From a virus: a stretch of DNA of 64,000 nt. The notes under the pieces are model-generated. The model searched no databases. It was given only the letters and a program-made list of their open reading frames with translations, and had not been told where the DNA came from. Positions 1 through 64,000 of this stretch are shown piece after piece (within the stretch, counting starts at the first letter, position 1; each line of letters starts with the position of its first letter). A program made the translations under genes and the position numbers. The DNA is taken from positions 1 through 64,000 of IMG/VR virus record IMGVR_UViG_3300025159_000134; one strand, written 5' to 3'.

Positions 1-1
1 A

Positions 2-106
2 CCAATTAAGAACCAAATAGGTGATAAAAATGGTTTAACTGAAATTACTGAAAAAGATATTACAAGAATTAAAAAAGAAATAGAAATTTTAAAAACAAGA
101 ATATAA
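2..106 (+). CDS. C-terminal fragment of an upstream gene (5' truncated by window)
   Basis: An open frame enters from the left edge and ends in TAA at 104-106. It gives a 34-residue lysine- and isoleucine-rich tail that looks helical (ends EIEILKTRI). The stop overlaps the next start by one base (TAATG), as in many same-strand gene pairs here, so it is probably the real end of a translated gene. Too little is visible to assign a function. Confidence 0.6.
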   Translation, partial: PIKNQIGDKNGLTEITEKDITRIKKEIEILKTRI

Positions 107-930
107 TGGATACAAATTTGTATACTTTCAAAAAAAATGCATGGCATGTATTATTCTTTACATGGTTATGGGGAGTAAATCCTGTAAATAGATATAAAAC
201 AATGTGTCCATATTTTTGGCAATTTGTTGGTAGTCTTTTCATTTTACCTTTAATTATTACAGGTAAATATTTTATTAAATTTTTACAATATTGCGATAAA
301 AAACTATCAGAAAAAAATAAGTTAAAAACACAAGAATATATTGCTCAACTAAAATTAATAGTTCAACAAGAAAAATTATCTGATAAAGAATATTATAATC
401 TTTATAAATCTAAATATTACAGAAAAACAATTTTAGATCATTATCATCCTAATATAGAGTATATTGAAAATAAAATTTATGATAAATATACAACATATAA
501 AAAATATTTAAATAATAAATCTCAAAAACAACAACAAATTATTGATAATCTTACATATGGTTGGATAGGTAAATTATTTTTATATTTAATAACAGGATTA
601 ACAATTACAATAGTAAGTTATTTTATATATATTATATTACATTTATTTACTTTTGCACAATTTTTAAATGCATTAGGGATAATTTTAACAACTATTATAT
701 TTATATTTTTGATGGTATTATTAGTATTTTTAATAATAACAATACATAAAATTGTTAATAAATATACTTTCATTAAAATACCACCGATAGATTATTGGAA
801 ATATCCAAGAAAAATGTGGAATATAATAAAATTAATAATAATAACAGTATTTAAAGGTTTTAAAGTTATAATTGATATGATAAAAAATCTTTATAATAAA
901 AGTTGTCCAATTATTACTTGGAAAGATTAA
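106..930 (+). CDS. Multi-pass membrane protein of unknown function
   Basis: This 274-residue protein has an aromatic, hydrophobic N-terminal part (about residues 13-55, including FFTWLWG and FWQFVGSLFILPLII). A charged, probably helical cytoplasmic segment follows (about 58-150). A pair of long hydrophobic helices lies at about 153-215, and a shorter hydrophobic stretch near 240-258. It should sit in the host inner membrane. It starts at the ATG that overlaps the previous stop. I recognise no family. Membrane proteins in early regions can act in superinfection exclusion or host-envelope modification, but nothing in the sequence proves that. Confidence 0.7.
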   Translation: MDTNLYTFKKNAWHVLFFTWLWGVNPVNRYKTMCPYFWQFVGSLFILPLIITGKYFIKFLQYCDKKLSEKNKLKTQEYIAQLKLIVQQEKLSDKEYYNLYKSKYYRKTILDHYHPNIEYIENKIYDKYTTYKKYLNNKSQKQQQIIDNLTYGWIGKLFLYLITGLTITIVSYFIYIILHLFTFAQFLNALGIILTTIIFIFLMVLLVFLIITIHKIVNKYTFIKIPPIDYWKYPRKMWNIIKLIIITVFKGFKVIIDMIKNLYNKSCPIITWKD

Positions 931-962
931 GTTAATATTATCATAAAAACGATTTTAAAATA

Positions 963-1028
963 GATTTAAGACATTAAAACTAAATTCTGGTATCTCATAT
1001 TAGATAAAATATTTTAATGTCTTAAATC
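963..1028 (+). other. Perfect 17-bp inverted repeat with nested hairpin in a 199-bp intergenic gap
   Basis: Positions 963-979 (GATTTAAGACATTAAAA) and 1012-1028 are perfect inverse complements, with 32 nt between them. That loop contains a second small hairpin (TATCT, 6 nt, AGATA). No U-tract follows directly, so it is not a standard intrinsic terminator. It lies in the noncoding gap 931-1129 between the membrane-protein gene and the next small membrane gene. It may be a structured 3' end, an RNA processing site or a regulatory RNA. The rest of the gap, up to 1129, is AT-rich and has no recognisable promoter. Confidence 0.6.
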
Positions 1029-1129
1029 ACATTTAAATCACAACAAAGAAAAGTAACAAAAGAAATATAATATATAATATAATATATACTATTATTTATT
1101 TATATGGCTATTTTTAAATTATTAAATTT

Positions 1130-1351
1130 ATGAACAATTTAGAGAAATATCGTAACACAATGAGACTTATGACATTTGTTGTAGGTGCACTTATGGGTAT
1201 GTTAAGTATCATCTTATTATTTGGTATTGATGCGCCTCAAAAACATGAAGTAAGTATATTTCATGTACTTATAGTTAAATTATTTGGAATAGGATTTTTA
1301 CTTATAGCTATTAAAATATTTCAGATATTATATCATGATTTTACATCATGA
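1130..1351 (+). CDS. Small two-helix membrane protein
   Basis: This 73-residue protein has two predicted transmembrane segments, at about residues 12-33 (LMTFVVGALMGMLSIILLFG) and about 45-66 (FHVLIVKLFGIGFLLIAIKIF), joined by a short charged loop. No family is recognised. Its TGA stop is the ATGA overlap with the next gene, so the two are probably translationally coupled. Confidence 0.65.
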   Translation: MNNLEKYRNTMRLMTFVVGALMGMLSIILLFGIDAPQKHEVSIFHVLIVKLFGIGFLLIAIKIFQILYHDFTS

Positions 1352-1530
1352 GATACTCAATTGGTGAATTAACTAAAGTTATTCAAAGTTGTGATAAAAC
1401 ACAAGAAGTAATTAATGTTCAAGAATTTATTGAACAAGAAGTTAATGAAGAGGTTGGAATTTATTCAGATTTTGAAAAAAGAGTATTGAATGATATGATT
1501 CAACAGAAACTAGAAATATTAAAAAAATAA
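1348..1530 (+). CDS. Small acidic hypothetical protein
   Basis: A 60-residue soluble, Glu/Lys-rich, probably helical protein. Its ATG overlaps the previous stop (ATGA). It is the middle gene of a tight run of three short genes whose neighbours on both sides have membrane segments. That arrangement suggests it may work with them, but no family is recognised. Confidence 0.6.
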   Translation: MRYSIGELTKVIQSCDKTQEVINVQEFIEQEVNEEVGIYSDFEKRVLNDMIQQKLEILKK

Positions 1531-1533
1531 ATT

Positions 1534-1767
1534 ATGGGATTCTATATACCTATACTTAGTATAATAATATTATTTATATTATATAAAATAATAAGATATT
1601 TTATAGTACAATATTTATTAGGAACTTTAACAGGTAAATATATTCATTATAAAACAGTAAAAGGTGTTAAAATGAAAGTTCAACATAAAATAGATGGTGA
1701 ATTATATTTTAGACCTTGTACTGAAGAAGATTATAAACTACTTCAAAAATTAAAATATATTAAATAA
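1534..1767 (+). CDS. Small single-pass membrane protein
   Basis: A 77-residue protein with an N-terminal hydrophobic helix (about residues 3-30: IPILSIIILFILYKIIRYFIV) followed by a basic soluble tail. It begins 3 nt after the previous stop. The 89 nt after it (1768-1856) hold a small GTCTA-TAA-TAGAC hairpin and no gene. Function unknown. Confidence 0.6.
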   Translation: MGFYIPILSIIILFILYKIIRYFIVQYLLGTLTGKYIHYKTVKGVKMKVQHKIDGELYFRPCTEEDYKLLQKLKYIK

Positions 1768-1856
1768 TATAAATATGTCGGACTGTCTATAATAGACTGC
1801 AGAAAGTGAGTATAATAAGTTTTCGTTCTCATCATATTTTTTAAACTATAATTAAA

Positions 1857-2288
1857 ATGAAAAAATTAATATTATTAATAATATTTACTATATTATTTGT
1901 TTCTTGTGAATCTATGAGAAGTAAACATTATATAAGTAGTAAAATGGAATTACGACAATTAGTTACTAAAGAAAATACTAATATGTCAACATCAGGATAT
2001 TATTTTCTTATTATAGGAGGATATTCTCAGTCTACAACAACAGAAAATTATGTTAAAATGTTTGCTAAAGTAGATGGTACGTATAGATTTGTTAAAATCG
2101 ATTTAAAAGATATTAGAATTAATATTGATAATTCCGTTAAAAAACCTTCTATACAAATAAAATATATATCAGCAACTAAAGAATCAAATACATATTTAGT
2201 AGATAATCTTGATTGGGCTCAAAAAATAGTTATAATTAATTGCCCTGAACAATATTTACCAGAAAAACTTTTAAATATTGAATTATGA
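1857..2288 (+). CDS. Putative lipoprotein
   Basis: This 143-residue protein begins with a lipoprotein signal: MKK, a hydrophobic core (LILLIIFTILF) and a lipobox VSC, with the acylated Cys near residue 17. The mature part is mixed beta-like sequence without a recognised domain. A phage-encoded lipoprotein would be anchored to a host membrane. Superinfection immunity is a common role for such proteins, but here that is only inference. Its last codons overlap the next start (ATGA). Confidence 0.65.
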   Translation: MKKLILLIIFTILFVSCESMRSKHYISSKMELRQLVTKENTNMSTSGYYFLIIGGYSQSTTTENYVKMFAKVDGTYRFVKIDLKDIRINIDNSVKKPSIQIKYISATKESNTYLVDNLDWAQKIVIINCPEQYLPEKLLNIEL

Positions 2289-3070
2289 AAAAAAAATATA
2301 AACTTATAAAAAAATATCCAGGTAGTCCTGAATTAGGTTATATACTTGAACAACTTAAAAATCAAAAAAATCAAGATGATAATTATTATTATCATGGACT
2401 TTGGTTAAACCCTTCAAAATATCCAGAATTTTGGGAAGAAATTGTTGAAAAAGATTATGAGATATTAAGTTTTAAATATGGTAACGGATGTTCATATTAT
2501 CATACATTAAGAAATAATAATTATTATGTACAATCTGATCAAAGTATTAAATCATCAACTAATTATACATTAAAACAACAACTTAATGATTTAGAAAATA
2601 ATAGATGTGTTATACATTCGGTCCAAAGATTATCAGATGGTGAAGTATTTACTATTGGTGATAATACGCATTTAACTGGAAAAATTAAATATTTTCAAAT
2701 TTGTAGAAAATCAAATTTATTAATAGTTGGATTTAATGATGGTGAAGATATTTTAGAATTTGTAGAACATTTTAAACAACCATTATTCACAACAGAAGAT
2801 GGTGTTGATATATTTGAAGGTGATAAATATTATCCTGTAGGTTTTTCTAAAGAAATACCTGGAAGTTGTGAATGGTATGTAGTTGAAGGAGAACATAAAT
2901 ATTTATTTAAATATTCTAAATATATATTTTCAACAAAAGAAAAAGCTGAAGAATATATTTTAATGAATAAACCTTGTTTAAGTATTACAGATATATATAA
3001 TCTGAATCTTTGGAGTCGTAATGGTACAGTAATGACTGCTATAAAAAAATTAGTAAAAAGTAAACTATGA
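2285..3070 (+). CDS. Hypothetical protein with a repeated 'EDGVDIFEGD'-type segment
   Basis: A 261-residue soluble protein. It has a KYKLIKKYPGSPELG start, a YPEFWEEI segment (about residues 46-54), and a later LFTTEDGVDIFEGDKYYPV segment (about 165-185). I recall similar segments in uncharacterised Bacteroidota phage proteins, but no biochemical function is known to me. It overlaps both neighbours by ATGA and forms a tight three-gene run (1857-3522). Confidence 0.6.
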   Translation: MKKKYKLIKKYPGSPELGYILEQLKNQKNQDDNYYYHGLWLNPSKYPEFWEEIVEKDYEILSFKYGNGCSYYHTLRNNNYYVQSDQSIKSSTNYTLKQQLNDLENNRCVIHSVQRLSDGEVFTIGDNTHLTGKIKYFQICRKSNLLIVGFNDGEDILEFVEHFKQPLFTTEDGVDIFEGDKYYPVGFSKEIPGSCEWYVVEGEHKYLFKYSKYIFSTKEKAEEYILMNKPCLSITDIYNLNLWSRNGTVMTAIKKLVKSKL

Positions 3071-3522
3071 AATTATATGTAGACTTTCCTATTCCAACTA
3101 CAGTTAGAGAGTTTTTATTAACTTTTCTAACTAAAAGTACATCAGGATATGTTTGTTATGGTGATGCTACTTATTTTGATAAAGAATGTAAACTGATACA
3201 TTGTGAACCAAATAAATATAGAGGATTTGATGATATTTTAAAAGTTACTCGAACTTATTTTCCAGACATTGATGAAAAACAATTAATGCATCATTTAGTT
3301 TTATTAAAATATAATAATAAATATAGTCCTAATTTTGGTATTTGTCATGATGCTGGAATATTAAGATATATTTTATATACAGAATCACAAAATGTTGATA
3401 GTTTTAGAAAATGTATACCAGAAAACTCTAATTATAGTTGGTATGATTTATTTCTTTTATTAGATATTCATAATGTACAAGAAATGAAGAAATATATTCA
3501 AACCCATAAAGAAGAAAATTAA
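3067..3522 (+). CDS. Hypothetical protein of a repeated small-protein family (RxFDD family)
   Basis: This 151-residue protein contains YRGFDDILKVTRTYFPD at about residues 51-67, then a helical stretch and a Cys near 98. The same layout recurs in the 13540-13998 protein (YRSLDDIIKLSKFYFPK) and, more weakly, in the 9200-9583 and 9624-10094 proteins inside a helicase intron. I therefore treat these as a dispersed paralogous family. Function unknown. Confidence 0.6.
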   Translation: MKLYVDFPIPTTVREFLLTFLTKSTSGYVCYGDATYFDKECKLIHCEPNKYRGFDDILKVTRTYFPDIDEKQLMHHLVLLKYNNKYSPNFGICHDAGILRYILYTESQNVDSFRKCIPENSNYSWYDLFLLLDIHNVQEMKKYIQTHKEEN

Positions 3523-3546
3523 ATTCAATTTTAAATAAATGAAACT

Positions 3547-3756
3547 ATGCTAAGAAACAAATTAATAACTGAATTCTTAGATGAGTATGGAATTATAGTT
3601 AGACAATTTGAAAGTCAAACTTACATAGATTCAATGTTAAAAACTCATCGTAAAGTGAAATATGATAATATAAATTATTATATACCAATTAATACAAATA
3701 ATAAATTATATACTAATTTTGATAATATGATATTAACAATGTTAGAATATATATAA
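3547..3756 (+). CDS. Small hypothetical protein
   Basis: A 69-residue protein rich in Asn and Tyr, with no recognised domain. It is the last short gene before the DNA polymerase. The 89 bases after it (3757-3845) contain no ATG-started gene, but the polymerase frame stays open through them back to a TAA at 3762. Confidence 0.5.
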   Translation: MLRNKLITEFLDEYGIIVRQFESQTYIDSMLKTHRKVKYDNINYYIPINTNNKLYTNFDNMILTMLEYI

Positions 3757-3845
3757 TTATATAAAGACTCATAGAGGTTAGTAATAAGTTAGGCAGCTTA
3801 TTTAATTTAAATGAAGAAGATGATGATGAAGAAAGGACAAATAGA

Positions 3846-4783
3846 ATGATTTATATTTATGATTTAGAAACATATCCTAATTTCTTTTTAGCAAGTTTTA
3901 AATCTATTATAACTAATAATTTTTATGAATTTGAAATTAGTGATAGAACAAATGATTTAAAAGAATTAAGAGAATTTTTATATCAAAAAGATTTAAAGTT
4001 AGTAGGTTTTAATAATATTAACTTTGATTATCCTGTATTACATAATAGTATATTAAAAGATAATAATAACTGGTCGTCAGAACAAATATATGAGGAAGTT
4101 AAATTAATTATTAATAATAAATATTCAAGTATTTGGGATAATCAAACTAAAATACCTCAACTTGATTTATATCGTATATGGCATTATGATAATAAAAATA
4201 AATCAACAAGTTTAAAATGGTTAGAATTTGCTATGAGGATGCCAAATGTAGCTGATTTACCATATAAACCAGGAAGTATTTTAGATGATAATGCTAAAGG
4301 TATTACAATACAATATTGTAGAAATGATTTAAATGCTACACATGAATTCTTTAATATAAGTAAGAAACATATTGAAATTAGACAATTTTATACTGATTTA
4401 GAAGATATCAATCTCATTAATGCATCAGAAATTAAAATATCTAAAGAAATATTTAGTAAATATTTAGCTAAAGAAATGGGTATATCTAAGAAAGATGTTA
4501 CTCAATTAAGAACATATCGAAATATATTTCCTGTAACAGATATTTTATTTGATTATATTGAATTTAATGACCCAATTAATATTAGAACATTAAATACTTT
4601 TAAAAGATATAATTGGGTAGATACATCTAATATGAATGAGGAACAAAAGAAACTTAATTCTATTAGTTTCTCAGTACCTTATAAGAATGTTATTAGAGAA
4701 TATGCTGAAGGTGGTTTACATTCTTTTGGTAAAGCTGGAATTTATGAATCTGATGATGAATATATATTAGTTGATGTCGACTT
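3846..4783 (+). CDS. polB: Family B DNA polymerase, exon 1 (3'-5' exonuclease domain)
   Basis: This is the first 312 codons plus two bases of a split 660-residue replicative polymerase. The DnaQ-like proofreading domain is complete: Exo I YDLE with D6 and E8, Exo II GFNNINFD with D61, and Exo III Y157-x3-D161 (YCRND). The exon ends inside polymerase motif A. Joining 4783 to 5765 restores D-F-A-S-Y-Y-P, the DxxSLYP-type motif that binds catalytic metal. Without splicing the frame runs into TAG at 4793-4795 and yields only an exonuclease fragment. Exon 2 carries the palm motifs. Confidence 0.88.
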
Positions 4784-5005
4784 TAAAGCGGAGTAGACAA
4801 TAAACAATTGCTTGAATTGCTGGAAATCTTAATATTAAGTTAAAGACAATCAGCAGCGAAGCCTACAGAGTAGGAACGTTCAGAGACTACCTGAGCTATA
4901 GCAATATAGCTTAATAACAGGAATTAGCTAATAGTAGTGTATTAGTGAAAAAGCGAGCAAAATTTTACTTATAATAAAAATTATTATAAAAAAGTTGCTT
5001 AAAAA

Positions 5006-5037
5006 TTAGGATAATAACTAGAAATAGCTTACCTTTG
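5006..5037 (+). promoter_or_regulatory. Bacteroidota-type promoter candidate for the polB-intron endonuclease
   Basis: TACCTTTG (5030-5037) fits the Bacteroides -7 consensus TANNTTTG. TTAG (5006-5009) is one base off the -33 TTTG, and exactly 20 bp separate the two boxes. The endonuclease ATG is 23 nt downstream of the -7 box. The same 20-bp spacing occurs before the other intron endonuclease at 10510. Confidence 0.5.
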
Positions 5038-5060
5038 TATATAATTTAAAATATACAAAT

Positions 5061-5723
5061 ATGAAGCTTAATAGAAAAAGAGATTTAAATAATTGTGGTA
5101 TATATGGTATAAGAAACCTTATAAACAATAAAATTTATATTGGTAAATCAGTTAATATATATGAAAGAATAAGGTTTCATATTAATAAACTAAATAAAAA
5201 AGACAAAAATGACAATATTCATTTAATTAATTCTTGGCATAAATATGGTCGAGATAATTTTGAATATATTATTTTAGAATCTTTACCAAAAAATGATAAT
5301 ATATTAAAAGAAAAAGAATTATACTGGATTTTAAAATTAAAAAGTAACCAAAGAGAATTTGGTTATAATTTAAGACTGGATTCAGACACAAAATGTATAT
5401 TATCAGAAGAAACTAAACAAAAAATGTCAGTGAGTAAGATTAAAATGTACTCTAATCCAGAATATGATAATATGAAACATTCTCATAAGTATTGGAAAAA
5501 TAATCCATTGGCTAAAAAAGAAATGGCTAAAAAAGTTTCTGAAAAAAAACATAAATTTAAAATACAACAATTTGACAAAGATAACATTTTTATTAAAGAA
5601 TGGCTTTCTGTCAAAGAAATTATTAAATCTAATCCTAATTATAAATGGCAAAATATATATTCAGTATGTAATGGTTATAAACCAACTATATATGGATATA
5701 TATGGTGTAAAATTAAGATATAG
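5061..5723 (+). CDS. GIY-YIG homing endonuclease (intron A)
   Basis: This 220-residue protein has an N-terminal GIY-YIG nuclease domain: GIY at residues 13-15, IYIG at 25-28, an Arg-bearing helix (ERIRFH) and a Glu-bearing KEKELYWI segment near 90. A NUMOD3-like segment follows (LSEETKQKMSVSKIK, about 114-128). The C-terminal part is NUMOD1/IENR-like DNA-binding sequence (FDKDNIFIKEWLSVKEI and VCNGYKPTIYGYIW). It would cut intronless polB alleles to spread the intron. The TAG stop lies in the intron S element, so the coding sequence and the ribozyme share bases. Confidence 0.88.
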   Translation: MKLNRKRDLNNCGIYGIRNLINNKIYIGKSVNIYERIRFHINKLNKKDKNDNIHLINSWHKYGRDNFEYIILESLPKNDNILKEKELYWILKLKSNQREFGYNLRLDSDTKCILSEETKQKMSVSKIKMYSNPEYDNMKHSHKYWKNNPLAKKEMAKKVSEKKHKFKIQQFDKDNIFIKEWLSVKEIIKSNPNYKWQNIYSVCNGYKPTIYGYIWCKIKI

Positions 5724-5764
5724 TCCGATACTCTAAGAAATTAGAGATTAACACAGTAGTTATG

Positions 5765-6809
5765 CGCAAGCTACTACCCACATTTATCTTTTACAAATAA
5801 ATTACATCCAGAACATATTCCTGAAAAAATATTTAATCAAATTTACGAAGGTTTTTATATAGAACGAAAGAACTATGATAAGAAAGACCCAAGAAATTAT
5901 GTATTAAAAATTATTTTAAATGGAAGTTATGGACTGTCTAAAGATAAATATGCATTTTTATATGATCCTAAGTGGCAATTAGCAATTTGTATTAATGGTC
6001 AATTAATATTAACATTATTAACAGAAAAAGTATTTGAAAAATGTAAAAAAGATGTTCAAATTATTTTTGAAAATACAGATGGAGCTATGTATCGTATACA
6101 TCGTTCTGATTTAGAATTACTTAATGAAGCTTGTAAAGAAGTTGAAAAAATAGTTAATATTCCTTTAGAAACACAAATTTGTGAAAAAATTATTGCTAAA
6201 GATGTTAATAATTATATTAATATTATTTCATCTGATAATGTAAAATTTAAAGGTATATTTGAAATTGATAGAGATTATCATAAAAATCATAGTAAGCGTA
6301 TTGTAGCATTATCATTAGCGAATTATTTTATTAATAATATTAATGTAGAAGATACAATATTAAATCATCTAAATAATAAAATTAATTATTCTTTTGGAGA
6401 AGTTTATGGTATTTATGATTTTTGTATTGGTTCTAAAATGAAACAAAATAATATATTATATAAACGTGAGTTAAAAGATTTTAAATTTGTAGATACTGAA
6501 TTAAATAAAATGAATCGTTATTATGTATCAAATGAAGGTGTAGAGTTAATTAAAAAACTTCCACCATTAGATAAAAATAATTTAACTGATACAGATAAAT
6601 ATAAAATTAAATTTGATTCAAATCAATTAAATATATTTGATGTTATAAAAGATAATGTTACAATAGAACCTGAAGAAAGAGAAACTAATATTGAAGCAGG
6701 TTGGAAATGTACATTATTTAATACATTTAAAGAACAAGATGATTATGATCTTAATTATCAATATTATATAGAAGAATGTTACAAAGTAATTAATTCATTA
6801 ACACTATAA
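5765..6809 (+). CDS. polB: Family B DNA polymerase, exon 2 (palm/polymerase domain)
   Basis: This continues the split polymerase from residue F313 to 660. Motif A is completed at the junction (D312-F-A-S-Y-Y-P318). Motif B is the Lys-containing helix ending LKIILNGSYG (about 360-369). Motif C is N416-T-D-G (IIFENTDG), where most family members have D-T-D. D312 and D418 are the expected metal ligands. An internal ATG at 6087 is not the true start. At 660 residues the enzyme is short for a family B polymerase. The next small gene starts 2 nt after its stop. Confidence 0.88.
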
Positions 6810-6810
6810 T

Positions 6811-7017
6811 ATGAAAAAACCATATAATGAAAAGACATTAATAATAGATTTAATTATAGATTCTGAAAAAACAATGATACCTTATGAAATAGTATCATAT
6901 GCTAGAGAGCAATTGAATCAAGATATATCTGTTAAAGATGTAATGAAACATTTAAATTGGGTTGAAGATAATGAACAAATAGAATATACATTAACAATGG
7001 ATGAATTGTTTAAATAA
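6811..7017 (+). CDS. Small hypothetical protein in the replication gene run
   Basis: A 68-residue, mostly helical, acidic protein with no recognised family. It follows the polymerase stop by 2 nt, and its own TAA overlaps the next ATG by one base (TAATG). The segment PYEIVSYAREQL, followed by VKDVMKHLNW, could be a small winged-helix or helical bundle, but I cannot support a function. Confidence 0.55.
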   Translation: MKKPYNEKTLIIDLIIDSEKTMIPYEIVSYAREQLNQDISVKDVMKHLNWVEDNEQIEYTLTMDELFK

Positions 7018-7175
7018 TGAGTAAATTAGTAGAATGTCCAAGTTGTATTGGAACAGGAGAAGTACTTCATAAAGGTAAATACATTAAAAAATGTAAATAC
7101 TGTGATGGAGATGGAATGGTACCACAAGTAATAGCTGATGCATTTATTGATGAGCATTTGTGGGATGAAGATTAA
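7017..7175 (+). CDS. 52-residue zinc-finger protein (DnaJ-type CxxCxGxG repeats)
   Basis: A short ORF starts at the ATG overlapping the previous stop and encodes 52 residues. It contains two zinc-binding half-motifs, CPSCIGTG and CKYCDGDG, the CxxCxGxG pattern of DnaJ-type zinc fingers. One pair of these can bind one zinc ion. The C-terminal half is acidic. It sits between polymerase and helicase genes, so it may bind a replication or chaperone partner, but no function can be assigned. Confidence 0.65.
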   Translation: MSKLVECPSCIGTGEVLHKGKYIKKCKYCDGDGMVPQVIADAFIDEHLWDED

Positions 7176-7192
7176 CAAATAAAATATGAAAT

Positions 7193-7798
7193 ATGAATAA
7201 ATCTTTAATACTAAATTTTGAAGTATTAAAAGAATTACGTATTTCTGTAGAAGAATTATTATATTTGTTTCATATATTTAATAATATTGAAGCAGATAAT
7301 AATATTGACTTAAACCAATTAGAAAATAAAAAATTTATAAAAATAATAACAGAAAATGAACAAATACGAGTCATATTAAGAGATAAAGCTATTAAGCTTA
7401 TCGAAGTTCTAACTGTAGAAATTGATAATTCTTTAGAAGAAGAAGAATTAATAATAAAAAAATCTGAAAGACTAATAAACTTAGATATTAGAAATAGAAT
7501 AGAAGAATTTAGAATAAAATGGTCAGGGTTAAAACCTGGTGCTATGGGTAGCTCTCAATCTTGTAAAGATAAATTAACAAGATGGATGAAAGAGAATCCA
7601 AATTATTCTTTTGATGATATTTTAAAAGCAGCTGATATTTATATTAAAAGTTTAAATGGTGATTACAGATTCTTACAACGTGCAGATTATTTTATTTATA
7701 AACAAGAAAATAATAGAGAAGAATCTTCCAGATTATCAGCATATATAGAAGAAATTAATAATACTATAGGTGATGATTGGACAACAAATTTAAATTAA
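7193..7798 (+). CDS. Conserved-looking protein just upstream of the helicase; possible helicase partner
   Basis: A 201-residue protein. The C-terminal half (about residues 110-190: SSQSCKDKLTRWMKENP, then DDILKAADIYIKSL and RADYFIYK) looks like the helical domain found in phage proteins encoded beside DnaB-type helicases. The N-terminal half is helical and acidic. Lying 4 bp ahead of the helicase gene, it could be a helicase loader or replisome-organising factor. That is inference from position and weak sequence impression only. Confidence 0.5.
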   Translation: MNKSLILNFEVLKELRISVEELLYLFHIFNNIEADNNIDLNQLENKKFIKIITENEQIRVILRDKAIKLIEVLTVEIDNSLEEEELIIKKSERLINLDIRNRIEEFRIKWSGLKPGAMGSSQSCKDKLTRWMKENPNYSFDDILKAADIYIKSLNGDYRFLQRADYFIYKQENNREESSRLSAYIEEINNTIGDDWTTNLN

Positions 7799-7802
7799 TA
7801 AT

Positions 7803-7967
7803 ATGAGTTTATTTAGTAGAGTCTACGAAAACCTGATTGATCGTAGAGAAAGATTATTATCAGGAAAAATAAATTGTATACCTTGGGGTTTACCAAGGTT
7901 TGAAAATGAATTACCTGGTATTGAACGAGGTAAATATTACTTATTAACAGCGAATAGTAAAGTGGGT
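7803..7967 (+). CDS. dnaB: DnaB-type (SF4) replicative helicase, exon 1
   Basis: This is the first 55 codons of a 366-residue RecA-fold helicase, ending in ...TANSKVG. The exon stops exactly between the Gly and Lys codons of Walker A. Joining 7967 to 10109 gives ANSKVG-KT. There is no DnaB N-terminal domain, so the protein is the ATPase core alone, as in other phage SF4 helicases. Reading through into the intron gives a 61-residue dead-end ending at TAG 7986-7988. Confidence 0.82.
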
Positions 7968-8067
7968 AGATTTTGCCCCTCTATATAGTAATATATAGTT
8001 GAATTCCGAATCCTAGAAATAGGGGTTAATTAAAAAATTAGCTAACGGGGAAACTCTTTTAAACAAT

Positions 8068-8595
8068 ATGGAACATAATAAAGATGAAATAAAAGTTGTA
8101 AATAATCCACCTTATGATAAAGGTTTTAGAAACTGGCAAATACATGCAGAGTTTAAATATAGAAATGCTAAACTAAGATTATGTGATACTATAAGTGGAT
8201 GTGGTCCAGTACAAATGTATCAATATACTTCTACATATAGTTTTAATGAAGAAATAAAAGATGAATTTATTTTTTTATTTAAAACTATAATGGAAGACGC
8301 TATTAAAGCAGATATATCAAGAAATAATACTTCAAAATGGTTCCATCGTGCTCCTACTGCAATAATGTTTGTACAAGGTTTATATAATGAAGACTATTAT
8401 AATAATGATAATGATGACTATGAATATGATGAAGAAAATTTAAGTCCAAATTCAATTAATTTTATTAATATGATGACTGAATTAGGTTTTGAACATAAAA
8501 TTTATCAAAATATAGCTCATGGATTAGATACACGTGATATACAAGGATTTTTTTATCTTGATGTAAAAGAAAAATATATAAAAAAACAAATATAA
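8068..8595 (+). CDS. Intron B ORF 1: hypothetical protein
   Basis: A 175-residue protein in the enlarged P5 loop of the helicase intron. It has aromatic, mixed alpha/beta-like sequence and a strongly acidic Asn/Asp/Tyr-rich stretch near residues 110-125 (YYNNDNDDYEYDEEN). I see no GIY-YIG, LAGLIDADG, HNH or other nuclease motif. Its TAA overlaps the next ATG by one base, so it behaves like part of an ordinary phage operon rather than a lone intron gene. No family recognised. Confidence 0.6.
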   Translation: MEHNKDEIKVVNNPPYDKGFRNWQIHAEFKYRNAKLRLCDTISGCGPVQMYQYTSTYSFNEEIKDEFIFLFKTIMEDAIKADISRNNTSKWFHRAPTAIMFVQGLYNEDYYNNDNDDYEYDEENLSPNSINFINMMTELGFEHKIYQNIAHGLDTRDIQGFFYLDVKEKYIKKQI

Positions 8596-8894
8596 TGAAA
8601 AAAACAACAACAGCTTGTTGTGCTTTATGTCAAATTAATGATGTAGATAATAAAACATCATTACATGATTTAAATAGAGCTATACAAATATTAGCTAGAC
8701 AAAAAGAAGCTAATACAGAAGTAGGTATTACTACTGGAAATGGACAAACTGCAGTTTTTGTTATTGTATCTCCAGGAGAATTTGTATTAGAATCTAATCT
8801 TAAAATATTAGGTTTTACAAACATACATGAATTTGAACGTAGAAAAGGTTATCCAACAATAGGTGATTTAAAAATGTATATTAAAAATCTGTAA
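8595..8894 (+). CDS. Intron B ORF 2: hypothetical protein with N-terminal CCALC motif
   Basis: A 99-residue protein beginning MKKTTTACCALCQ. The compact globular part contains GQTAVFVIVSPGEFVLESNLKILGF in a beta-alpha pattern. It starts within the previous stop (TAATG) and ends 2 nt before the next gene. It also lies in the P5 insertion. The Cys cluster might bind metal, but there is no second pair, and I can assign no function. Confidence 0.58.
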   Translation: MKKTTTACCALCQINDVDNKTSLHDLNRAIQILARQKEANTEVGITTGNGQTAVFVIVSPGEFVLESNLKILGFTNIHEFERRKGYPTIGDLKMYIKNL

Positions 8895-8896
8895 TT

Positions 8897-9157
8897 ATGA
8901 ATAAAAAAGACAATCCCGTGCCGTCACTTGATAATAAATTCACGAAAGAAGATATGTGTCAATTTGGACTTTTTCTTGGTAATAATATCAAAAAAAATAA
9001 AAATAAAGATATAAATCAACTTTTAAATGAATTTTTAGAAAACGGTGTAGAGACTAACAAGGAACAACCTGAATATTGTAACTGTAAACATGAAAATACA
9101 AATAATTTATATATTAAAGAAATTTGTAGAAAATGTGAAAAAGAATATTTAGATTAG
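8897..9157 (+). CDS. Intron B ORF 3: small Cys-rich protein overlapping the ribozyme core
   Basis: An 86-residue ORF. The N-terminal half is helical (FTKEDMCQFGLFLGNNI, then DINQLLNEFLE). The C-terminal half has a zinc-ribbon-like layout, CNCKH...C-x2-C (CRKCEKEYLD). The ATG is 12 nt before the intron Q element, and the TAG stop is 3 nt before S, so the frame covers Q, P6, R and most of P8. The protein looks natural, but the ribozyme constraint makes its reality less certain than that of its neighbours. Confidence 0.5.
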   Translation: MNKKDNPVPSLDNKFTKEDMCQFGLFLGNNIKKNKNKDINQLLNEFLENGVETNKEQPEYCNCKHENTNNLYIKEICRKCEKEYLD

Positions 9158-9199
9158 GTTGATGAGATAGTCCGAACTATAAATATAAATTTAATATAT

Positions 9200-9583
9200 A
9201 TGAATTTAGATGAAACTAAAAAAGAATTAGATAATTTAACTAATGCTATGTATTTTAATAAATTATTATTTAAATCAAAAAAAGATGATTATTATCAAAG
9301 ACGATCATTTGATGATTTATTTTTATATTTTAGAAAATATAAAGTATCTGAAAAAATGTTATTACAAGCATTGTATGAATCAGGTTTTTGTGCTAGAGTA
9401 TGTAGTAGTTTAAAAAAAGTAGTATTTTTTAAAGCTTATATTCCAGATAATAAATTTTGGTATACTTTTATATCTAAAGGTACTTATGGATATATAGATT
9501 TAAATTGTACTGAAAATACTAAATATACAAGAGAATATTTAGATAACTTATTTGATAAAATATATATTAATACTAAATTATAG
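9200..9583 (+). CDS. Intron B ORF 4: RxFDD-family hypothetical protein
   Basis: A 127-residue protein located after the S element, in the peripheral P9 region. It contains RRSFDDLFLYFRKY (about residues 34-47) followed by a helix and SSLKKVVFFKAY. The first part matches the pattern in the proteins at 3067 and 13540. The KKELDN start and the later LKKVVF segment match the next ORF, suggesting a local duplication. Ends in TAG. Function unknown. Confidence 0.58.
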   Translation: MNLDETKKELDNLTNAMYFNKLLFKSKKDDYYQRRSFDDLFLYFRKYKVSEKMLLQALYESGFCARVCSSLKKVVFFKAYIPDNKFWYTFISKGTYGYIDLNCTENTKYTREYLDNLFDKIYINTKL

Positions 9584-9623
9584 AGTTAAACAGAAATGAT
9601 TTAACTATTTAAATAAGAAATAT

Positions 9624-10094
9624 ATGAATAAATATAAATTAAAAAAAGAATTAGATAATATTGAAAAAGTTTTATTAGAATATTTTCAACCTTTAAAAGG
9701 TACACTATATGGTTTAAAGATTTTAGATAATGATAGTCGTAAAATTAAATCTAATATATACAGAGATTATAAGTATTATAACGATTATTATACAGGAGTC
9801 ACTATTAAATATCTTAAAGAATATTTATTTAATAATAAATATAAACAAAATATGATTATTTATGTTTTAATGAAGTTATTAAAAGAATATAAAATACAAA
9901 CATTACCTTGTGCAAATATTAGAAAAATTGTATTTGAAAATGTTAATGATCAACATTATAGTAGAAAATTTAATGATATTAAAAATCATACATATTTAAC
10001 AGATTTTAATAAAAGAGAATATTTAAGTAATGATGATATACAATATATTAAATTCTTTAAAATATATAATATTATTTATAAACAACTTATTTAA
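9624..10094 (+). CDS. Intron B ORF 5: RxFDD-related hypothetical protein
   Basis: A 156-residue, Lys/Tyr/Asn-rich protein beginning MNKYKLKKELDN, as in the preceding ORF. It contains YLKEYLFNNKYKQN, a helix, and ANIRKIVFENV in the same order. It ends 14 nt before the intron 3' splice site. Between the two ORFs (9584-9606) is a 7-bp hairpin (AGTTAAA / TTTAACT) that may belong to a P9 extension of the intron. Function unknown. Confidence 0.55.
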   Translation: MNKYKLKKELDNIEKVLLEYFQPLKGTLYGLKILDNDSRKIKSNIYRDYKYYNDYYTGVTIKYLKEYLFNNKYKQNMIIYVLMKLLKEYKIQTLPCANIRKIVFENVNDQHYSRKFNDIKNHTYLTDFNKREYLSNDDIQYIKFFKIYNIIYKQLI

Positions 10095-10108
10095 ATATAA
10101 CAAAATTG

Positions 10109-10420
10109 AAAACTCAAATAGCTGATTGGCTATTTTTGTATAATACTATTCAACAAGTAATAGATAAGGATTTAAATATTAAACTTAAAATCTTCTACTT
10201 TAGTTTAGAAATGAGTAAAGAAGAGAAAATGTTAGCAGCATTCTCTAATATCTTATATGTAAAAGAAGGTATTAGAATAGCTCCTAAAGATTTAAGGAGT
10301 ACAAAAGCTGATACTATTTTAAGTGAAGAATATTTAAATATTATATCAAAATATCAACCATATTTTTCTAAAATTGAAGAAATTGTAGAATTTATAGATG
10401 ATATTAGAAACCCAACTGGT
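10109..10420 (+). CDS. dnaB: DnaB-type helicase, exon 2
   Basis: This exon has 104 codons (residues 56-159 of the spliced protein). It opens with the Lys-Thr of Walker A (KTQIADW). It contains IKIFYFSLEMSKEEKM-like sequence (FYFSLEMS), the H1a segment typical of DnaB/gp41 helicases. It ends at ...RNPTG, the conserved NPTG-IYK loop, where the second helicase intron is inserted. The TTG-started ORF beginning at 10106 is an artefact of the intron 3' end. Confidence 0.82.
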
Positions 10421-10462
10421 AGACTAAATAATTAAATAAATTATAAAATAATCATCAATAAA

Positions 10463-10494
10463 TTTGGATTTGTAATAAAAATTTTATATCTTTG
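10463..10494 (+). promoter_or_regulatory. Bacteroidota-type promoter for the dnaB-intron endonuclease
   Basis: TTTG (10463-10466), a 20-bp spacer, and TATCTTTG (10487-10494) match the Bacteroides primary sigma factor consensus TTTG / TANNTTTG. The ATG of the endonuclease is at 10510. This would let the endonuclease be transcribed independently of the helicase operon. Confidence 0.6.
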
Positions 10495-10509
10495 TAAAAA
10501 AATATACAT

Positions 10510-11286
10510 ATGATAGGAATTTATAAAATTACAAGTCCAAATGGTAGAATATATATTGGACAGAGTATTAATATTGAAGAAAGATTAAAACAGTATCAAA
10601 ATTTAAAAAGAGTTAAAGTTCATAAAAAACTTTATAGATCATTTTTAAAATATGGTATTAATAATCATTTATTTTCAATAGAAAAAGAATGTTTAAGAAA
10701 AGATCTTAATAAAGAAGAAAGATATTATCAAGAATATTATGATTGTATTAATCAAGGTTTAAATTGTTTTTATACATCAACAGATGAAAAAACTAGAATA
10801 AATTCAGAAGAATATAATTTACAAATAAGTGAAACTTTGAAAAGAAGGTATAATTTAAAAGAAATTATAAATACAAGAAAAGGAAGTGGTAAAAAATTTA
10901 ATATATTTAATTACAAAGGAGATATATTACATAGTAATGTAGATATAGAACAATGTATAAAATTATTAAATCTTTCTAATAGATCTGTTTTAAATAATAT
11001 ATTAAGAAATAATAGATTTCTTAGTCAAAAACAATATATAATTATACCAATTAAAAATGATTATAAAGATTTTATTTATAATTGTATAAATATAAATAAT
11101 GGAAGTGATATTCCTATTTATCAAATTTTTGATAAAAATAATATTATAAAATGTTCAATTAGTTCTAAATTTAGAATAATTAAAAAACTTTTAAATTCAG
11201 AAAATTATATTTATTACAGTGAAAAAAATAAATCTTATTATACATTTATTGGATTAATAAATGCCGTCTTAGAGAGAAATTTCTAA
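10510..11286 (+). CDS. GIY-YIG homing endonuclease (intron C)
   Basis: A 258-residue protein with GIYKI at residues 3-7 and RIYIGQS at about 15-21. These are followed by the helix INIEERLKQY with the catalytic Arg region, and a KEERYYQEYY segment with the expected Glu near 79. The C-terminal part (about 130-255) is lysine/asparagine-rich and probably binds DNA, with a repeated FDKNN / FNYKG beta pattern like NUMOD1/IENR units. Its last codons (INAV) coincide with the P10 strand and internal guide sequence of the intron. A Bacteroidota-type promoter lies just upstream. Confidence 0.85.
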   Translation: MIGIYKITSPNGRIYIGQSINIEERLKQYQNLKRVKVHKKLYRSFLKYGINNHLFSIEKECLRKDLNKEERYYQEYYDCINQGLNCFYTSTDEKTRINSEEYNLQISETLKRRYNLKEIINTRKGSGKKFNIFNYKGDILHSNVDIEQCIKLLNLSNRSVLNNILRNNRFLSQKQYIIIPIKNDYKDFIYNCININNGSDIPIYQIFDKNNIIKCSISSKFRIIKKLLNSENYIYYSEKNKSYYTFIGLINAVLERNF

Positions 11287-11392
11287 GATAATTAGAGAGC
11301 AAATACGGTGAAGGGTGTGATTCCTAATACCGTGGTAACTATATTAATTAAAAAGAATATAGAACCGTAACGCATAGATATTGAACCATAAT

Positions 11393-11416
11393 AGAGAGAC
11401 TTTAGTCTCTTTTTTT
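11393..11416 (+). terminator. Intrinsic terminator-like hairpin inside intron C
   Basis: AGAGAC (11395-11400), loop TTTA, and GTCTCT (11405-11410) form a perfect stem, extended by a G.U and an A-U pair. Seven Ts follow (11410-11416). It lies in the P8 region, between the two P7 strands. It could end the endonuclease transcript, and it might also attenuate transcription into helicase exon 3. Confidence 0.6.
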
Positions 11417-11545
11417 ATGAATATAATATATCCACGAGTGTTCTCCATCTAAACAAGTAATGTTGTAGATGAAAATGTATGCTGGACTTACACGAATAAG
11501 AAGTATAAGAACTAAGGGATAAAAAACCTTTAGGATAACAAAACG

Positions 11546-12169
11546 ATTTACAAATTTGTAAGAGAATATGCATATGCAAATGGTACACAACATAAGAAAA
11601 CAATTGATATAAATGGTCATCTTACAGAAATAGATGATTATTATGAAGCTAATAACCCTGAAGAATATGTAATGATTATAATTGACCATGTCAGTTTAAT
11701 TACTACAGAAACACAGAATGGTGTTCAAATGTCTTTACATCAATCTATTGTTAAATTATCATCTGATTATCTTATTAAGCTTAGAAATAAATATGGATAT
11801 ATACCAGTAGTAATACAACAACAAGCATCTGCTCAAGAATCTGTTGAAAATATGAAAGTAGGTAGATTAAAACCTACAATGGATGGATTAGGAGATTGTA
11901 AACTTACACAAAGAGATGCAAATGTAATATTAGGATTGTTTAGTCCTTTTAGACATGAAATTAAAGAATATTATGGATATGATGTTACCTTTTTTAAAGA
12001 TAATATCAGATTCTTAGAAATTCTAGGTGGTAGAGAAGGTGGTGGTGGTACAACATGTCCATTATATTTTGATGGTGCAGTAAATTATTTTACAGAATTA
12101 CCAAAACCTACAGATACACTTAATTTAAATAAATTTGTAAACTTTATTAATAATATTGTGAGAAAATAA
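11546..12169 (+). CDS. dnaB: DnaB-type helicase, exon 3
   Basis: This gives residues 160-366 of the spliced helicase, starting IYKFVREYAY directly after NPTG. Walker B is VMIIIDHVSLI with D206. The H3-type segment is IPVVIQQQASAQE. The C-terminal part (GLGDCKLTQRDANVILGL) fits the DNA-binding loop and arginine-finger end of SF4 helicases. An internal ATG at 11672 is not the natural start, because the frame is open and conserved back to the intron boundary. The next gene begins 5 nt later. Confidence 0.82.
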   Translation: MYKFVREYAYANGTQHKKTIDINGHLTEIDDYYEANNPEEYVMIIIDHVSLITTETQNGVQMSLHQSIVKLSSDYLIKLRNKYGYIPVVIQQQASAQESVENMKVGRLKPTMDGLGDCKLTQRDANVILGLFSPFRHEIKEYYGYDVTFFKDNIRFLEILGGREGGGGTTCPLYFDGAVNYFTELPKPTDTLNLNKFVNFINNIVRK

Positions 12170-12174
12170 AAAAA

Positions 12175-12504
12175 ATGGAAGGATTAGGTAGTCGATTTAA
12201 TAATAATAAATTGAAATGGTCATTAGTCAGTTGGAGAGCATTAGAACCTTTAGTACAGGTTCTAATGTTTGGTGCTGAAAAATATGATGATCATAATTGG
12301 AAAAAAGGATTAAAATATACAGAAACTTGTGAAAGTCTACAACGTCATATGAATTCTTTTTTAGAAGGAGAAGATAATGATAAAGAAAGTAAATTATCAC
12401 ATGTAGGACATATATTGTGTAACGCTATGTTTTTATCTTATATGACTATGTTTAGAAAAGATTTAGATGATAGATTTATAGATAAAAATTTAAAAGATTT
12501 GTAA
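12175..12504 (+). CDS. DUF5664 / dATP-dGTP diphosphohydrolase-like protein
   Basis: This 109-residue protein fits the DUF5664 family (dATP/dGTP diphosphohydrolase N-terminal type, MazG-like helical fold). It has R-x-N-x-x-K-x-x-WSLV (start), ALEPLVQVLMFGAEKY, DDHNWKKG, SLQRHMNSFLEGEDND and HVGHILCNAMFL, giving the acidic and histidine residues expected for metal and nucleotide binding. Such enzymes hydrolyse purine dNTPs and adjust precursor pools. No PurZ-type adenylosuccinate synthetase is present here, so there is no basis for predicting 2-aminoadenine DNA. Confidence 0.75.
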   Translation: MEGLGSRFNNNKLKWSLVSWRALEPLVQVLMFGAEKYDDHNWKKGLKYTETCESLQRHMNSFLEGEDNDKESKLSHVGHILCNAMFLSYMTMFRKDLDDRFIDKNLKDL

Positions 12505-12510
12505 AAATAA

Positions 12511-13137
12511 ATGAGAGATTATAGTAGTTACCAATGTTATTATTATATAAAAATTAATAATAATTTACAACAAATAGCTAATATAGCTTGTTGGGCAGGG
12601 TTAATGTATCCAAAATCATATTACTATCATTCAGGTAAATTAGATAAGTATAATAATCTTAAAAGAGAATTATATAATAAATCAGTTGATTATATTTATA
12701 TTGATAATTTTAGAACTAGGTTTAATTCATTAGCTAATACAAAAGCATTAGTTAATATTATTAATCAAATTACACCTTGTAAATTGGTTACTAAAAATAA
12801 AAAATCATATATAAAATATAAATTAATAAATGAGGGTCATTATTATAGTAATTTAGTATTATTAAATTTTATAAGAATGAGTTGGTATAAACCCGATAGT
12901 TTTGAATATAAACAATTTTTTAAAGATATTAGAAAAAAAAATGTTATTATATCAGACCCTTTATATTTTTTAATGGAATGTGTAAAAAATAATGTTATTT
13001 CACAACATAATAATAGATATCCAAGTTATTTAAATCATTCATTAGTTACACCAACTATTATACCAAAAAATGTGGATAAACTATTTAAATATAATGAAAT
13101 TAGTATGCAAAAATTTTTAGAACAACCAAATATATGA
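12511..13137 (+). CDS. Hypothetical protein
   Basis: A 208-residue Tyr/Asn/Lys-rich protein without recognised motifs. It begins 6 nt after the DUF5664 gene and ends in an ATGA overlap with the next. The central part alternates short hydrophobic strands with lysine-rich loops (KLVTKNKKSYIKYKL), and a helical end follows. It may be a fast-evolving accessory protein. Confidence 0.55.
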   Translation: MRDYSSYQCYYYIKINNNLQQIANIACWAGLMYPKSYYYHSGKLDKYNNLKRELYNKSVDYIYIDNFRTRFNSLANTKALVNIINQITPCKLVTKNKKSYIKYKLINEGHYYSNLVLLNFIRMSWYKPDSFEYKQFFKDIRKKNVIISDPLYFLMECVKNNVISQHNNRYPSYLNHSLVTPTIIPKNVDKLFKYNEISMQKFLEQPNI

Positions 13138-13547
13138 ATAAGCAATTAAAGAAAATATATTTAGCAATTCCATATACAGGTATGGTTGAAAGTAGTTTTG
13201 AACAAGCTAATAAAGCATCTGTATTAATTCTAAATAAAGGATTAAATGTATTTAGTCCTATTACTCATTCACACCCATTAACATTATTAGAAGGTTATAC
13301 AGTACCTCATACATGGGATTATTGGCAACATATTGATTATCAATTTGTTGATTGGTGTGATGAAATTTGGGTATTAATACCTAAAGAAGGTATAGAGTAT
13401 TTAAAAAACTCTACAGGTGTAAAAGCTGAAATTAAATATGGTTTAAAACATAATAAACATATTAAATTTATCCAAATTATAGCTGATACAATTTATTTTA
13501 ATGGAAAAGTAAAATGCTTAGATATAATAAATAAAAGTGATGACTAA
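13134..13547 (+). CDS. Nucleoside 2-deoxyribosyltransferase-like protein (DUF1937/DUF4406 type)
   Basis: A 137-residue protein with a Rossmann-like pattern: KKIYLAIPYTG start, AS...LNKGLNVFSPITHSHP, DYQFVDWCDEIWVL and STGVKAEIKYGLKH. This is the layout of the nucleoside 2-deoxyribosyltransferase superfamily as seen in phage DUF1937/DUF4406 proteins. The DWCDE-type acidic residues and the S-x-G-V-x-x-E segment correspond to the active-site region. The likely substrates are deoxynucleosides or nucleotides. Its actual reaction is unproven. Confidence 0.7.
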   Translation: MNKQLKKIYLAIPYTGMVESSFEQANKASVLILNKGLNVFSPITHSHPLTLLEGYTVPHTWDYWQHIDYQFVDWCDEIWVLIPKEGIEYLKNSTGVKAEIKYGLKHNKHIKFIQIIADTIYFNGKVKCLDIINKSDD

Positions 13548-13998
13548 AAAAGATGTGACAACAATAAAAGATTTAGAAATCTATTATAATAAAATAAGAA
13601 AAATTAGATTTAAAGATGATGTTATAATAAAATCTATTGAAGATATATTATATTATACAATAGATTTAAAACAAGATCCAATAGAAACATATTTTGTTAG
13701 AGGTGGATTACAATGTGATTATGATAGATATCGTTCATTAGATGATATTATTAAATTATCTAAATTTTATTTTCCTAAATCTAGAATTAAAGATATATTA
13801 TTTGAAATTATAAAATATGAAGCAGGGCGAACAAATGGTGCTGGATTTATGTACAATTATTGTCCTGATATTCGTAAATATAATTTTAGAGGTAGTGCAT
13901 ATTGGCAAACATTTAAAGCAGAATGTAAATATTTAACAATGGATACTCAAAACTTTCATAATTTAGATGTAACATTTGATGAAATTATAAATAATTAA
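13540..13998 (+). CDS. RxFDD-family hypothetical protein
   Basis: I start at ATG 13540 (152 residues) rather than the GTG three bases earlier. It overlaps the previous gene by 8 bases. Residues about 65-80 (YRSLDDIIKLSKFYFPK) align with the protein at 3067, and a following helix and aromatic stretch (YEAGRTNGAGFMYNYCPD) continues the similarity in layout. Function unknown. The short gap 13999-14030 is purine-rich (GATGATGATGAA) and probably serves as the ribosome entry region of the next gene. Confidence 0.6.
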   Translation: MTKKDVTTIKDLEIYYNKIRKIRFKDDVIIKSIEDILYYTIDLKQDPIETYFVRGGLQCDYDRYRSLDDIIKLSKFYFPKSRIKDILFEIIKYEAGRTNGAGFMYNYCPDIRKYNFRGSAYWQTFKAECKYLTMDTQNFHNLDVTFDEIINN

Positions 13999-14030
13999 TA
14001 AGAGGATGGTAGAGGGCGGATGATGATGAA

Positions 14031-14798
14031 ATGATAGAATTACCAATTAATAAAGAAAAAGCTTCCAGAGTTAATCCAAAAACAATGGTTATATTTAGTC
14101 AGCCTAAGATGGGAAAAACCACAGTAGTAGCTGGATTAGATAACTGTTTAATAATTGACTTAGAAAAAGGTGGTGATTTTGTGGATACATTACGTTTTGA
14201 TGTAATTAGACACGCAGAAAAAGAAGAAAAACTACCAATTGTTATATTAAAACAATTGATAGAAAAAATAAAGGAAGAGAATAAAAAAAGAGGTCAGTAT
14301 GTTTATAATTTTATAGCAATAGATACTGTAACTGCTCTTGAAGATATTGTCTTACCTTTAGCAAATAAGATGTATAGAGATACTCCAATGGGACGTAATT
14401 GGGTAGGAGATGATGTTACCACTCTACCTAATGGTGCAGGATATAGATTTACAAGAAATGCTCTTTCAACAGTTCTAACAGAATTAGAAGATATTTGTGA
14501 TACCTTAATTATATTAGGTCATACAAAAGATAAAATGATTGAAAAAGAAGGTAAAGAGATGAATGAAAGAGGATTAGACCTTACTGGTAAAATGGCTTCA
14601 ATCGTTTGTTCTCAAGTAGATGCTATAGGTTATCTTTATAGAGATGAAAAAGAAACAATTATTAATTTCCAAGCTTCTGAGAGTTTATTATGTGGAGCAC
14701 GTAGTGAACATCTTAAAGGTGCAGAAATAGTAGTAGCAGTCTCTGATGGATCAGGAGACATTAAAATAGATTGGTCTAAAATATTTATTAATAAATAA
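14031..14798 (+). CDS. Sak4-like / RecA-fold recombination ATPase
   Basis: A 255-residue P-loop ATPase. Walker A is SQPKMGKTT (about residues 23-31), and an acidic sensor LIIDLEKGGD follows at about 40-50. Walker B is YNFIAIDTVTAL (about 90-101). Downstream are conserved GNRNWVGDD-like (MGRNWVGDD) and ILGHTKDK motifs. This is the pattern of phage Sak4-type single-strand annealing ATPases, which are commonly encoded beside SSB. Here SSB follows after 18 nt. Expected role: annealing or strand exchange during phage replication. Confidence 0.75.
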   Translation: MIELPINKEKASRVNPKTMVIFSQPKMGKTTVVAGLDNCLIIDLEKGGDFVDTLRFDVIRHAEKEEKLPIVILKQLIEKIKEENKKRGQYVYNFIAIDTVTALEDIVLPLANKMYRDTPMGRNWVGDDVTTLPNGAGYRFTRNALSTVLTELEDICDTLIILGHTKDKMIEKEGKEMNERGLDLTGKMASIVCSQVDAIGYLYRDEKETIINFQASESLLCGARSEHLKGAEIVVAVSDGSGDIKIDWSKIFINK

Positions 14799-14816
14799 TT
14801 AAAATAAAAATAAGAT

Positions 14817-15386
14817 ATGTTTGATTTAAACGAAAAGAAATTTGGTGGTACTGTTATATTTAATAATGGTCAAGGAGGATTAGTGAAGGATGTAACAATT
14901 TCTGTTGAAAAAAGAGGAGCAGGTGAACCAGATACATATCCAAATTATAAGTTGGTTATAGAAGATAATACAGGTGGTAAAATCAATCAAGGATTTTATT
15001 ATCCTAAAAATGATCCTCAAAAATCAGCTGAAGAAAATGATAAAAAAGCAGTAAGGGAAGTGAGTAGAATTGTACATCTTGCTAAAGCAGTAATGGGTGC
15101 AAATTATGAATTTCCAAAAGTAGAAAGTGCAACAGAAGCATTTGATACGTTATTTAAATTAGTACGCGATAATGCTGGAGCTAAAAAATACAATGTATTT
15201 GTAACATATGGTACAGCAGGTTATGCAAGTAAATTTATGGGATTAAGATATTTTGATTTCATTGAAGATGCTGCAACACCAGTAACAAGACTTCGTGTAA
15301 AACCAGGTGATTTATTAGAGAGAGTAGAACAAGATGTTCCTTCTGATGGATTAGATGGTGGTACCAAGTCTGAATCTTGGGTATAA
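14817..15386 (+). CDS. ssb: Single-stranded DNA-binding protein (crAss-like type)
   Basis: A 189-residue protein with beta-rich, OB-like N-terminal sequence (GGTVIFNNGQGGLVKDVTISVEKR, YPNYKLVIEDNTGG) and an Asp/Glu-containing C-terminal tail. Position directly after the Sak4-like ATPase and before the primase supports an SSB role, and similar proteins are annotated as SSB in crAss-like phages. A terminator follows, so it ends a transcription unit. Assignment is by layout and recollection of the family, not by a diagnostic motif. Confidence 0.6.
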   Translation: MFDLNEKKFGGTVIFNNGQGGLVKDVTISVEKRGAGEPDTYPNYKLVIEDNTGGKINQGFYYPKNDPQKSAEENDKKAVREVSRIVHLAKAVMGANYEFPKVESATEAFDTLFKLVRDNAGAKKYNVFVTYGTAGYASKFMGLRYFDFIEDAATPVTRLRVKPGDLLERVEQDVPSDGLDGGTKSESWV

Positions 15387-15393
15387 TATTAAT

Positions 15394-15420
15394 AAGGGGA
15401 TAGAAATATCCCCTTTTTTT
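15394..15420 (+). terminator. Intrinsic terminator after ssb
   Basis: AAGGGGATA (15394-15402), a GAAA tetraloop, and TATCCCCTT (15407-15415) form a perfect 9-bp stem followed by a T run to about 15420. The primase ATG lies 11 nt beyond the T run, so transcription of the primase may depend on read-through or on an unrecognised promoter. Confidence 0.85.
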
Positions 15421-15430
15421 ACATTAAATT

Positions 15431-16459
15431 ATGACAATAGATTTAAATAAAAAATTAGTAACAAAAGCTGGATTACTAAATTATATTGATGATATATCAG
15501 TATATAGATTTTATACAGGACAAGATGTAGAATTAAAAGTAATTACAAATTCTCCATTACGTGAAGATAACAATCCTTCATTTGGATATTTTATTGGTGA
15601 AAGTGGTGAAATTTGTTTTAAAGATTGGTTGATTGGAGCTGGAGATTTTGTTAAATTTGTACAGTTAAAATTTAAACTAAATTATTTTGAAGCATTAAGT
15701 AAAATCGCAATAGATTTTAATATTGATGAACATTTTATAGTGAGATCTATAGAAAAAAGTGAAGGTGTTTATAATCCTAATTTATTTAGAAATAAGGAAG
15801 ATGTTTTAAATAATAATAAACCTTTAGAATTAGGAAAAAAACGAAGAAATTGGGTAGCTCAAGATTATGCTTTTTGGTTACAATATGGTATAGATGAAGC
15901 TACATTATTAAAATATAAAGTTGAACCAATTGAATATATTTTTATTAATGGTAATCCTATTTATGTACATAAATATGCTTATGCATTTATTGAACATAAA
16001 GATGGAAAAGAAACATATAAAATATATCAACCTTATAATACAGATTTTAAATGGTTAAATAACCATAATGATTCTGTATGGCAAGGGTGGGAACAATTAC
16101 CAGAAAAAGGAAAAACATTAATAATTACTAAATCTTTAAAAGATGTAATGGCTATTGTAAATAACACTACTAATATTTCTGCAGTAGCATTACAATCAGA
16201 ATCAGTACATCCTAAAGAATATATTATCCAAGAATTAAAAGATAGATTTGAAAATATATTCCTTCTATATGATAATGATTTTGATAAAGAAACTAATTGG
16301 GGACGACAATTTGGTAAATCTTTATCAGAAACATTTGATTTATTACAAGTTGAAATAGATGAAAAATATCAATCTAAAGATTTCAGTGATTTAATTAAAA
16401 ATTTAGGAAAAAACAAAGCTGTAAATATATTAAAAAATATGATTGCAGTACCATTTTAA
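15431..16459 (+). CDS. DnaG-type primase (TOPRIM)
   Basis: A 342-residue protein. The N-terminal part (NSPLREDNNPSFGYFIG, then FKDWLIGAGDFVKFVQ at about 55-75) resembles the CHC2-like domain of DnaG family primases, but the Cys/His zinc ligands are not obvious. The C-terminal TOPRIM core includes KTLIITKSLKDVMAI (about 228-242), the usual acidic-motif strand with Lys in place of Glu, and FLLYDNDFD (about 276-284) with the acidic DxD-like metal site. It would synthesise RNA primers for the DnaB-type helicase and PolB encoded upstream. Confidence 0.72.
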   Translation: MTIDLNKKLVTKAGLLNYIDDISVYRFYTGQDVELKVITNSPLREDNNPSFGYFIGESGEICFKDWLIGAGDFVKFVQLKFKLNYFEALSKIAIDFNIDEHFIVRSIEKSEGVYNPNLFRNKEDVLNNNKPLELGKKRRNWVAQDYAFWLQYGIDEATLLKYKVEPIEYIFINGNPIYVHKYAYAFIEHKDGKETYKIYQPYNTDFKWLNNHNDSVWQGWEQLPEKGKTLIITKSLKDVMAIVNNTTNISAVALQSESVHPKEYIIQELKDRFENIFLLYDNDFDKETNWGRQFGKSLSETFDLLQVEIDEKYQSKDFSDLIKNLGKNKAVNILKNMIAVPF

Positions 16460-16469
16460 AAATAAAAAT

Positions 16470-16853
16470 ATGTTAATAGCAGTATATGGTAGTCTAAGAA
16501 AAGGATTACATAATCATTTAATAATTGAAAATGCTACATATTTAGGAAAATTTGATAGTTTACCTGAATATAGTATGTATGACTTAGGTTCATATCCTGG
16601 ACTTATAAAAAATGGAAATACTTCTATTGTTTTAGAAGTATATAGAATAAATCAAAAAATGCTTGTAGATGTTGATAGATTAGAAGGATATAATCCATCA
16701 AATACAGGAAGAAGTCATTATTTACGAGATACTATTGATACACCTTATGGAGAAGCTTATATTTATATATTTCCTCATAAAGTAGGTGGATATAATCAAG
16801 TAATAGATGGTGATTGGGAAGATTATTTAAAAGAAAAAAGTTACAATAAATGA
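16470..16853 (+). CDS. Gamma-glutamylcyclotransferase-like (AIG2/GGCT) protein
   Basis: I start at ATG 16470 rather than the upstream TTG, which overlaps the primase. The 127-residue protein then opens MLIAVYGSLRKGLHNH, with the YGSLR substrate-binding loop at residues 6-10. The catalytic Glu is in DRLEGY (about residue 73), and GEAYIYIF forms the closing strand. The GGCT fold cleaves gamma-glutamyl-amine bonds with cyclisation. It is the first gene of the amidoligase cluster and overlaps the next gene by ATGA. In such clusters it is predicted to trim or remove gamma-glutamyl products. Confidence 0.82.
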   Translation: MLIAVYGSLRKGLHNHLIIENATYLGKFDSLPEYSMYDLGSYPGLIKNGNTSIVLEVYRINQKMLVDVDRLEGYNPSNTGRSHYLRDTIDTPYGEAYIYIFPHKVGGYNQVIDGDWEDYLKEKSYNK

Positions 16854-17725
16854 GAAACAATTTTAGACCAAAAATTAGAAGTAGACATCCATCTCATTCA
16901 CCTTTAAGACAACGAGGTACATTTGAATTATTACCTTTTAGATCTGTAATTAGATTTGGTTCTACTACAGATTTACGTGATACAGTAACAAATGGTGGTA
17001 ATAGAATAGAAATTAATACGATAGAAGGTGTTCAAAATTCATCTAGTAAATATAAGATGAAAAATTGTTTTACTGAAAATAATGTAAAAACAGCAGATTG
17101 GTTTGTTGCTCAAATAGCTAGAAATGGTGAATTTGTTCAATTTATTCAAAGAATTAATGATGAAGATCATTTTCCAGTATATTCATTAGAAGATTTACCT
17201 TATCCTATTATCTCTAAATCTCATTTTGGGAGTAGAAATCAAGGTAATAAAAAACATGATTCTATTGAAGAATTACAAGAATGGATGAGAGGTAAAGACT
17301 TAACCCATTATATATTTGAAAAATATTATAACTATACTAGAGAATATAGATTACATATATCTCAAAATGGTTGTTTCTATTCTTGTAGAAAAATGTTAAA
17401 AGAAGATACTGCAGATGAAGATAAATGGTATCGTAATGATGCACATTGTGTGTGGATCTTAGAAGAAAATGATTTATTTGATAGACCTAAGAATTGGGAT
17501 AATATTGTAGCTGAATCAGTTAAAGCTTTAAATGCTGTAGGATTAGATATAGGTGCAATAGATTTAAGAATTCAAGGTGCTAAAGATAGTAGAGGTAGAG
17601 AAAGAGAAGAACCTGATTTTATTATTGTAGAAATTAATTCAGCTCCATCTTTTGGGGATATTACTCTTATTAAATATAAAGAAGAACTAACAAAATTATT
17701 AAAACAAAAATATAATGCAGAATAA
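16850..17725 (+). CDS. ATP-grasp ligase-like protein
   Basis: A 291-residue protein. About residues 115-150 (PYPIISKSHFGSRNQG, then DSIEELQEW) form the nucleotide-binding lysine and glycine-rich loop region. REYRLHISQNG is the central strand. DIGAIDLRIQ (about 232-241) and PDFIIVEINSAPSFGD (about 254-270) supply the Asp, Glu and Asn magnesium ligands typical of ATP-grasp enzymes. Members join a carboxylate to an amine through an acyl-phosphate. Next to amidoligases and amidotransferases it probably adds an amino acid or similar amine to a peptide. Confidence 0.8.
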   Translation: MRNNFRPKIRSRHPSHSPLRQRGTFELLPFRSVIRFGSTTDLRDTVTNGGNRIEINTIEGVQNSSSKYKMKNCFTENNVKTADWFVAQIARNGEFVQFIQRINDEDHFPVYSLEDLPYPIISKSHFGSRNQGNKKHDSIEELQEWMRGKDLTHYIFEKYYNYTREYRLHISQNGCFYSCRKMLKEDTADEDKWYRNDAHCVWILEENDLFDRPKNWDNIVAESVKALNAVGLDIGAIDLRIQGAKDSRGREREEPDFIIVEINSAPSFGDITLIKYKEELTKLLKQKYNAE

Positions 17726-18383
17726 AAAAGAATTAATTATTGGAGTTGATAACCATTTTAATAATGATTATGCTAACTTTTTAATGTCAAAATTTAATGC
17801 TACATTTGTACCATTTAATAAATTAAAAGATTATAGTGCACATCAAATTGATTTTTTACTTTTTACAGGAGGTGCAGATGTAAATCCTGCATATTATAAT
17901 GAAAAAATAGGACAATATACAGGTATTGATACTAAAAGGGATGAAGAAGAATCAAATATGTGGAATAATTACTATCGTGTTCCTAAATTAGGAATATGTA
18001 GAGGTGCACAATTTCTTACTGTAATGAGTGGAGGTAAATTAGTTCAACATGTTACAGGTCATAGTGGAAATCATACAATTGAAACACAACCAGGTTCAAT
18101 TTATGAAATTACTTCAACTCATCATCAAATGATGTATCCTTATAATATGAAAGAACAAGAATTTGAATTCATTGCTTGGTCTGAATTTTTTAAAAGTAAT
18201 ACATATTTAAATGGTGAAAATACTGAAATTACTTTACCTGATGCATTTTTAGAACCAGAGATTGTGTATTATAATAAAACTAAATCATTATGTATACAAG
18301 GTCATCCTGAATTTAGTACATGTCCAGAAAAAACTAAAAACTATATTTTACAATTAATTAATAAATATTTAATTACACAATAA
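17715..18383 (+). CDS. Class I glutamine amidotransferase-like hydrolase (peptidase C26 / PuuD-like)
   Basis: A 222-residue protein with the GATase-I nucleophile elbow LGICRGAQF (C95), an oxyanion segment FTGGADVNPAYY (about 50-61), and C-terminal QGHPEFS, supplying the catalytic His and Glu. This combination matches gamma-glutamyl hydrolase / PuuD-type enzymes, which release ammonia or cut gamma-glutamyl bonds. It overlaps the ATP-grasp gene by 11 nt and is followed directly by an amidoligase. A role in the same modification pathway is likely. Confidence 0.85.
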   Translation: MQNKKELIIGVDNHFNNDYANFLMSKFNATFVPFNKLKDYSAHQIDFLLFTGGADVNPAYYNEKIGQYTGIDTKRDEEESNMWNNYYRVPKLGICRGAQFLTVMSGGKLVQHVTGHSGNHTIETQPGSIYEITSTHHQMMYPYNMKEQEFEFIAWSEFFKSNTYLNGENTEITLPDAFLEPEIVYYNKTKSLCIQGHPEFSTCPEKTKNYILQLINKYLITQ

Positions 18384-18384
18384 A

Positions 18385-19188
18385 ATGATAAAGAATATTC
18401 TTATTGGAACAGACCCTGAATTATTTTTAGAAAGAAATGGAGAAATTGTTTCAGCTGAAGGATTAATAGGAGGTACTAAATATGCACCAACACCTATTAG
18501 TGATAAAGGTCACGCTATACAAGAAGATAATATTATGGTTGAATTCAATATCCCTGCATCTGACTCAGCAGAGGAATTTGTTAATAATATTAATTTCGTA
18601 AAAGATTATTTAAATATATTAGCTGATTTACGTGGATGTAAATTAAACTATTCTGCATCTGCAGAAATTGATCCAAAATATTTAAATACACCTCAAGCTA
18701 AATTATTTGGTTGTGAACCTGATTATAATGTTTATTTGAAAGCAATGAATACACCTCCAAAAGGTGGTGGTAAATTAAGAACTTGTGGTGGACATATTCA
18801 TATAGGTTATGATAACCCAACACAAGAACTTAGTGAAAAAATTATATATGCAATGGATGCTGTTTTAGGTTTAGAATCTATTTTATTAGATCCAGATGAT
18901 AGAAGAAAAGAAATGTATGGTAAAGCTGGTTGTTTTAGATTTAAAAACTTTGGTGTAGAATATAGAACTTTATCTAATTTTTGGATTAAAACAGATGAAT
19001 CAATTACATGGGCTTATAATAAATCATTAGAAGCTATTGCATTAATTAATAATGGAATTATTGATGAAATTATTGAAAAATATGATTCAGAAATTCAAAG
19101 AACAATTAATCAAAATGATAAACCAAATGCACGTTTATTATTAAATGAAATAGAAAAATTAAAAGAATTAAAACTAATTACAAAATAA
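18385..19188 (+). CDS. COOH-NH2 ligase type 2 (glutamine synthetase-fold amidoligase)
   Basis: A 267-residue protein of the phage COOH-NH2 ligase type 2 family. It has GTDPELFLERNG at the start, IQEDNIMVEFN (acidic strand, about residues 47-57), CGGHIHIGYD (metal/ATP-binding His region, about 131-140) and VEYRTLSNFW (about 190-200). This family has the glutamine synthetase catalytic fold and is predicted to form amide bonds between carboxylates and amines. It lies between class I and class II amidotransferases. Confidence 0.85.
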   Translation: MIKNILIGTDPELFLERNGEIVSAEGLIGGTKYAPTPISDKGHAIQEDNIMVEFNIPASDSAEEFVNNINFVKDYLNILADLRGCKLNYSASAEIDPKYLNTPQAKLFGCEPDYNVYLKAMNTPPKGGGKLRTCGGHIHIGYDNPTQELSEKIIYAMDAVLGLESILLDPDDRRKEMYGKAGCFRFKNFGVEYRTLSNFWIKTDESITWAYNKSLEAIALINNGIIDEIIEKYDSEIQRTINQNDKPNARLLLNEIEKLKELKLITK

Positions 19189-19196
19189 AAAAATAG

Positions 19197-21092
19197 ATGT
19201 GTGGAATCTTTGCGTGGTCAGGAAAAGACCCTAAAAAATTTAATAAAACTAAACTTGATATCCTTGGAATTTTTAATGAAGCAAGGGGAACACATTCTTG
19301 TGGGATAACTAAAGATGGAGAGATTAGTATTGGTATTGATAAAAATAAAGTATATAAAGATTTTCTTAGTAATGTAAACTATGATGCACCTAAATTATTT
19401 CCAACAGTAATTGGACATACACGGGCAAGTACATATGGTGCACATACAGTAGAAAATGCTCATCCATTTGGATTTGGTGAAGTAAATGATCATTATGAAT
19501 TTGTAGGGGTACATAATGGTACCCTTATAAATCATCATGAAATTGCAAAATTAAATGATATATCATTAACACATATTACTCATAAACATAATTCTACTAT
19601 TACTAGAACTAAAATAGATAGTGAAATATTATTAGAAATTGTTTTTACAAAGAAAAATTATGATGTTCTATCTCAATATAATGGTGCTGCAGCATTAGTA
19701 TTTTCAAATTTAAATGAGCCTAATGTGATATATTGTTATCATGGTGAATCTAATAAAGCTAATAACAGTCATTTAGCAGTAGAAGAACGTCCTTTATTTT
19801 ATTATCAAGAAAGTAAAAATAGTGTATATATTTCATCAATGGAAAGTAGTTTATATGCTATTGGTGGAACAGTGGATACCATTCATTCTTTTGACCATAA
19901 TACAGTTTATAAAATAACTGATGGTGAAGTAGAAAAAGCAGAAAAAACTATAATAGATAGAAGTAATAATTATCAATCTTATATAGCTCCTGCATATACT
20001 GGTAGACATCCTTATTTAAAAAATGATAGAGATGCATGGGATGATGAAGATTATTATGATAATGCTTTTGGTCATTCTATAGATAAAAAGAAAACTGCTT
20101 TACAAATTGTTGAAGATGAAAAAAAGGCTTTGGCAGAGGAAAAAAGAAAAAAAGAAAACATAGAAACAGAAGAAGATAATCCTCGTCAGACCATATTAAG
20201 ATTAAACCCAAATGGTATTAATTTAGGAAATGAAATATATATACCTAAAAATCGTCAATATAATAGTCCTATTTATTTTAATAAAATGAGATATTGGAGA
20301 AATGGACATTTAATTACTGGATGTTATACTTGGATTACTGATTTTGGATTCTATTTCTTAGGAGATAATATTAAAGAATCTGAACAATCATTTTTTAATT
20401 TAGTTAATAAACCATTTTTAGATAAATCATTTCTTCGTGATTTAAAAGGACTAAGTAATGAAGAAATGAATCGTGTTATTACACCATTTATTAGTACTAA
20501 AGGTAATGAAATTTCAGTACCTCGTATATACTATTTTTATGATGGAATTAGGATTAAAACAAGAATAGATTATTTAGCTTGTTTAGATATGGCAAGTTAT
20601 GATGCTAAATTTGATTATTTATCAATGTCAATATGTTCTGCTCATCCTGTATTTAATATAAATGTAACTAGTAAATTTGTAGCACCAAAATCATATGTAA
20701 ATGGTAAATTAGTTACAGATGTAGTATGTCCATTAGGTTCAGAATTCACTTATACATTTAAAAATGGTGAATGTGTAAGAATTGATAAAAAAGTAAAAGT
20801 ATCAGATAGTCTAAAACATATAGGTCAACTTATTATTCAGAATGAAAAAAATGTAGTAGATGCAGAGAAGAATAATAATAGATCAATTATGTTATTAACT
20901 GATGAGAATAATAATGATTTATTAGAAAAAGATTTAGATGATATATTTAAAGAAGGTTTAGCTAAATTTCCTTTATACATTAAACGATTAGAAATGTATA
21001 AAAATAATAAAAAAGCTGACCAAGCAGTTGATATATTAAATACTTTTTTAGTAGATACAACCAGATTAGTAGTATTTGACACAAATGAATAA
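19197..21092 (+). CDS. Class II (NTN) glutamine amidotransferase with long C-terminal extension
   Basis: A 631-residue protein. The start is fixed by the catalytic N-terminal Cys2 of MCGIFAWSG, which must be exposed by Met removal. GTHSCGI, GHTRAST and VHNGTLINH complete the glutamine-hydrolysing NTN domain (about residues 1-230). After a charged coiled linker (about 295-325, KKALAEEKRKKENIETEED), a second region of about 300 residues of unknown fold follows. It would release ammonia from glutamine, presumably for an amidoligase beside it. The C-terminal region may be the acceptor or partner-binding part. Confidence 0.85.
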   Translation: MCGIFAWSGKDPKKFNKTKLDILGIFNEARGTHSCGITKDGEISIGIDKNKVYKDFLSNVNYDAPKLFPTVIGHTRASTYGAHTVENAHPFGFGEVNDHYEFVGVHNGTLINHHEIAKLNDISLTHITHKHNSTITRTKIDSEILLEIVFTKKNYDVLSQYNGAAALVFSNLNEPNVIYCYHGESNKANNSHLAVEERPLFYYQESKNSVYISSMESSLYAIGGTVDTIHSFDHNTVYKITDGEVEKAEKTIIDRSNNYQSYIAPAYTGRHPYLKNDRDAWDDEDYYDNAFGHSIDKKKTALQIVEDEKKALAEEKRKKENIETEEDNPRQTILRLNPNGINLGNEIYIPKNRQYNSPIYFNKMRYWRNGHLITGCYTWITDFGFYFLGDNIKESEQSFFNLVNKPFLDKSFLRDLKGLSNEEMNRVITPFISTKGNEISVPRIYYFYDGIRIKTRIDYLACLDMASYDAKFDYLSMSICSAHPVFNINVTSKFVAPKSYVNGKLVTDVVCPLGSEFTYTFKNGECVRIDKKVKVSDSLKHIGQLIIQNEKNVVDAEKNNNRSIMLLTDENNNDLLEKDLDDIFKEGLAKFPLYIKRLEMYKNNKKADQAVDILNTFLVDTTRLVVFDTNE

Positions 21093-21104
21093 TATATAAT
21101 AAAA

Positions 21105-22880
21105 ATGAATAAAGATACAGTACTTACCATTGATGGTACAGTAGTAGAAAAAAGTAAATGTAGAAACATTAGAGGTGAATTCTATATTATTGGTGATCCT
21201 ACAATAGAAAACTCTGGTCATTGTTATTTTATTAATGAAAAATATTATAAACAAGATACAGGATATATAGTATATAATCACAGTTTAAAAACATATGTAG
21301 TGAAAAATAACACTTCTTTATTATATGGTATAATAGGTTTTTCTGATAAAGATACACCTACTTTAGGTTATTTTTCTATATCTGAATATAATGATTCTAT
21401 TATAATTAGCTATAAAAATGAAAGATATCCTTGTATGGATGAATCTATATTAGAAAATACAAATTTTAAAGAAAATCTATCTGATAATATTTATTATCAT
21501 AGACAATCTATAAGAAGTTCTAAATTTTCTAAAATTGGGAATATTCCACCTGGATTTAAGAATAATTTATTATATGATTCAAATAATTTAATCTCAAATA
21601 AATCAAGTATATATAATGAATTATATGAACCTAAATATATTGACTCTATAAAACAATATGGAGAGGTATTAAAAGGGTTAACTTTTGGTTTAGAATTTGA
21701 AACAATTAATGGTTATGTTCCTGAAAGATTATGTAATAAATTAGGATTAATACCATTAAGAGATGGTAGCATTCAAGGTTTAGAATATGTAACTATTCCT
21801 CTACAAAATAGTAAAGGAATGCAAACTATTATTGATTCAGTTAAACAATTATCTAAACGAACAATTTATGATAATGATTGTTCATTACATTTACATATTG
21901 GTAATGTTCCAAGAACTGAAGAGTTTATGTTAGCATTATTTAAAATGTTATGTTTATTAGAAAATTCATTATTTGAATTATTTCCAGTCTATAAAAAATA
22001 CAATTATGGTGTGAAGAAAAAACACTATACTAAACCATTCACATTGAATGAAAGTATGTATTTATTAGATAGAAAGATAAATGATAGTAATATTAAAGAA
22101 AACTTTAATGTTTTATATAAATATCTTTCAATGGGACAAGATTATAGTGATGTTAGTGGTAAATTATCTAATGTTAAATATCATCCTTCTGATCCTAGAG
22201 GGGAAGCTAAGTGGAATATTAGAACTCGTTATCATTGGGTGAATTTAATTCCATTATTATTTGGTAACAAACAAACAATTGAGTTTAGACTACATACACC
22301 TACTTATGATATTGATAAAGTATTAAACTATTTAGTTATATGTGGTTCAATTGTTAATTTTGTTAAAGATAATACTGCTAAAATCTTAAATGATTTTAGT
22401 TCTGTATCAAATTTATCTCTTTCTGATATTTTATATAGTACAATTATGAATAATAAAGATATTAAAAATTCTAATAGATTATTAGATAATTTAATGTATT
22501 ATATCAGTACTAGACGTAATTTTATGTACCATCAAGCTCAAAAAGGTAATATTAAAGCTAATGAAGATGATTTTAATATAAGAGATACTTTCTGGTTAAA
22601 AAACACACCTAAGGAGTCTAAATCACCATTAACTTATATAAATGTACTAGATGAACCATTTAGAGCAAGAGGAAGAAGAGGAGGAGTATTTGAAGCTCTT
22701 GAAGATGGTTTACTACGACAAGAAGAAATAAATGCTGTTGCTAGAATGCATGAATGGGATATAAATAGAGGAGATCGTAATATAAATATAAATATTGAAA
22801 ATAATCAAGTAGAAGCTCCTCTAGATATGAATTTTGATAATGATCCATATGATGAAGATGATGAGAATTTACAAATTTAA
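21105..22880 (+). CDS. Second amidoligase-family protein (PF12224-like), with extra N- and C-terminal regions
   Basis: A 591-residue protein. An N-terminal region of about 190 residues of beta-rich unknown sequence precedes the amidoligase core. The core has LTFGLEFETING (about 193-204), RDGSIQGLEYVTIPL (about 222-236), CSLHLHIGN (about 264-272) and a late QTIEFRLHTPTYD strand (about 395-407). These are the paired acidic and His motifs of the glutamine synthetase-like amidoligase fold. The C-terminus is a basic RARGRRGG segment followed by a strongly acidic tail. It closes the cluster that begins at 16470 and starts 12 nt after the GAT-II gene. Confidence 0.78.
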   Translation: MNKDTVLTIDGTVVEKSKCRNIRGEFYIIGDPTIENSGHCYFINEKYYKQDTGYIVYNHSLKTYVVKNNTSLLYGIIGFSDKDTPTLGYFSISEYNDSIIISYKNERYPCMDESILENTNFKENLSDNIYYHRQSIRSSKFSKIGNIPPGFKNNLLYDSNNLISNKSSIYNELYEPKYIDSIKQYGEVLKGLTFGLEFETINGYVPERLCNKLGLIPLRDGSIQGLEYVTIPLQNSKGMQTIIDSVKQLSKRTIYDNDCSLHLHIGNVPRTEEFMLALFKMLCLLENSLFELFPVYKKYNYGVKKKHYTKPFTLNESMYLLDRKINDSNIKENFNVLYKYLSMGQDYSDVSGKLSNVKYHPSDPRGEAKWNIRTRYHWVNLIPLLFGNKQTIEFRLHTPTYDIDKVLNYLVICGSIVNFVKDNTAKILNDFSSVSNLSLSDILYSTIMNNKDIKNSNRLLDNLMYYISTRRNFMYHQAQKGNIKANEDDFNIRDTFWLKNTPKESKSPLTYINVLDEPFRARGRRGGVFEALEDGLLRQEEINAVARMHEWDINRGDRNININIENNQVEAPLDMNFDNDPYDEDDENLQI

Positions 22881-22891
22881 TTATATAACTA

Positions 22892-23599
22892 ATGATATCA
22901 CCAAAATATAAATTAGATATTGATTATGAAGCATTATTAGGAAAAGCATGGGTAAGGGCGTTAAACCCCTTACTCATTTCTGAATATATGACTAATCTAA
23001 TGTATTTTATTAATGAAAGTTATAAAGTACAAAGAATATCACCTAATAAGATAAGAGTCTTTGATTCATTTTTTTATTGTCCTATTACTGATTTACAAGT
23101 AGTAATATTAGGTAAAGAGCCATATTTTACATCACATGCCACAGGTTTAGCTTTTGGAAATGATGATAAAGTTGGACAAAACTTTTCACCTGAATTAGTT
23201 AAAATACTTGAAACAATAGAGGAACAAATAAATAATGGTCTTAGAATAAATATGGAACCTACTTTAGAATTTTGGGAATATGCAGGTGTTTTATTATTAA
23301 ATTCTGCATTAACTGTTCAAGATGGTAAACCAGGAAGTCACTTAGAATATTGGAGAAATTTTACTCGTGAAGTAATTAAAACTATTAGTAAAAATAAAAC
23401 TAATATTATTTTTTGTCTTTGGGGTGAAGAAGCTCAGTATTTTAAACAATACATTAATGAAGACAAGCATTTTATTTTTGAATGTGAAAGTCCTACAAAA
23501 GCTGTTGAAGAAGACAGAAAATGGAATTGTAATCATTTTGTAGAAATTAACAAATTAATAGCAAAAATAAATGGACCAGACTGTTGTATCCCATGGTAA
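22892..23599 (+). CDS. Family 1 uracil-DNA glycosylase homologue with altered active site
   Basis: A 235-residue protein that keeps the UDG scaffold: VVILGKEPYF (residues 70-79), SHATGLAF (about 81-88), LLLNSALTV and PGSH (about 134-150). The water-activating loop normally reads GQDPYH. Here it reads GKEPYF, so the catalytic Asp is Glu (E76) and the His is Phe. The HPSPLS motif is CESPTK, so the catalytic His is Cys198. The fold should bind DNA, but normal uracil excision is doubtful. It could be a weakly active, altered-specificity or structural DNA-binding protein. Confidence 0.8.
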   Translation: MISPKYKLDIDYEALLGKAWVRALNPLLISEYMTNLMYFINESYKVQRISPNKIRVFDSFFYCPITDLQVVILGKEPYFTSHATGLAFGNDDKVGQNFSPELVKILETIEEQINNGLRINMEPTLEFWEYAGVLLLNSALTVQDGKPGSHLEYWRNFTREVIKTISKNKTNIIFCLWGEEAQYFKQYINEDKHFIFECESPTKAVEEDRKWNCNHFVEINKLIAKINGPDCCIPW

Positions 23600-23603
23600 T
23601 CAA

Positions 23604-24071
23604 ATGATATGGATACCAGGGTCAGTACCCAGTTTAAAAAATAGTAAAGTTAAAACACAAAGAGGTATATTCAGTTCTCCTACGGTAAATAAATATCTTA
23701 GGAGTTTGGGTATACAATCTTTTAGTTCTAAACATAAACTAGTAAAAGGATATGTTGATAAAACACGTCCAAATCAAATTGAAGCAATAAGGGCTCAATT
23801 TGAAGCAATGAAAGTTGGTAAAGATAATCCTTTATTTATAGGATATCATCAAGTAAGAAAAAGTAAAGCTTTATTTGATTTTAGTAATAGTGTAGAAATA
23901 TTACAAGATTTATTTACAGCTCATGATTTTATAGAAGATGATAATATCAAATATGTATTTCCAATACCTATGTCTATAGATGGAGAACTACCCACTTTAC
24001 AAAATATAAGAATAACCAAATGGTATTCTGTGGATTCAAATAATCCAGGAGTATATATTAAAATTTTTTAA
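23604..24071 (+). CDS. RusA-like Holliday junction resolvase
   Basis: I start at ATG 23604, 4 nt after the UDG stop. An upstream in-frame ATG at 23571 would overlap the UDG gene by 29 nt and add 11 unlikely residues. The 155-residue protein has IPGSVPSLKNSK at the start, a LFDFSNSVEILQDLF segment with the first catalytic Asp, and FIEDDNIKYV with the Asp pair that binds magnesium. It ends PGVYIKIF. This matches RusA-family endonucleases that resolve four-way junctions during replication and recombination. Confidence 0.82.
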   Translation: MIWIPGSVPSLKNSKVKTQRGIFSSPTVNKYLRSLGIQSFSSKHKLVKGYVDKTRPNQIEAIRAQFEAMKVGKDNPLFIGYHQVRKSKALFDFSNSVEILQDLFTAHDFIEDDNIKYVFPIPMSIDGELPTLQNIRITKWYSVDSNNPGVYIKIF

Positions 24072-24072
24072 T

Positions 24073-24333
24073 ATGCAAAAACAAATAAGAAATCAAGTAT
24101 TAAATTTAGCTCAAGCCGTATTAGATGATGTACAATTTAATAAAGTAGTATATTATTTAGATAATAATAAATTAACAGATTTAAGATTATTATTAGATGA
24201 ACAAACAGAATTATTAAGTATTATTGCGGAGATGGATCCAACAAATCAAGTACTTATGACTCAATTAAAATTATCTAATCAATTAGAAGATTTAGTACTT
24301 GATGCTTATTTAGAGAGCATAAATATAGAATAA
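24073..24333 (+). CDS. Small helical hypothetical protein
   Basis: An 86-residue acidic, all-helical-looking protein rich in Leu and Gln, with heptad-like spacing (VLNLAQAVLDDVQFNKVVYYL, and LSIIAEMDPTNQVL). It begins 1 nt after the RusA stop and 5 nt before the nuclease gene. It may be a small partner of either, but no family is recognised. Confidence 0.55.
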   Translation: MQKQIRNQVLNLAQAVLDDVQFNKVVYYLDNNKLTDLRLLLDEQTELLSIIAEMDPTNQVLMTQLKLSNQLEDLVLDAYLESINIE

Positions 24334-24338
24334 ATTTT

Positions 24339-25343
24339 ATGAATGATGAATTGAACGAGCTATATAGCTCAAATGAAACGATGGAAATGTCTTTAAGCTA
24401 TAGTAGGATATCAGACTTTGATAGAAATGGTCCTAGAGCTCTAAATACGCGAACAGAAGTAAGTGGCGAAGGTGTTAAAATAGGTTCAGTCACTGATGAT
24501 TGGTTATTTGACCAAGAACACTTTGAAGATAAATACTTTATTTATGATGGTGAAAAACCAACAGCCACATTGGGTAAATTAGTAGATATAATTTTATTAA
24601 ATTATAACGAATTACCTTCAAAAGAAACAATATTAAGAATTATTGAAATTAATGAATTTTGGAAAAGAAGTAAAGAAGAAACTATTCTATCTTATTTTGA
24701 TATTCCAGAATTTTGGGAGTATTTAAATGCTCAATATTTATCTAAAACAAAAACCTTAATAACAGGTAGTGAATTAGAATTAGGTAAAGAATTAGCATCT
24801 ATATTACAAACACATGAATTTTCAAAACATATTTTTAATAATAATTTAACTAGATTAAATCAATATAAATTTGAATTTATTTATAAAAAAATAAAATTTA
24901 GAGGAATAATAGATATGGTATTAATAGACCATGAAAATAAAACAGTACAGCTTATAGATCTTAAAACAGGACAAGATAATGCTGAAAATTTTATGAATAG
25001 TTTTATTAAATATCGTTATTATTTTCAAGAATCTCTTTATATGAAGAGTTTTGATACAATTTGTAAAGATTTAGAATTAGAAGGTTATACACTTTTACCT
25101 TTCCAATTCTTATATATAGGAAGAAAACAAAAATTACCATTAATTTATACCATATCTAATATTTGGCATCATGCAGGTGAATTTGGTTTCACTACTGCAA
25201 GTGGATATGAATATAAAGGTCTTAATGATGTAATTGATGAAATTATTTGGCATTTATCAAATAGAGTATTTGATGTATCCAAAGATATATTTGAAGGACA
25301 AGGTAATGTAAAATTGGATGACCAATTTATTAATATAAAATAA
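24339..25343 (+). CDS. PD-(D/E)XK nuclease (RecB/Cas4-like exonuclease domain)
   Basis: A 334-residue protein. The nuclease core is near residues 175-212: RLNQYKFEFIYKKIKFRG, then IIDMVLID with the first Asp, then VQLIDLKTG with the D-x-K pair, and a downstream YYFQESLYMKSF, the Q-x3-Y-type motif of RecB-like nucleases. The N-terminal SYSRISDFDRNGP resembles the S-x-S-x-x-x-Y/F start of Cas4/RecB-type proteins. No four-Cys cluster is evident. It is expected to act on replication or recombination intermediates. Confidence 0.8.
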   Translation: MNDELNELYSSNETMEMSLSYSRISDFDRNGPRALNTRTEVSGEGVKIGSVTDDWLFDQEHFEDKYFIYDGEKPTATLGKLVDIILLNYNELPSKETILRIIEINEFWKRSKEETILSYFDIPEFWEYLNAQYLSKTKTLITGSELELGKELASILQTHEFSKHIFNNNLTRLNQYKFEFIYKKIKFRGIIDMVLIDHENKTVQLIDLKTGQDNAENFMNSFIKYRYYFQESLYMKSFDTICKDLELEGYTLLPFQFLYIGRKQKLPLIYTISNIWHHAGEFGFTTASGYEYKGLNDVIDEIIWHLSNRVFDVSKDIFEGQGNVKLDDQFINIK

Positions 25344-25346
25344 GAT

Positions 25347-25901
25347 ATGAGTAGTATTAGATATAATAAATCTAAAACATACTTATTACCTTTATTGGCA
25401 AACTTAATAGATATGGAAGCAAGATTTTTTAGTCATTTGATTAATACATATGTTGCAGATGATCAGGGTAAATATAAAAATTGTTTATATATATTACATG
25501 ATTTTTCTTTTAGAAACCCAGAGTTTACAGCATATGAAAATAAAATAATTAAAAATCAATATTTTGTAGAATTAATTGATATAGATAATCAAGTATTATA
25601 TATTTTTAAATTTCCAGAAGAGTATATGAATGAATATAATCATTTTATATTAGGAGAATATTCTCAATTTGGACAAGATGCAAAAAATTTAATATTATCA
25701 TACTTTACAAAAGTATATCAAAATAATCTTAATGCTATTCCATTTTTATTAAAGTTAAAACAAATATTATTTAAAGATAAAACATTAAAAGAGAAAATAG
25801 AAAAAGAATTAGGAGTTAAATTATCTGATGATGCTGAATTGACAGATATGATATCATTAGAAGATGAAACTTTTAATTTAACAAATATAAAACAAAAATA
25901 A
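25347..25901 (+). CDS. Hypothetical protein
   Basis: A 184-residue protein with beta-like N-terminal and central parts (NCLYILHDFSF, YFVELIDIDNQVLYIFKF). An acidic C-terminal half follows, with a helical DKTLKEKIEKELGVKLSDDAEL segment. It starts 3 nt after the nuclease gene, suggesting co-expression. No family recognised. The 60 bases after it (25902-25961) hold no gene and no clear promoter. Confidence 0.55.
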   Translation: MSSIRYNKSKTYLLPLLANLIDMEARFFSHLINTYVADDQGKYKNCLYILHDFSFRNPEFTAYENKIIKNQYFVELIDIDNQVLYIFKFPEEYMNEYNHFILGEYSQFGQDAKNLILSYFTKVYQNNLNAIPFLLKLKQILFKDKTLKEKIEKELGVKLSDDAELTDMISLEDETFNLTNIKQK

Positions 25902-25961
25902 ATATAATATTTATTTAGAATAAAGTGAGTGAGGAATTGTTTTTATAAACAAAAATGACGA

Positions 25962-28622
25962 ATGAATAAAAAATTACTAAAATATTTTAATGGTGATGAC
26001 CTTGCTGCAAATGTGTGGCAAGGTAAATACCAAAAAGAAGGTGAAGAAACACCTGATGATATGCATCATCGAATGGCAAAAGAATTTGCTAGAATAGAAT
26101 ATGATTATATACTTGAAGAAAGAGAAAAATTTAATAATCTTGATAATAAAGAATTTCAATTAGAAGTTAATAAATTATCAGACTATGGAGAAGATTTATT
26201 ATTATTAAATGATGAAGAATTACCAAAAGAAAAATTATTAGATTATTTAGAAGAAAATATATATAATTTATTTAAAGATTTTAAATATATAATACCACAA
26301 GGTTCTATAATGTCTCAATTAGGATCTAATACTATTGGTAGTTTATCTAATTGTTTTGTTATAGGACAACCTGATGATTCTTATGGTGGAATCTTCCAAA
26401 AAGATGAAGAATTAGCTCAATTGATGAAACGAAGAGGTGGAGTAGGAATTGACATTTCAACATTAAGACCTGACGGAACTAAAGTAAGTAATGTAGCTAA
26501 AACATCAACAGGTGCTGTATCATTCATGCATAGATTTTCTAATACTACAAGAGAAGTTGCTCAAGGTGGTAGAAGAGGTGCATTAATGATAAGTATGGAT
26601 ATTAATCATCCAGATATATTAGAATTTATTAAGATTAAAAGAGATTTAACACAAGTAACAGGTGCTAATATTTCAATTAAGCTTAATAATGAATTTATGA
26701 AAGCTGTAGAAAATAATGAAGATTATATTCTTAGGTTTCCTTGTACAAGTTCTTCTAATATAGATTACCCAGACCCTAAACAATTAGAATATAATAGTCT
26801 TTTAAAGGTTATTTCTGATGACCCTGAGAAAGAGAAATATATTAAAAAAATTAAAGCTAAAGAATATTGGGATGAAATTATAAAATCTGCACATAGTGTA
26901 GCAGAACCTGGTATTATGAATTGGGATATAATGTTAGACTATAGTCCAGATAGTGTATATCCTCAATTTAAACAAGTTACAACTAATCCATGTTCAGAAA
27001 TTGCTATGCAAGAATATGATGCTTGTAGATTAATTGCAGTTAATTTATTCAGTTTTGTTGATAATCCTTTTACAGTAAATGCAAAATTTAATATGGATAA
27101 ATTCTATAAAATTAATTATAAAGCAATGCGTCTTAGTGACGATTTAATTGATTTAGAAATAGAACATATTGATAGAATTATTAATAAATTACGAGAAGAT
27201 CCTGAATCTAATGAAATTAAAGCAAGAGAATTAGTTCTTTGGTTAAAGATTAGACAAACAGCTATACAAAGTAGAAGAACAGGATTAGGTTTTACAGCAT
27301 TAGGAGACACTCTAGCAGCTTTAAATATAGATTATGATTCAGAGGAAGCTTTAGAAATTATAAAGCAAATAATGCAAGTTAAAATGCGTTCTGAATTAGA
27401 TTGTACAACTGACTTAGCAATATTAAGAGGTACATTTGAAGGATGGAATAATCAATTAGAATATCCTGATGATAAAGATGATATAACGGTGGGTTCTAAT
27501 ACTTTTTATAAATTTTTACAAATAGAATTTCCAAGTCAATATTTAAGAATGTATGAATATGGACGTAGAAATATTAGTTGGAGTACAGTTGCCCCAACAG
27601 GTACTGTATCTTTATTAACACAAACTACTTCAGGAGTAGAACCATTATTTCAACCCTTCTATACAAGAAGAAAGAAAGTTAATCCTAATGAAGATATTAG
27701 AGTTGATTTTGTAGATGGTAATGGTGATTCTTGGCAAGAATTTCCTGTAATTCATCCTAAATTTAAAGATTGGTTATATTATTATATTGGAAATGCCCCA
27801 CAAGGATATTTAATAGAAGATGTAGATGATATTGAATATTTTGAAACAGTACAATTAGATACATATTTTAAATTATCACCTTGGTATAATTGTACAGCTA
27901 ATGATATAGATTGGGATAAGAGAATTGAAATACAATCTATTATTCAAAAATATATTAGTCATAGTATATCTTCTACTATAAATTTACCTAATGATGTATC
28001 TGAAGAAGAAGTTTCTAATATCTATATGAAATCTTGGGAAAAAGGTTTAAAAGGTATTACAGTATATAGAGATGGTAGTAGAAGTGGTGTATTAGTTTCT
28101 AATAAACCTACTATAACATCTTTTGAATATAAAGATGCTACTAAAAGACCAAGTTGTCTTCCAGTAGATATACATACAATAACAAGTCAAGGAGTTAAAT
28201 GGAATGTAATTATAGGTTTACAAGATAATAAACCTTATGAAGTATTTGCAGTACCATATTTCACTAATGAAACTTCCATGGAACTTTGTAAAAAAGGGAA
28301 AGGAAAGTATAATTTAATTAAATATGGAGAAACATATTCTGAAGATATTACTTCAGAGATGAATGCAGAACAAGAAATAATCACTAGATTAATTTCTACA
28401 TCTCTTCGTCATCGTACAGATATTAAGTTTATTGTAGAGCAATTAGGTAAAACTCACGGAGATATGTTTTCTTTTGCTAAAGTAATTACTAGAGTATTAA
28501 AGAAATATATACCTGAAGGAGCTAAATCTACAATAACTTGTAATGAATGTGGTAGTAATAATGTTATATTTGAAGAAGGGTGTTCAAGATGCCGTTCATG
28601 TGGAAATTCTAAATGCGGGTAA
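25962..28622 (+). CDS. nrdJ: Class II (adenosylcobalamin-dependent) ribonucleotide reductase
   Basis: An 886-residue reductase. Recognisable blocks include SLSNCFVIG (N-terminal redox Cys), RRGGVGIDISTLRP, GGRRGALMISMDINHPDI, TTNPCSEIAMQEYDAC (active-site thiyl Cys with the conserved Glu), RRTGLGFTALGD, and WSTVAPTGTVSLLTQTTSGVEPLF. Near the end is GITVYRDGSRSGVL, then a zinc-ribbon tail (CNECGSNNV, CSRCRSCG) that fits NrdJ-type enzymes. No separate radical-generating NrdB is adjacent. It makes dNDPs or dNTPs for phage replication and would depend on host-derived B12. The gene is uninterrupted. Confidence 0.85.
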   Translation: MNKKLLKYFNGDDLAANVWQGKYQKEGEETPDDMHHRMAKEFARIEYDYILEEREKFNNLDNKEFQLEVNKLSDYGEDLLLLNDEELPKEKLLDYLEENIYNLFKDFKYIIPQGSIMSQLGSNTIGSLSNCFVIGQPDDSYGGIFQKDEELAQLMKRRGGVGIDISTLRPDGTKVSNVAKTSTGAVSFMHRFSNTTREVAQGGRRGALMISMDINHPDILEFIKIKRDLTQVTGANISIKLNNEFMKAVENNEDYILRFPCTSSSNIDYPDPKQLEYNSLLKVISDDPEKEKYIKKIKAKEYWDEIIKSAHSVAEPGIMNWDIMLDYSPDSVYPQFKQVTTNPCSEIAMQEYDACRLIAVNLFSFVDNPFTVNAKFNMDKFYKINYKAMRLSDDLIDLEIEHIDRIINKLREDPESNEIKARELVLWLKIRQTAIQSRRTGLGFTALGDTLAALNIDYDSEEALEIIKQIMQVKMRSELDCTTDLAILRGTFEGWNNQLEYPDDKDDITVGSNTFYKFLQIEFPSQYLRMYEYGRRNISWSTVAPTGTVSLLTQTTSGVEPLFQPFYTRRKKVNPNEDIRVDFVDGNGDSWQEFPVIHPKFKDWLYYYIGNAPQGYLIEDVDDIEYFETVQLDTYFKLSPWYNCTANDIDWDKRIEIQSIIQKYISHSISSTINLPNDVSEEEVSNIYMKSWEKGLKGITVYRDGSRSGVLVSNKPTITSFEYKDATKRPSCLPVDIHTITSQGVKWNVIIGLQDNKPYEVFAVPYFTNETSMELCKKGKGKYNLIKYGETYSEDITSEMNAEQEIITRLISTSLRHRTDIKFIVEQLGKTHGDMFSFAKVITRVLKKYIPEGAKSTITCNECGSNNVIFEEGCSRCRSCGNSKCG

Positions 28623-28623
28623 T

Positions 28624-28812
28624 ATGAAAAGTTATAAAATAGAAACTATTAGATGGATAGAAGGTTATGAACATGAAACATTTATAGTAAAAGCTGAAAC
28701 AGAAGAGATAGCTAAAGCACTTGTATTAAGTGGAGAAGCTGATTCTAATGATGGATGGGTTGATACTAAAAATGGTGAAGCTCTAGAAATTATAAATATT
28801 GAAGAAAATTAA
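28624..28812 (+). CDS. Small hypothetical protein after nrdJ
   Basis: I start at ATG 28624, just after the nrdJ stop, because the longer frame from 28543 lies inside nrdJ. The 62-residue acidic protein has a beta-alpha pattern (YKIETIRWIEGYEHETFIVKA, then EEIAKALVL). It resembles the small 'amino-acid wise' beta-alpha-beta proteins common in phages, but has no assigned function. It is followed 1 nt later by another small gene. Confidence 0.6.
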   Translation: MKSYKIETIRWIEGYEHETFIVKAETEEIAKALVLSGEADSNDGWVDTKNGEALEIINIEEN

Positions 28813-28813
28813 T

Positions 28814-28933
28814 ATGGAAGAAGCTATAAAAAGATTAAAACAATTACTACAATGGAGTGACAGAATAGGTAGTGATGAAATATATGAAATTAAAGAAATT
28901 ATTAATTTATTAGAATCTGAAAATAATATTTAA
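28814..28933 (+). CDS. 39-residue helical micro-protein
   Basis: A short ORF exactly filling the space between two genes (1 nt gap on each side). It encodes MEEAIKRLKQLLQWSD...INLLESENNI, an amphipathic, probably helix-turn-helical peptide. Tight packing and natural composition support translation. Function unknown. Confidence 0.5.
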   Translation: MEEAIKRLKQLLQWSDRIGSDEIYEIKEIINLLESENNI

Positions 28934-28934
28934 T

Positions 28935-29285
28935 ATGGATATAAAAGAATACCAAAAAATAATTGAATTAACAGCTATATATCCAAAAGAAGTTGGATTA
29001 GCATATTGTGCATTAGGTTTAACAGGAGAAGCAGGAGAAGTTGCTGAAAAAGTAAAAAAATTATATAGAGATAATGATTTTTTAAATAAAAAAATCATAT
29101 CAGAAGATATAAAACTTTTATTAAATAAAGAATTAGGCGATGTATTATGGTATATTACAGCTATTAGTAATGAAATAGGTATTTCACTTGAAGATATTAT
29201 GACAGTCAATTATAATAAATTAATTCAACGTCGAACTACAAATACTTTACATGGTAGTGGTGATACTAGAGAAGTAACTAAATAA
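28935..29285 (+). CDS. MazG-like nucleotide pyrophosphohydrolase
   Basis: A 116-residue protein with the MazG helical core. It has LAYCALGLTGEAGEVAEKVKKLYRD (ExxE metal-binding helix, about residues 26-50) and NKELGDVLWYITAIS (ExxD helix, about 68-82). MazG enzymes hydrolyse NTPs or dNTPs to monophosphates, and phage copies are often linked to nucleotide supply or to lowering ppGpp. Position between the ribonucleotide reductase and the helicase supports a nucleotide-pool role. Its TAA overlaps the next ATG. Confidence 0.85.
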   Translation: MDIKEYQKIIELTAIYPKEVGLAYCALGLTGEAGEVAEKVKKLYRDNDFLNKKIISEDIKLLLNKELGDVLWYITAISNEIGISLEDIMTVNYNKLIQRRTTNTLHGSGDTREVTK

Positions 29286-30490
29286 TGAATAATCTTTTAA
29301 AAGATAAAATACAACAAGAAGCATTAAATAAGTGGTTAGAAAGAGGTAAAACTGGAACCTGTGAAATAATTACTGGGCTAGGCAAGACCTTTATTAGTTT
29401 GCATGCATTATATACAATGCCTAGAAATGATGATATTCATCTATTTTTAGCTGAAACTATAAGTAGAAAGGTAGATTTAATAGAAGATATTAAAAAATAT
29501 AATAAAATTTTTAATCGAGATGTTTTAAATGATTATAATCTACAGTTTTATTGTTATCAGACTGTATATAAATGGAAAAATAGACATTTTGGTTTGGTGA
29601 TAGCGGATGAAATTCATGATAGTTTAAGTTTGGCTTATTCTAAATTTTACTTTAATAATACTTATGATGCTATTATAGGACTATCAGCTACTATTATTAA
29701 GAAAACTGAATATATAGTAGATGGGAAAATTATAACTAAGGGTGATTTATTGAACCAAGTTGCTCCTATATGTTATAAATATTCAATGAATAGAGGTCAA
29801 ACTGAAGGAACATCAAGAAAACTAGATGTATATGTAATAGATCATTCATTAGATGATATAAATCCTACTATAAATGCTGGAAATAATAAGAAGAGATTCT
29901 TTCAAACAGAGAAAGCTGCTTATAGTTATTGGGATAAAGAACACAAAAAGTCGTGGTTTATTATAGATAAGGTATTAAAAGATTTAAAGATTAGAATTAC
30001 TGCTAGTAAGCGAACTAATATTTTGTATAATTTAGTATCTAAAATTACTATAGTTAAGAAATTATTAGGTCAATTACAAACTAAAACTATTATATTTGGT
30101 AATAGTTTAGATATATTATTACAAATAACACCTAATGTAGTTAGTTCTTTAAATTCTGAAGCTAAAAATTTACAAATAAGACATGCTTTTGATGATAATA
30201 AAATCAGAGTAATCGCTAGTTTTAAGAAATTAAAACAAGGTGCTAATTTAAAAGATTTAGATAATTGTATTATAATGTCATATTATAGTACAGATAAAGA
30301 CTTAATTCAACGAATTGGAAGACTTCGTGATAATGGTGAAATAGGAAATATATTTATTATACGAACTAAAGAAACCCAAGAAGAAATATGGTTTGAAAGA
30401 ATGATAGAAAATATAAATAATCTAAATCTTATATATTGTACAGATATGGAAGATTGCTTAATAAAATTGAAAAAGAAAAATGAAATATAA
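29285..30490 (+). CDS. SF2 DNA/RNA helicase
   Basis: A 401-residue superfamily 2 helicase. Motif I is ITGLGKTF (about residues 29-36), motif II is ADEIHD (DExH, about 112-117), and motif III is LSATI. In the second RecA domain, KTIIFGNS and ASFKKLKQGANL lead to motif VI QRIGRLRD (about 340-347). It looks complete, with no extra nuclease domain. Likely roles are unwinding recombination or replication intermediates, in the style of UvsW, though substrate specificity cannot be read from sequence. It overlaps the next gene by 11 nt. Confidence 0.82.
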   Translation: MNNLLKDKIQQEALNKWLERGKTGTCEIITGLGKTFISLHALYTMPRNDDIHLFLAETISRKVDLIEDIKKYNKIFNRDVLNDYNLQFYCYQTVYKWKNRHFGLVIADEIHDSLSLAYSKFYFNNTYDAIIGLSATIIKKTEYIVDGKIITKGDLLNQVAPICYKYSMNRGQTEGTSRKLDVYVIDHSLDDINPTINAGNNKKRFFQTEKAAYSYWDKEHKKSWFIIDKVLKDLKIRITASKRTNILYNLVSKITIVKKLLGQLQTKTIIFGNSLDILLQITPNVVSSLNSEAKNLQIRHAFDDNKIRVIASFKKLKQGANLKDLDNCIIMSYYSTDKDLIQRIGRLRDNGEIGNIFIIRTKETQEEIWFERMIENINNLNLIYCTDMEDCLIKLKKKNEI

Positions 30491-31262
30491 TAGAACACTG
30501 GTCGTAGGTGATATTCATGGGGGTTATAAGGCACTATTACAGTGCCTTGAACGCTCTGAATTTGATAAAGAAAATGATTTATTAATATCATTAGGAGATA
30601 TAGCAGATGGTTGGTCGGAAGTTCCAAAATGTATAGAAGAATTATTAACTATAAAAAATCTGATAGCTATTAAAGGTAATCACGATGATTGGGCACATCA
30701 CTGGTTAAAATCTGGTGAAGCTTCTAAAACATGGTTAAATCAAGGTGGAAAGGCAACATTTGATGCATATACTATACATCATCCAGATTTAATGACTAAA
30801 CATAAAAAAGAATTTTTTGATAAACAATTATCTTATTATATAGATGATGATAATAGAGGATTTGTACATGGTGGATTTACTTCTTTTAAAGGATTAGGTC
30901 ATGAACCATATGAATCTAATTATTTTTGGGATAGAGACTTATGGACATTAGCTGTTTTATCACATAAGAGAATATATGAGGGAGGTAATCGTCAAAGTAG
31001 AAGATTTGATGAACATAAAGAAATTTATTTAGGACATACTCCTACAATAATGTGGGATGTAAAACCAACTTATCCTGAATACAATGATATAAACCAAGCT
31101 AAAAATGGTAGAATTACTATTCCAATGAATAGATCTAATATTTGGAATTTAGATACTGCTTGTGGGTATAATGGAAAATTAACAATAATGGATATAGATA
31201 CAAAAGAATATTTTCAAAGTGATTTTGTTAATACTCTATATCCAGATGAAAAAGGAAGATAA
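30480..31262 (+). CDS. Calcineurin-like metallophosphoesterase 1 (PPP type)
   Basis: A 260-residue phosphoesterase with the full PPP-like motif series: VVGDIHGGY (residues about 8-16), LLISLGDIADGW, IKGNHDDW (about 63-70), and later GFVHGGFTSF and LGHTP His motifs. These bind a dinuclear metal centre. Lambda phosphatase-like enzymes of this layout dephosphorylate proteins or 2',3'-cyclic phosphates. It is the first of three metallophosphoesterases in 3.3 kb, alongside an RNA ligase. Confidence 0.85.
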   Translation: MKYNRTLVVGDIHGGYKALLQCLERSEFDKENDLLISLGDIADGWSEVPKCIEELLTIKNLIAIKGNHDDWAHHWLKSGEASKTWLNQGGKATFDAYTIHHPDLMTKHKKEFFDKQLSYYIDDDNRGFVHGGFTSFKGLGHEPYESNYFWDRDLWTLAVLSHKRIYEGGNRQSRRFDEHKEIYLGHTPTIMWDVKPTYPEYNDINQAKNGRITIPMNRSNIWNLDTACGYNGKLTIMDIDTKEYFQSDFVNTLYPDEKGR

Positions 31263-31264
31263 TT

Positions 31265-31942
31265 ATGAAAATATATCATATATCCGATACTCATACATAT
31301 CATGACTTACTGGAAATACCAGAAGGAATTGATATGATTATAGTATCAGGGGATTGTAGTAACCCAAGAAGCCCTTATCTAAATGAACCAGAAATAAGAG
31401 ATTTTATAAATTGGTTGAGAGGATTACCTATTAAATATAAAATATATGTAGCAGGTAATCATGATTCCTCTATTGCAGAAAAATTAATTATTAGACAAGA
31501 TTTTACTGATAGAAATATTATTTATTTAGAAAATGATGGTATTTATATAGAAGGTATAAATATATGGGGCAGTCCATATTCACCTAGTTTTGGTAATTGG
31601 TATTTTATGAAAGATAGAAGTAAACTTCATAAACTTTGGGAACAAATACCAGAAGATACTGATATTTTAATAACACATACTCCACCAAAAGGTGTATTGG
31701 ATTTATCTGAAAACAGAGAGGGAATATTAGAAATGTGTGGTTGTTCTGCTCTACAAAAAAAAGTAAGAAAATTACCTAATCTAAAATTACATTGTTTTGG
31801 ACACATACATAATACTAGAGAAATTATTAATGCTGGTACAATGAAATGGTCTGATAGAGATATTATATTTAGTAATGGTTCTGTAGTAACAGATGGTAGA
31901 TTTGGTAAACTTAGTAGTAATGGTAATATAATAGAAATATAA
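31265..31942 (+). CDS. Calcineurin-like metallophosphoesterase 2
   Basis: A 225-residue protein with ISDTHTYHDL (residues about 6-15), IIVSGDCSNP (about 25-34), VAGNHDSS (about 62-69), DILITHTPP (about 134-142) and LHCFGHIHN (about 175-183). This is a complete metal-binding series of the cytoplasmic MPPED-like branch. It lies 2 nt after the first phosphoesterase and 1 nt before the RNA ligase. Confidence 0.85.
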   Translation: MKIYHISDTHTYHDLLEIPEGIDMIIVSGDCSNPRSPYLNEPEIRDFINWLRGLPIKYKIYVAGNHDSSIAEKLIIRQDFTDRNIIYLENDGIYIEGINIWGSPYSPSFGNWYFMKDRSKLHKLWEQIPEDTDILITHTPPKGVLDLSENREGILEMCGCSALQKKVRKLPNLKLHCFGHIHNTREIINAGTMKWSDRDIIFSNGSVVTDGRFGKLSSNGNIIEI

Positions 31943-31943
31943 A

Positions 31944-33014
31944 ATGTCAAAATTAGCAAGTATACAAAAAATAATTAAACTGTCCCCTATTGAGGGGGCA
32001 GATTTAATTGAAACAGCAACTGTATTAGGTTGGGAAGTTGTAGTAAAAAAAGGTGAATATAAAATTGGTAACTTATGTAGTTATATTCAAATTGATACAA
32101 TAGTTCCTGAATTACCAGAATATGAGTTTTTAAGAGAAAGAAAATTTAGAGTAAAAACAATAAAATTACGTAAACAAATTTCACAAGGACTTATAGTTCC
32201 ATTACCTAATGGTATATGGGAAGAAGGAGATGATATTACAGATATTTTAAGAATAAAGAAATATGAGAAACCTGATAATAATCCTGAAAGATATGAAAAA
32301 CCAAGAATGCCTAAAATATGGTATAAAAAGTGGATATATTTATTCAAATATAATATATTATATAAAACATTTCCATTTTTACGCAAAAAGGTTAGAAGTC
32401 CTTTTCCAAAACATTTAGTATCAATTACTGATGAAGAACGTATACAAAATATACCTCAAGTATTAGAATCTCATGCAGGTAAAGAATTTATTGTAAGTTA
32501 TAAATTAGATGGTAGTAGTATTACAATTATACATTCAAAAGTATTTGGTAAAAGTAAATTTAGAATATGTAGTAGAAGATTTGAATTACATGATAAAAAA
32601 AATGATTGGTATAAAGTATTTAATAATACAGATTTTAAATCTGAAATTTTAAAATTAGTTAAATATTTTAAAACTAATGATATTATTGTACAAGGTGAAG
32701 CTATTGGAAAATTTAATGGTAATCATCATAATTTACCTTCTGAACAAATTAGATTATTTAATATTTATGTCAATGGTAAAAGAATAAATCAGAAAAAATT
32801 TATTGAAGTATGTTATAAAAATAATATACCACACTGTCCAATGTATAAAGAAATTATATTAAATCATACATTAGATGAAGTATTAAAATTAAGTGAAATT
32901 AAAGATTTAATAAATCCTAATGTTGATGCTGAAGGTTTAGTATGGCGATGTGTTGATAATAATACTAGTTTTAAAGTAATCAACAATAAATTTTTATTAA
33001 AATATGAACAATAA
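31944..33014 (+). CDS. RNA ligase (DRB0094/Rnl5-like, with N-terminal OB-type domain)
   Basis: A 356-residue nucleotidyltransferase ligase. The N-terminal about 100 residues (LIETATVLGWEVVVKKGEY, GNLCSYIQIDTIVPELPEY, GLIVPLP) form the OB-like domain seen in DRB0094-type RNA ligases. The catalytic domain has motif I SYKLDGSS (adenylated Lys near 187), IIVQGEAIG (motif III/IIIa region), EGLVWR (motif IV) and a Lys-containing motif V (FLLKYE). It should seal nicks in RNA or RNA-DNA hybrids. It is flanked by three metallophosphoesterases that could prepare RNA ends. Confidence 0.85.
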   Translation: MSKLASIQKIIKLSPIEGADLIETATVLGWEVVVKKGEYKIGNLCSYIQIDTIVPELPEYEFLRERKFRVKTIKLRKQISQGLIVPLPNGIWEEGDDITDILRIKKYEKPDNNPERYEKPRMPKIWYKKWIYLFKYNILYKTFPFLRKKVRSPFPKHLVSITDEERIQNIPQVLESHAGKEFIVSYKLDGSSITIIHSKVFGKSKFRICSRRFELHDKKNDWYKVFNNTDFKSEILKLVKYFKTNDIIVQGEAIGKFNGNHHNLPSEQIRLFNIYVNGKRINQKKFIEVCYKNNIPHCPMYKEIILNHTLDEVLKLSEIKDLINPNVDAEGLVWRCVDNNTSFKVINNKFLLKYEQ

Positions 33015-33213
33015 AACTATTTATTTTCAACCACCAGGAATTAGACCTCAATATTGTGAAGCTGGTATGATTTCAGAAACAGATTCTGATTACATTTGGT
33101 ATTTAGATGAACCTTGTAAAATTTTAATCAGTGAAGTTAAAATTATAGATAATGAAAATGTTATTTATGATAAGAAAAAAAGAACTTACCTTGTTAAAAC
33201 TGAATTAAAATGA
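33004..33213 (+). CDS. Small hypothetical protein
   Basis: A 69-residue beta-rich protein with ATG overlapping the RNA ligase end by 11 nt and an ATGA overlap with the following phosphoesterase. The packing suggests translational coupling. No family recognised. Confidence 0.55.
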   Translation: MNNKTIYFQPPGIRPQYCEAGMISETDSDYIWYLDEPCKILISEVKIIDNENVIYDKKKRTYLVKTELK

Positions 33214-33773
33214 AATTAGAACAACTTTTAGATAAAGACAAAATATTTTTTACTGCTGATACTCATTTTTATCATAAAAATATTATTCATTTTTGTAATA
33301 GACCTTTTAAAGATGTTTATGAAATGAATGATAAAATAATACAAAATTGGAATGAAATAGTTCCAGATGATGGTATAGTATTCCATTTAGGAGATGTAGC
33401 GTTAAAAGCCCCTCAAAAAGGTTTAAATGATATACTACATCAATTAAATGGAACTAAATATCTAATTGTAGGAAATCATGAAAAAAGTGCATTACATACT
33501 GATTATTTAAAATCACATTGGGAAACTATATCAGATATATTAGAAATTAATGTAGATGATGATACTATAAAGCATAAACAACAAAAAATTGTATTATGTC
33601 ATTATCCAATGTTAGCATGGAATGGTTCTCATAGAGGTAGTTGGAATTTATTTGGTCATTCTCATGGTAATTTAGGTAAAAATCATGCTAAAGCTCAACT
33701 TGATGTTGGTGTAGATTGTCATAATTTTTATCCTATATCATATGAAGAAGTAAAAAATAAAATAAATATATAA
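33210..33773 (+). CDS. Calcineurin-like metallophosphoesterase 3 (phage type)
   Basis: A 187-residue protein with FFTADTHFYHKNI (residues about 12-24), VFHLGDVAL (about 58-66), IVGNHEKS (about 87-94), VLCHYPML (about 128-135) and FGHSHGN (about 148-154). This compact layout is common in phage and bacterial phosphoesterases annotated as hydrolases of small phosphoesters. It is the last plus-strand gene, ending 2 nt before the convergent terminator. Confidence 0.85.
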   Translation: MKLEQLLDKDKIFFTADTHFYHKNIIHFCNRPFKDVYEMNDKIIQNWNEIVPDDGIVFHLGDVALKAPQKGLNDILHQLNGTKYLIVGNHEKSALHTDYLKSHWETISDILEINVDDDTIKHKQQKIVLCHYPMLAWNGSHRGSWNLFGHSHGNLGKNHAKAQLDVGVDCHNFYPISYEEVKNKINI

Positions 33774-33775
33774 AA

Positions 33776-33830
33776 AAAGGGATACTATTAATTTAGTATC
33801 CCTTTATTTTTTTTAGACTTTTTTTTAGAC
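33776..33830. terminator. Bidirectional intrinsic terminator between the convergent arms
   Basis: Positions 33776-33787 (AAAGGGATACTA) and 33794-33805 form a perfect 12-bp stem with a 6-nt loop. A-rich sequence precedes it and an eight-T run follows, so it can terminate transcription from either side. Immediately to the right, TTTTTTTTAGAC is repeated twice in tandem (33807-33818, 33819-33830). The convergent genes stop at 33773 (plus) and 33834 (minus). Confidence 0.9.
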
Positions 33831-33833
33831 CTT

Positions 33834-36800
33834 TTACAATCCTGCACCAAATAAATTATCTTGATAGTTATATAATGCTTCGTAATCTCTCATTATCTCT
33901 TTTACAATAGGTATTTGTTTTTGAATTTTAATTTTATATTTATTCTCACCTTTCCATTTACCTCTCTCATATACTTCTGTATAACTTTCAGGATTAAATA
34001 TTCCTCCTACAATTGAACCTGCAGTTTCTAAAATTCTAGCTGATGGTATAGGTGAACGTAATATCTTATAAGCTTCAGAAGGATTTCTATATTGTGATAA
34101 TTCAGTTTCTAATCTTCTAATTTGATATGCTATAAAATACAACCAATCATCATCCTCACCACTTGCTAATCCTGAAAAGAACATTGACATTAATGGTAAT
34201 ATAGCAGAGGTTAATACTATTTCAGTAACAGAACGTTTAATATTATGTTTTTCATAATCACTTAATTTATTCCATTCAATACTTGATAATGCAGCTTGTT
34301 TATTTCTTATACTATTCATTACAAATCTAATTAATGTAACATATGTACCCTCTTCATTTTCTTGAAGGGCATAACTAAATGACCTTTCATCCTCATCTAA
34401 ATCTTCTTGTCTTTTTAATGAATACATTATACCTTTACCTCTAGCTACACCCATTGGCACTAAATACTTTCTATAAAGCATCATTAATTTACCCCACCAA
34501 TGTCTCATTATTTCAGGTTGGTCAGTTTCTCTATAATTACCTATTGAATCATAAAGTTTTTTAATGATTAATAAATCTACTTTTTCTTTACCTCCTTCAG
34601 TATATTTTGTTAACCTTGAATGTGTAGTATATACAACTTTATCACTAGTAGTAATTAAACCTGTAACAGGGTCAATAGTAATCATATCTAATAAAGAAGC
34701 TGCATCATTTTCTTGAACTACTTTACCATCTTTATTAATAAATTTACCATTTTCATTCATCACTTTTACACCATCTAATATTGACATAGTAATAACTGAT
34801 TGCATCCAATGTTCACCCGTTTCTTGAAATACTTGTAATGTTTTAGAATCTAATCCAGCTTTAAACATATCACTTTGTAAAAAACTAGCATTTGATAAAT
34901 TAAAAATACCTCTAATATTAAATAACTCATTTAACTGGTTTACATATGATATATTTATTGGATTAGAAATATCAGATATAGAATGTATTAAATTTTTACC
35001 ATAAATAGCATTAGCTTTTGCTATACTTGAAGCTTTAATATGTTGACCTTTTAAAAATGATTCTAAAAATAATTGGGCATTAGCATTTACAACGTTAGCA
35101 GTTCCTGATGCTACGTTAAATGTTAAAGTAAAAAGTGCACTAAATCTATTAATAGCACCTACAACTTTATTCATATCAACAGTATTAACTTTAGTATCAG
35201 TATGATTCATAATATCATAAAAGCGAGACTCTAACATATTAGTCATTACTTTAACAGTATTAGTCTCTCTACCAGATACTATATTTAATTTATGGTCTCT
35301 CCAATTTACTATCTTAGTAGTACCAGTTTTCTCATAATAATCCTTATCTTTTGCAATATCTAGAAGAAATGTTAAATCCATTTCAGCTTTCTTTCTAATA
35401 TTATACATATTACCGTTTTTAAATTCCAAACGCATAATACTCATTAAGTCTAAAGACTGTTGCTTGTTATCAAATTCACCAGTAACGTCTCTATAATGTA
35501 CCTTTAATTGATAGATTTGTTGGTTATCTAAACCTGTTTTTCTTACAGTATAACCTACATCATCAGGTCGAGTTTTAGTAAAATTATCTACTTTATCTTT
35601 AATTATACCCCCTACTTTACCTGTCCATAATCTTTCTAAATCTGACTTAGTTACTTTTGGTAGTTCAAAAAATCTAGTGCCATAACTAAATGTAATTAAA
35701 GACTGTTGACCATAAGTTTGCTTATGACTCAATGTTATAATATCTGTAAATAAATCTAATACATTTTTTTCAGCTTTAGATAGACCACTTAAATTTTCCT
35801 TCCACTTGTCTTTAATACCAATTAGTTCACCTTCTGAATTAAAATCCATATGTTGGTTTTCAAAAGTTTTAACTACTTTTAATTTCTCTTTAATTAAAGA
35901 ACTTAATTCTTTTTGTGCAGCTATATATTCTGCACTTTGATAACCATGTATTTTAGGAATTTCTTTGATATCTAATCTTTTTTGAGCAATTTTTTTATCA
36001 TATTCTGCTCTCATTTCTCTGATTTTAAGATGAACTTCAGTATAAAATTCTACTTTATAATCACTTTTTAAATAAGGTTTACCATTTTTATCAAATCTAA
36101 GAATATTTTCATAAAGTTTTGTAATATCATTAGTGCCTTTTTCTTTAACTAACTCATTAAAAGCTTTCTGAAATTCAGCATCTTTTTCCTTTTCTATTTT
36201 AATTCTTTCATTATCTAGTTGAACTAACATTTGATTCATAATTTGAACAAATGTAGAACTAATATTTACTGATGATTGCCAATTAACATTGAAATTAGCT
36301 ATATCCATCATTGGATTTTCTAATAATTCTTCTATATAAGTATCTAAATCTTGTTGAATTAAATCTTTATCTCTATTTAACATTTTATCCATTACCCAAG
36401 TTTGTTTATTCTCAGGTATATGACTATCTTTATGTTCTTTATTTAATCTATCTCTATGTTTCTTTTCAACTTGTGGGAAGTATTTAATATCATTTAATTT
36501 AAATTTCATTCCCTTTTTCATTATACTAAACATTTCTTTATTTAAAAAAGAATATGTACCAGTTGCTTTAATGATATCTTGTTCTATTTTAAGAATATCA
36601 CCTTTTGGAATAATTGTTTGAGCTTCATCTCGTTTAATTGCATCAACTAAATTGGCTATATCATGTACAACCGAATATGTAGTTAAATAGTTTTTATAAA
36701 TTTTAATTCCATTTGTAATAGCATCTTCATCTTTAATATCTATTTGATTTATTTTAGTATGAATATAATTTAAATTAGTCATCATATTTTTCATAAATAT

Positions 36801-38111
36801 TAAAACTGCTTCCATTTGGAAGTTATCTTTATATCTATCCATATCTTGTTGCAAATCAACTAGTACTTGAATATATTTATCAATACCCTCTTTCTTTTTA
36901 GGGTCAGTAATCCATTTTTGAAGATTTCTATAGTTTCTTAAATTTAAATCTATACTTTGACGCAATCTTTCCATAGTATATTTAACTTTATCTTCAGTTG
37001 TACGAAGACTAGTGTAAATATCTAATTTATCTTTTTGTTCAACTTTTGTTGCAAATATACCTTTACCTAATACTTGTTCAGTAGGTATAATATTTAAAAT
37101 TTCATCTACTATTTGTTGATATTCAACTTGTTTAGGTCCAAATAAACCACGTATATAATCTACAAATTTATTCCACCATTTACTTTTTTGAGCAATTCTA
37201 TCTAACGATTTTATTTTATCTTGAAAATCAGGATTAGTCATTATTTCAGCAATAAATTCAACTTCATTAGTGAAACCATATCCTTCTTTACCTCCTAAAT
37301 ATGAATACATTTTAAAAGATTCATCAATAAACTTCTTAAACATTTGTTGTTCAAATGTAATAGGATTTTGATATGCTCCAATAGTTACACTATGAACAAC
37401 CTCATGCATAAATTTACGAATAGCCTCTTGCTCATTTGATTCTTGTAAATTTTCTAAAGATATTCTTATTTGATTATTCTCTGCAGAAAATTCCATAAAG
37501 TTAGTAGGATCTTTTAATTCGTCTTTATCAACTATTTTTACACTTGCTTTTGTTGCAGTAACTAATAATTGAGCTAATTTAAAAAATTCTAAACTTTTAG
37601 CATTAAACCCATCGAAGTTTTTAATAATATTATCTAATATTTCAATAGCTGTATAATTAGATTTATCAATACCATTAAATAATACATGTTTTATATTACT
37701 AAATATTTTATCTTTATTAAAACCCTCACTTTGAGTCTCTTTATCTGTAACTAATAATTTTTCAGGTTGATTATTATCTATTATTTCATCTAATTTATTA
37801 GAATCAAATGATTTATATTTTAAAGGTTTATTAGATGATATTACAGCTTCATCTAACATATCTAATAATTTATCATTAGGCATTATTCTAATAATATTTC
37901 TATATCCTCCTTGGGGGTAATCAACTCTATTTTGCACTGTATTAAATAGCATCATTTTACCATCACCCACACCATATTTAATATAGGCGTGAGCGGTCAT
38001 TTCTTCATTTGCTTGTTTAAATTTGAATATATCTTTAACAGTTCTATTCTCTCCTAAAGCACCATTTTTATTAAGATACTCCATTGATGTTTGTCTAATT
38101 GGACAGCTCAT
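33834..38111 (-). CDS. Giant virion protein (1,425 aa) with N-terminal zincin domain; crAss-like RNAP-block protein
   Basis: This is the last gene of the late arm. A zincin-like motif H236-E-V-V-H240 sits in a helix, with a downstream YGFTNEVEFIAE segment that can supply the third ligand. The middle (about 380-800) is long, helical and highly charged. The C-terminal part has hydrophobic helices (for example VLTSAILPLMSMFFSGLA, near 1300). In crAss-like phages two or three giant proteins, including the virion RNA polymerase, are encoded together at this place and packaged for injection. The order here fits that, but a polymerase motif is not visible in this protein. It starts MSC, like its neighbour. 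Confidence 0.7.
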   Translation of the reverse strand: MSCPIRQTSMEYLNKNGALGENRTVKDIFKFKQANEEMTAHAYIKYGVGDGKMMLFNTVQNRVDYPQGGYRNIIRIMPNDKLLDMLDEAVISSNKPLKYKSFDSNKLDEIIDNNQPEKLLVTDKETQSEGFNKDKIFSNIKHVLFNGIDKSNYTAIEILDNIIKNFDGFNAKSLEFFKLAQLLVTATKASVKIVDKDELKDPTNFMEFSAENNQIRISLENLQESNEQEAIRKFMHEVVHSVTIGAYQNPITFEQQMFKKFIDESFKMYSYLGGKEGYGFTNEVEFIAEIMTNPDFQDKIKSLDRIAQKSKWWNKFVDYIRGLFGPKQVEYQQIVDEILNIIPTEQVLGKGIFATKVEQKDKLDIYTSLRTTEDKVKYTMERLRQSIDLNLRNYRNLQKWITDPKKKEGIDKYIQVLVDLQQDMDRYKDNFQMEAVLIFMKNMMTNLNYIHTKINQIDIKDEDAITNGIKIYKNYLTTYSVVHDIANLVDAIKRDEAQTIIPKGDILKIEQDIIKATGTYSFLNKEMFSIMKKGMKFKLNDIKYFPQVEKKHRDRLNKEHKDSHIPENKQTWVMDKMLNRDKDLIQQDLDTYIEELLENPMMDIANFNVNWQSSVNISSTFVQIMNQMLVQLDNERIKIEKEKDAEFQKAFNELVKEKGTNDITKLYENILRFDKNGKPYLKSDYKVEFYTEVHLKIREMRAEYDKKIAQKRLDIKEIPKIHGYQSAEYIAAQKELSSLIKEKLKVVKTFENQHMDFNSEGELIGIKDKWKENLSGLSKAEKNVLDLFTDIITLSHKQTYGQQSLITFSYGTRFFELPKVTKSDLERLWTGKVGGIIKDKVDNFTKTRPDDVGYTVRKTGLDNQQIYQLKVHYRDVTGEFDNKQQSLDLMSIMRLEFKNGNMYNIRKKAEMDLTFLLDIAKDKDYYEKTGTTKIVNWRDHKLNIVSGRETNTVKVMTNMLESRFYDIMNHTDTKVNTVDMNKVVGAINRFSALFTLTFNVASGTANVVNANAQLFLESFLKGQHIKASSIAKANAIYGKNLIHSISDISNPINISYVNQLNELFNIRGIFNLSNASFLQSDMFKAGLDSKTLQVFQETGEHWMQSVITMSILDGVKVMNENGKFINKDGKVVQENDAASLLDMITIDPVTGLITTSDKVVYTTHSRLTKYTEGGKEKVDLLIIKKLYDSIGNYRETDQPEIMRHWWGKLMMLYRKYLVPMGVARGKGIMYSLKRQEDLDEDERSFSYALQENEEGTYVTLIRFVMNSIRNKQAALSSIEWNKLSDYEKHNIKRSVTEIVLTSAILPLMSMFFSGLASGEDDDWLYFIAYQIRRLETELSQYRNPSEAYKILRSPIPSARILETAGSIVGGIFNPESYTEVYERGKWKGENKYKIKIQKQIPIVKEIMRDYEALYNYQDNLFGAGL

Positions 38112-38130
38112 ATTTTATATTTTATTTTTA

Positions 38131-41100
38131 TTAACATTTAAAAGGTTCTTCAACATCGAATTCATCTAAACTCCATTGTTCATCTAATTCATAATCAGAT
38201 TTTGCAGATTGACTTACAAAAGATTTAAATCCTTCTATATCTTGTTTAGAACCTAATATGTGAAGTTGAGTTTTATTTTTAATTCCTATAGTGGTACTTT
38301 TATTATTCCCAATTTCTATAACATTATCTATAATTATACTATCATAAGCTTCATTATTTCTAACATCTTTTATTATTGCATTTTCTTTTTTACCCTCAAT
38401 TTCATAAGAATCATATCTTTGTCCTTCAACATCTATTATAGATGGATTTTTAATATTTAGTATACCAGCTATAAAATTTTTAGGACCTCTAACTAATCCT
38501 AATTTCTCATTTTCATTTTTTTCAGTAGTCATTGTCATATTACCAGCAGAATCTTTTTCATAAATAAATTTAGAAAAATCAGACCAATATAGAGAATTTT
38601 GAGCAACTTTTTTACTATTTGATAGAAATAATAAGTCTATTCGTTTCTCTTTAAGAAATTGTTCTACACCATTAATAGTTTTAGACTTATCTCCTCTATA
38701 AACAATATCTTTTACTTTACTATCAGGAAATATAGTATTCAGATATTCAGAATATTGTTGTTGTGTTCCTATATTAGCCAATTCAGGATTAGATTCAAAT
38801 ACATCTGATACTCCTTCTTTAACTTTACTCTCCTCTACAAATGAATTGAAGGAATCAGTTTTATCTTTATTTTGAACAATTATGTTAGTAGCTAATGCAA
38901 ATGCTTGACTATATAAAGTTTCTTCTTTTTTAGTAATATTAAATAGACTTAATATATAGCTGAATACTTCTTCAAATAAATTATCATATTTTTTAGCTTC
39001 AATTGGTGGAACCTCTTTTAATGCATTAATTAAATTAGCATCTGTAAATAATGCTACTAAAAATTCATCTACATTATTAAATCCATATGCATCTTTTTCA
39101 CTTTTTATAATTGCTTTCTCTCTATATGCTCTTGCTACATCTAAAAATCTTTGCATCTCTAATTTAACACTAGGATGATCTTTCATATAATTTGTAGTAT
39201 ATGCATGTAAAATTTCATGTAACAATGTATTTTCACTACCTAATCCTCTAAATTTAGCATTTTCATTCATTTCAATAAAATGCTTACCAGGATGATATCT
39301 TCCAGCAAATGGATCATCATATTCTAACGTTTCAGCATATTCTTTACTATTAAGTAAAGTTAAGTTAACTGGAACATTATATTCTAATAATTTTTTAGCT
39401 AATTTATTTAATGGGTGTTTACTATTTGCAATCTTAGTAAGAATATCTGTAGAAGATTGTGTAGGTGTTGGAAAATACTTTTCACGTATTTGTAAATCCT
39501 GTTTACCTCTTTGTGATTCTGTAGATTTAATAGAATCGTTAAATAAATCTAATTGGGTATCATCTTTTTCAACTACTTTCTTACTTCTTTTAGAAGGTTT
39601 AACTTTAGTCTTAGCTTCAGCCTTTTGTATTATTTCTTCTGTTACAATTGCTTCAGGGTCAAATTCTTTAGTTAAATCTGTTCTAGCTATTGTTTTTGAT
39701 AATAGTTTACCATCTAGTTTATTACTAGTAAGAATATTTGATTTGACAGAGCTTGATAATCCTGAACCTACCATAGCTGTAGTAATATCATATTCTACAA
39801 CTGTATTCGTATTATTATCTTTAATACCTAGTACACTAGTACGTACATATACAGCTTTACCATTATCATAACCTAATAATCTAAAATATCTATTATCTAC
39901 CACATCTCCATAATCTGACGATACCTTATATAATACCATATGGGGTGATCTGCCAGGTTCTTTCATTGTAAAAGTAGTTTTCATTCCATCACTACTTTTT
40001 AAATCAACTTGATTAGGAAATATACCTTTAACTAAACTTCTATCTCCATAATTATTTCTTAAAAATTGATTAATAAAGTTAGTATCAACAAATTCACCAT
40101 TTAATTCTAAACGTTTTAAATAACTATTAAATCTATTTTTATTAAACCATTCATATGGTATAAATTCATGAAATTGATTAATACTATTATTAAATCCAGT
40201 AATTAAATATGCATATTTTATTAACTGCTCTCCTATTTCAGGATTAGTTTCTAATAATTCTTTCCAACCTTCTGTTAGAGTATTTTTTAATGATACTGTT
40301 TTTCTAAGATTAGGCATTGATATAAAGAATTTTGTTGTACCAGTTCCCTCTTTAATAATTAATTCTTTAACTAACGGATTATTAGAATTTTTTTGAAATT
40401 TCATAAATGTAGTTGGAAATTCTTCTAATAATTTAATCCTTTCTTCTTTAGATAATTTTAATGCTGGAAATCCCGACATAACATAAGAATGATATGCTTG
40501 TTCTAATTTATCACCTAATTTTTCATTTTCTAAAGTATTACCATATATAGAAGATGATATTTCATTAAATGTTGTTACTACGGAATTTGATGCACTTAAA
40601 AAATATTTAGAGTTTTCTCTCATTATTTTATAAATAGCATCTATACTATTCTCTTTTAGATGTCCAAATGCAGTATTTTCTCCATTATATATTAACTTTC
40701 CTTCAAAACCATTTAAAGATTCAGGTTGATTACTGTTTAATATCATATTATTAACTCTATTATTAGCAATAATTAAAGAGTTAATATTTTTACCTTTACC
40801 ATCTACAGTAATTCTAGTAGCTTTTACACCTCTATTTACATTCTTAGAAGGTACTTTAAGTTTGTTATATAATTCTAAAACTGTTAATTGTACTTGGATA
40901 TCTGATTCTTCTTTTATTTGGTTTCTTAAAGTTTCAAGATTTAATTTATCAAAATCAATAGGTTTAGCTTCAAAAAATTCATGATATGTATCTACAAATC
41001 TATCTATAATTAATTCTATATTTTCTTCTAACTCAGTATTAGTTTTTAATTCTTTATAATCAATTCCATATATTTTAATAATTCCTTTTTGAATACTATT

Positions 41101-44100
41101 TCTAAATCTACCTATATTAGCTTCATAATTCTCATTACCTTTTTTACCAATCCACTTTATATTATCAGGTGTAACCGTTGCTCTAAATACTGTTTGTAAA
41201 TTAAGTGTTTTATCATTAAAAGTATAATCTGCTGTATCTGGTATTGAATCTATAGCTTTTTGTAATTTAAATTTATTTAATAATTTACCAGTATCCTGAA
41301 TAGTATTGGATTCCATATTATTAATAAACTTTACATACTCTCTTAAAATAGGTTGAGCTATAAAAGCATTAACATAAAATGGGTGTACGCCTGCTCTTAA
41401 TAACATAAATATAGTGTTATTAGTTTGAGTTACCCAATTTCCTCTAACAATAAATGGATTTTTAGCAATATCTACAAATCCATTTATAGATTGCATCATA
41501 GTATCAGTTAATGGTATAGTAGCTAATTTTTTAATATCCTCATATGTAATATGCTTAGATTTAGGTAGATTTTTATTAAATGATTTAACATATCCTTTAA
41601 TATCTTTGTCTGATAAGGTTACAGAAAACTGCTTATCTAAAACAGTATTCCCTTCAGCATTAGAATTACCCCAACCTATATAAAATTCATTTATAGATTG
41701 TTCAGCCATTGCACCTCTTACTGCATCTTGAGCAGCATTAACATTCTGTCCAAGACCAGCTTTACCAGATGCAAATTGTTGTTTTAACTCTAAATCACTA
41801 ATAGCATTGAAATCCATTAAATCATCAGCTGATTCTTCAGGTAAAAGATTTAAAATATCATTTTGAATATCTTTTAAATCAATGGAATTCATTACATCAT
41901 TAATTACATCCTTATTTAGTAATATACTTTTATATGTTTCAATTAATTTATTTTGTACAACAGCTAATGATTGTTCATGTAAAGGATATTCTACCCCATA
42001 TGGGTCAACCATTGGTTCAGCATATATTAATCTTTCAAGTTCACCTAAATTTATATCTTCTTGAAATTGTTTAGCATATCCACTTTGTTCTATATCTCCA
42101 GATAATAAAATATCTGCAATAAATAATTCACGTATATATTTAGCATCTTTATTATCTAAATCAGTATGTCCAACTGCTTTTAATTCATCTCTTACCTCTT
42201 TAACAGTTAATTGATTATTTCGCATGAACTCATACCCTTTAGTTACAGTTGCTTTACTATATCTTGGGATAAAAGATGGTATCATCAAATACATTTTATC
42301 AATATCAAAGTCAGAACCTGTTTTTGATGTCATACCTGTATAAGCTATTACTGTATCACCTGTTGTTTCAGGTAATATACCAGCAATCATTAGGGCATCA
42401 TTAGAAGGTAGTGCTTGATTTGGAATTCTATATCCAATTATATTTGTTAATATCTTTTCATCTATTTTACCATTCTCATACTTTCCAGTAGCTTCATTGT
42501 ATGTTCCAAATAATTCTTCTTGTGATAATTCTTTATAATTAGGAATATATTTAGCTATGAAAGAACCTGAAATAAATATAGCACCTGGCACTAATACTTC
42601 TTTACCTGTAATAGGATCTGTTCTCATTTCAGGAGAATGTAATTTTGCATTCGTTTTATCTTTAGTAAACCATGGAGTAAATTTTATATTTTGTGACTTT
42701 GCTTCATCATAAGATACTCCATAGTCAGACATTTGTATAAATCCTCCACCATTTGTTTTAATTTTTATTACTTCACTATTAACTAACGAACTAAATACAT
42801 TTTGAAACATTTGAAAACTTCCTGGTATACCATATGGTGATATTCCTGCTTCTAAAGCTTTTATAAAATTAATTGGAACATCATTACGTTTTTTTAATTG
42901 CGTTATAATTGATTCATATAAAGCGTGTTCATTTGTAATTTTATTTGTTTCAGGGTTAACACCTAATTTATTTAAAACTCTATTTAATCCTTTAGAAGAT
43001 AATATACCAGTAATATTATTTAAATGTTTAATTACTTCAACATTTGACATTTCTTTATTATCAATATCAAATATAGTATTATTATTATAAGCTAATCCTT
43101 GAAATATATTAACTTGAATCTGACTACCAATATCTGTAGCTTTAATTCCTTTTACTGGTAAATCTTGTTGTAGTTTCCAACCTGAATTATTTAAAGATAA
43201 TTTGTTAAGTATAAAATCAGTTTCAACATCTCCATTTATATCATGAGTAGTAACAGGTTGAGGTTTACCAACTTTAATACCATCTTCTACTATTAATTCA
43301 TGTATTTGGTCTTGATAGTCTAATTTTTTACCATTAATATCTTTAACCATTTTATTATATAATGTTTCTAGTCCTGTACCTTTAATTAATCCTGGTAATA
43401 ATACAGCTTGAGAATATTTTAAATATACAGGTCTTCCATTTTCTTGCATATCAAAATATACACCTTTTAAAGGTTGAGCAAGTAATTTTAATTCCTCCTT
43501 AGTAAACTCTGGATTATCTTGTAGCATTTTTCGGTATATTTCCTCATGTTGAGTAGTAAATTTACCAATTCTACGTATTATAAATTCCCATCGTGCAGGA
43601 GTAATCCAAGCTTGAGCATCTGTAGAATTTACTCTTTCATAGTGCTTATATGCTTTCTCTGTTAAAAAAGTTTTTAAATTAGCTAATGAAGGCGCTTCGA
43701 CACTAACAGATTTAATAATACTAGCATTAAATTTTTCTTCTCCCGCAAGTAATCTCATATATAAACCATCTGTGTATGTAGCAGGTACTCGTTTCTTATA
43801 ATCCATTATATCAGAATAATAAGCTACATCACCAGTAAACATTTTAGAAAATTCAACTTGTGACATTACACTATTAATAAATATATCACCAGCTAATTGT
43901 AAACTTATTTCATCTGTAGTTAAGCCTTGCTCTTTATAACTATTATAAATGCCAGAATCTAATGCATTATTATACAAATTACCTGACTCATTAAATAATA
44001 AAATTTTATTATTAATAAGCTCCTTTAAAGTAGTTTTAATACCTTTAGAAATAGCATTTTCAATTTGACGTATAACTAAATCTTTTACCTCATCTAAATT

Positions 44101-46335
44101 TGCATATAAAGGAGCACCTTTACTATCATATAATTCAAGGTTGTTTCCTAAATTTGGTAATATAACTGCCCCATTAGTATCATATGAAATTGACATTGAT
44201 GGAAATAATTGTGATTTAAAAGCATTTTTACCTCCTAAATGATAATTAGGTAATAAGTCCGCTTCTTCAGATGTTTCAACTACAGAATGTTCATATGCCA
44301 TTCTTTCATATTCTGACTTAAAATAGTCATAGAATACCTCTAAAACTTCTTCACTTACTTCAATTTCATTACCTCCAATATAGGTAGCTTCACTATTTAA
44401 ATTATCTACACCATAATTAATTTGATATTCTGTACTTTTATCTGCCGCAATTGCAGTTTTATGATATACTTTACCATTAGGTTTTTTATTTCCTAATATT
44501 TTATTAATATAATCTACTAATGAATCTGTAAGGGTTAATGATTTATTATCTGCAGCATTAGCTGCATCATTACGCTGTTGTACTGAATTAAATATACCAA
44601 TCTCAATATTATTAATTCTTTCTTGAGATAGAGATTTTCTTCTATTTTCATCTATACCATTAACATCTAATGCTAATAGATATCTCATATAATGTGAACC
44701 TTTTGAATAAGGTGATGACTCATATAATCTCTGTAATAATTCGGGATTTCTTTTCCATCTTCCAACTAATAAATCAATGTGGGATGGCATTGAGTAATTC
44801 CATTTAGTTTTACCTAATGTAAATATAGAAGCATCGGTACCTTCTTCCATAAAGAACCCTTCTGCTTCAGCTAATTGTCTAAATACATTCTGTTGCAAAA
44901 ATGGATTAATATCATCTTTACTTTTAATAGCTGCATCAATAGCATATGATGCATTCTTTAATAAACTTTCTAATTTAGTTTTTTTAGTATCTAAGGTAAT
45001 AGTATCTAATGATAAATTACCTAAGAAAAATTCAAATCCACGTTTAGTAAAATTAACACCTAAATCTACTAATATTCTTTCAGCAATAGCTTGATACTCT
45101 TCAAACATTTTTTCAGATGTTATTTGAGCATTATTATGATTTAATTGTGTAAATAAGCCTTCTAAATTACTTTGAATTTCCTTTAAAGATTTTTTATCTA
45201 ATTTTTGTTGTTGAAAATTATGATACCATTGAGTGAGTATACTACCTTTACGTACACCTACTTCAGATAAATTACGAACTGTATATTCTATATTACCTTT
45301 ATTATCTCTATATATTTCACTACCTAAAAAGTTATTTTTATGAAGATTAAATGCTACTACAAATTGATTCTTAAAAATTTCATCTTCTGATTTTTTTAAT
45401 AATTCATCATATAATAATCTTAAATTAGGTTTAACTCTAACTAATTTTTCTATTTCTTCTAAATAAATAATAAAAGGGTCTTCTAGTTCCCCATACTCAT
45501 TAATTGTAGGTACAATATTTGATAATGTTTTATTTAACGTACTATATATATCATCAAAACTTACAAAATTATATTCATTAAAATTATTTAATTCTGAAGT
45601 TTTCATCAATGCTAAAAATAATTTAATATTATTATTAACATTATTTTTACTATTTTTTAAAAAAGATTCTGTACGATATACTTCACCTCTAATTTCATTT
45701 TCTTCATCTTCTCTTAATTCAGATTCAGACTCATCTATATATTCTAATTTTAAAGTTTGATAAAAGTCTTTTACTTCATTGATCCACTCTTTAATACTCC
45801 CTGTAGTTTGATTTAAGGCTATTCCACGAGCTTTCTTTCTAAAGTCAGGGTTATTACTCAACTCCTCAATTTTAGCTGATAAGAAGTCTTTAATAAACTG
45901 CTCTAGTGTAATATTAGATGAAGAAGTAAATTCTAAACTAGAAAAATCAAAATTAACATTAGTTTCATAAAATTTTAAAGCCATTATTTTAGCCATCAAT
46001 TTTATATCTACAGTTGATAAGGATTTACCTAATCCTTGTCTTGTATATGGATAATATACAGGTTCATTTTCTTTATCTAAAAAATAATACTTATTTATAG
46101 TATCATTAAAAAATAATTTAGGCTCACCATTTTCATCTACTCTATTAGATAATATTCCTGCTTTATATTCCGCTAAATAATCTCCAAATACTTCTTTAAA
46201 CTCAGGATTAGTTTCAGCTACATCAAAATATGCATATAAATCATGAGCTAATTGCTCATCTTTAACTATATCTAACAATTGTTCAAATAATAATGAACTT
46301 GTATCATTGGTTTTTGTAATTCTAAGACAACTCAT
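38131..46335 (-). CDS. Virion-packaged RNA polymerase of crAss-like phage (2,734 aa), with C-terminal zincin and possible ART-like domains
   Basis: The largest gene. TGSDFDIDKMYLM places three Asp at 1342, 1344 and 1346, the DxDxD catalytic motif of the two-barrel (YonO-like) RNA polymerases injected by crAss-like phages such as phi14:2. The region about 1000-1800 is the expected catalytic part. A basic linker (KVKPSKRSKKVVEKDD, near 2230) follows. Then comes a zincin motif H2373-E-I-L-H2377 with a later YGFNNVDEFLVAL segment. The last about 220 residues (VYRGDKS, then NIKNPSIID, then TQLHILGS) resemble the ADP-ribosyltransferase-like tails of phage polyvalent proteins. It would transcribe early genes after injection. 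The extra domains suggest processing or host modification. Confidence 0.85.
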   Translation of the reverse strand: MSCLRITKTNDTSSLLFEQLLDIVKDEQLAHDLYAYFDVAETNPEFKEVFGDYLAEYKAGILSNRVDENGEPKLFFNDTINKYYFLDKENEPVYYPYTRQGLGKSLSTVDIKLMAKIMALKFYETNVNFDFSSLEFTSSSNITLEQFIKDFLSAKIEELSNNPDFRKKARGIALNQTTGSIKEWINEVKDFYQTLKLEYIDESESELREDEENEIRGEVYRTESFLKNSKNNVNNNIKLFLALMKTSELNNFNEYNFVSFDDIYSTLNKTLSNIVPTINEYGELEDPFIIYLEEIEKLVRVKPNLRLLYDELLKKSEDEIFKNQFVVAFNLHKNNFLGSEIYRDNKGNIEYTVRNLSEVGVRKGSILTQWYHNFQQQKLDKKSLKEIQSNLEGLFTQLNHNNAQITSEKMFEEYQAIAERILVDLGVNFTKRGFEFFLGNLSLDTITLDTKKTKLESLLKNASYAIDAAIKSKDDINPFLQQNVFRQLAEAEGFFMEEGTDASIFTLGKTKWNYSMPSHIDLLVGRWKRNPELLQRLYESSPYSKGSHYMRYLLALDVNGIDENRRKSLSQERINNIEIGIFNSVQQRNDAANAADNKSLTLTDSLVDYINKILGNKKPNGKVYHKTAIAADKSTEYQINYGVDNLNSEATYIGGNEIEVSEEVLEVFYDYFKSEYERMAYEHSVVETSEEADLLPNYHLGGKNAFKSQLFPSMSISYDTNGAVILPNLGNNLELYDSKGAPLYANLDEVKDLVIRQIENAISKGIKTTLKELINNKILLFNESGNLYNNALDSGIYNSYKEQGLTTDEISLQLAGDIFINSVMSQVEFSKMFTGDVAYYSDIMDYKKRVPATYTDGLYMRLLAGEEKFNASIIKSVSVEAPSLANLKTFLTEKAYKHYERVNSTDAQAWITPARWEFIIRRIGKFTTQHEEIYRKMLQDNPEFTKEELKLLAQPLKGVYFDMQENGRPVYLKYSQAVLLPGLIKGTGLETLYNKMVKDINGKKLDYQDQIHELIVEDGIKVGKPQPVTTHDINGDVETDFILNKLSLNNSGWKLQQDLPVKGIKATDIGSQIQVNIFQGLAYNNNTIFDIDNKEMSNVEVIKHLNNITGILSSKGLNRVLNKLGVNPETNKITNEHALYESIITQLKKRNDVPINFIKALEAGISPYGIPGSFQMFQNVFSSLVNSEVIKIKTNGGGFIQMSDYGVSYDEAKSQNIKFTPWFTKDKTNAKLHSPEMRTDPITGKEVLVPGAIFISGSFIAKYIPNYKELSQEELFGTYNEATGKYENGKIDEKILTNIIGYRIPNQALPSNDALMIAGILPETTGDTVIAYTGMTSKTGSDFDIDKMYLMIPSFIPRYSKATVTKGYEFMRNNQLTVKEVRDELKAVGHTDLDNKDAKYIRELFIADILLSGDIEQSGYAKQFQEDINLGELERLIYAEPMVDPYGVEYPLHEQSLAVVQNKLIETYKSILLNKDVINDVMNSIDLKDIQNDILNLLPEESADDLMDFNAISDLELKQQFASGKAGLGQNVNAAQDAVRGAMAEQSINEFYIGWGNSNAEGNTVLDKQFSVTLSDKDIKGYVKSFNKNLPKSKHITYEDIKKLATIPLTDTMMQSINGFVDIAKNPFIVRGNWVTQTNNTIFMLLRAGVHPFYVNAFIAQPILREYVKFINNMESNTIQDTGKLLNKFKLQKAIDSIPDTADYTFNDKTLNLQTVFRATVTPDNIKWIGKKGNENYEANIGRFRNSIQKGIIKIYGIDYKELKTNTELEENIELIIDRFVDTYHEFFEAKPIDFDKLNLETLRNQIKEESDIQVQLTVLELYNKLKVPSKNVNRGVKATRITVDGKGKNINSLIIANNRVNNMILNSNQPESLNGFEGKLIYNGENTAFGHLKENSIDAIYKIMRENSKYFLSASNSVVTTFNEISSSIYGNTLENEKLGDKLEQAYHSYVMSGFPALKLSKEERIKLLEEFPTTFMKFQKNSNNPLVKELIIKEGTGTTKFFISMPNLRKTVSLKNTLTEGWKELLETNPEIGEQLIKYAYLITGFNNSINQFHEFIPYEWFNKNRFNSYLKRLELNGEFVDTNFINQFLRNNYGDRSLVKGIFPNQVDLKSSDGMKTTFTMKEPGRSPHMVLYKVSSDYGDVVDNRYFRLLGYDNGKAVYVRTSVLGIKDNNTNTVVEYDITTAMVGSGLSSSVKSNILTSNKLDGKLLSKTIARTDLTKEFDPEAIVTEEIIQKAEAKTKVKPSKRSKKVVEKDDTQLDLFNDSIKSTESQRGKQDLQIREKYFPTPTQSSTDILTKIANSKHPLNKLAKKLLEYNVPVNLTLLNSKEYAETLEYDDPFAGRYHPGKHFIEMNENAKFRGLGSENTLLHEILHAYTTNYMKDHPSVKLEMQRFLDVARAYREKAIIKSEKDAYGFNNVDEFLVALFTDANLINALKEVPPIEAKKYDNLFEEVFSYILSLFNITKKEETLYSQAFALATNIIVQNKDKTDSFNSFVEESKVKEGVSDVFESNPELANIGTQQQYSEYLNTIFPDSKVKDIVYRGDKSKTINGVEQFLKEKRIDLLFLSNSKKVAQNSLYWSDFSKFIYEKDSAGNMTMTTEKNENEKLGLVRGPKNFIAGILNIKNPSIIDVEGQRYDSYEIEGKKENAIIKDVRNNEAYDSIIIDNVIEIGNNKSTTIGIKNKTQLHILGSKQDIEGFKSFVSQSAKSDYELDEQWSLDEFDVEEPFKC

Positions 46336-46337
46336 AT

Positions 46338-49300
46338 TTATTTACATTTTGTTTCTATAATGTTTCTTGCTATATCATTATTCTCTAATAATGAATATAA
46401 GGATTTTAATTGCTCTTGCACCGTTTTTGTATTATCATCTAATATTTTAGTAATATCTCCAATTCTACCAGGAACTTTTTCCATTAATGTCATAATTATA
46501 GATGTAGCCTGACCATCTGTCAACTTGTTAAAATTCATTGTATCTACTTTTTTAATAGGTTTAACTTCTACTTTAGGTTTAACTGTAGTTTTTTTAGTAG
46601 TAACAGTTGTCTTTTTAGTAGTAATTGGTAAAGATACAACATTTTTTCGAGAATTCCAAATATTTCTTACTTTTTCTTTATCAATTTTAGCATCTTTGAA
46701 TACTTTTGTATTATATTCAGTAATAATATTTAAAATCATTCCAATATCTGTTACTGGAACTTTCTTTTTTAAATCTAGTACATAAAATGAATTTTTAGTA
46801 ATCATATATACTGAACCTTTATATTTAACTTCAAATACATTAGCAGGTTTACTTAATTCTTTTTGTAGTTCTAATTGTTGATCACTTGTTAATGCTTGAG
46901 ATGTAGTAGTAGATGAAACTTTCTTTGTTATAGAAGGTTTAGGTTTAGCTTCTGGTATTTCTATACCGAATGCTTCCATTAAATCATTAGCTTGATTTAA
47001 CATATCACCTGGTGCTACACCAAAATCATTCTCATCAAAATCTTCAGTCTCTTCATTAAAATCTATATCTTCAAATGGATCAAAATTTGGATCTGTAATA
47101 TTTATTTTTTTACTCGGTTTTGGAGATGGGAATACTTCAGGTGTACCCTTTTCTACCTTAGGTTTACTAACTGTACCTTTTTTAATATTTTTAAGTTGAT
47201 AAATATCTTTTTCAGTAGATACTGTTAAGAATTTATTATCTTTAGTAGTACTATCTATACTTATACTATCATACTCAGAATTTAAACCTTTATCTAATGA
47301 TACAGCAGTTAATGGTAATATTAATAAAGTTTTAATAGTTGTTCCAGTTTTACTATTCTTTTGAGCAAATAGTTCTCTATATGCATTTTGTTGAATAGCA
47401 TCTTTAGCTTTATAATCCCAAACATCTTTACCTTTATAAGCTGCTCCTCTATGAGTAGAACTAGTTTTTATATCAATATATATCCATTCTTTTTTAGTGT
47501 TATCATATGCTAATAAATCAGCTGTTCCTGCATATAAAGTTCCACCTAATGTACCACTTAATGGTGGGGTATTAGCATATACTGTATAATTTCTTTTATT
47601 AAATTCAACTTTATAAGATTCTAGTATATCATATAATTGCTCAAAAAATTGTGGGTGTATAATTATTACACTATTTGGCTTATTTTTATTAACATTATCT
47701 ACCTCTTTTTCACCATGCTTAACAAAATCATTTTTAGTCATAAATTTATTACTAAAAAACTGTCTTGTTAATTCATCCGTTACATCACCTCTTTTTGCAG
47801 CATTATAAATATTTAACTGTGTTGAATCAACTTTTTTAGCATCTTTCAAATTAGATACCCTTACAAATTTTTTCTTTTTATCTTTTGGGTCAATGTACTC
47901 TTCAGTTTTTTTATCATATACAATAGGATTTTCAAATAAACCAGGTAATTGATTAGTTAATTGTTTATTATTTCCTATTAATTTATCTGATAAAATTAAA
48001 GGTGCAGGTTGATTATAAATTGAATCTTTACCATCTACTTTAACTTTTCTAGTTGCTAAATATACACTTGTTCTACCTTGAAAAGTAGGTTGATTAATTA
48101 CAGCATTGGTATTTAAAATACCATTATTTATTAAATATTCAACATAACTTCTATTTAAGAAATTCATAGACTTAGCTGTATCACCAGGTCGCTTCTTAAA
48201 TCTAATTTGATGTCTTTTATTATTAGAAAGATTATCTATAAATCTTTCTTTACCTTCAGGTGTATTAAACTCTTCTTTTGTAAAGGTTTCATCAGTTAAT
48301 AATAATATATTATTTTTCTCATCAAATCTAATTTGAGATTTAACATTTTTAGTTGATGACCATACCATTAAATCAATAATATCCCCTACTGTTAGTCTAT
48401 TTAAAGATTTATTATTAGCTTTAAATAATTGTATTTCTTCTTTAAAATTTTCTTCAAATCTTGAAATTATAGTTTTATCTTCTAAATCAGATAAACGAGT
48501 ACTCTTATTTTTTATAGGAGCATCAAATAAATAATTATATAAATCATATAATACATCAGACTTTTCCTCTGATATCTTTTTAACATTTAATTTTAAAGGG
48601 AATGGTTTTCCATTAGCCATATTAATTAGAAGATATATTTCCCCTTTAGCATTAGATTTACTTTTAGTAGTAGGAAAAGTTTTACCTTCATTATTAGTTA
48701 ATATACCAAAGTCACTAACCATATAAAAATCACTAGACTTTATATTTTTTATATCTTGACCATATTGATATAAACCTAATAAGGAATTTTCAACTACTTG
48801 ACCATTTACTAATGGTGATATTTGTAATGTTCCATTCCATTGTCCTTCAATAGGAATTGTAATTTGAGACAGTTTAGTACCATTATTAACCATTTCTTTA
48901 ATAATAGTAGTACGCATTAGTCTAGTAGACTTATTAAATACAGTATTTACACCTTCTGATTTATCAGATTTAGTTTCTAAAGGCGCAATTACACCTTCAC
49001 TAAGTTCTACGCTTAAAGGTAAATGATCAATAAGAAAACTCATTTGGCTTAAATCACCAGCATTAAACATTTCTAATGCTTGTTTCTGATTCTCTGTAAA
49101 TATAGATGTATCAGTAGTTTCTCCAACAACATTACCTTGATTAACTACTATCTTCTTTTCTTGTCCTACTTTATCTACTGGAGATTGTTCAAAATCTAAT
49201 GCAGCTTGATTACCAAATAAAACACCACCTTTATTATCAGATGACATTATTCTACTACCTCCTGTTTTTTCAAAAGTTTCACCAGAAGTTAAATCTTCTG

Positions 49301-51893
49301 TAGGTAACTGAATTATTTTAGGATTACCACCTTCAGATTCATAGTTAATATTATTATCATGATGAACTTTAGTTAAACTAGATAAAGATATAGTTACACT
49401 TTTATTTTCTCCTTCAATTGTAACTGTAACACCATTTTTAGATATAGATTTAATTATACCAGTTTTTCCATTAAATTGTTTACCTAACTTAAAATTAGGA
49501 TCAATTGTAATAGCTTCTCCTACATTATAATTCTCTTTAATATATTCTAATTCATTCAGCGTATCTTCTTCTTTTAGTTGAGATTGTTGATCAAATTCAT
49601 CATTACTATTTTTAGTAGCATTATCTTGTAAATCTTTTTCTATTTGTAGTTCTGCTTTTCTTTTAAGTTTTAAATTTGTAATATATTCTTTTGATAAACC
49701 TTCTGGTACAGATATATCATCAACTTCTTTAGAAGTTTTAGCTACTTTTATTTTATCAATGACTTCATCAACTTCTTTAGTTTTAGCCATTTCTTTTTCT
49801 AGTAATTCACGCCCTTCAACAGCTTTATTAAATTCTTTCTGTATATTATTTTTTTCCCAAAATTTATCTACCTCTTTATTAGCTTCTTCTACTAAATCAG
49901 AAGTTTCTTTTATACTTTCTTTAACTTTTACTATTCGAGTATCTGAATTCAGTTCATTAGCTAATAATGGATTACTTTCTAATTCTGCACGAGTTTTACC
50001 TTTTTCCTTTAATAATTTATCTAATCCGTTATTTTGCTCTTTTAATTCATTTTGTAATTGAAATTGAGTAGCTTTTGCATTAACATAAGAATCTGCTAAC
50101 TTATTATAAAAAGATGATTTATCTCTTTCTGTTGCATTTTTATGTTTTAAATCTAATAAAGTAGGAGCAAAATCATTATAATTATTATAGACATCTTTAA
50201 GTTTAGTAGCCTTCTCCATGATACCATCAATAATTTTATCAACAGTAACATCTTTTTCTTGCTCACTTATAGTTATAAGTTCTTTAGACGCATCTAAATG
50301 TTGTTTTAATGCATCTAAACCTAATTGGTCATTAATTATAAAGGGTTTTACTAATTGTGTACTGGCGATGTCTCTAATTGTTTCTAATGTATTAGTATCA
50401 CCTTCTTTTAAAGCAATATTATATAAATCATTTAAGGTTTCTATACCTTGAAACCCTCTCATTTTAGCAATAAAACTTGCTAAATCATCAGTATCTGGAT
50501 TTTCTTTAAAAGTATCCCCTCTAAATGTATCATAAAACCCATTAAGACTTTCATTGGCTTGTTTAACTATATCATTGGTTGTAAGTCTTTCACTTATACT
50601 AGATTTTCTATCATGATAAGCTGTCATACCTCCACCAAAAACTGCACCTAAAAAGATAGCTTTTTGTCCTTCTGTTTCTGAAATCATTTCAGCATAAGAT
50701 TTAGGTAAATCTCCTAAATAATCACCAAACTCTGATATAAAACCTTTTGACTTTTTATGACCTTGTTCTACAAAATATTGTTCTGCTGTAGATTGCATAC
50801 CTTCTTCCCAAAAACCTTCTTGCAATGTACCAATACCTAATGCTTTTGCTCCAATTTTAGCTTTATCTTTTAAAGTATATTCTGCAACTTCGTTAAATCC
50901 AATTCCACCATCAGTTTTACTTAATTTCATACCTCTATTACGAGGTTTTCCCCATAACATTTTAGCCATCATAGCATTTGGACCTATAAGTATAGCAGCA
51001 TTAGCTATAAATATATTCCTACCTACTTCACTTTGTCTTAATAATTGTGATTCATATTCAGTTTGTGTTATTTCACCACTCTCTAACTGCATATCTAGTT
51101 CTTGTTTGAACCTTTCCATACCACCTTGTGCTTCTGCACCAGCTTCAAATAATGTATTTGCAATAGTAGATGTAATTAAATTTGCATTCCTAGGAGTTAA
51201 TGATATACCCCCCATAATCTTAACTGCATCATCCATTTTATCAGTCATCTTAGCAAATTGTCCAATACCAAACATTTTTGCACCTAAATTAGCTTTATTA
51301 ATTAAAGCTCCAGGTGCTAACATTGATAATATATATCCTAAACCATCAGCTCCTTCTGTTGCCCAAAAATCTATAGATGAAATATTAGCCCATAAATTAC
51401 CTTCTTGTACAGCTTTTTTTACATATACAGGTAATAATTCTTGATTTATACTTTCATTTATATCATTTAAACTATTAATCCATGGATTATTAAATGCAGT
51501 TTGCATAAAGTCAGTATTATCTTGGTCTGTAGCAACATCCCAAGCTTGTCCTGCAGCCCCAACTGCAATACCCCCTAATACACCAGGCATTTTAGCTATC
51601 TCTGTTAATGCTTTTGCACCAATTCTAGCTACACCTGCTCCCGCCTTAGTAACCCAAGGTTGATATTGTGCTCTATTTTCAGTTATTAATTGTTCAAGAT
51701 TATCTCCTTTACCATCTACATTTAATGTAACATTTGGAAAAAAAGATTTATCATAAATACTTTCACCAAAAGATGTATTTCTTGCAACTTCAGTATCTAA
51801 ATGTGAAGCACGTTTATGTGTTTTTATTTGTGAACTCTTAGCTAAATCATATAAACTAAAATTAGCATCATATGTTCCTATCCCATTACCCAT
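46338..51893 (-). CDS. Giant virion cargo protein (1,851 aa) with a PD-(D/E)XK-like domain
   Basis: I start at ATG 51893, 1 nt after the upstream stop. The longer frame from 51932 overlaps that gene by 38 nt. Ala/Gly-rich hydrophobic segments lie at about 85-115 (GVLGGIAVGAAGQAW) and about 290-320, and could cross membranes during injection. Long coiled-coil-like stretches follow at about 600-800. Near 1459-1476 GTADLLAY (D1459) and YIDIKTS (D1474, K1476), then QQNAYREL, match the PD-(D/E)XK nuclease pattern. C-terminal regions are Lys/Thr/Val-rich. Position beside the polymerase suggests a packaged, injected protein. Confidence 0.7.
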   Translation of the reverse strand: MGNGIGTYDANFSLYDLAKSSQIKTHKRASHLDTEVARNTSFGESIYDKSFFPNVTLNVDGKGDNLEQLITENRAQYQPWVTKAGAGVARIGAKALTEIAKMPGVLGGIAVGAAGQAWDVATDQDNTDFMQTAFNNPWINSLNDINESINQELLPVYVKKAVQEGNLWANISSIDFWATEGADGLGYILSMLAPGALINKANLGAKMFGIGQFAKMTDKMDDAVKIMGGISLTPRNANLITSTIANTLFEAGAEAQGGMERFKQELDMQLESGEITQTEYESQLLRQSEVGRNIFIANAAILIGPNAMMAKMLWGKPRNRGMKLSKTDGGIGFNEVAEYTLKDKAKIGAKALGIGTLQEGFWEEGMQSTAEQYFVEQGHKKSKGFISEFGDYLGDLPKSYAEMISETEGQKAIFLGAVFGGGMTAYHDRKSSISERLTTNDIVKQANESLNGFYDTFRGDTFKENPDTDDLASFIAKMRGFQGIETLNDLYNIALKEGDTNTLETIRDIASTQLVKPFIINDQLGLDALKQHLDASKELITISEQEKDVTVDKIIDGIMEKATKLKDVYNNYNDFAPTLLDLKHKNATERDKSSFYNKLADSYVNAKATQFQLQNELKEQNNGLDKLLKEKGKTRAELESNPLLANELNSDTRIVKVKESIKETSDLVEEANKEVDKFWEKNNIQKEFNKAVEGRELLEKEMAKTKEVDEVIDKIKVAKTSKEVDDISVPEGLSKEYITNLKLKRKAELQIEKDLQDNATKNSNDEFDQQSQLKEEDTLNELEYIKENYNVGEAITIDPNFKLGKQFNGKTGIIKSISKNGVTVTIEGENKSVTISLSSLTKVHHDNNINYESEGGNPKIIQLPTEDLTSGETFEKTGGSRIMSSDNKGGVLFGNQAALDFEQSPVDKVGQEKKIVVNQGNVVGETTDTSIFTENQKQALEMFNAGDLSQMSFLIDHLPLSVELSEGVIAPLETKSDKSEGVNTVFNKSTRLMRTTIIKEMVNNGTKLSQITIPIEGQWNGTLQISPLVNGQVVENSLLGLYQYGQDIKNIKSSDFYMVSDFGILTNNEGKTFPTTKSKSNAKGEIYLLINMANGKPFPLKLNVKKISEEKSDVLYDLYNYLFDAPIKNKSTRLSDLEDKTIISRFEENFKEEIQLFKANNKSLNRLTVGDIIDLMVWSSTKNVKSQIRFDEKNNILLLTDETFTKEEFNTPEGKERFIDNLSNNKRHQIRFKKRPGDTAKSMNFLNRSYVEYLINNGILNTNAVINQPTFQGRTSVYLATRKVKVDGKDSIYNQPAPLILSDKLIGNNKQLTNQLPGLFENPIVYDKKTEEYIDPKDKKKKFVRVSNLKDAKKVDSTQLNIYNAAKRGDVTDELTRQFFSNKFMTKNDFVKHGEKEVDNVNKNKPNSVIIIHPQFFEQLYDILESYKVEFNKRNYTVYANTPPLSGTLGGTLYAGTADLLAYDNTKKEWIYIDIKTSSTHRGAAYKGKDVWDYKAKDAIQQNAYRELFAQKNSKTGTTIKTLLILPLTAVSLDKGLNSEYDSISIDSTTKDNKFLTVSTEKDIYQLKNIKKGTVSKPKVEKGTPEVFPSPKPSKKINITDPNFDPFEDIDFNEETEDFDENDFGVAPGDMLNQANDLMEAFGIEIPEAKPKPSITKKVSSTTTSQALTSDQQLELQKELSKPANVFEVKYKGSVYMITKNSFYVLDLKKKVPVTDIGMILNIITEYNTKVFKDAKIDKEKVRNIWNSRKNVVSLPITTKKTTVTTKKTTVKPKVEVKPIKKVDTMNFNKLTDGQATSIIMTLMEKVPGRIGDITKILDDNTKTVQEQLKSLYSLLENNDIARNIIETKCK

Positions 51894-51894
51894 A

Positions 51895-53757
51895 TTATTT
51901 ATTCTTTGTTTTAGCTGAAGTTGATACTCCATACCAATTATAAAACATATTTTGTAAATTACTTTCTGTTAAAAATATAGGGTTCCCCTCATAATTACCA
52001 TTCACTTTCTTACTCATCATATATTTGGTACCAGCTGGTGCACCTGGATAAGGTATTCCATCTGGATAATATGTAACCTCAGCATTTGCATTAGGTATAT
52101 CATATGCAAGTCCTGCATATTTATTTGTATTAACAAATACATCATTAAATGCAGAATCAGCTTTAAATGATGCTCTATTCATTTCTCCACTACTTCTACT
52201 AACTAATACTTCAGTTACTTGACCATCTTTATTAGTATGCTTTAAAGATATTGGTGTAACAAATAAATTTTTATTAGCATCTCCACCATAACTATCTGTT
52301 AAAAAGTTCTTTGGGCTATAATATCCACTAAAAGTTAATTTATCAAAATCTTTTTTAATATCTGATGGTAATTTATCATATGATACTACTTCCCCATTAA
52401 TAAAATATTTACGTAAATCTTTATTAGCAACTATACCTTTTACAATTTTTTCAGGATCAGTCTTATTTACTCCAATACTATTATCACCATAAGTAGTCAT
52501 AAAATCAGAAGTTATTAATGCATTTTGTCTTAATATATTAGAATTCTGAGCTGAGTATTGTGATACTGCATCTAATACTTCTGGACTTGTAACTAATTTA
52601 CCTTTTAATGCAGGATTACTTGCAATTATCCTATTAGCCATATTTGTATATTCTTCCATTTCTTTTTTAGAAAACTGATTATTGAAATCAGATACTTCAC
52701 CTACCTTCTTATTTGGTATAAAACCACTTGGTGCTAATCCTGCTATATAAGTAGGATCTGTTTTTGGATTTATAGGTACTTTATTCTTTATACGTGATAA
52801 TTTATCTACAATACTCTTAAAATTTGTATTTACAGACTCAGCTTCCGTAGATTCATGCTCTAAATTTTCATCAGATGGTATACCTAAAGTAGTAGCAGGT
52901 GAATATCCAGATATCTGACTAGAAGTTGAGGTATCTGTAATATTTTTCTCAAATATTTTGTTTAATCCTTCTACCTCTTGTAAAGCTTGTTCTGGTGATT
53001 TACGTTGTTCTTTTAGAGAACGTCCTATTTCAGATTCAGGATTTTTAATTTGATTATTAATATAATTTACTGCGGCTTGAAGTCTTTCTTTATTAGATGA
53101 ATATTTATTAGCTGCCCCTTTAGTTAAAACATACGAACCACCATCATCTTGTTTAATAATACTAGAAGTAAGTGTGGATAAATCTCCACCTTCTACACCA
53201 GCAGCAGTAAATAGTTTAATTAATTCAGCAGGAACATCTATATATTTAGCACCAAATCTATCACTAATATTTTCTATTTTACCAGTCTCATTAAATTTCT
53301 TTATATATTCTGCTTTATGATCTTCCCAATTAGCAGCAGCAACATCTGATGAAAGTCCACCTTTTGTTGCATTTTCTATATAAAGAGACCTAGCTTTATC
53401 TAAAGCTGGTTTAGCTAATTGTATTCTACCTAGATCACCTGTTGGTGATATAGCTTGTTGATATTGTTTATTTAATCTTTGAAAATCACTAGTAGAGGTT
53501 CTACCAAATCCTTTTTGTTGTAACTGTTCTGCTTGTTGAGTTAATTGATCATATAATTTTTGTTGTTCAAATCTAGCTCGTTCAGAATGTATATCTAATG
53601 GGTCAACTTGCCCTAATGCAGCTTCTGTAGCAGCTATTTTTTCTGTCAATGCATCATGTTGTCCACGTTTATACATTGGAACCATCATAAGTTCTTGTAA
53701 TGTACGAGGAGTATATTTAGCAGGTTCTAAATTTGTATATCGATTTACTGATGCCAT
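51895..53757 (-). CDS. Virion cargo/internal protein (620 aa)
   Basis: The N-terminal 140 residues are helical and Gln-rich (ERARFEQQKLYDQLTQQAEQLQQ). They include QELMMVPMYKRGQHD, a start I associate with crAss-like cargo proteins. The rest is mixed sequence with Asn/Ser-rich loops and no catalytic motif. Located between another cargo-type protein and the giant proteins, it fits a packaged protein that occupies the tail or capsid interior. This is assignment by position and general likeness. Confidence 0.6.
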   Translation of the reverse strand: MASVNRYTNLEPAKYTPRTLQELMMVPMYKRGQHDALTEKIAATEAALGQVDPLDIHSERARFEQQKLYDQLTQQAEQLQQKGFGRTSTSDFQRLNKQYQQAISPTGDLGRIQLAKPALDKARSLYIENATKGGLSSDVAAANWEDHKAEYIKKFNETGKIENISDRFGAKYIDVPAELIKLFTAAGVEGGDLSTLTSSIIKQDDGGSYVLTKGAANKYSSNKERLQAAVNYINNQIKNPESEIGRSLKEQRKSPEQALQEVEGLNKIFEKNITDTSTSSQISGYSPATTLGIPSDENLEHESTEAESVNTNFKSIVDKLSRIKNKVPINPKTDPTYIAGLAPSGFIPNKKVGEVSDFNNQFSKKEMEEYTNMANRIIASNPALKGKLVTSPEVLDAVSQYSAQNSNILRQNALITSDFMTTYGDNSIGVNKTDPEKIVKGIVANKDLRKYFINGEVVSYDKLPSDIKKDFDKLTFSGYYSPKNFLTDSYGGDANKNLFVTPISLKHTNKDGQVTEVLVSRSSGEMNRASFKADSAFNDVFVNTNKYAGLAYDIPNANAEVTYYPDGIPYPGAPAGTKYMMSKKVNGNYEGNPIFLTESNLQNMFYNWYGVSTSAKTKNK

Positions 53758-53758
53758 C

Positions 53759-55906
53759 TTATTTTCTTTTTAAAGTATAACCACCAAACATATTTGCATT
53801 AGTAGTTGTAGTTGTTTTATTATCCTGTGCTTTCTTTTCAGCAACTTTCTTATTTACTTCTTCTACAGAATGTTTAATACCTTCTTTATCAACATAATAC
53901 TGCCCATCCCACTTGTAACCAAACATCTCTCTAACTAAATCTTTATTACCAGCTTCTCTACCTATACCAGCTATATCCTCAGCTATTTGTCTACGTAGTT
54001 TACCTTTAGTAGTTTGATATGCACCTTCATCAGCTGCTTGTCTATTTATAAAGTCTTGTTCTAATCCAACATTAATTTGATCTTTAGCTGTATCTGCTTG
54101 ATATTTAAATTGATTTTCTGCAATATCTCGTTGCGCTTTATCGCCCATTATATTAGATAAAGCTTTCTTCTTATTAATATCAGCACCTAACAAACTAGCA
54201 CGTAAACCACCAGTATTACCACCAGATGCTTCTGTTAAAGCTCTTTCTGTATTTTGTTGATTAAGTTGATTTAACATTCTAGCTTCATCAAATTGTGCAG
54301 GACTATATCTACCTTCCATTCTAGCACCTCTTGCAGTTACACCTCTTTTCAAATTCTTTAAATCCATAATATTACTAGCAACAGGTGCAAATTCAGCAGC
54401 TCTACTAGCATTATTACCAAGGAAATCTAATCCACGCCCTGCTAAAGTTTTTCTTTTTATATTCTCTAACATTGTAGTATCAAAAGTTGAGGGTACTGTA
54501 CTTACAGTTGGTTTTTTTAAATTAGATGCAGCTAATTGTTGTTGCTGTTGTAGTCCACTTGCAGTAGGTAAAATTGCACTATCTAATGTAGGTCTATTTC
54601 TATTTTGAATACTAAATGGATTATATGCTTCACTAAATGATTGCGTTGAAGTTACTGGTTGATTTGTAGTATAATCAGGTAATACTTTACCACCATAAGC
54701 AAAATCAGATTGTCTTAAACCTGCATTTTGACCTAATACATATTGATGATTTGCATCTGCCATTCCTTTACTACCCTTACCAAAAATAGAACTAACTAAT
54801 GCTGTGCCACCTTTTATCATATCCATTGGATTACCTGTAAGAATACCTTTTCCTAAATCAGCTGCACCTCCTACACCTTTCATTAATCCAGCTTGTTTAG
54901 TAGCATTAATATCATATCTTGTAGCTCCAGAACTATCTACTGTTGAAGGTCCAAATATATCTTGACCAGCAGCTAATAATCCTTGAGCTGCTCCTGCTAC
55001 ATCACCTAAATCACCCATTGGAGATTTTGAAGTAGCTGGTGAAGATGGTTGAACATTAGGTTTAACAGTTGCTAATGTAGGATTTACTGTACTACCTTGC
55101 ATTGAAGTTATACCTGAAGTATTACCTACTAATGCTGTTTGTGGTTGTCTCATTAATTCTCCACCTAATGCATTCCAATTAGCCCCTTTACGTAAAGGAA
55201 CTCCCCATTCTTTATTAGCTTTAATAGCATTTTGATTAGCAATCATTTCTTCTGTTCCTTGTGCACTCAAAGCATTATTTTGTTTAGTATTTACTGGTCC
55301 AGGTGTATTTTTCATAAAATATGCTGCTTCTGCAGGTGACATTGGTTTAGCACCACCACTAGTACTTCCTTGTAAATTTAATTTTAAAACTCTATTAGGT
55401 ACTATTGAATAATTTCCTTGACCATCTACTACAATTGATCTATCTTTTGCTTCATCTACAAATTTAATATTACTTTGGAATTGTCCTTCTGGTCCAGATA
55501 TATTCATGCCTGGTTTTAATATAGGATCTTCACCACCTATAGACCCACCATAAGCCATTTGTTGTTGTCCTTCCATCATTTCTGGTGGTATTTGTTCCAT
55601 ACCTTCCATATCTTGTGGTTGCATCATTTCTTGACCTTGACCTTGTTGTATAAATTGTTCCATACCTTGTGGTACTTCACCACCCATTTGATCAGGTATT
55701 TGTTGTGATTCATTTTGTAAGGATTGTTGCATCTTAATATACTCTTGAGCATCAGCTAAGCGTTGCATTAACTCTTCTTTAGTATCATTAGAATACTTAT
55801 CCTTTCTGTCTTTAAATTTGTTTTCTATTGCTATAGAAGCTTGTGCAAAACTTTTCCCTTTTATATATGGAGGAAGGTTAAACATTTTAATTAAATTTGC
55901 TTTCAT
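53759..55906 (-). CDS. Virion structural/cargo protein (715 aa), Gln/Met-rich with YGG motifs
   Basis: An N-terminal basic helical region is followed by a low-complexity Gln/Met/Glu/Pro stretch (about 60-120; many MEQ, QGM and PPEM repeats). It has two YGG-type motifs, QMAYGGSI (about 118) and DFAYGGKVL (about 400). The central region is rich in Gly/Ala (GAAQGLLAAGQD; GMIKGGTALVSSIFGKG). The segment GNYSIVPNRVLKLN resembles the C-terminal tail of the next protein upstream. It is probably part of the virion interior or tail. No enzyme motif. Confidence 0.6.
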   Translation of the reverse strand: MKANLIKMFNLPPYIKGKSFAQASIAIENKFKDRKDKYSNDTKEELMQRLADAQEYIKMQQSLQNESQQIPDQMGGEVPQGMEQFIQQGQGQEMMQPQDMEGMEQIPPEMMEGQQQMAYGGSIGGEDPILKPGMNISGPEGQFQSNIKFVDEAKDRSIVVDGQGNYSIVPNRVLKLNLQGSTSGGAKPMSPAEAAYFMKNTPGPVNTKQNNALSAQGTEEMIANQNAIKANKEWGVPLRKGANWNALGGELMRQPQTALVGNTSGITSMQGSTVNPTLATVKPNVQPSSPATSKSPMGDLGDVAGAAQGLLAAGQDIFGPSTVDSSGATRYDINATKQAGLMKGVGGAADLGKGILTGNPMDMIKGGTALVSSIFGKGSKGMADANHQYVLGQNAGLRQSDFAYGGKVLPDYTTNQPVTSTQSFSEAYNPFSIQNRNRPTLDSAILPTASGLQQQQQLAASNLKKPTVSTVPSTFDTTMLENIKRKTLAGRGLDFLGNNASRAAEFAPVASNIMDLKNLKRGVTARGARMEGRYSPAQFDEARMLNQLNQQNTERALTEASGGNTGGLRASLLGADINKKKALSNIMGDKAQRDIAENQFKYQADTAKDQINVGLEQDFINRQAADEGAYQTTKGKLRRQIAEDIAGIGREAGNKDLVREMFGYKWDGQYYVDKEGIKHSVEEVNKKVAEKKAQDNKTTTTTNANMFGGYTLKRK

Positions 55907-55909
55907 GTT

Positions 55910-56779
55910 TTATATTTTTATTCTATTTGAAAATATGAATTTACCAGTTTTAAAGTTATAAGCTGACTCCCCTTGTTCTATTGTGTTTATTTTCCCATTA
56001 GCACCTCTACCTATTGGTACACCTCCTAATGGATTTTGCGAGTGTAGCCCTCCTGTATTATAAGTATTAAAATTCCTTCTATATAAAGAATTATTATTAG
56101 ATTGTTTTAAATGTGATAAGTCTTGGATATTACCACCTAGTGCAAACTGTATCTGATTTTTCTTAACAGATTGTTTAGCTGCTGTATATAAATCATTTTT
56201 ACTTAATTCATCTGTATAAGCATTCCATCTATCTGTTTCAGGAGCAGATTTATCTATTTCAGGATAAGTATGACCTTGCTCTTGATATCTTTCATAATCT
56301 TCTTTAAATCTTTTCTCTTTTAACTTCCTTTGTTTTTTATCAGGATCAGCTTGATGATTCTCTGACCAAAATTCTGGTATAGATTGTTCTCCTTTCCAAA
56401 TCTTACTAAAGTCAGATTTAGGATGTTCTATATGATTTGCTAAAAATAATACAGATTGTTGTTGAGGTGTTAATTGTCCAGCATCTAATTCTGAACCAGC
56501 AGTAGCATCTTTTAACCAAGAAGGTATTGGATATCCCTTTTTATTATATACATTAACAGCACGTCTTGCTGCAGTTATACCACCTTTATTTTTACCTGTT
56601 TCAAAATGATAAAGTCCTGAACCATAATTAGTTGGATCACCTTCATCCTGAATACTTTTAGTATCAAAAGTACGTTTAGTTTCATGGTTTGATATAACAT
56701 CAAGTAAATGGAGGTACTGTTGTTTAGTACCCCCTTTTTCCTTAATTAATTGATTAATGAGTCTATTTAATTCGTCCAT
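55910..56779 (-). CDS. Putative virion-associated lysozyme-like / peptidoglycan-degrading protein
   Basis: A 289-residue protein. The N-terminal part (HLLDVISNHETKRTF, DPTNYGSGLYHFETG, GGITAARRAVNVYNKKG; about residues 24-80) resembles the lysozyme-like/transglycosylase domains in tail proteins of Bacteroidota phages. The Glu of NHET is a candidate acid. Further on are a FALGGNI motif and a C-terminal GGVPIGRGANGKINTIEQG...FIFSNRI tail, found in similar form in the 715-aa protein. Likely role: local cell-wall digestion during entry. A Bacteroidota-type promoter lies directly upstream. Confidence 0.5.
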   Translation of the reverse strand: MDELNRLINQLIKEKGGTKQQYLHLLDVISNHETKRTFDTKSIQDEGDPTNYGSGLYHFETGKNKGGITAARRAVNVYNKKGYPIPSWLKDATAGSELDAGQLTPQQQSVLFLANHIEHPKSDFSKIWKGEQSIPEFWSENHQADPDKKQRKLKEKRFKEDYERYQEQGHTYPEIDKSAPETDRWNAYTDELSKNDLYTAAKQSVKKNQIQFALGGNIQDLSHLKQSNNNSLYRRNFNTYNTGGLHSQNPLGGVPIGRGANGKINTIEQGESAYNFKTGKFIFSNRIKI

Positions 56780-56786
56780 ATTCTTG

Positions 56787-56818
56787 CAAATATATAAAAT
56801 AATTGTATTATTTCCAAA
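56787..56818 (-). promoter_or_regulatory. Bacteroidota-type promoter, near-leaderless, for the lysozyme-like gene
   Basis: On the minus strand TTTG (56818-56815), 20 bp, and TATATTTG (56794-56787) match the Bacteroides -33/-7 consensus. Only 7 nt separate the -7 box from the ATG at 56779, so the transcript would be leaderless or nearly so. It lies in the only sizeable intergenic gap of the late arm (56780-56862). Confidence 0.55.
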
Positions 56819-56862
56819 TGTTTTTTCATATTATTTATAACAATAATAATTATTATACGTAA

Positions 56863-59800
56863 TTAATCACTATATGCTATAATAATATCATGAAGTATTA
56901 ATTTATAATTTGATGTATTATCTAATTCTAATTTTAGATATATCCAAGGATTTCTAATTCTACTTCTTTTATCTCGTGGTATTTCAGCTTTCCATTCTCT
57001 AAGTTTACGTCTAAGATTTTTATCTCTACCTACTATTAATGGAATTCTACCAGAATTCTGATATTCATTATAAGCTTGAATATGTGTAAGTGTTTTATCA
57101 GGTTGATCTATATCATTTAAATATAATTCTGAGTTATAGAATATAGAATCATAAACTACTGAAGAATCACTTTCTGGATTTACTAATAATGTTATATAAC
57201 TAGGTTGATAACTTCCATAGAATCTATTATATAGACCTTTACCATGCTCATAAAGAGAGTTATTAGTATAAGCTAATGATAAAAACTTATCACCTTTGTT
57301 AAGATACATAGATGGTTTATATGTTTTTAAATCAACAAATTGATCTATATTTTCATTAAAACATCTAGTGAATGATTTATCCCCTTGAAGTAATGTGAAA
57401 TATACATCACTATTAAGATTATCATAACCACATATAACACCTGTTCTTAATATAGGATTATCTATTTTTAATAAATCATATTTATAATTATTATTAAAAT
57501 ATGTATGTAAACCTTTTGTATCAGTTAATGATACTGCAACATTATCAGGGATTCTACTAATATTTTTATTTAAAGCATCATAATAATATAATCCTCGTTT
57601 AGTTGGAATAACTCCCCATTTATTAATAGAACCAGATTTAGTAGTAATATAATTATAATCATATAATATACCACCTGTACCTAATTCTAAACCTATACCA
57701 TCACTTCCTTGTACTTGTACTCTAGGATTAATTGATATAGATGCTATAGCTTCATCTTGAAACGCATATATAGTATCATTAAATGAAACAATACTATTAA
57801 TTGGACCATATTTACCATTTAAATCCATTACTTCATTAGGAAGAATATCTGTCCAACTATCTACTGATTCATTTGGGATTTTTAATTTACTAGCAGTAAT
57901 TCTACTATCAAAATTTTTAATTCTTTTAAAATTAAAATCTACACCAATTGCTTTAACTAAACTAGGTTGTTGACTATATACTTTATTATATTTATGATAT
58001 TCTTCATTATTAGGTTGGAATCTTGAATTCCATGTAGATAATGAAATATCATTTCTATTTTTTAAATCTATAGAAGTTTCTAATAAAACAGAAACTAATT
58101 CAGTATGTTGATTAACACCTTTACTATAAGTTTCTACGTCAGTTTTACCTATACGCATAAATTTAAATACTTGAACATAAGTATCACCAGCTGAGTCTAT
58201 TTGAACAATATTATTGTCTATATTTTTAAAACTTCCTATTTGTAAATAAGAACTTCTCTTTTTATCTTCATAACTATTACCACCATAAATACCTGATAAA
58301 TAAACATCTGTATTAGGACGTACAAATTCAGCTACTAATACAGTATTAGGATTAGTTAATCCACTTGCACTATATAATTGTTCTAATGTTAATCTATTAT
58401 GAGGTTCTATAGTATCAGAATTACTTCCATTATCTGGAACAAAGGTAACACATTTAGCACCATATGAATTTACACTAATAATAGCTCTATCATTAGTTCC
58501 AGTATCAACATATCCATCACCATTACATCGTTCTTGTACACCATCTGAAAGAAGTCCCTCTAAAGTATTTTTATAAATATATTGAGCATTATTATTATAT
58601 GTAGTATTACCTTGTCCACGTTCTGTTAATTCAGGAGCACCATAAATAGAATATACTTTTGGTGTTGGTGCAGGTATAAATTGAGTAAATTCTCTATTAA
58701 ATTGATTAAAAGATACTGTTTTATCTGCATCACTACCATTAGCATCAGATATTAAACCTCGTAGTATTAAACTTTTGATATTATCATTAATAGGTATATC
58801 AGTTCCTCCAGAAGTATGAGGTGTTAATTTACCAGTTACTTGTCCTTCTAGTAATGGTACTTTATTAACTACACTACGTTCTTGACCCCACCATGAATTA
58901 AAAGTATTAACAGCTCCACCAATTACATTAAATTGAGTAGCTGTATTTACATTAATAGAATTAAACATAATCTCTGGAGAATACATTTGATACATTGTAG
59001 TATATTGATATGTATCTGCTTTTCTACGAGTATTACATCCTGCATTACTATCATATTGTATTTCTGTAAGTGGATTTAGATTAGCTGTATCACCAATTTG
59101 TGTAGCATCTCCATTTTTAAATTGCATATTCAATAAATTCGAATTTGCTTGTAATGGATTAATTTTTTGAAATGTTCTAATTAAGAAATTAGGTAACTTA
59201 GGTTGATTTTTAGAATCTATTCTTTTTTCTGTTACAGTTAATAAACTTGCATTTCTACTATCTCTAATAGTATTAACCATCATACCACTTAATATACCTT
59301 GACAAGTAATAGTTTTATCAGCAACAGTTCTTTCTGTTCGTAATATTCTATAACCTACAGGTCTATCACTTTCTTTCTCAAAATTATAATTATTTAACCA
59401 AGTATAAAATTCAGGTTTTAATGTAACTTCAATTGTATTAAAATTATTTTGTAAATTACCTGTTGGCATCTTATAATCTAACATCCATTGTGGAATAGAA
59501 GTTTGACCTAAATTATTATAAAATTCTACACCAAATCTATAAATTTCTCTATCTTTAAGAACTCTATAATCTTCTGGTTTATTTAAACTTTTTTGATTAA
59601 TTTTAAATTTAATAAATTTTCCTTCAGCTCCTAATACTGTTGAATTATATTGATATTTATTAATATCATATTTTAAATTAATTGCATCATGTTGAAGAGG
59701 TAGCACATAGTTATTATTAATAATAGTTCCACCAACTGGATTAATAACTGTAGCATTTGTTATACTATCAAATACTTGTGTAGTAGTAGAAGAAATAGGA

Positions 59801-60750
59801 AAACTATATGTTCTACAATCTAATTCTTCTGGTAAAATAAATTCTCTTGATTCTATATTACTTGGAAATAATCTACTATCTTTAGTTTCAATATGTTTAG
59901 GTACAATTGGATCAGATCCTAAAAATAACAATTCTTCTAATGATAAAGAAGCTATTGTAGAGCCATCATCATATATAGTTACACTAGATTGTCCACCTAA
60001 TTCTCTTTCATCTATTAGATGAATACTAGGTATCTCATTATAAGATGTATATTTAATAGCATATACTTTAATATGAGTATATGCTTTATCTAAATTATTA
60101 ATTTCTACTACTGGAGTTGCTCCTACTTCTTCATTAAGTTCACCACCACCTAAATTTAAACCTTTACCTAATGGTATTAATTCAGATAATGGACTTAATT
60201 TTGTTTGTGAAGCATTTAATCTATATAAATTATATCCATATTGGATCATACCTGCAGTATGTGTTCCTCCAGATAAGATACTGGTAATAGTAGGTTGTGA
60301 AAAATCAATATTACCAACTAAATTTATACTATTAGAAGGTAAATCAATTAATGCTTCATTACCTTCAATTTGTCCATGATTAATATTAATAGATCTAATT
60401 TGATGTTTACCATCTACCCAATATACTTTTTGAATATTTTCATTTTCATAATTGAATATAGCTTGAATAGGATTACTTGTAGAAAAACCTAAATTTCTGA
60501 CATAAAGTAATTTTAGTTGATACTCTGATAATAAAACATTATCTAATTTCCAAATACAGTCCATCCCTAAATTATCTGTAGAGAATAATATAATACTATC
60601 TCTAGTAGTAGTATGACCTATAATCTGTTGTGAATTAGATATATTAGGTAATAGACCATCATTTATTTGTTGGTCTATTTCTTGATCTGTTATGAATGAT
60701 AATTCTTGATTACCATATGTTATTTTACCTGCTAATGCTGTAGTACTCAT
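56863..60750 (-). CDS. Tail muzzle-like / large tail protein (1,295 aa), main part
   Basis: A large beta-rich protein with many repeats of the pattern hydrophobic-strand, turn, Tyr/Asp (for example GMDCIWKLDNVLL, QKVYWVDGKHQIRSIN, SFNDTIYAFQDEAIASI, GLYYYDALNKNISRI). This suggests propeller-like or stacked beta domains. Size, position after the neck genes and before the cargo genes, and content fit the muzzle/tail nozzle protein of crAss-like phages, which closes the tail tip. The N-terminal section that I expect in single-chain homologues is on the preceding short gene, so the protein appears split. Confidence 0.6.
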   Translation of the reverse strand: MSTTALAGKITYGNQELSFITDQEIDQQINDGLLPNISNSQQIIGHTTTRDSIILFSTDNLGMDCIWKLDNVLLSEYQLKLLYVRNLGFSTSNPIQAIFNYENENIQKVYWVDGKHQIRSININHGQIEGNEALIDLPSNSINLVGNIDFSQPTITSILSGGTHTAGMIQYGYNLYRLNASQTKLSPLSELIPLGKGLNLGGGELNEEVGATPVVEINNLDKAYTHIKVYAIKYTSYNEIPSIHLIDERELGGQSSVTIYDDGSTIASLSLEELLFLGSDPIVPKHIETKDSRLFPSNIESREFILPEELDCRTYSFPISSTTTQVFDSITNATVINPVGGTIINNNYVLPLQHDAINLKYDINKYQYNSTVLGAEGKFIKFKINQKSLNKPEDYRVLKDREIYRFGVEFYNNLGQTSIPQWMLDYKMPTGNLQNNFNTIEVTLKPEFYTWLNNYNFEKESDRPVGYRILRTERTVADKTITCQGILSGMMVNTIRDSRNASLLTVTEKRIDSKNQPKLPNFLIRTFQKINPLQANSNLLNMQFKNGDATQIGDTANLNPLTEIQYDSNAGCNTRRKADTYQYTTMYQMYSPEIMFNSINVNTATQFNVIGGAVNTFNSWWGQERSVVNKVPLLEGQVTGKLTPHTSGGTDIPINDNIKSLILRGLISDANGSDADKTVSFNQFNREFTQFIPAPTPKVYSIYGAPELTERGQGNTTYNNNAQYIYKNTLEGLLSDGVQERCNGDGYVDTGTNDRAIISVNSYGAKCVTFVPDNGSNSDTIEPHNRLTLEQLYSASGLTNPNTVLVAEFVRPNTDVYLSGIYGGNSYEDKKRSSYLQIGSFKNIDNNIVQIDSAGDTYVQVFKFMRIGKTDVETYSKGVNQHTELVSVLLETSIDLKNRNDISLSTWNSRFQPNNEEYHKYNKVYSQQPSLVKAIGVDFNFKRIKNFDSRITASKLKIPNESVDSWTDILPNEVMDLNGKYGPINSIVSFNDTIYAFQDEAIASISINPRVQVQGSDGIGLELGTGGILYDYNYITTKSGSINKWGVIPTKRGLYYYDALNKNISRIPDNVAVSLTDTKGLHTYFNNNYKYDLLKIDNPILRTGVICGYDNLNSDVYFTLLQGDKSFTRCFNENIDQFVDLKTYKPSMYLNKGDKFLSLAYTNNSLYEHGKGLYNRFYGSYQPSYITLLVNPESDSSVVYDSIFYNSELYLNDIDQPDKTLTHIQAYNEYQNSGRIPLIVGRDKNLRRKLREWKAEIPRDKRSRIRNPWIYLKLELDNTSNYKLILHDIIIAYSD

Positions 60751-60763
60751 ACTTTAAATAATT

Positions 60764-61546
60764 TTATTGAGGGTGTCCACTTCCTGGAACATATGGATTA
60801 TCATCTATAGGAGGACAAGTAGTCCCATATACTGCACCAATTGTTGAAGAAGTTGCACTCATATCTGTTGTAGGATATGCAACCTTTCCTTCTGCACCAA
60901 TATTACCTGAACCTAATAAACTATATACTCTATTATCTGTAATTTTAACATTACTTTTTACTCTTCTAAATGCTAAATTAATATTACATGGAGCAAACAT
61001 ATAATAATAATAAGTACCATCAAAATTAGAATCTACAACTGGAACTTCATCAGGTGGTAATTCAGGTTGAACTACTGTAGCTTGCACTGATAATGTAACT
61101 GTAGCACTTGATGTAGTATATCCATCATCTATTTGATATATAAAAGTGTCTGTTCCAACAATTCCATCTGTATTAATATAAGTAACTGTTTTATCAATAT
61201 TAATAGTTAAACTCCCTTTTGTAGGTTGTTGTAATATTGTAATAGTAACAGGATATACAAATACATCATTATTTAAAATTGGCATTATTAAAGTTGAATT
61301 CACTACTAAAGTATATGAATTTGCAATCGCTTGAATTGGTGGATTAATTTTACTTACTATTTCTATTCGTGGTAATACTATAACTAAATCATTACCTTTT
61401 TCATTAGTAACACTACCTGTTGATTGTGAATCAGTAGAAACTATACGTATATGTTGTCCTTCAAAATAAAATTGAGGTTGATGTTTACTTTTAGAAATAT
61501 CTTGATTAATACCACCAAATGTATATTTACTTAACTTATTTCCCAT
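60764..61546 (-). CDS. N-terminal muzzle-type segment with an inserted Ig/cadherin-like domain
   Basis: A 260-residue protein. It starts GNKLSKYTFGGINQDISKSK...FEGQHIRIVSTDSQSTGSVTNEKGN, which I take as the N-terminal segment of crAss-like tail muzzle proteins. Residues about 68-155 then form a bacterial Ig/cadherin-like unit: PILNNDV, TILQQPTKGSLTIN, DGIVGTDTFIYQIDDGYT and SATVTLSV, in the order seen in Big_9/tandem-95 repeats. A Gly/Ser/Thr-rich tail ends the protein. The start overlaps the previous stop by one base. Such domains on tails often bind carbohydrates or host surfaces. Confidence 0.6.
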   Translation of the reverse strand: MGNKLSKYTFGGINQDISKSKHQPQFYFEGQHIRIVSTDSQSTGSVTNEKGNDLVIVLPRIEIVSKINPPIQAIANSYTLVVNSTLIMPILNNDVFVYPVTITILQQPTKGSLTINIDKTVTYINTDGIVGTDTFIYQIDDGYTTSSATVTLSVQATVVQPELPPDEVPVVDSNFDGTYYYYMFAPCNINLAFRRVKSNVKITDNRVYSLLGSGNIGAEGKVAYPTTDMSATSSTIGAVYGTTCPPIDDNPYVPGSGHPQ

Positions 61547-62277
61547 TAGTTATATCTTTTAATTCTTTCTTGACCACCAGTACCTTTATAGAAACTATTA
61601 TGTGCTTGGTCATTAATAATGAGTCTATTAATAGTATTCATTATACTTTGTAAATGATCTGTACCTTGTAATTTTAAAGAAGTATCAGCACCACCCATAT
61701 AGAAATGTCTTTTCTGTTCTACATATTGAAAAGCTTTATCTGTAATTTTACCTATTAACCAAAGAGGTTCCATAAATCTATGTAATACATAATATTCAAT
61801 AGCTAATAAAGTTTTTTGTTCATTAGGTATTAAAGGATAACCTTCTTCATCTACTGGTAGAGCTTGATAACTTACTTGAATATAACCATTAGGAATTGAT
61901 GTAAATATGACACCATTCTGAATAGTATATGTATATTCATAAGGTACTGTATTATCACTATTAGGTTCACAGTTAGCTCCATTATGATATATATCTGTTG
62001 CATATCTTAATGCAATAGCACCATCATCATAATTTTCTAAATTATTAATAATTCTAATCCCTCTAATTTTAATAGAATTTAATGGAATAGCAGATTTATA
62101 ATTTTCTACTTTAATAGGTAATGACACTTTATCCTCAAAAGATAATGGTGCACCTATTAATCTAATAGCTTCAATTACATGTTCTGCAGCTTCTTCATAA
62201 GTTAAATCAGTTGCTAAAGGATGTCTTAATACTTTCCAAAGTATTGTTTTAAGAGAAATTGTGGTACCGTTATACAT
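61546..62277 (-). CDS. Neck/tail ring protein (P22 gp4 / tail tubular-like)
   Basis: A 243-residue protein with the helical-beta-helical layout of gp4/tail tubular A-like connector proteins. Helical EEAAEHVIEAIRLIGAP comes near the start. A beta middle follows (IKVENYKSAIPLNSIKIRGIRII, GVIFTSIPNGYIQVSYQALPVDEEGYPLIP), then C-terminal helices (LAIEYYVLHRFM). Such proteins form a ring between portal and tail. The QALPVDEEGYPLIP segment is common in phage neck proteins. Located between two other small neck-region genes and the muzzle. Confidence 0.6.
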   Translation of the reverse strand: MYNGTTISLKTILWKVLRHPLATDLTYEEAAEHVIEAIRLIGAPLSFEDKVSLPIKVENYKSAIPLNSIKIRGIRIINNLENYDDGAIALRYATDIYHNGANCEPNSDNTVPYEYTYTIQNGVIFTSIPNGYIQVSYQALPVDEEGYPLIPNEQKTLLAIEYYVLHRFMEPLWLIGKITDKAFQYVEQKRHFYMGGADTSLKLQGTDHLQSIMNTINRLIINDQAHNSFYKGTGGQERIKRYN

Positions 62278-62282
62278 AGTTA

Positions 62283-62789
62283 TTATTTTTGATATAGCAA
62301 GAAAGCATCAAAGTTGTCTTTATTCTCATCTTTTATTCTTGCACTTAGTTGTCGTTGAAATTTTCTATTTGGTTTGAATTTAAGTAAACTTCTATTTTTA
62401 AGTTGTGACTTAAACTTTTTACAATAAATTCTGAATACATATCCAGAACTATGTGAATTACTATGCCTTACTAATAATTTTTTTTCTTTACATTCAGGAT
62501 TAGAAGCCCATAAATCTTTTGTAGCTTTAAAATCTATTGGTATATTACTAATTAATTTACCATTAACAATTTTGGGTTTTCTTTTATCTTTTTTAATGAC
62601 AATCTCAAATCCAAGATAAGGTATTTGATATATCATATTATCTTCAATAATAAGATTAATTATTTCATTATTGTATTCTGTAATAATCTTACTATATATA
62701 TCTTTAGATATTTTATTATTTTTTGTATAGAATTTATAATAGTCAGCAATCCCGTAGTCTCTTTTGGCTTTATGAACTCTCTGCATCAT
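62283..62789 (-). CDS. Conserved-looking small late protein
   Basis: A 168-residue strongly basic protein (KPNRKFQRQLSARIKD, KLLVRHSNSHSSGYVFRIYCKKFK), likely with a beta core. The start overlaps the upstream stop by 20 nt. A second Met follows directly, so the start is uncertain by one codon. The basic character suggests contact with nucleic acid or with an acidic portal surface. The location within the neck gene block suggests a structural or assembly role, but no family is assigned. Confidence 0.55.
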   Translation of the reverse strand: MMQRVHKAKRDYGIADYYKFYTKNNKISKDIYSKIITEYNNEIINLIIEDNMIYQIPYLGFEIVIKKDKRKPKIVNGKLISNIPIDFKATKDLWASNPECKEKKLLVRHSNSHSSGYVFRIYCKKFKSQLKNRSLLKFKPNRKFQRQLSARIKDENKDNFDAFLLYQK

Positions 62790-63459
62790 TAATCTTATCT
62801 TCAGGTATTTGTTTAGTTCTTAAAATATCACGTATAATTTCCTCTCTTATTAAATCAATATAATGAGGTTGTAATGGATATGCAGATTCATCTACATCAA
62901 AACATGCAACTGGTGTATCACCACAATCACAGCAATTATTATAATTCTGTAAACTTAATGGATCTTCAAATATTCCAGTAATAGTAATACATTCTAATAG
63001 TTTATAATCATCAGCTTTACTATATGCATATATATAATTATCTACATCTAAAAAAGCATATATAGCTTTATTGAATGGAGCATTTTCTATATAAGCAGCT
63101 TTATCCTTAGTAATAAAATTAAATGGTATAGCCAACTTAGTAATAGGTTTTACTTTAGTTATAGCTACTTTACTATGTAATTCTATTGGTATAGGGATAG
63201 GTTGAGTACTACGTAATAAACTACCACAAGAATAATCTACACTACATTCATTAATAGATACTTCTTCCATACTTAAACATAAAGTTTGTGTAATAGAATT
63301 ATCTACTGTTTTTTGATAGTTATTTAAATCTTGTCTAAGATATTTAGCACGTTTTATATTATATAAATAGATGATATATCTATCATCTAATTCATTATCA
63401 TCAGAATAAGCTTTAATAGCCTCTCTAATATCATTAGTAATTTCATTTATTTTCGCCAT
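62770..63459 (-). CDS. Neck/ring structural protein
   Basis: I start at ATG 63459 (MAKINEITNDIREAI, 229 residues) rather than the upstream frame start at 63486, which lies in the terminator region. It has a helical N-terminus (EITNDIREAIKAYSDDNELDDRYII), a beta-rich central part (PIPIELHSKVAITKVKPITKLAIPF) and a Cys-rich turn (NCCDCGD). A C-terminal helix follows (HYIDLIREEIIRDILR). This layout resembles ring proteins encoded next to the tail tubular gene in crAss-like phages. The Cys cluster may be structural. Function by position. Confidence 0.55.
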   Translation of the reverse strand: MAKINEITNDIREAIKAYSDDNELDDRYIIYLYNIKRAKYLRQDLNNYQKTVDNSITQTLCLSMEEVSINECSVDYSCGSLLRSTQPIPIPIELHSKVAITKVKPITKLAIPFNFITKDKAAYIENAPFNKAIYAFLDVDNYIYAYSKADDYKLLECITITGIFEDPLSLQNYNNCCDCGDTPVACFDVDESAYPLQPHYIDLIREEIIRDILRTKQIPEDKINDAESS

Positions 63460-63472
63460 AATTATAAAAATT

Positions 63473-63513
63473 AAAACCCTCCCCACAACTTTTTAAGATG
63501 TAGAAAGGGTTTT
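63473..63513 (-). terminator. Terminator-like inverted repeat between the exonuclease and the neck genes
   Basis: AAAACCCT (63473-63480) and AGGGTTTT (63506-63513) pair over 8 bp with a 25-nt loop. On the minus strand the stem is followed by AATTTTTATAATT. The loop is long, so activity is less certain than for the hairpins at 15394 and 33776. Confidence 0.5.
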
Positions 63514-63518
63514 GTGTA

Positions 63519-64000
63519 TTATTTATTTGTTAGCAACCATTTATTATAATTTGTTAAAGACATTTCAAATAATCTGTCTGTGTCTAAATCTTTCATTATC
63601 ATTTTACTTGTTCCTCTGTTAGTAGTAACTGTTTTAACTAAAGCTAAATTAACACCACCTGAAATAGGAGAAGTTTGTTTTGTTTTACCTTGTAATACTC
63701 CTAAATGGAATTTAGGATGTTCCCAACCTTGTATTACTTTAAATACATGTTCTAACTGTCTTACATCTTCATCACAATAAGTAATCATCTCTTTTAATGC
63801 TTCTTCATCATTATGTAAGATAATTCTTTTCCATAAATCTATATTAGTTGGAATTTTTCCATCTTCACCTAATAATTTAGATATATAATCTAATTTATTT
63901 GATTGGAAATTAAATTTCTTTCTTGCTACTTTTAAAGTATCAAACTGTGGATAATCAATTAGCATTTTTAATCCATGTATAAATGCTCTTGTTTTAATCC
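63519..64000 (-). CDS. DnaQ/YprB-like 3'-5' exonuclease (5' truncated by window)
   Basis: The frame is open to the right edge (ATG 63965 is internal). The visible 159 residues begin IKTRAFIHGLKMLIDYP. Visible RNase H-like exonuclease features are HGLKMLIDYPQFDTLKVARKKF (an Asp-containing strand, linker and helix), KLDYISKLLG, and ITYCDEDVRQLEHVF, the ExoIII-type Y-x3-D element. The ExoI motif must lie outside the window. It sits ahead of the neck genes on the same strand and is separated from them by a weak terminator. Confidence 0.75.
   Translation of the reverse strand, partial: IKTRAFIHGLKMLIDYPQFDTLKVARKKFNFQSNKLDYISKLLGEDGKIPTNIDLWKRIILHNDEEALKEMITYCDEDVRQLEHVFKVIQGWEHPKFHLGVLQGKTKQTSPISGGVNLALVKTVTTNRGTSKMIMKDLDTDRLFEMSLTNYNKWLLTNK

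Follow-up and report, generated by a model that had tools for sequence, protein, structure and literature searches.

Group I introns of bacteria have been reviewed as elements that either lack an open reading frame (ORF) or carry a homing endonuclease (PMC3984707). In the td intron of phage T4, which encodes the homing endonuclease I-TevI, the ORF enters the catalytic core, where its translation interferes with splicing (PMC2988022). Introns in fungal and algal organelles can encode rps3, aminotransferases and N-acetyltransferases (PMC8393795), and IStrons use a group I ribozyme to protect the host gene from an inserted element (PMC4227781). Among phages, intron-rich crAss-like genomes have group I introns in core replication genes, detected via signature (mainly endonuclease) domains (PMC7886860), and the group I introns of Bastillevirinae have long loops, which are often matched only in part by Rfam and which contain homing nucleases (PMC11878797). 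A search of open-access text turned up no description of multi-gene, non-nuclease cargo in a phage group I intron.

The window analyzed here, a stretch of 64,000 nucleotides, is part of a 69,240-base IMG/VR virus record (IMGVR_UViG_3300025159_000134) and contains such a candidate in a helicase gene. Like td, its intron has GGGU before the 5′ splice site and a P9 of similar sequence (...TGGTGACA...), and the segments ACGGGGAA and AGACAATCCCGTGC are identical in the two introns. Unlike td, which has one homing endonuclease, the window intron has five non-nuclease ORFs distributed over several loops, one of which spans P4′ to P8, and the td stretch between the P7 5′ strand and the P3 3′ strand is missing. 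The carriage of non-endonuclease proteins is shared with the organellar introns, but the family described here is a phage one, with a multi-gene, swappable set. The position in a core replication gene is shared with the crAss-like phage introns, although a search by signature domains would miss introns of this type; the long loops resemble those of the Bastillevirinae, except that those of the window intron contain no homing nuclease; and a ribozyme that would protect its host gene is shared with IStrons, but a transposase is absent.

The interrupted gene matches DnaB-type helicases of crAss-like phages. Its nearest annotated counterparts are all from such phages (up to 55% identity, with phi14:2 over residues 56–350), and the match is continuous in cr108_1 and crAss001 but falls at two places in Cellulophaga phage phi14:2. 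The intron host, which has a crAss-like DnaB helicase, is a Crassvirales phage. We note that the helicase of phi14:2 (L020, NC_021806.1), a cultured relative with the intron at 13150–15765, is annotated without its P-loop exon, which sits in the hypothetical gene g024. In the window, the helicase has three exons, all on the + strand, because a second intron interrupts the same gene. Exon 1 (7803–7967, 55 residues, ending ...ANSKVG), placed by tblastn against relatives and crAss-like helicases, is followed by intron 1 (7968–10108, group IA, td-like), delimited by conserved splice sites and core covariation, by exon 2 (10109–10420), whose first four bases, AAAA (10109–10112), are the P10 partner, by the second intron (10421–11545, junction NPTG|IYKF) and by exon 3 (11546–12169). 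The second intron contains a GIY-YIG ORF (10510–11286) that matches Pfam PF01541 above the cut-off. Intron 1 is inserted between G55 and K56 of the Walker A motif. The first-pass annotation had described an intron of 2.14 kb whose removal restores Walker A; 7968–10108 measures 2141 nt, and the join indeed reads ...LLTANSKVG|KTQIADWLF.... It follows from this anatomy that helicase expression would depend on excision of the intron.

A td-like group I core had been read in the intron, and its positions hold: the core covaries, and the splice sites are conserved among relatives. The four helices named at that stage, P1 (GGGU/GCCC), P10 (UUUU/AAAA), P4 (CGGG/CCCG) and P7 (GACUA/UAGUC), are all present in the window, and P2, P3, P5, P6, P8 and P9 could be added to them. 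On the + strand, P1 pairs GGGU (7964–7967) with GCCC (7975–7978), with a U·G pair at the 5′ splice site, and encloses the UUUU of P10 (7971–7974). P2 is the hairpin CTATATA-GTAA-TATATAG (7981–7998), and the 5′ strand of P3, UUCC (8004–8007), pairs with 9061–9064. The P element (8045–8059) comprises the 5′ strands of P4 (8045–8049) and P5 (8056–8059); the Q element (8906–8924) comprises the 3′ strands of P5 (8906–8909) and P4 (8915–8919) and the 5′ strand of P6 (8921–8924); the R element (9042–9070) comprises the 3′ strand of P6 (9042–9045), the 5′ strand of P7 (GACUA, 9052–9056), the 3′ strand of P3 (9061–9064) and the 5′ strand of P8 (9065–9070); and the S element (9156–9172) comprises the 3′ strands of P8 (9156–9161) and P7 (UAGUC, 9168–9172). 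P9, assigned by eye, pairs CTATA (9177–9181) with TATAG (9579–9583) across a loop containing ORF4 and has the short form CTATATGGTGACATATAG in relatives, where the P9.1-like hairpin that follows (GTTAAACAGAAATGATTTAAC, 9585–9605) is found as the same element. The intron thus contains the P3–P8 and P4–P6 domains of a td-like group IA intron, with the P7 guanosine-site helix.

Covariation backs P2, P3, P5, P6, P7 and P8. The six inner pairs of P2 (7982–7987 with 7992–7997) are all changed on both sides among relatives and are 100% paired; three of the four P3 pairs show both-sided changes (98% paired), P3 being unreadable in several introns. P5 shows compensatory change, the fifth pair of P7 is A-U or G-C across the alignments and U-A in L030, and P8 covaries, although it is not formed in the aligned columns of L001, L007 and L054. 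P4 neither supports nor contradicts the core because it never varies. In concatenated cores, 24 pairs from 27 introns are 97.5% paired; in a 13-intron set including P2 and the P3 pseudoknot, 34 pairs are 98.6% paired, against 29–44% in slid controls. These fractions of paired cells favor the unslid structure, because anchors picked by hand defined the core pieces and part of the structure was read from the same sequences. The both-sided base changes, found in 16 of the 34 pairs of the 13-intron set (0/500 shuffles), are the stronger part of the evidence. The expected splice-site features are also in place, namely U7967·G7975, G10108 and UUUU/AAAA; the U and the 3′ G are kept among relatives, and P1 is present wherever the 5′ end is readable, some of them with a partial relaxation of GGGU. 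Also recurrent among relatives are the 5′ splice site (GGU.A...UUUGCCCC), the 3′ end (AACA...G|AAAAC) and, in the core, the segments ACGGGGAA, GACAAUCCCGUGCCGUCA, GGUGUAGAGACUAACAA and GAGAUAGUCCGAACUAU.

The covariance check suggested in the first-pass annotation gave a divided answer. Rfam RF00028 has no match in the window (even at E up to 10) or in six relatives. In the T4 control, however, the proven introns td (40.3 bits) and nrdB (35.7 bits) also score below the gathering score of 50, although with significant E-values, so the Rfam miss is weak evidence; a test was therefore built from relatives, and in that test the core covaries.

The cargo is real coding sequence. Coding density on the + strand of the intron is 0.908, compared with 0.049 on average and at most 0.237 in 300 dinucleotide shuffles, and ORF coverage of the opposite strand is 9%. 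The arrangement previously described is confirmed, with ORF1 and ORF2 in L5, ORF3 across the core, and ORF4 and ORF5 after S. None of the five is recognizable as a nuclease: Pfam gives 0 nuclease matches at E ≤ 1, PHROGs yields sub-threshold noise only (ORF3 against a ‘restriction endonuclease’ family, E = 0.063), and there is no GIY-YIG domain within 7968–10108. The window intron has no homing endonuclease gene of its own.

ORF1 (8068–8595, +, 175 residues) has a stop codon overlapping the start of ORF2. No clear homologue was found in phages or by a pattern search of IMG/VR, and the one weak match (28%) is in L035/L049; its coding status therefore rests on length and spacing. Membership in the gene family of the P1–P4 slot was ruled out (hhalign probability 0.4%). 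ORF2 (8595–8894, +, 99 residues) is a conserved cargo gene, 56–76% identical to 12 homologues, from which it differs most frequently at third positions. Its model is a small alpha/beta fold (pLDDT 83.7), for which the fold search returned weak GNAT-like matches only (best Foldseek E 9e-3, TM about 0.55); there was no Foldseek match at E ≤ 0.001 and no GNAT match in Pfam. ORF4 (9200–9583, +, 127 residues) lies inside the P9 loop, its TAG stop belongs to the P9 3′ strand, and it had no match in the fold search; its family is shared with free-standing phage genes. ORF5 (9624–10094, +, 156 residues), in the P9.x region, has a homologue in L001 and a weak kinship (18–21%) to the ORF4 family.

ORF3 (8897–9157, +, 86 residues) is the oddest part of the intron. 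It reads through P5′, P4′, P6, P7, P3′ and P8, ends with TAG in the 3′ strand of P8, and its tail, coded by L8, carries CxC...CxxC; several ORF3-type tails in relatives likewise contain Cys pairs. Q and R segments were found without regard to frame in 32 sequence-distinct introns, which are related and thus not independent counts, and the distance between the two is a multiple of three in 32 of 32, with 15 distinct lengths and an L6 insert ranging from 27 to 198 nt. The ORF3 frame, kept in all 32, is open in 31, and 20 of the 32 share a single stop position, within the 3′ strand of P8 and 11 nt ahead of S. By chance, a 45-codon stretch would be open in about 0.6% of cases at this composition. 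The L6 inserts mostly fall into unrelated sequences, and the pairs that are related have 58–85% amino-acid identity, whereas the core bases encode the fixed peptides DNPVPSLD and NGVETNKEQP. The shortest L6 (27 nt) occurs in two introns of the family located outside helicases (L029, 11033–11116; L045, 4945–5190), where the ORF3 frame (MNKKDNPVPSLEKHGVETNNE...) is still kept.

Relatives were collected by a helicase search (loci L001–L019) and by a core-motif search (34 stretches). Over exon 3, the helicases of L001–L013 are 67–86% identical to that of the window, and 12 of the 13 have the interruption at G55/K56, the fragment L006 showing its 3′ side; in L002, L003, L005, L007 and L011, the 5′ side was placed separately because another intron lies just upstream. 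The helicase tree groups 19 rows in a supported clade (97/96), every one of them with the G55 insertion (some with the 3′ side only), and phi14:2, L044 and L050, outside this clade, have the insertion too. The intronless alleles that the first-pass annotation had asked for are represented by outgroups with an uninterrupted helicase.

Seventeen complete introns range from 1157 to 3574 nt, are 83–95% coding and hold 2–6 ORFs in several loops, the slots being the P1–P4 segment, L5, L6/L8 and the region after S. Among 74 cargo proteins, LAGLIDADG is the only clear family, present in three introns, in L8 in L001 and L007 and inside the S element in L010. Because relatives carry LAGLIDADG genes in the same intron, the window has the homing-gene-free version of an intron able to carry one. 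In L010 (2600–3265), the LAGLIDADG ORF splits the S element (GATAGT|...|CCGAACTAT) between short complementary flanks; it may represent an intron, or a homing gene, that nests within the core of the ribozyme. With L001, the nearest relative (its helicase is 86% identical), the window has ORF2 (73%) and ORF5 (38%) in common; L001 has a LAGLIDADG gene in L8 and is without ORF4. Across this clade of crAss-like phages the intron is conserved as a trait, and its cargo turns over heavily.

The same genes also occur outside the intron. ORF2, sought in 12 records, has one copy in each of five, inside the intron in four and outside it in L013, where it is an ordinary gene 3′ of one resembling thymidylate synthase. 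In L079, the helicase is uninterrupted, and homologues of ORF2 and ORF4 are free-standing in the replication block. Window genes 3067–3522 and 13537–13998 are free-standing members of a fast-evolving family, to which the family of ORF4 shows a relationship (probability 92%, E 5.6e-7). Modules recur in different loops: L5 of L041 resembles L6 of L001 (2e-11), and the L8 module of L036 resembles L5 of L032 (1e-6) and also L5 of L033; L012, L024 and L034 have a common L5 module and different L6 modules. L002 and L007, with nearly identical helicases, are 82% identical in the P1–P4 and L5 slots, are at random level in L6 and lack a match in L8, and L007 and L001 are 86% identical in L8 as against 11% in the P1–P4 slot. 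A mosaic of this kind would be expected if exchange occurs in the core; the direction of gene movement, like the mechanism of recombination, we infer. Co-conversion with adjacent GIY-YIG introns was rejected as a universal drive, several relatives being without such a neighbor.

Introns of this family also interrupt DNA polymerase B in other phages (L033, L035/L049 and L054), between residues about 244–258 and 294 of the L005 enzyme. The polymerase B of the window is split at another position by an intron-like insert (4797–5765) with a GIY-YIG ORF (5061–5723), to which an ORF of L009 is 87% identical. In helicases, a separate intron is found at S52|K53, nine bases 5′ of intron 1, in L002, L005, L007, L011 and L031; between it and intron 1 there remains a mini-exon of 9 nt (AAAGTGGGT or a close variant). 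In L005, L007 and L011 this additional intron has a GIY-YIG match; in L002 its length is just about 300 nt. Another P-loop intron is located at V54 in the gut phages cr111, cr112 and PhiCrAssBcn14. The helicase P-loop attracts introns. In bacterial genomes, a search for the family with an 18-base pattern gave 18 matches in 257 Gb, close to the number expected by chance (an estimated ~15). In addition, tmRNA genes with tag peptides were found on the phages L013 (1360–1735) and L051 (708–1040), and none was found in the window.

The covariation, the splice sites, the coding ORFs and the lack of any nuclease family bear out the earlier proposal of a group I intron with a gene cassette in place of a homing endonuclease. 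Judged from sequence, 7968–10108 is probably a functional group IA intron that has become a cargo carrier, remodeled by recombination and fixed within a clade in the helicase P-loop. The least credible alternative, which we consider highly improbable, is that there is no intron and that an inserted operon splits the helicase into two polypeptides or leaves a dead gene; the intron reading does come from sequence, and the reading frame of exon 1 runs on as a short ORF that terminates within the insert, yet compensatory changes occur in six helices, P1/P10 and the 3′ G are conserved, and both exons are conserved in all relatives, in which an essential Walker A would be split. Homing genes can be lost from group I introns after fixation, as is established, and decay of a mobile intron, with its loops filled by passenger ORFs of no benefit, would fit the LAGLIDADG genes that L001, L007 and L010 have in the same intron and the window has not. 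Decay predicts broken and shrinking ORFs, however, whereas each intron is 83–95% coding, different intact genes occupy different loops, the ORF3 frame is kept in 32 of 32 and ORF2 homologues remain 56–76% identical to the window copy; we regard it as unlikely.

Two further alternatives concern ORF3. As the sole ORF common to every member, spanning the core like some intron-encoded proteins and with Cys pairs in several tails, it might be a new mobility factor or maturase, by which the intron would home through an unrecognized protein of its own. An enzyme or RNA-binding protein would be expected to retain a conserved domain, but most L6 and L8 modules show no homology from one intron to another, and the frame in L029 encodes only about 27 residues, making this reading as doubtful as that of decay. 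It is less likely still that the frame reflects short-range RNA constraint or recent common descent instead of translation: the constant peptides are dictated by core bases and the introns are related, but the 15 L6 lengths are all multiples of three in mostly unrelated inserts, an open 45-codon stretch is expected by chance at about 0.6%, and related L6 pairs retain 58–85% identity.

On the cargo-carrier reading, the ribozyme would excise itself and restore the helicase, as the conserved structure and splice sites suggest. The peripheral loops (the P1–P4 segment, L5, L6/L8 and P9 onwards) may offer docking slots to ordinary small phage genes, whose expression would come from the precursor before splicing or from the excised intron. 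The mosaics point to gain, loss and swapping of cargo by homologous recombination, for which short invariant core segments could be the anchors, aided at times by homing, whether the mobile element is a LAGLIDADG gene within the intron itself or a GIY-YIG intron located between a few and a few hundred bases from it. ORF3 would be translated through the core, its fixed, core-coded peptides joining variable modules. Because its overlap with the core is larger than in td and universal, and because ORF3 usually terminates immediately ahead of the P7 3′ strand, translation should compete with ribozyme folding and splicing. The persistence of the intron without a homing gene may be explained by Walker A, which probably only an exact deletion would spare, and useful cargo is probably a second reason.

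More tentatively, though it could well be right, the intron may be a gene-shuffling platform, in which the core serves both as a protein linker, in frame, and as an anchor for recombination; new small proteins and sets of genes would then be built loop by loop while splicing keeps an essential gene intact. An intron family holds up to six ordinary small genes in mostly coding sequence, and the same gene is intron cargo in one phage and part of a normal gene cluster in another; a domesticated, cargo-carrying intron thereby becomes directly testable. Unusually, too, the same piece of RNA would act as catalytic core and as mRNA throughout a whole family. Searches via endonucleases or Rfam miss such introns, an example being the phi14:2 helicase, annotated without its P-loop exon. 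In these phages, the intron seems to act as a gene carrier, and as more than a parasite alone.
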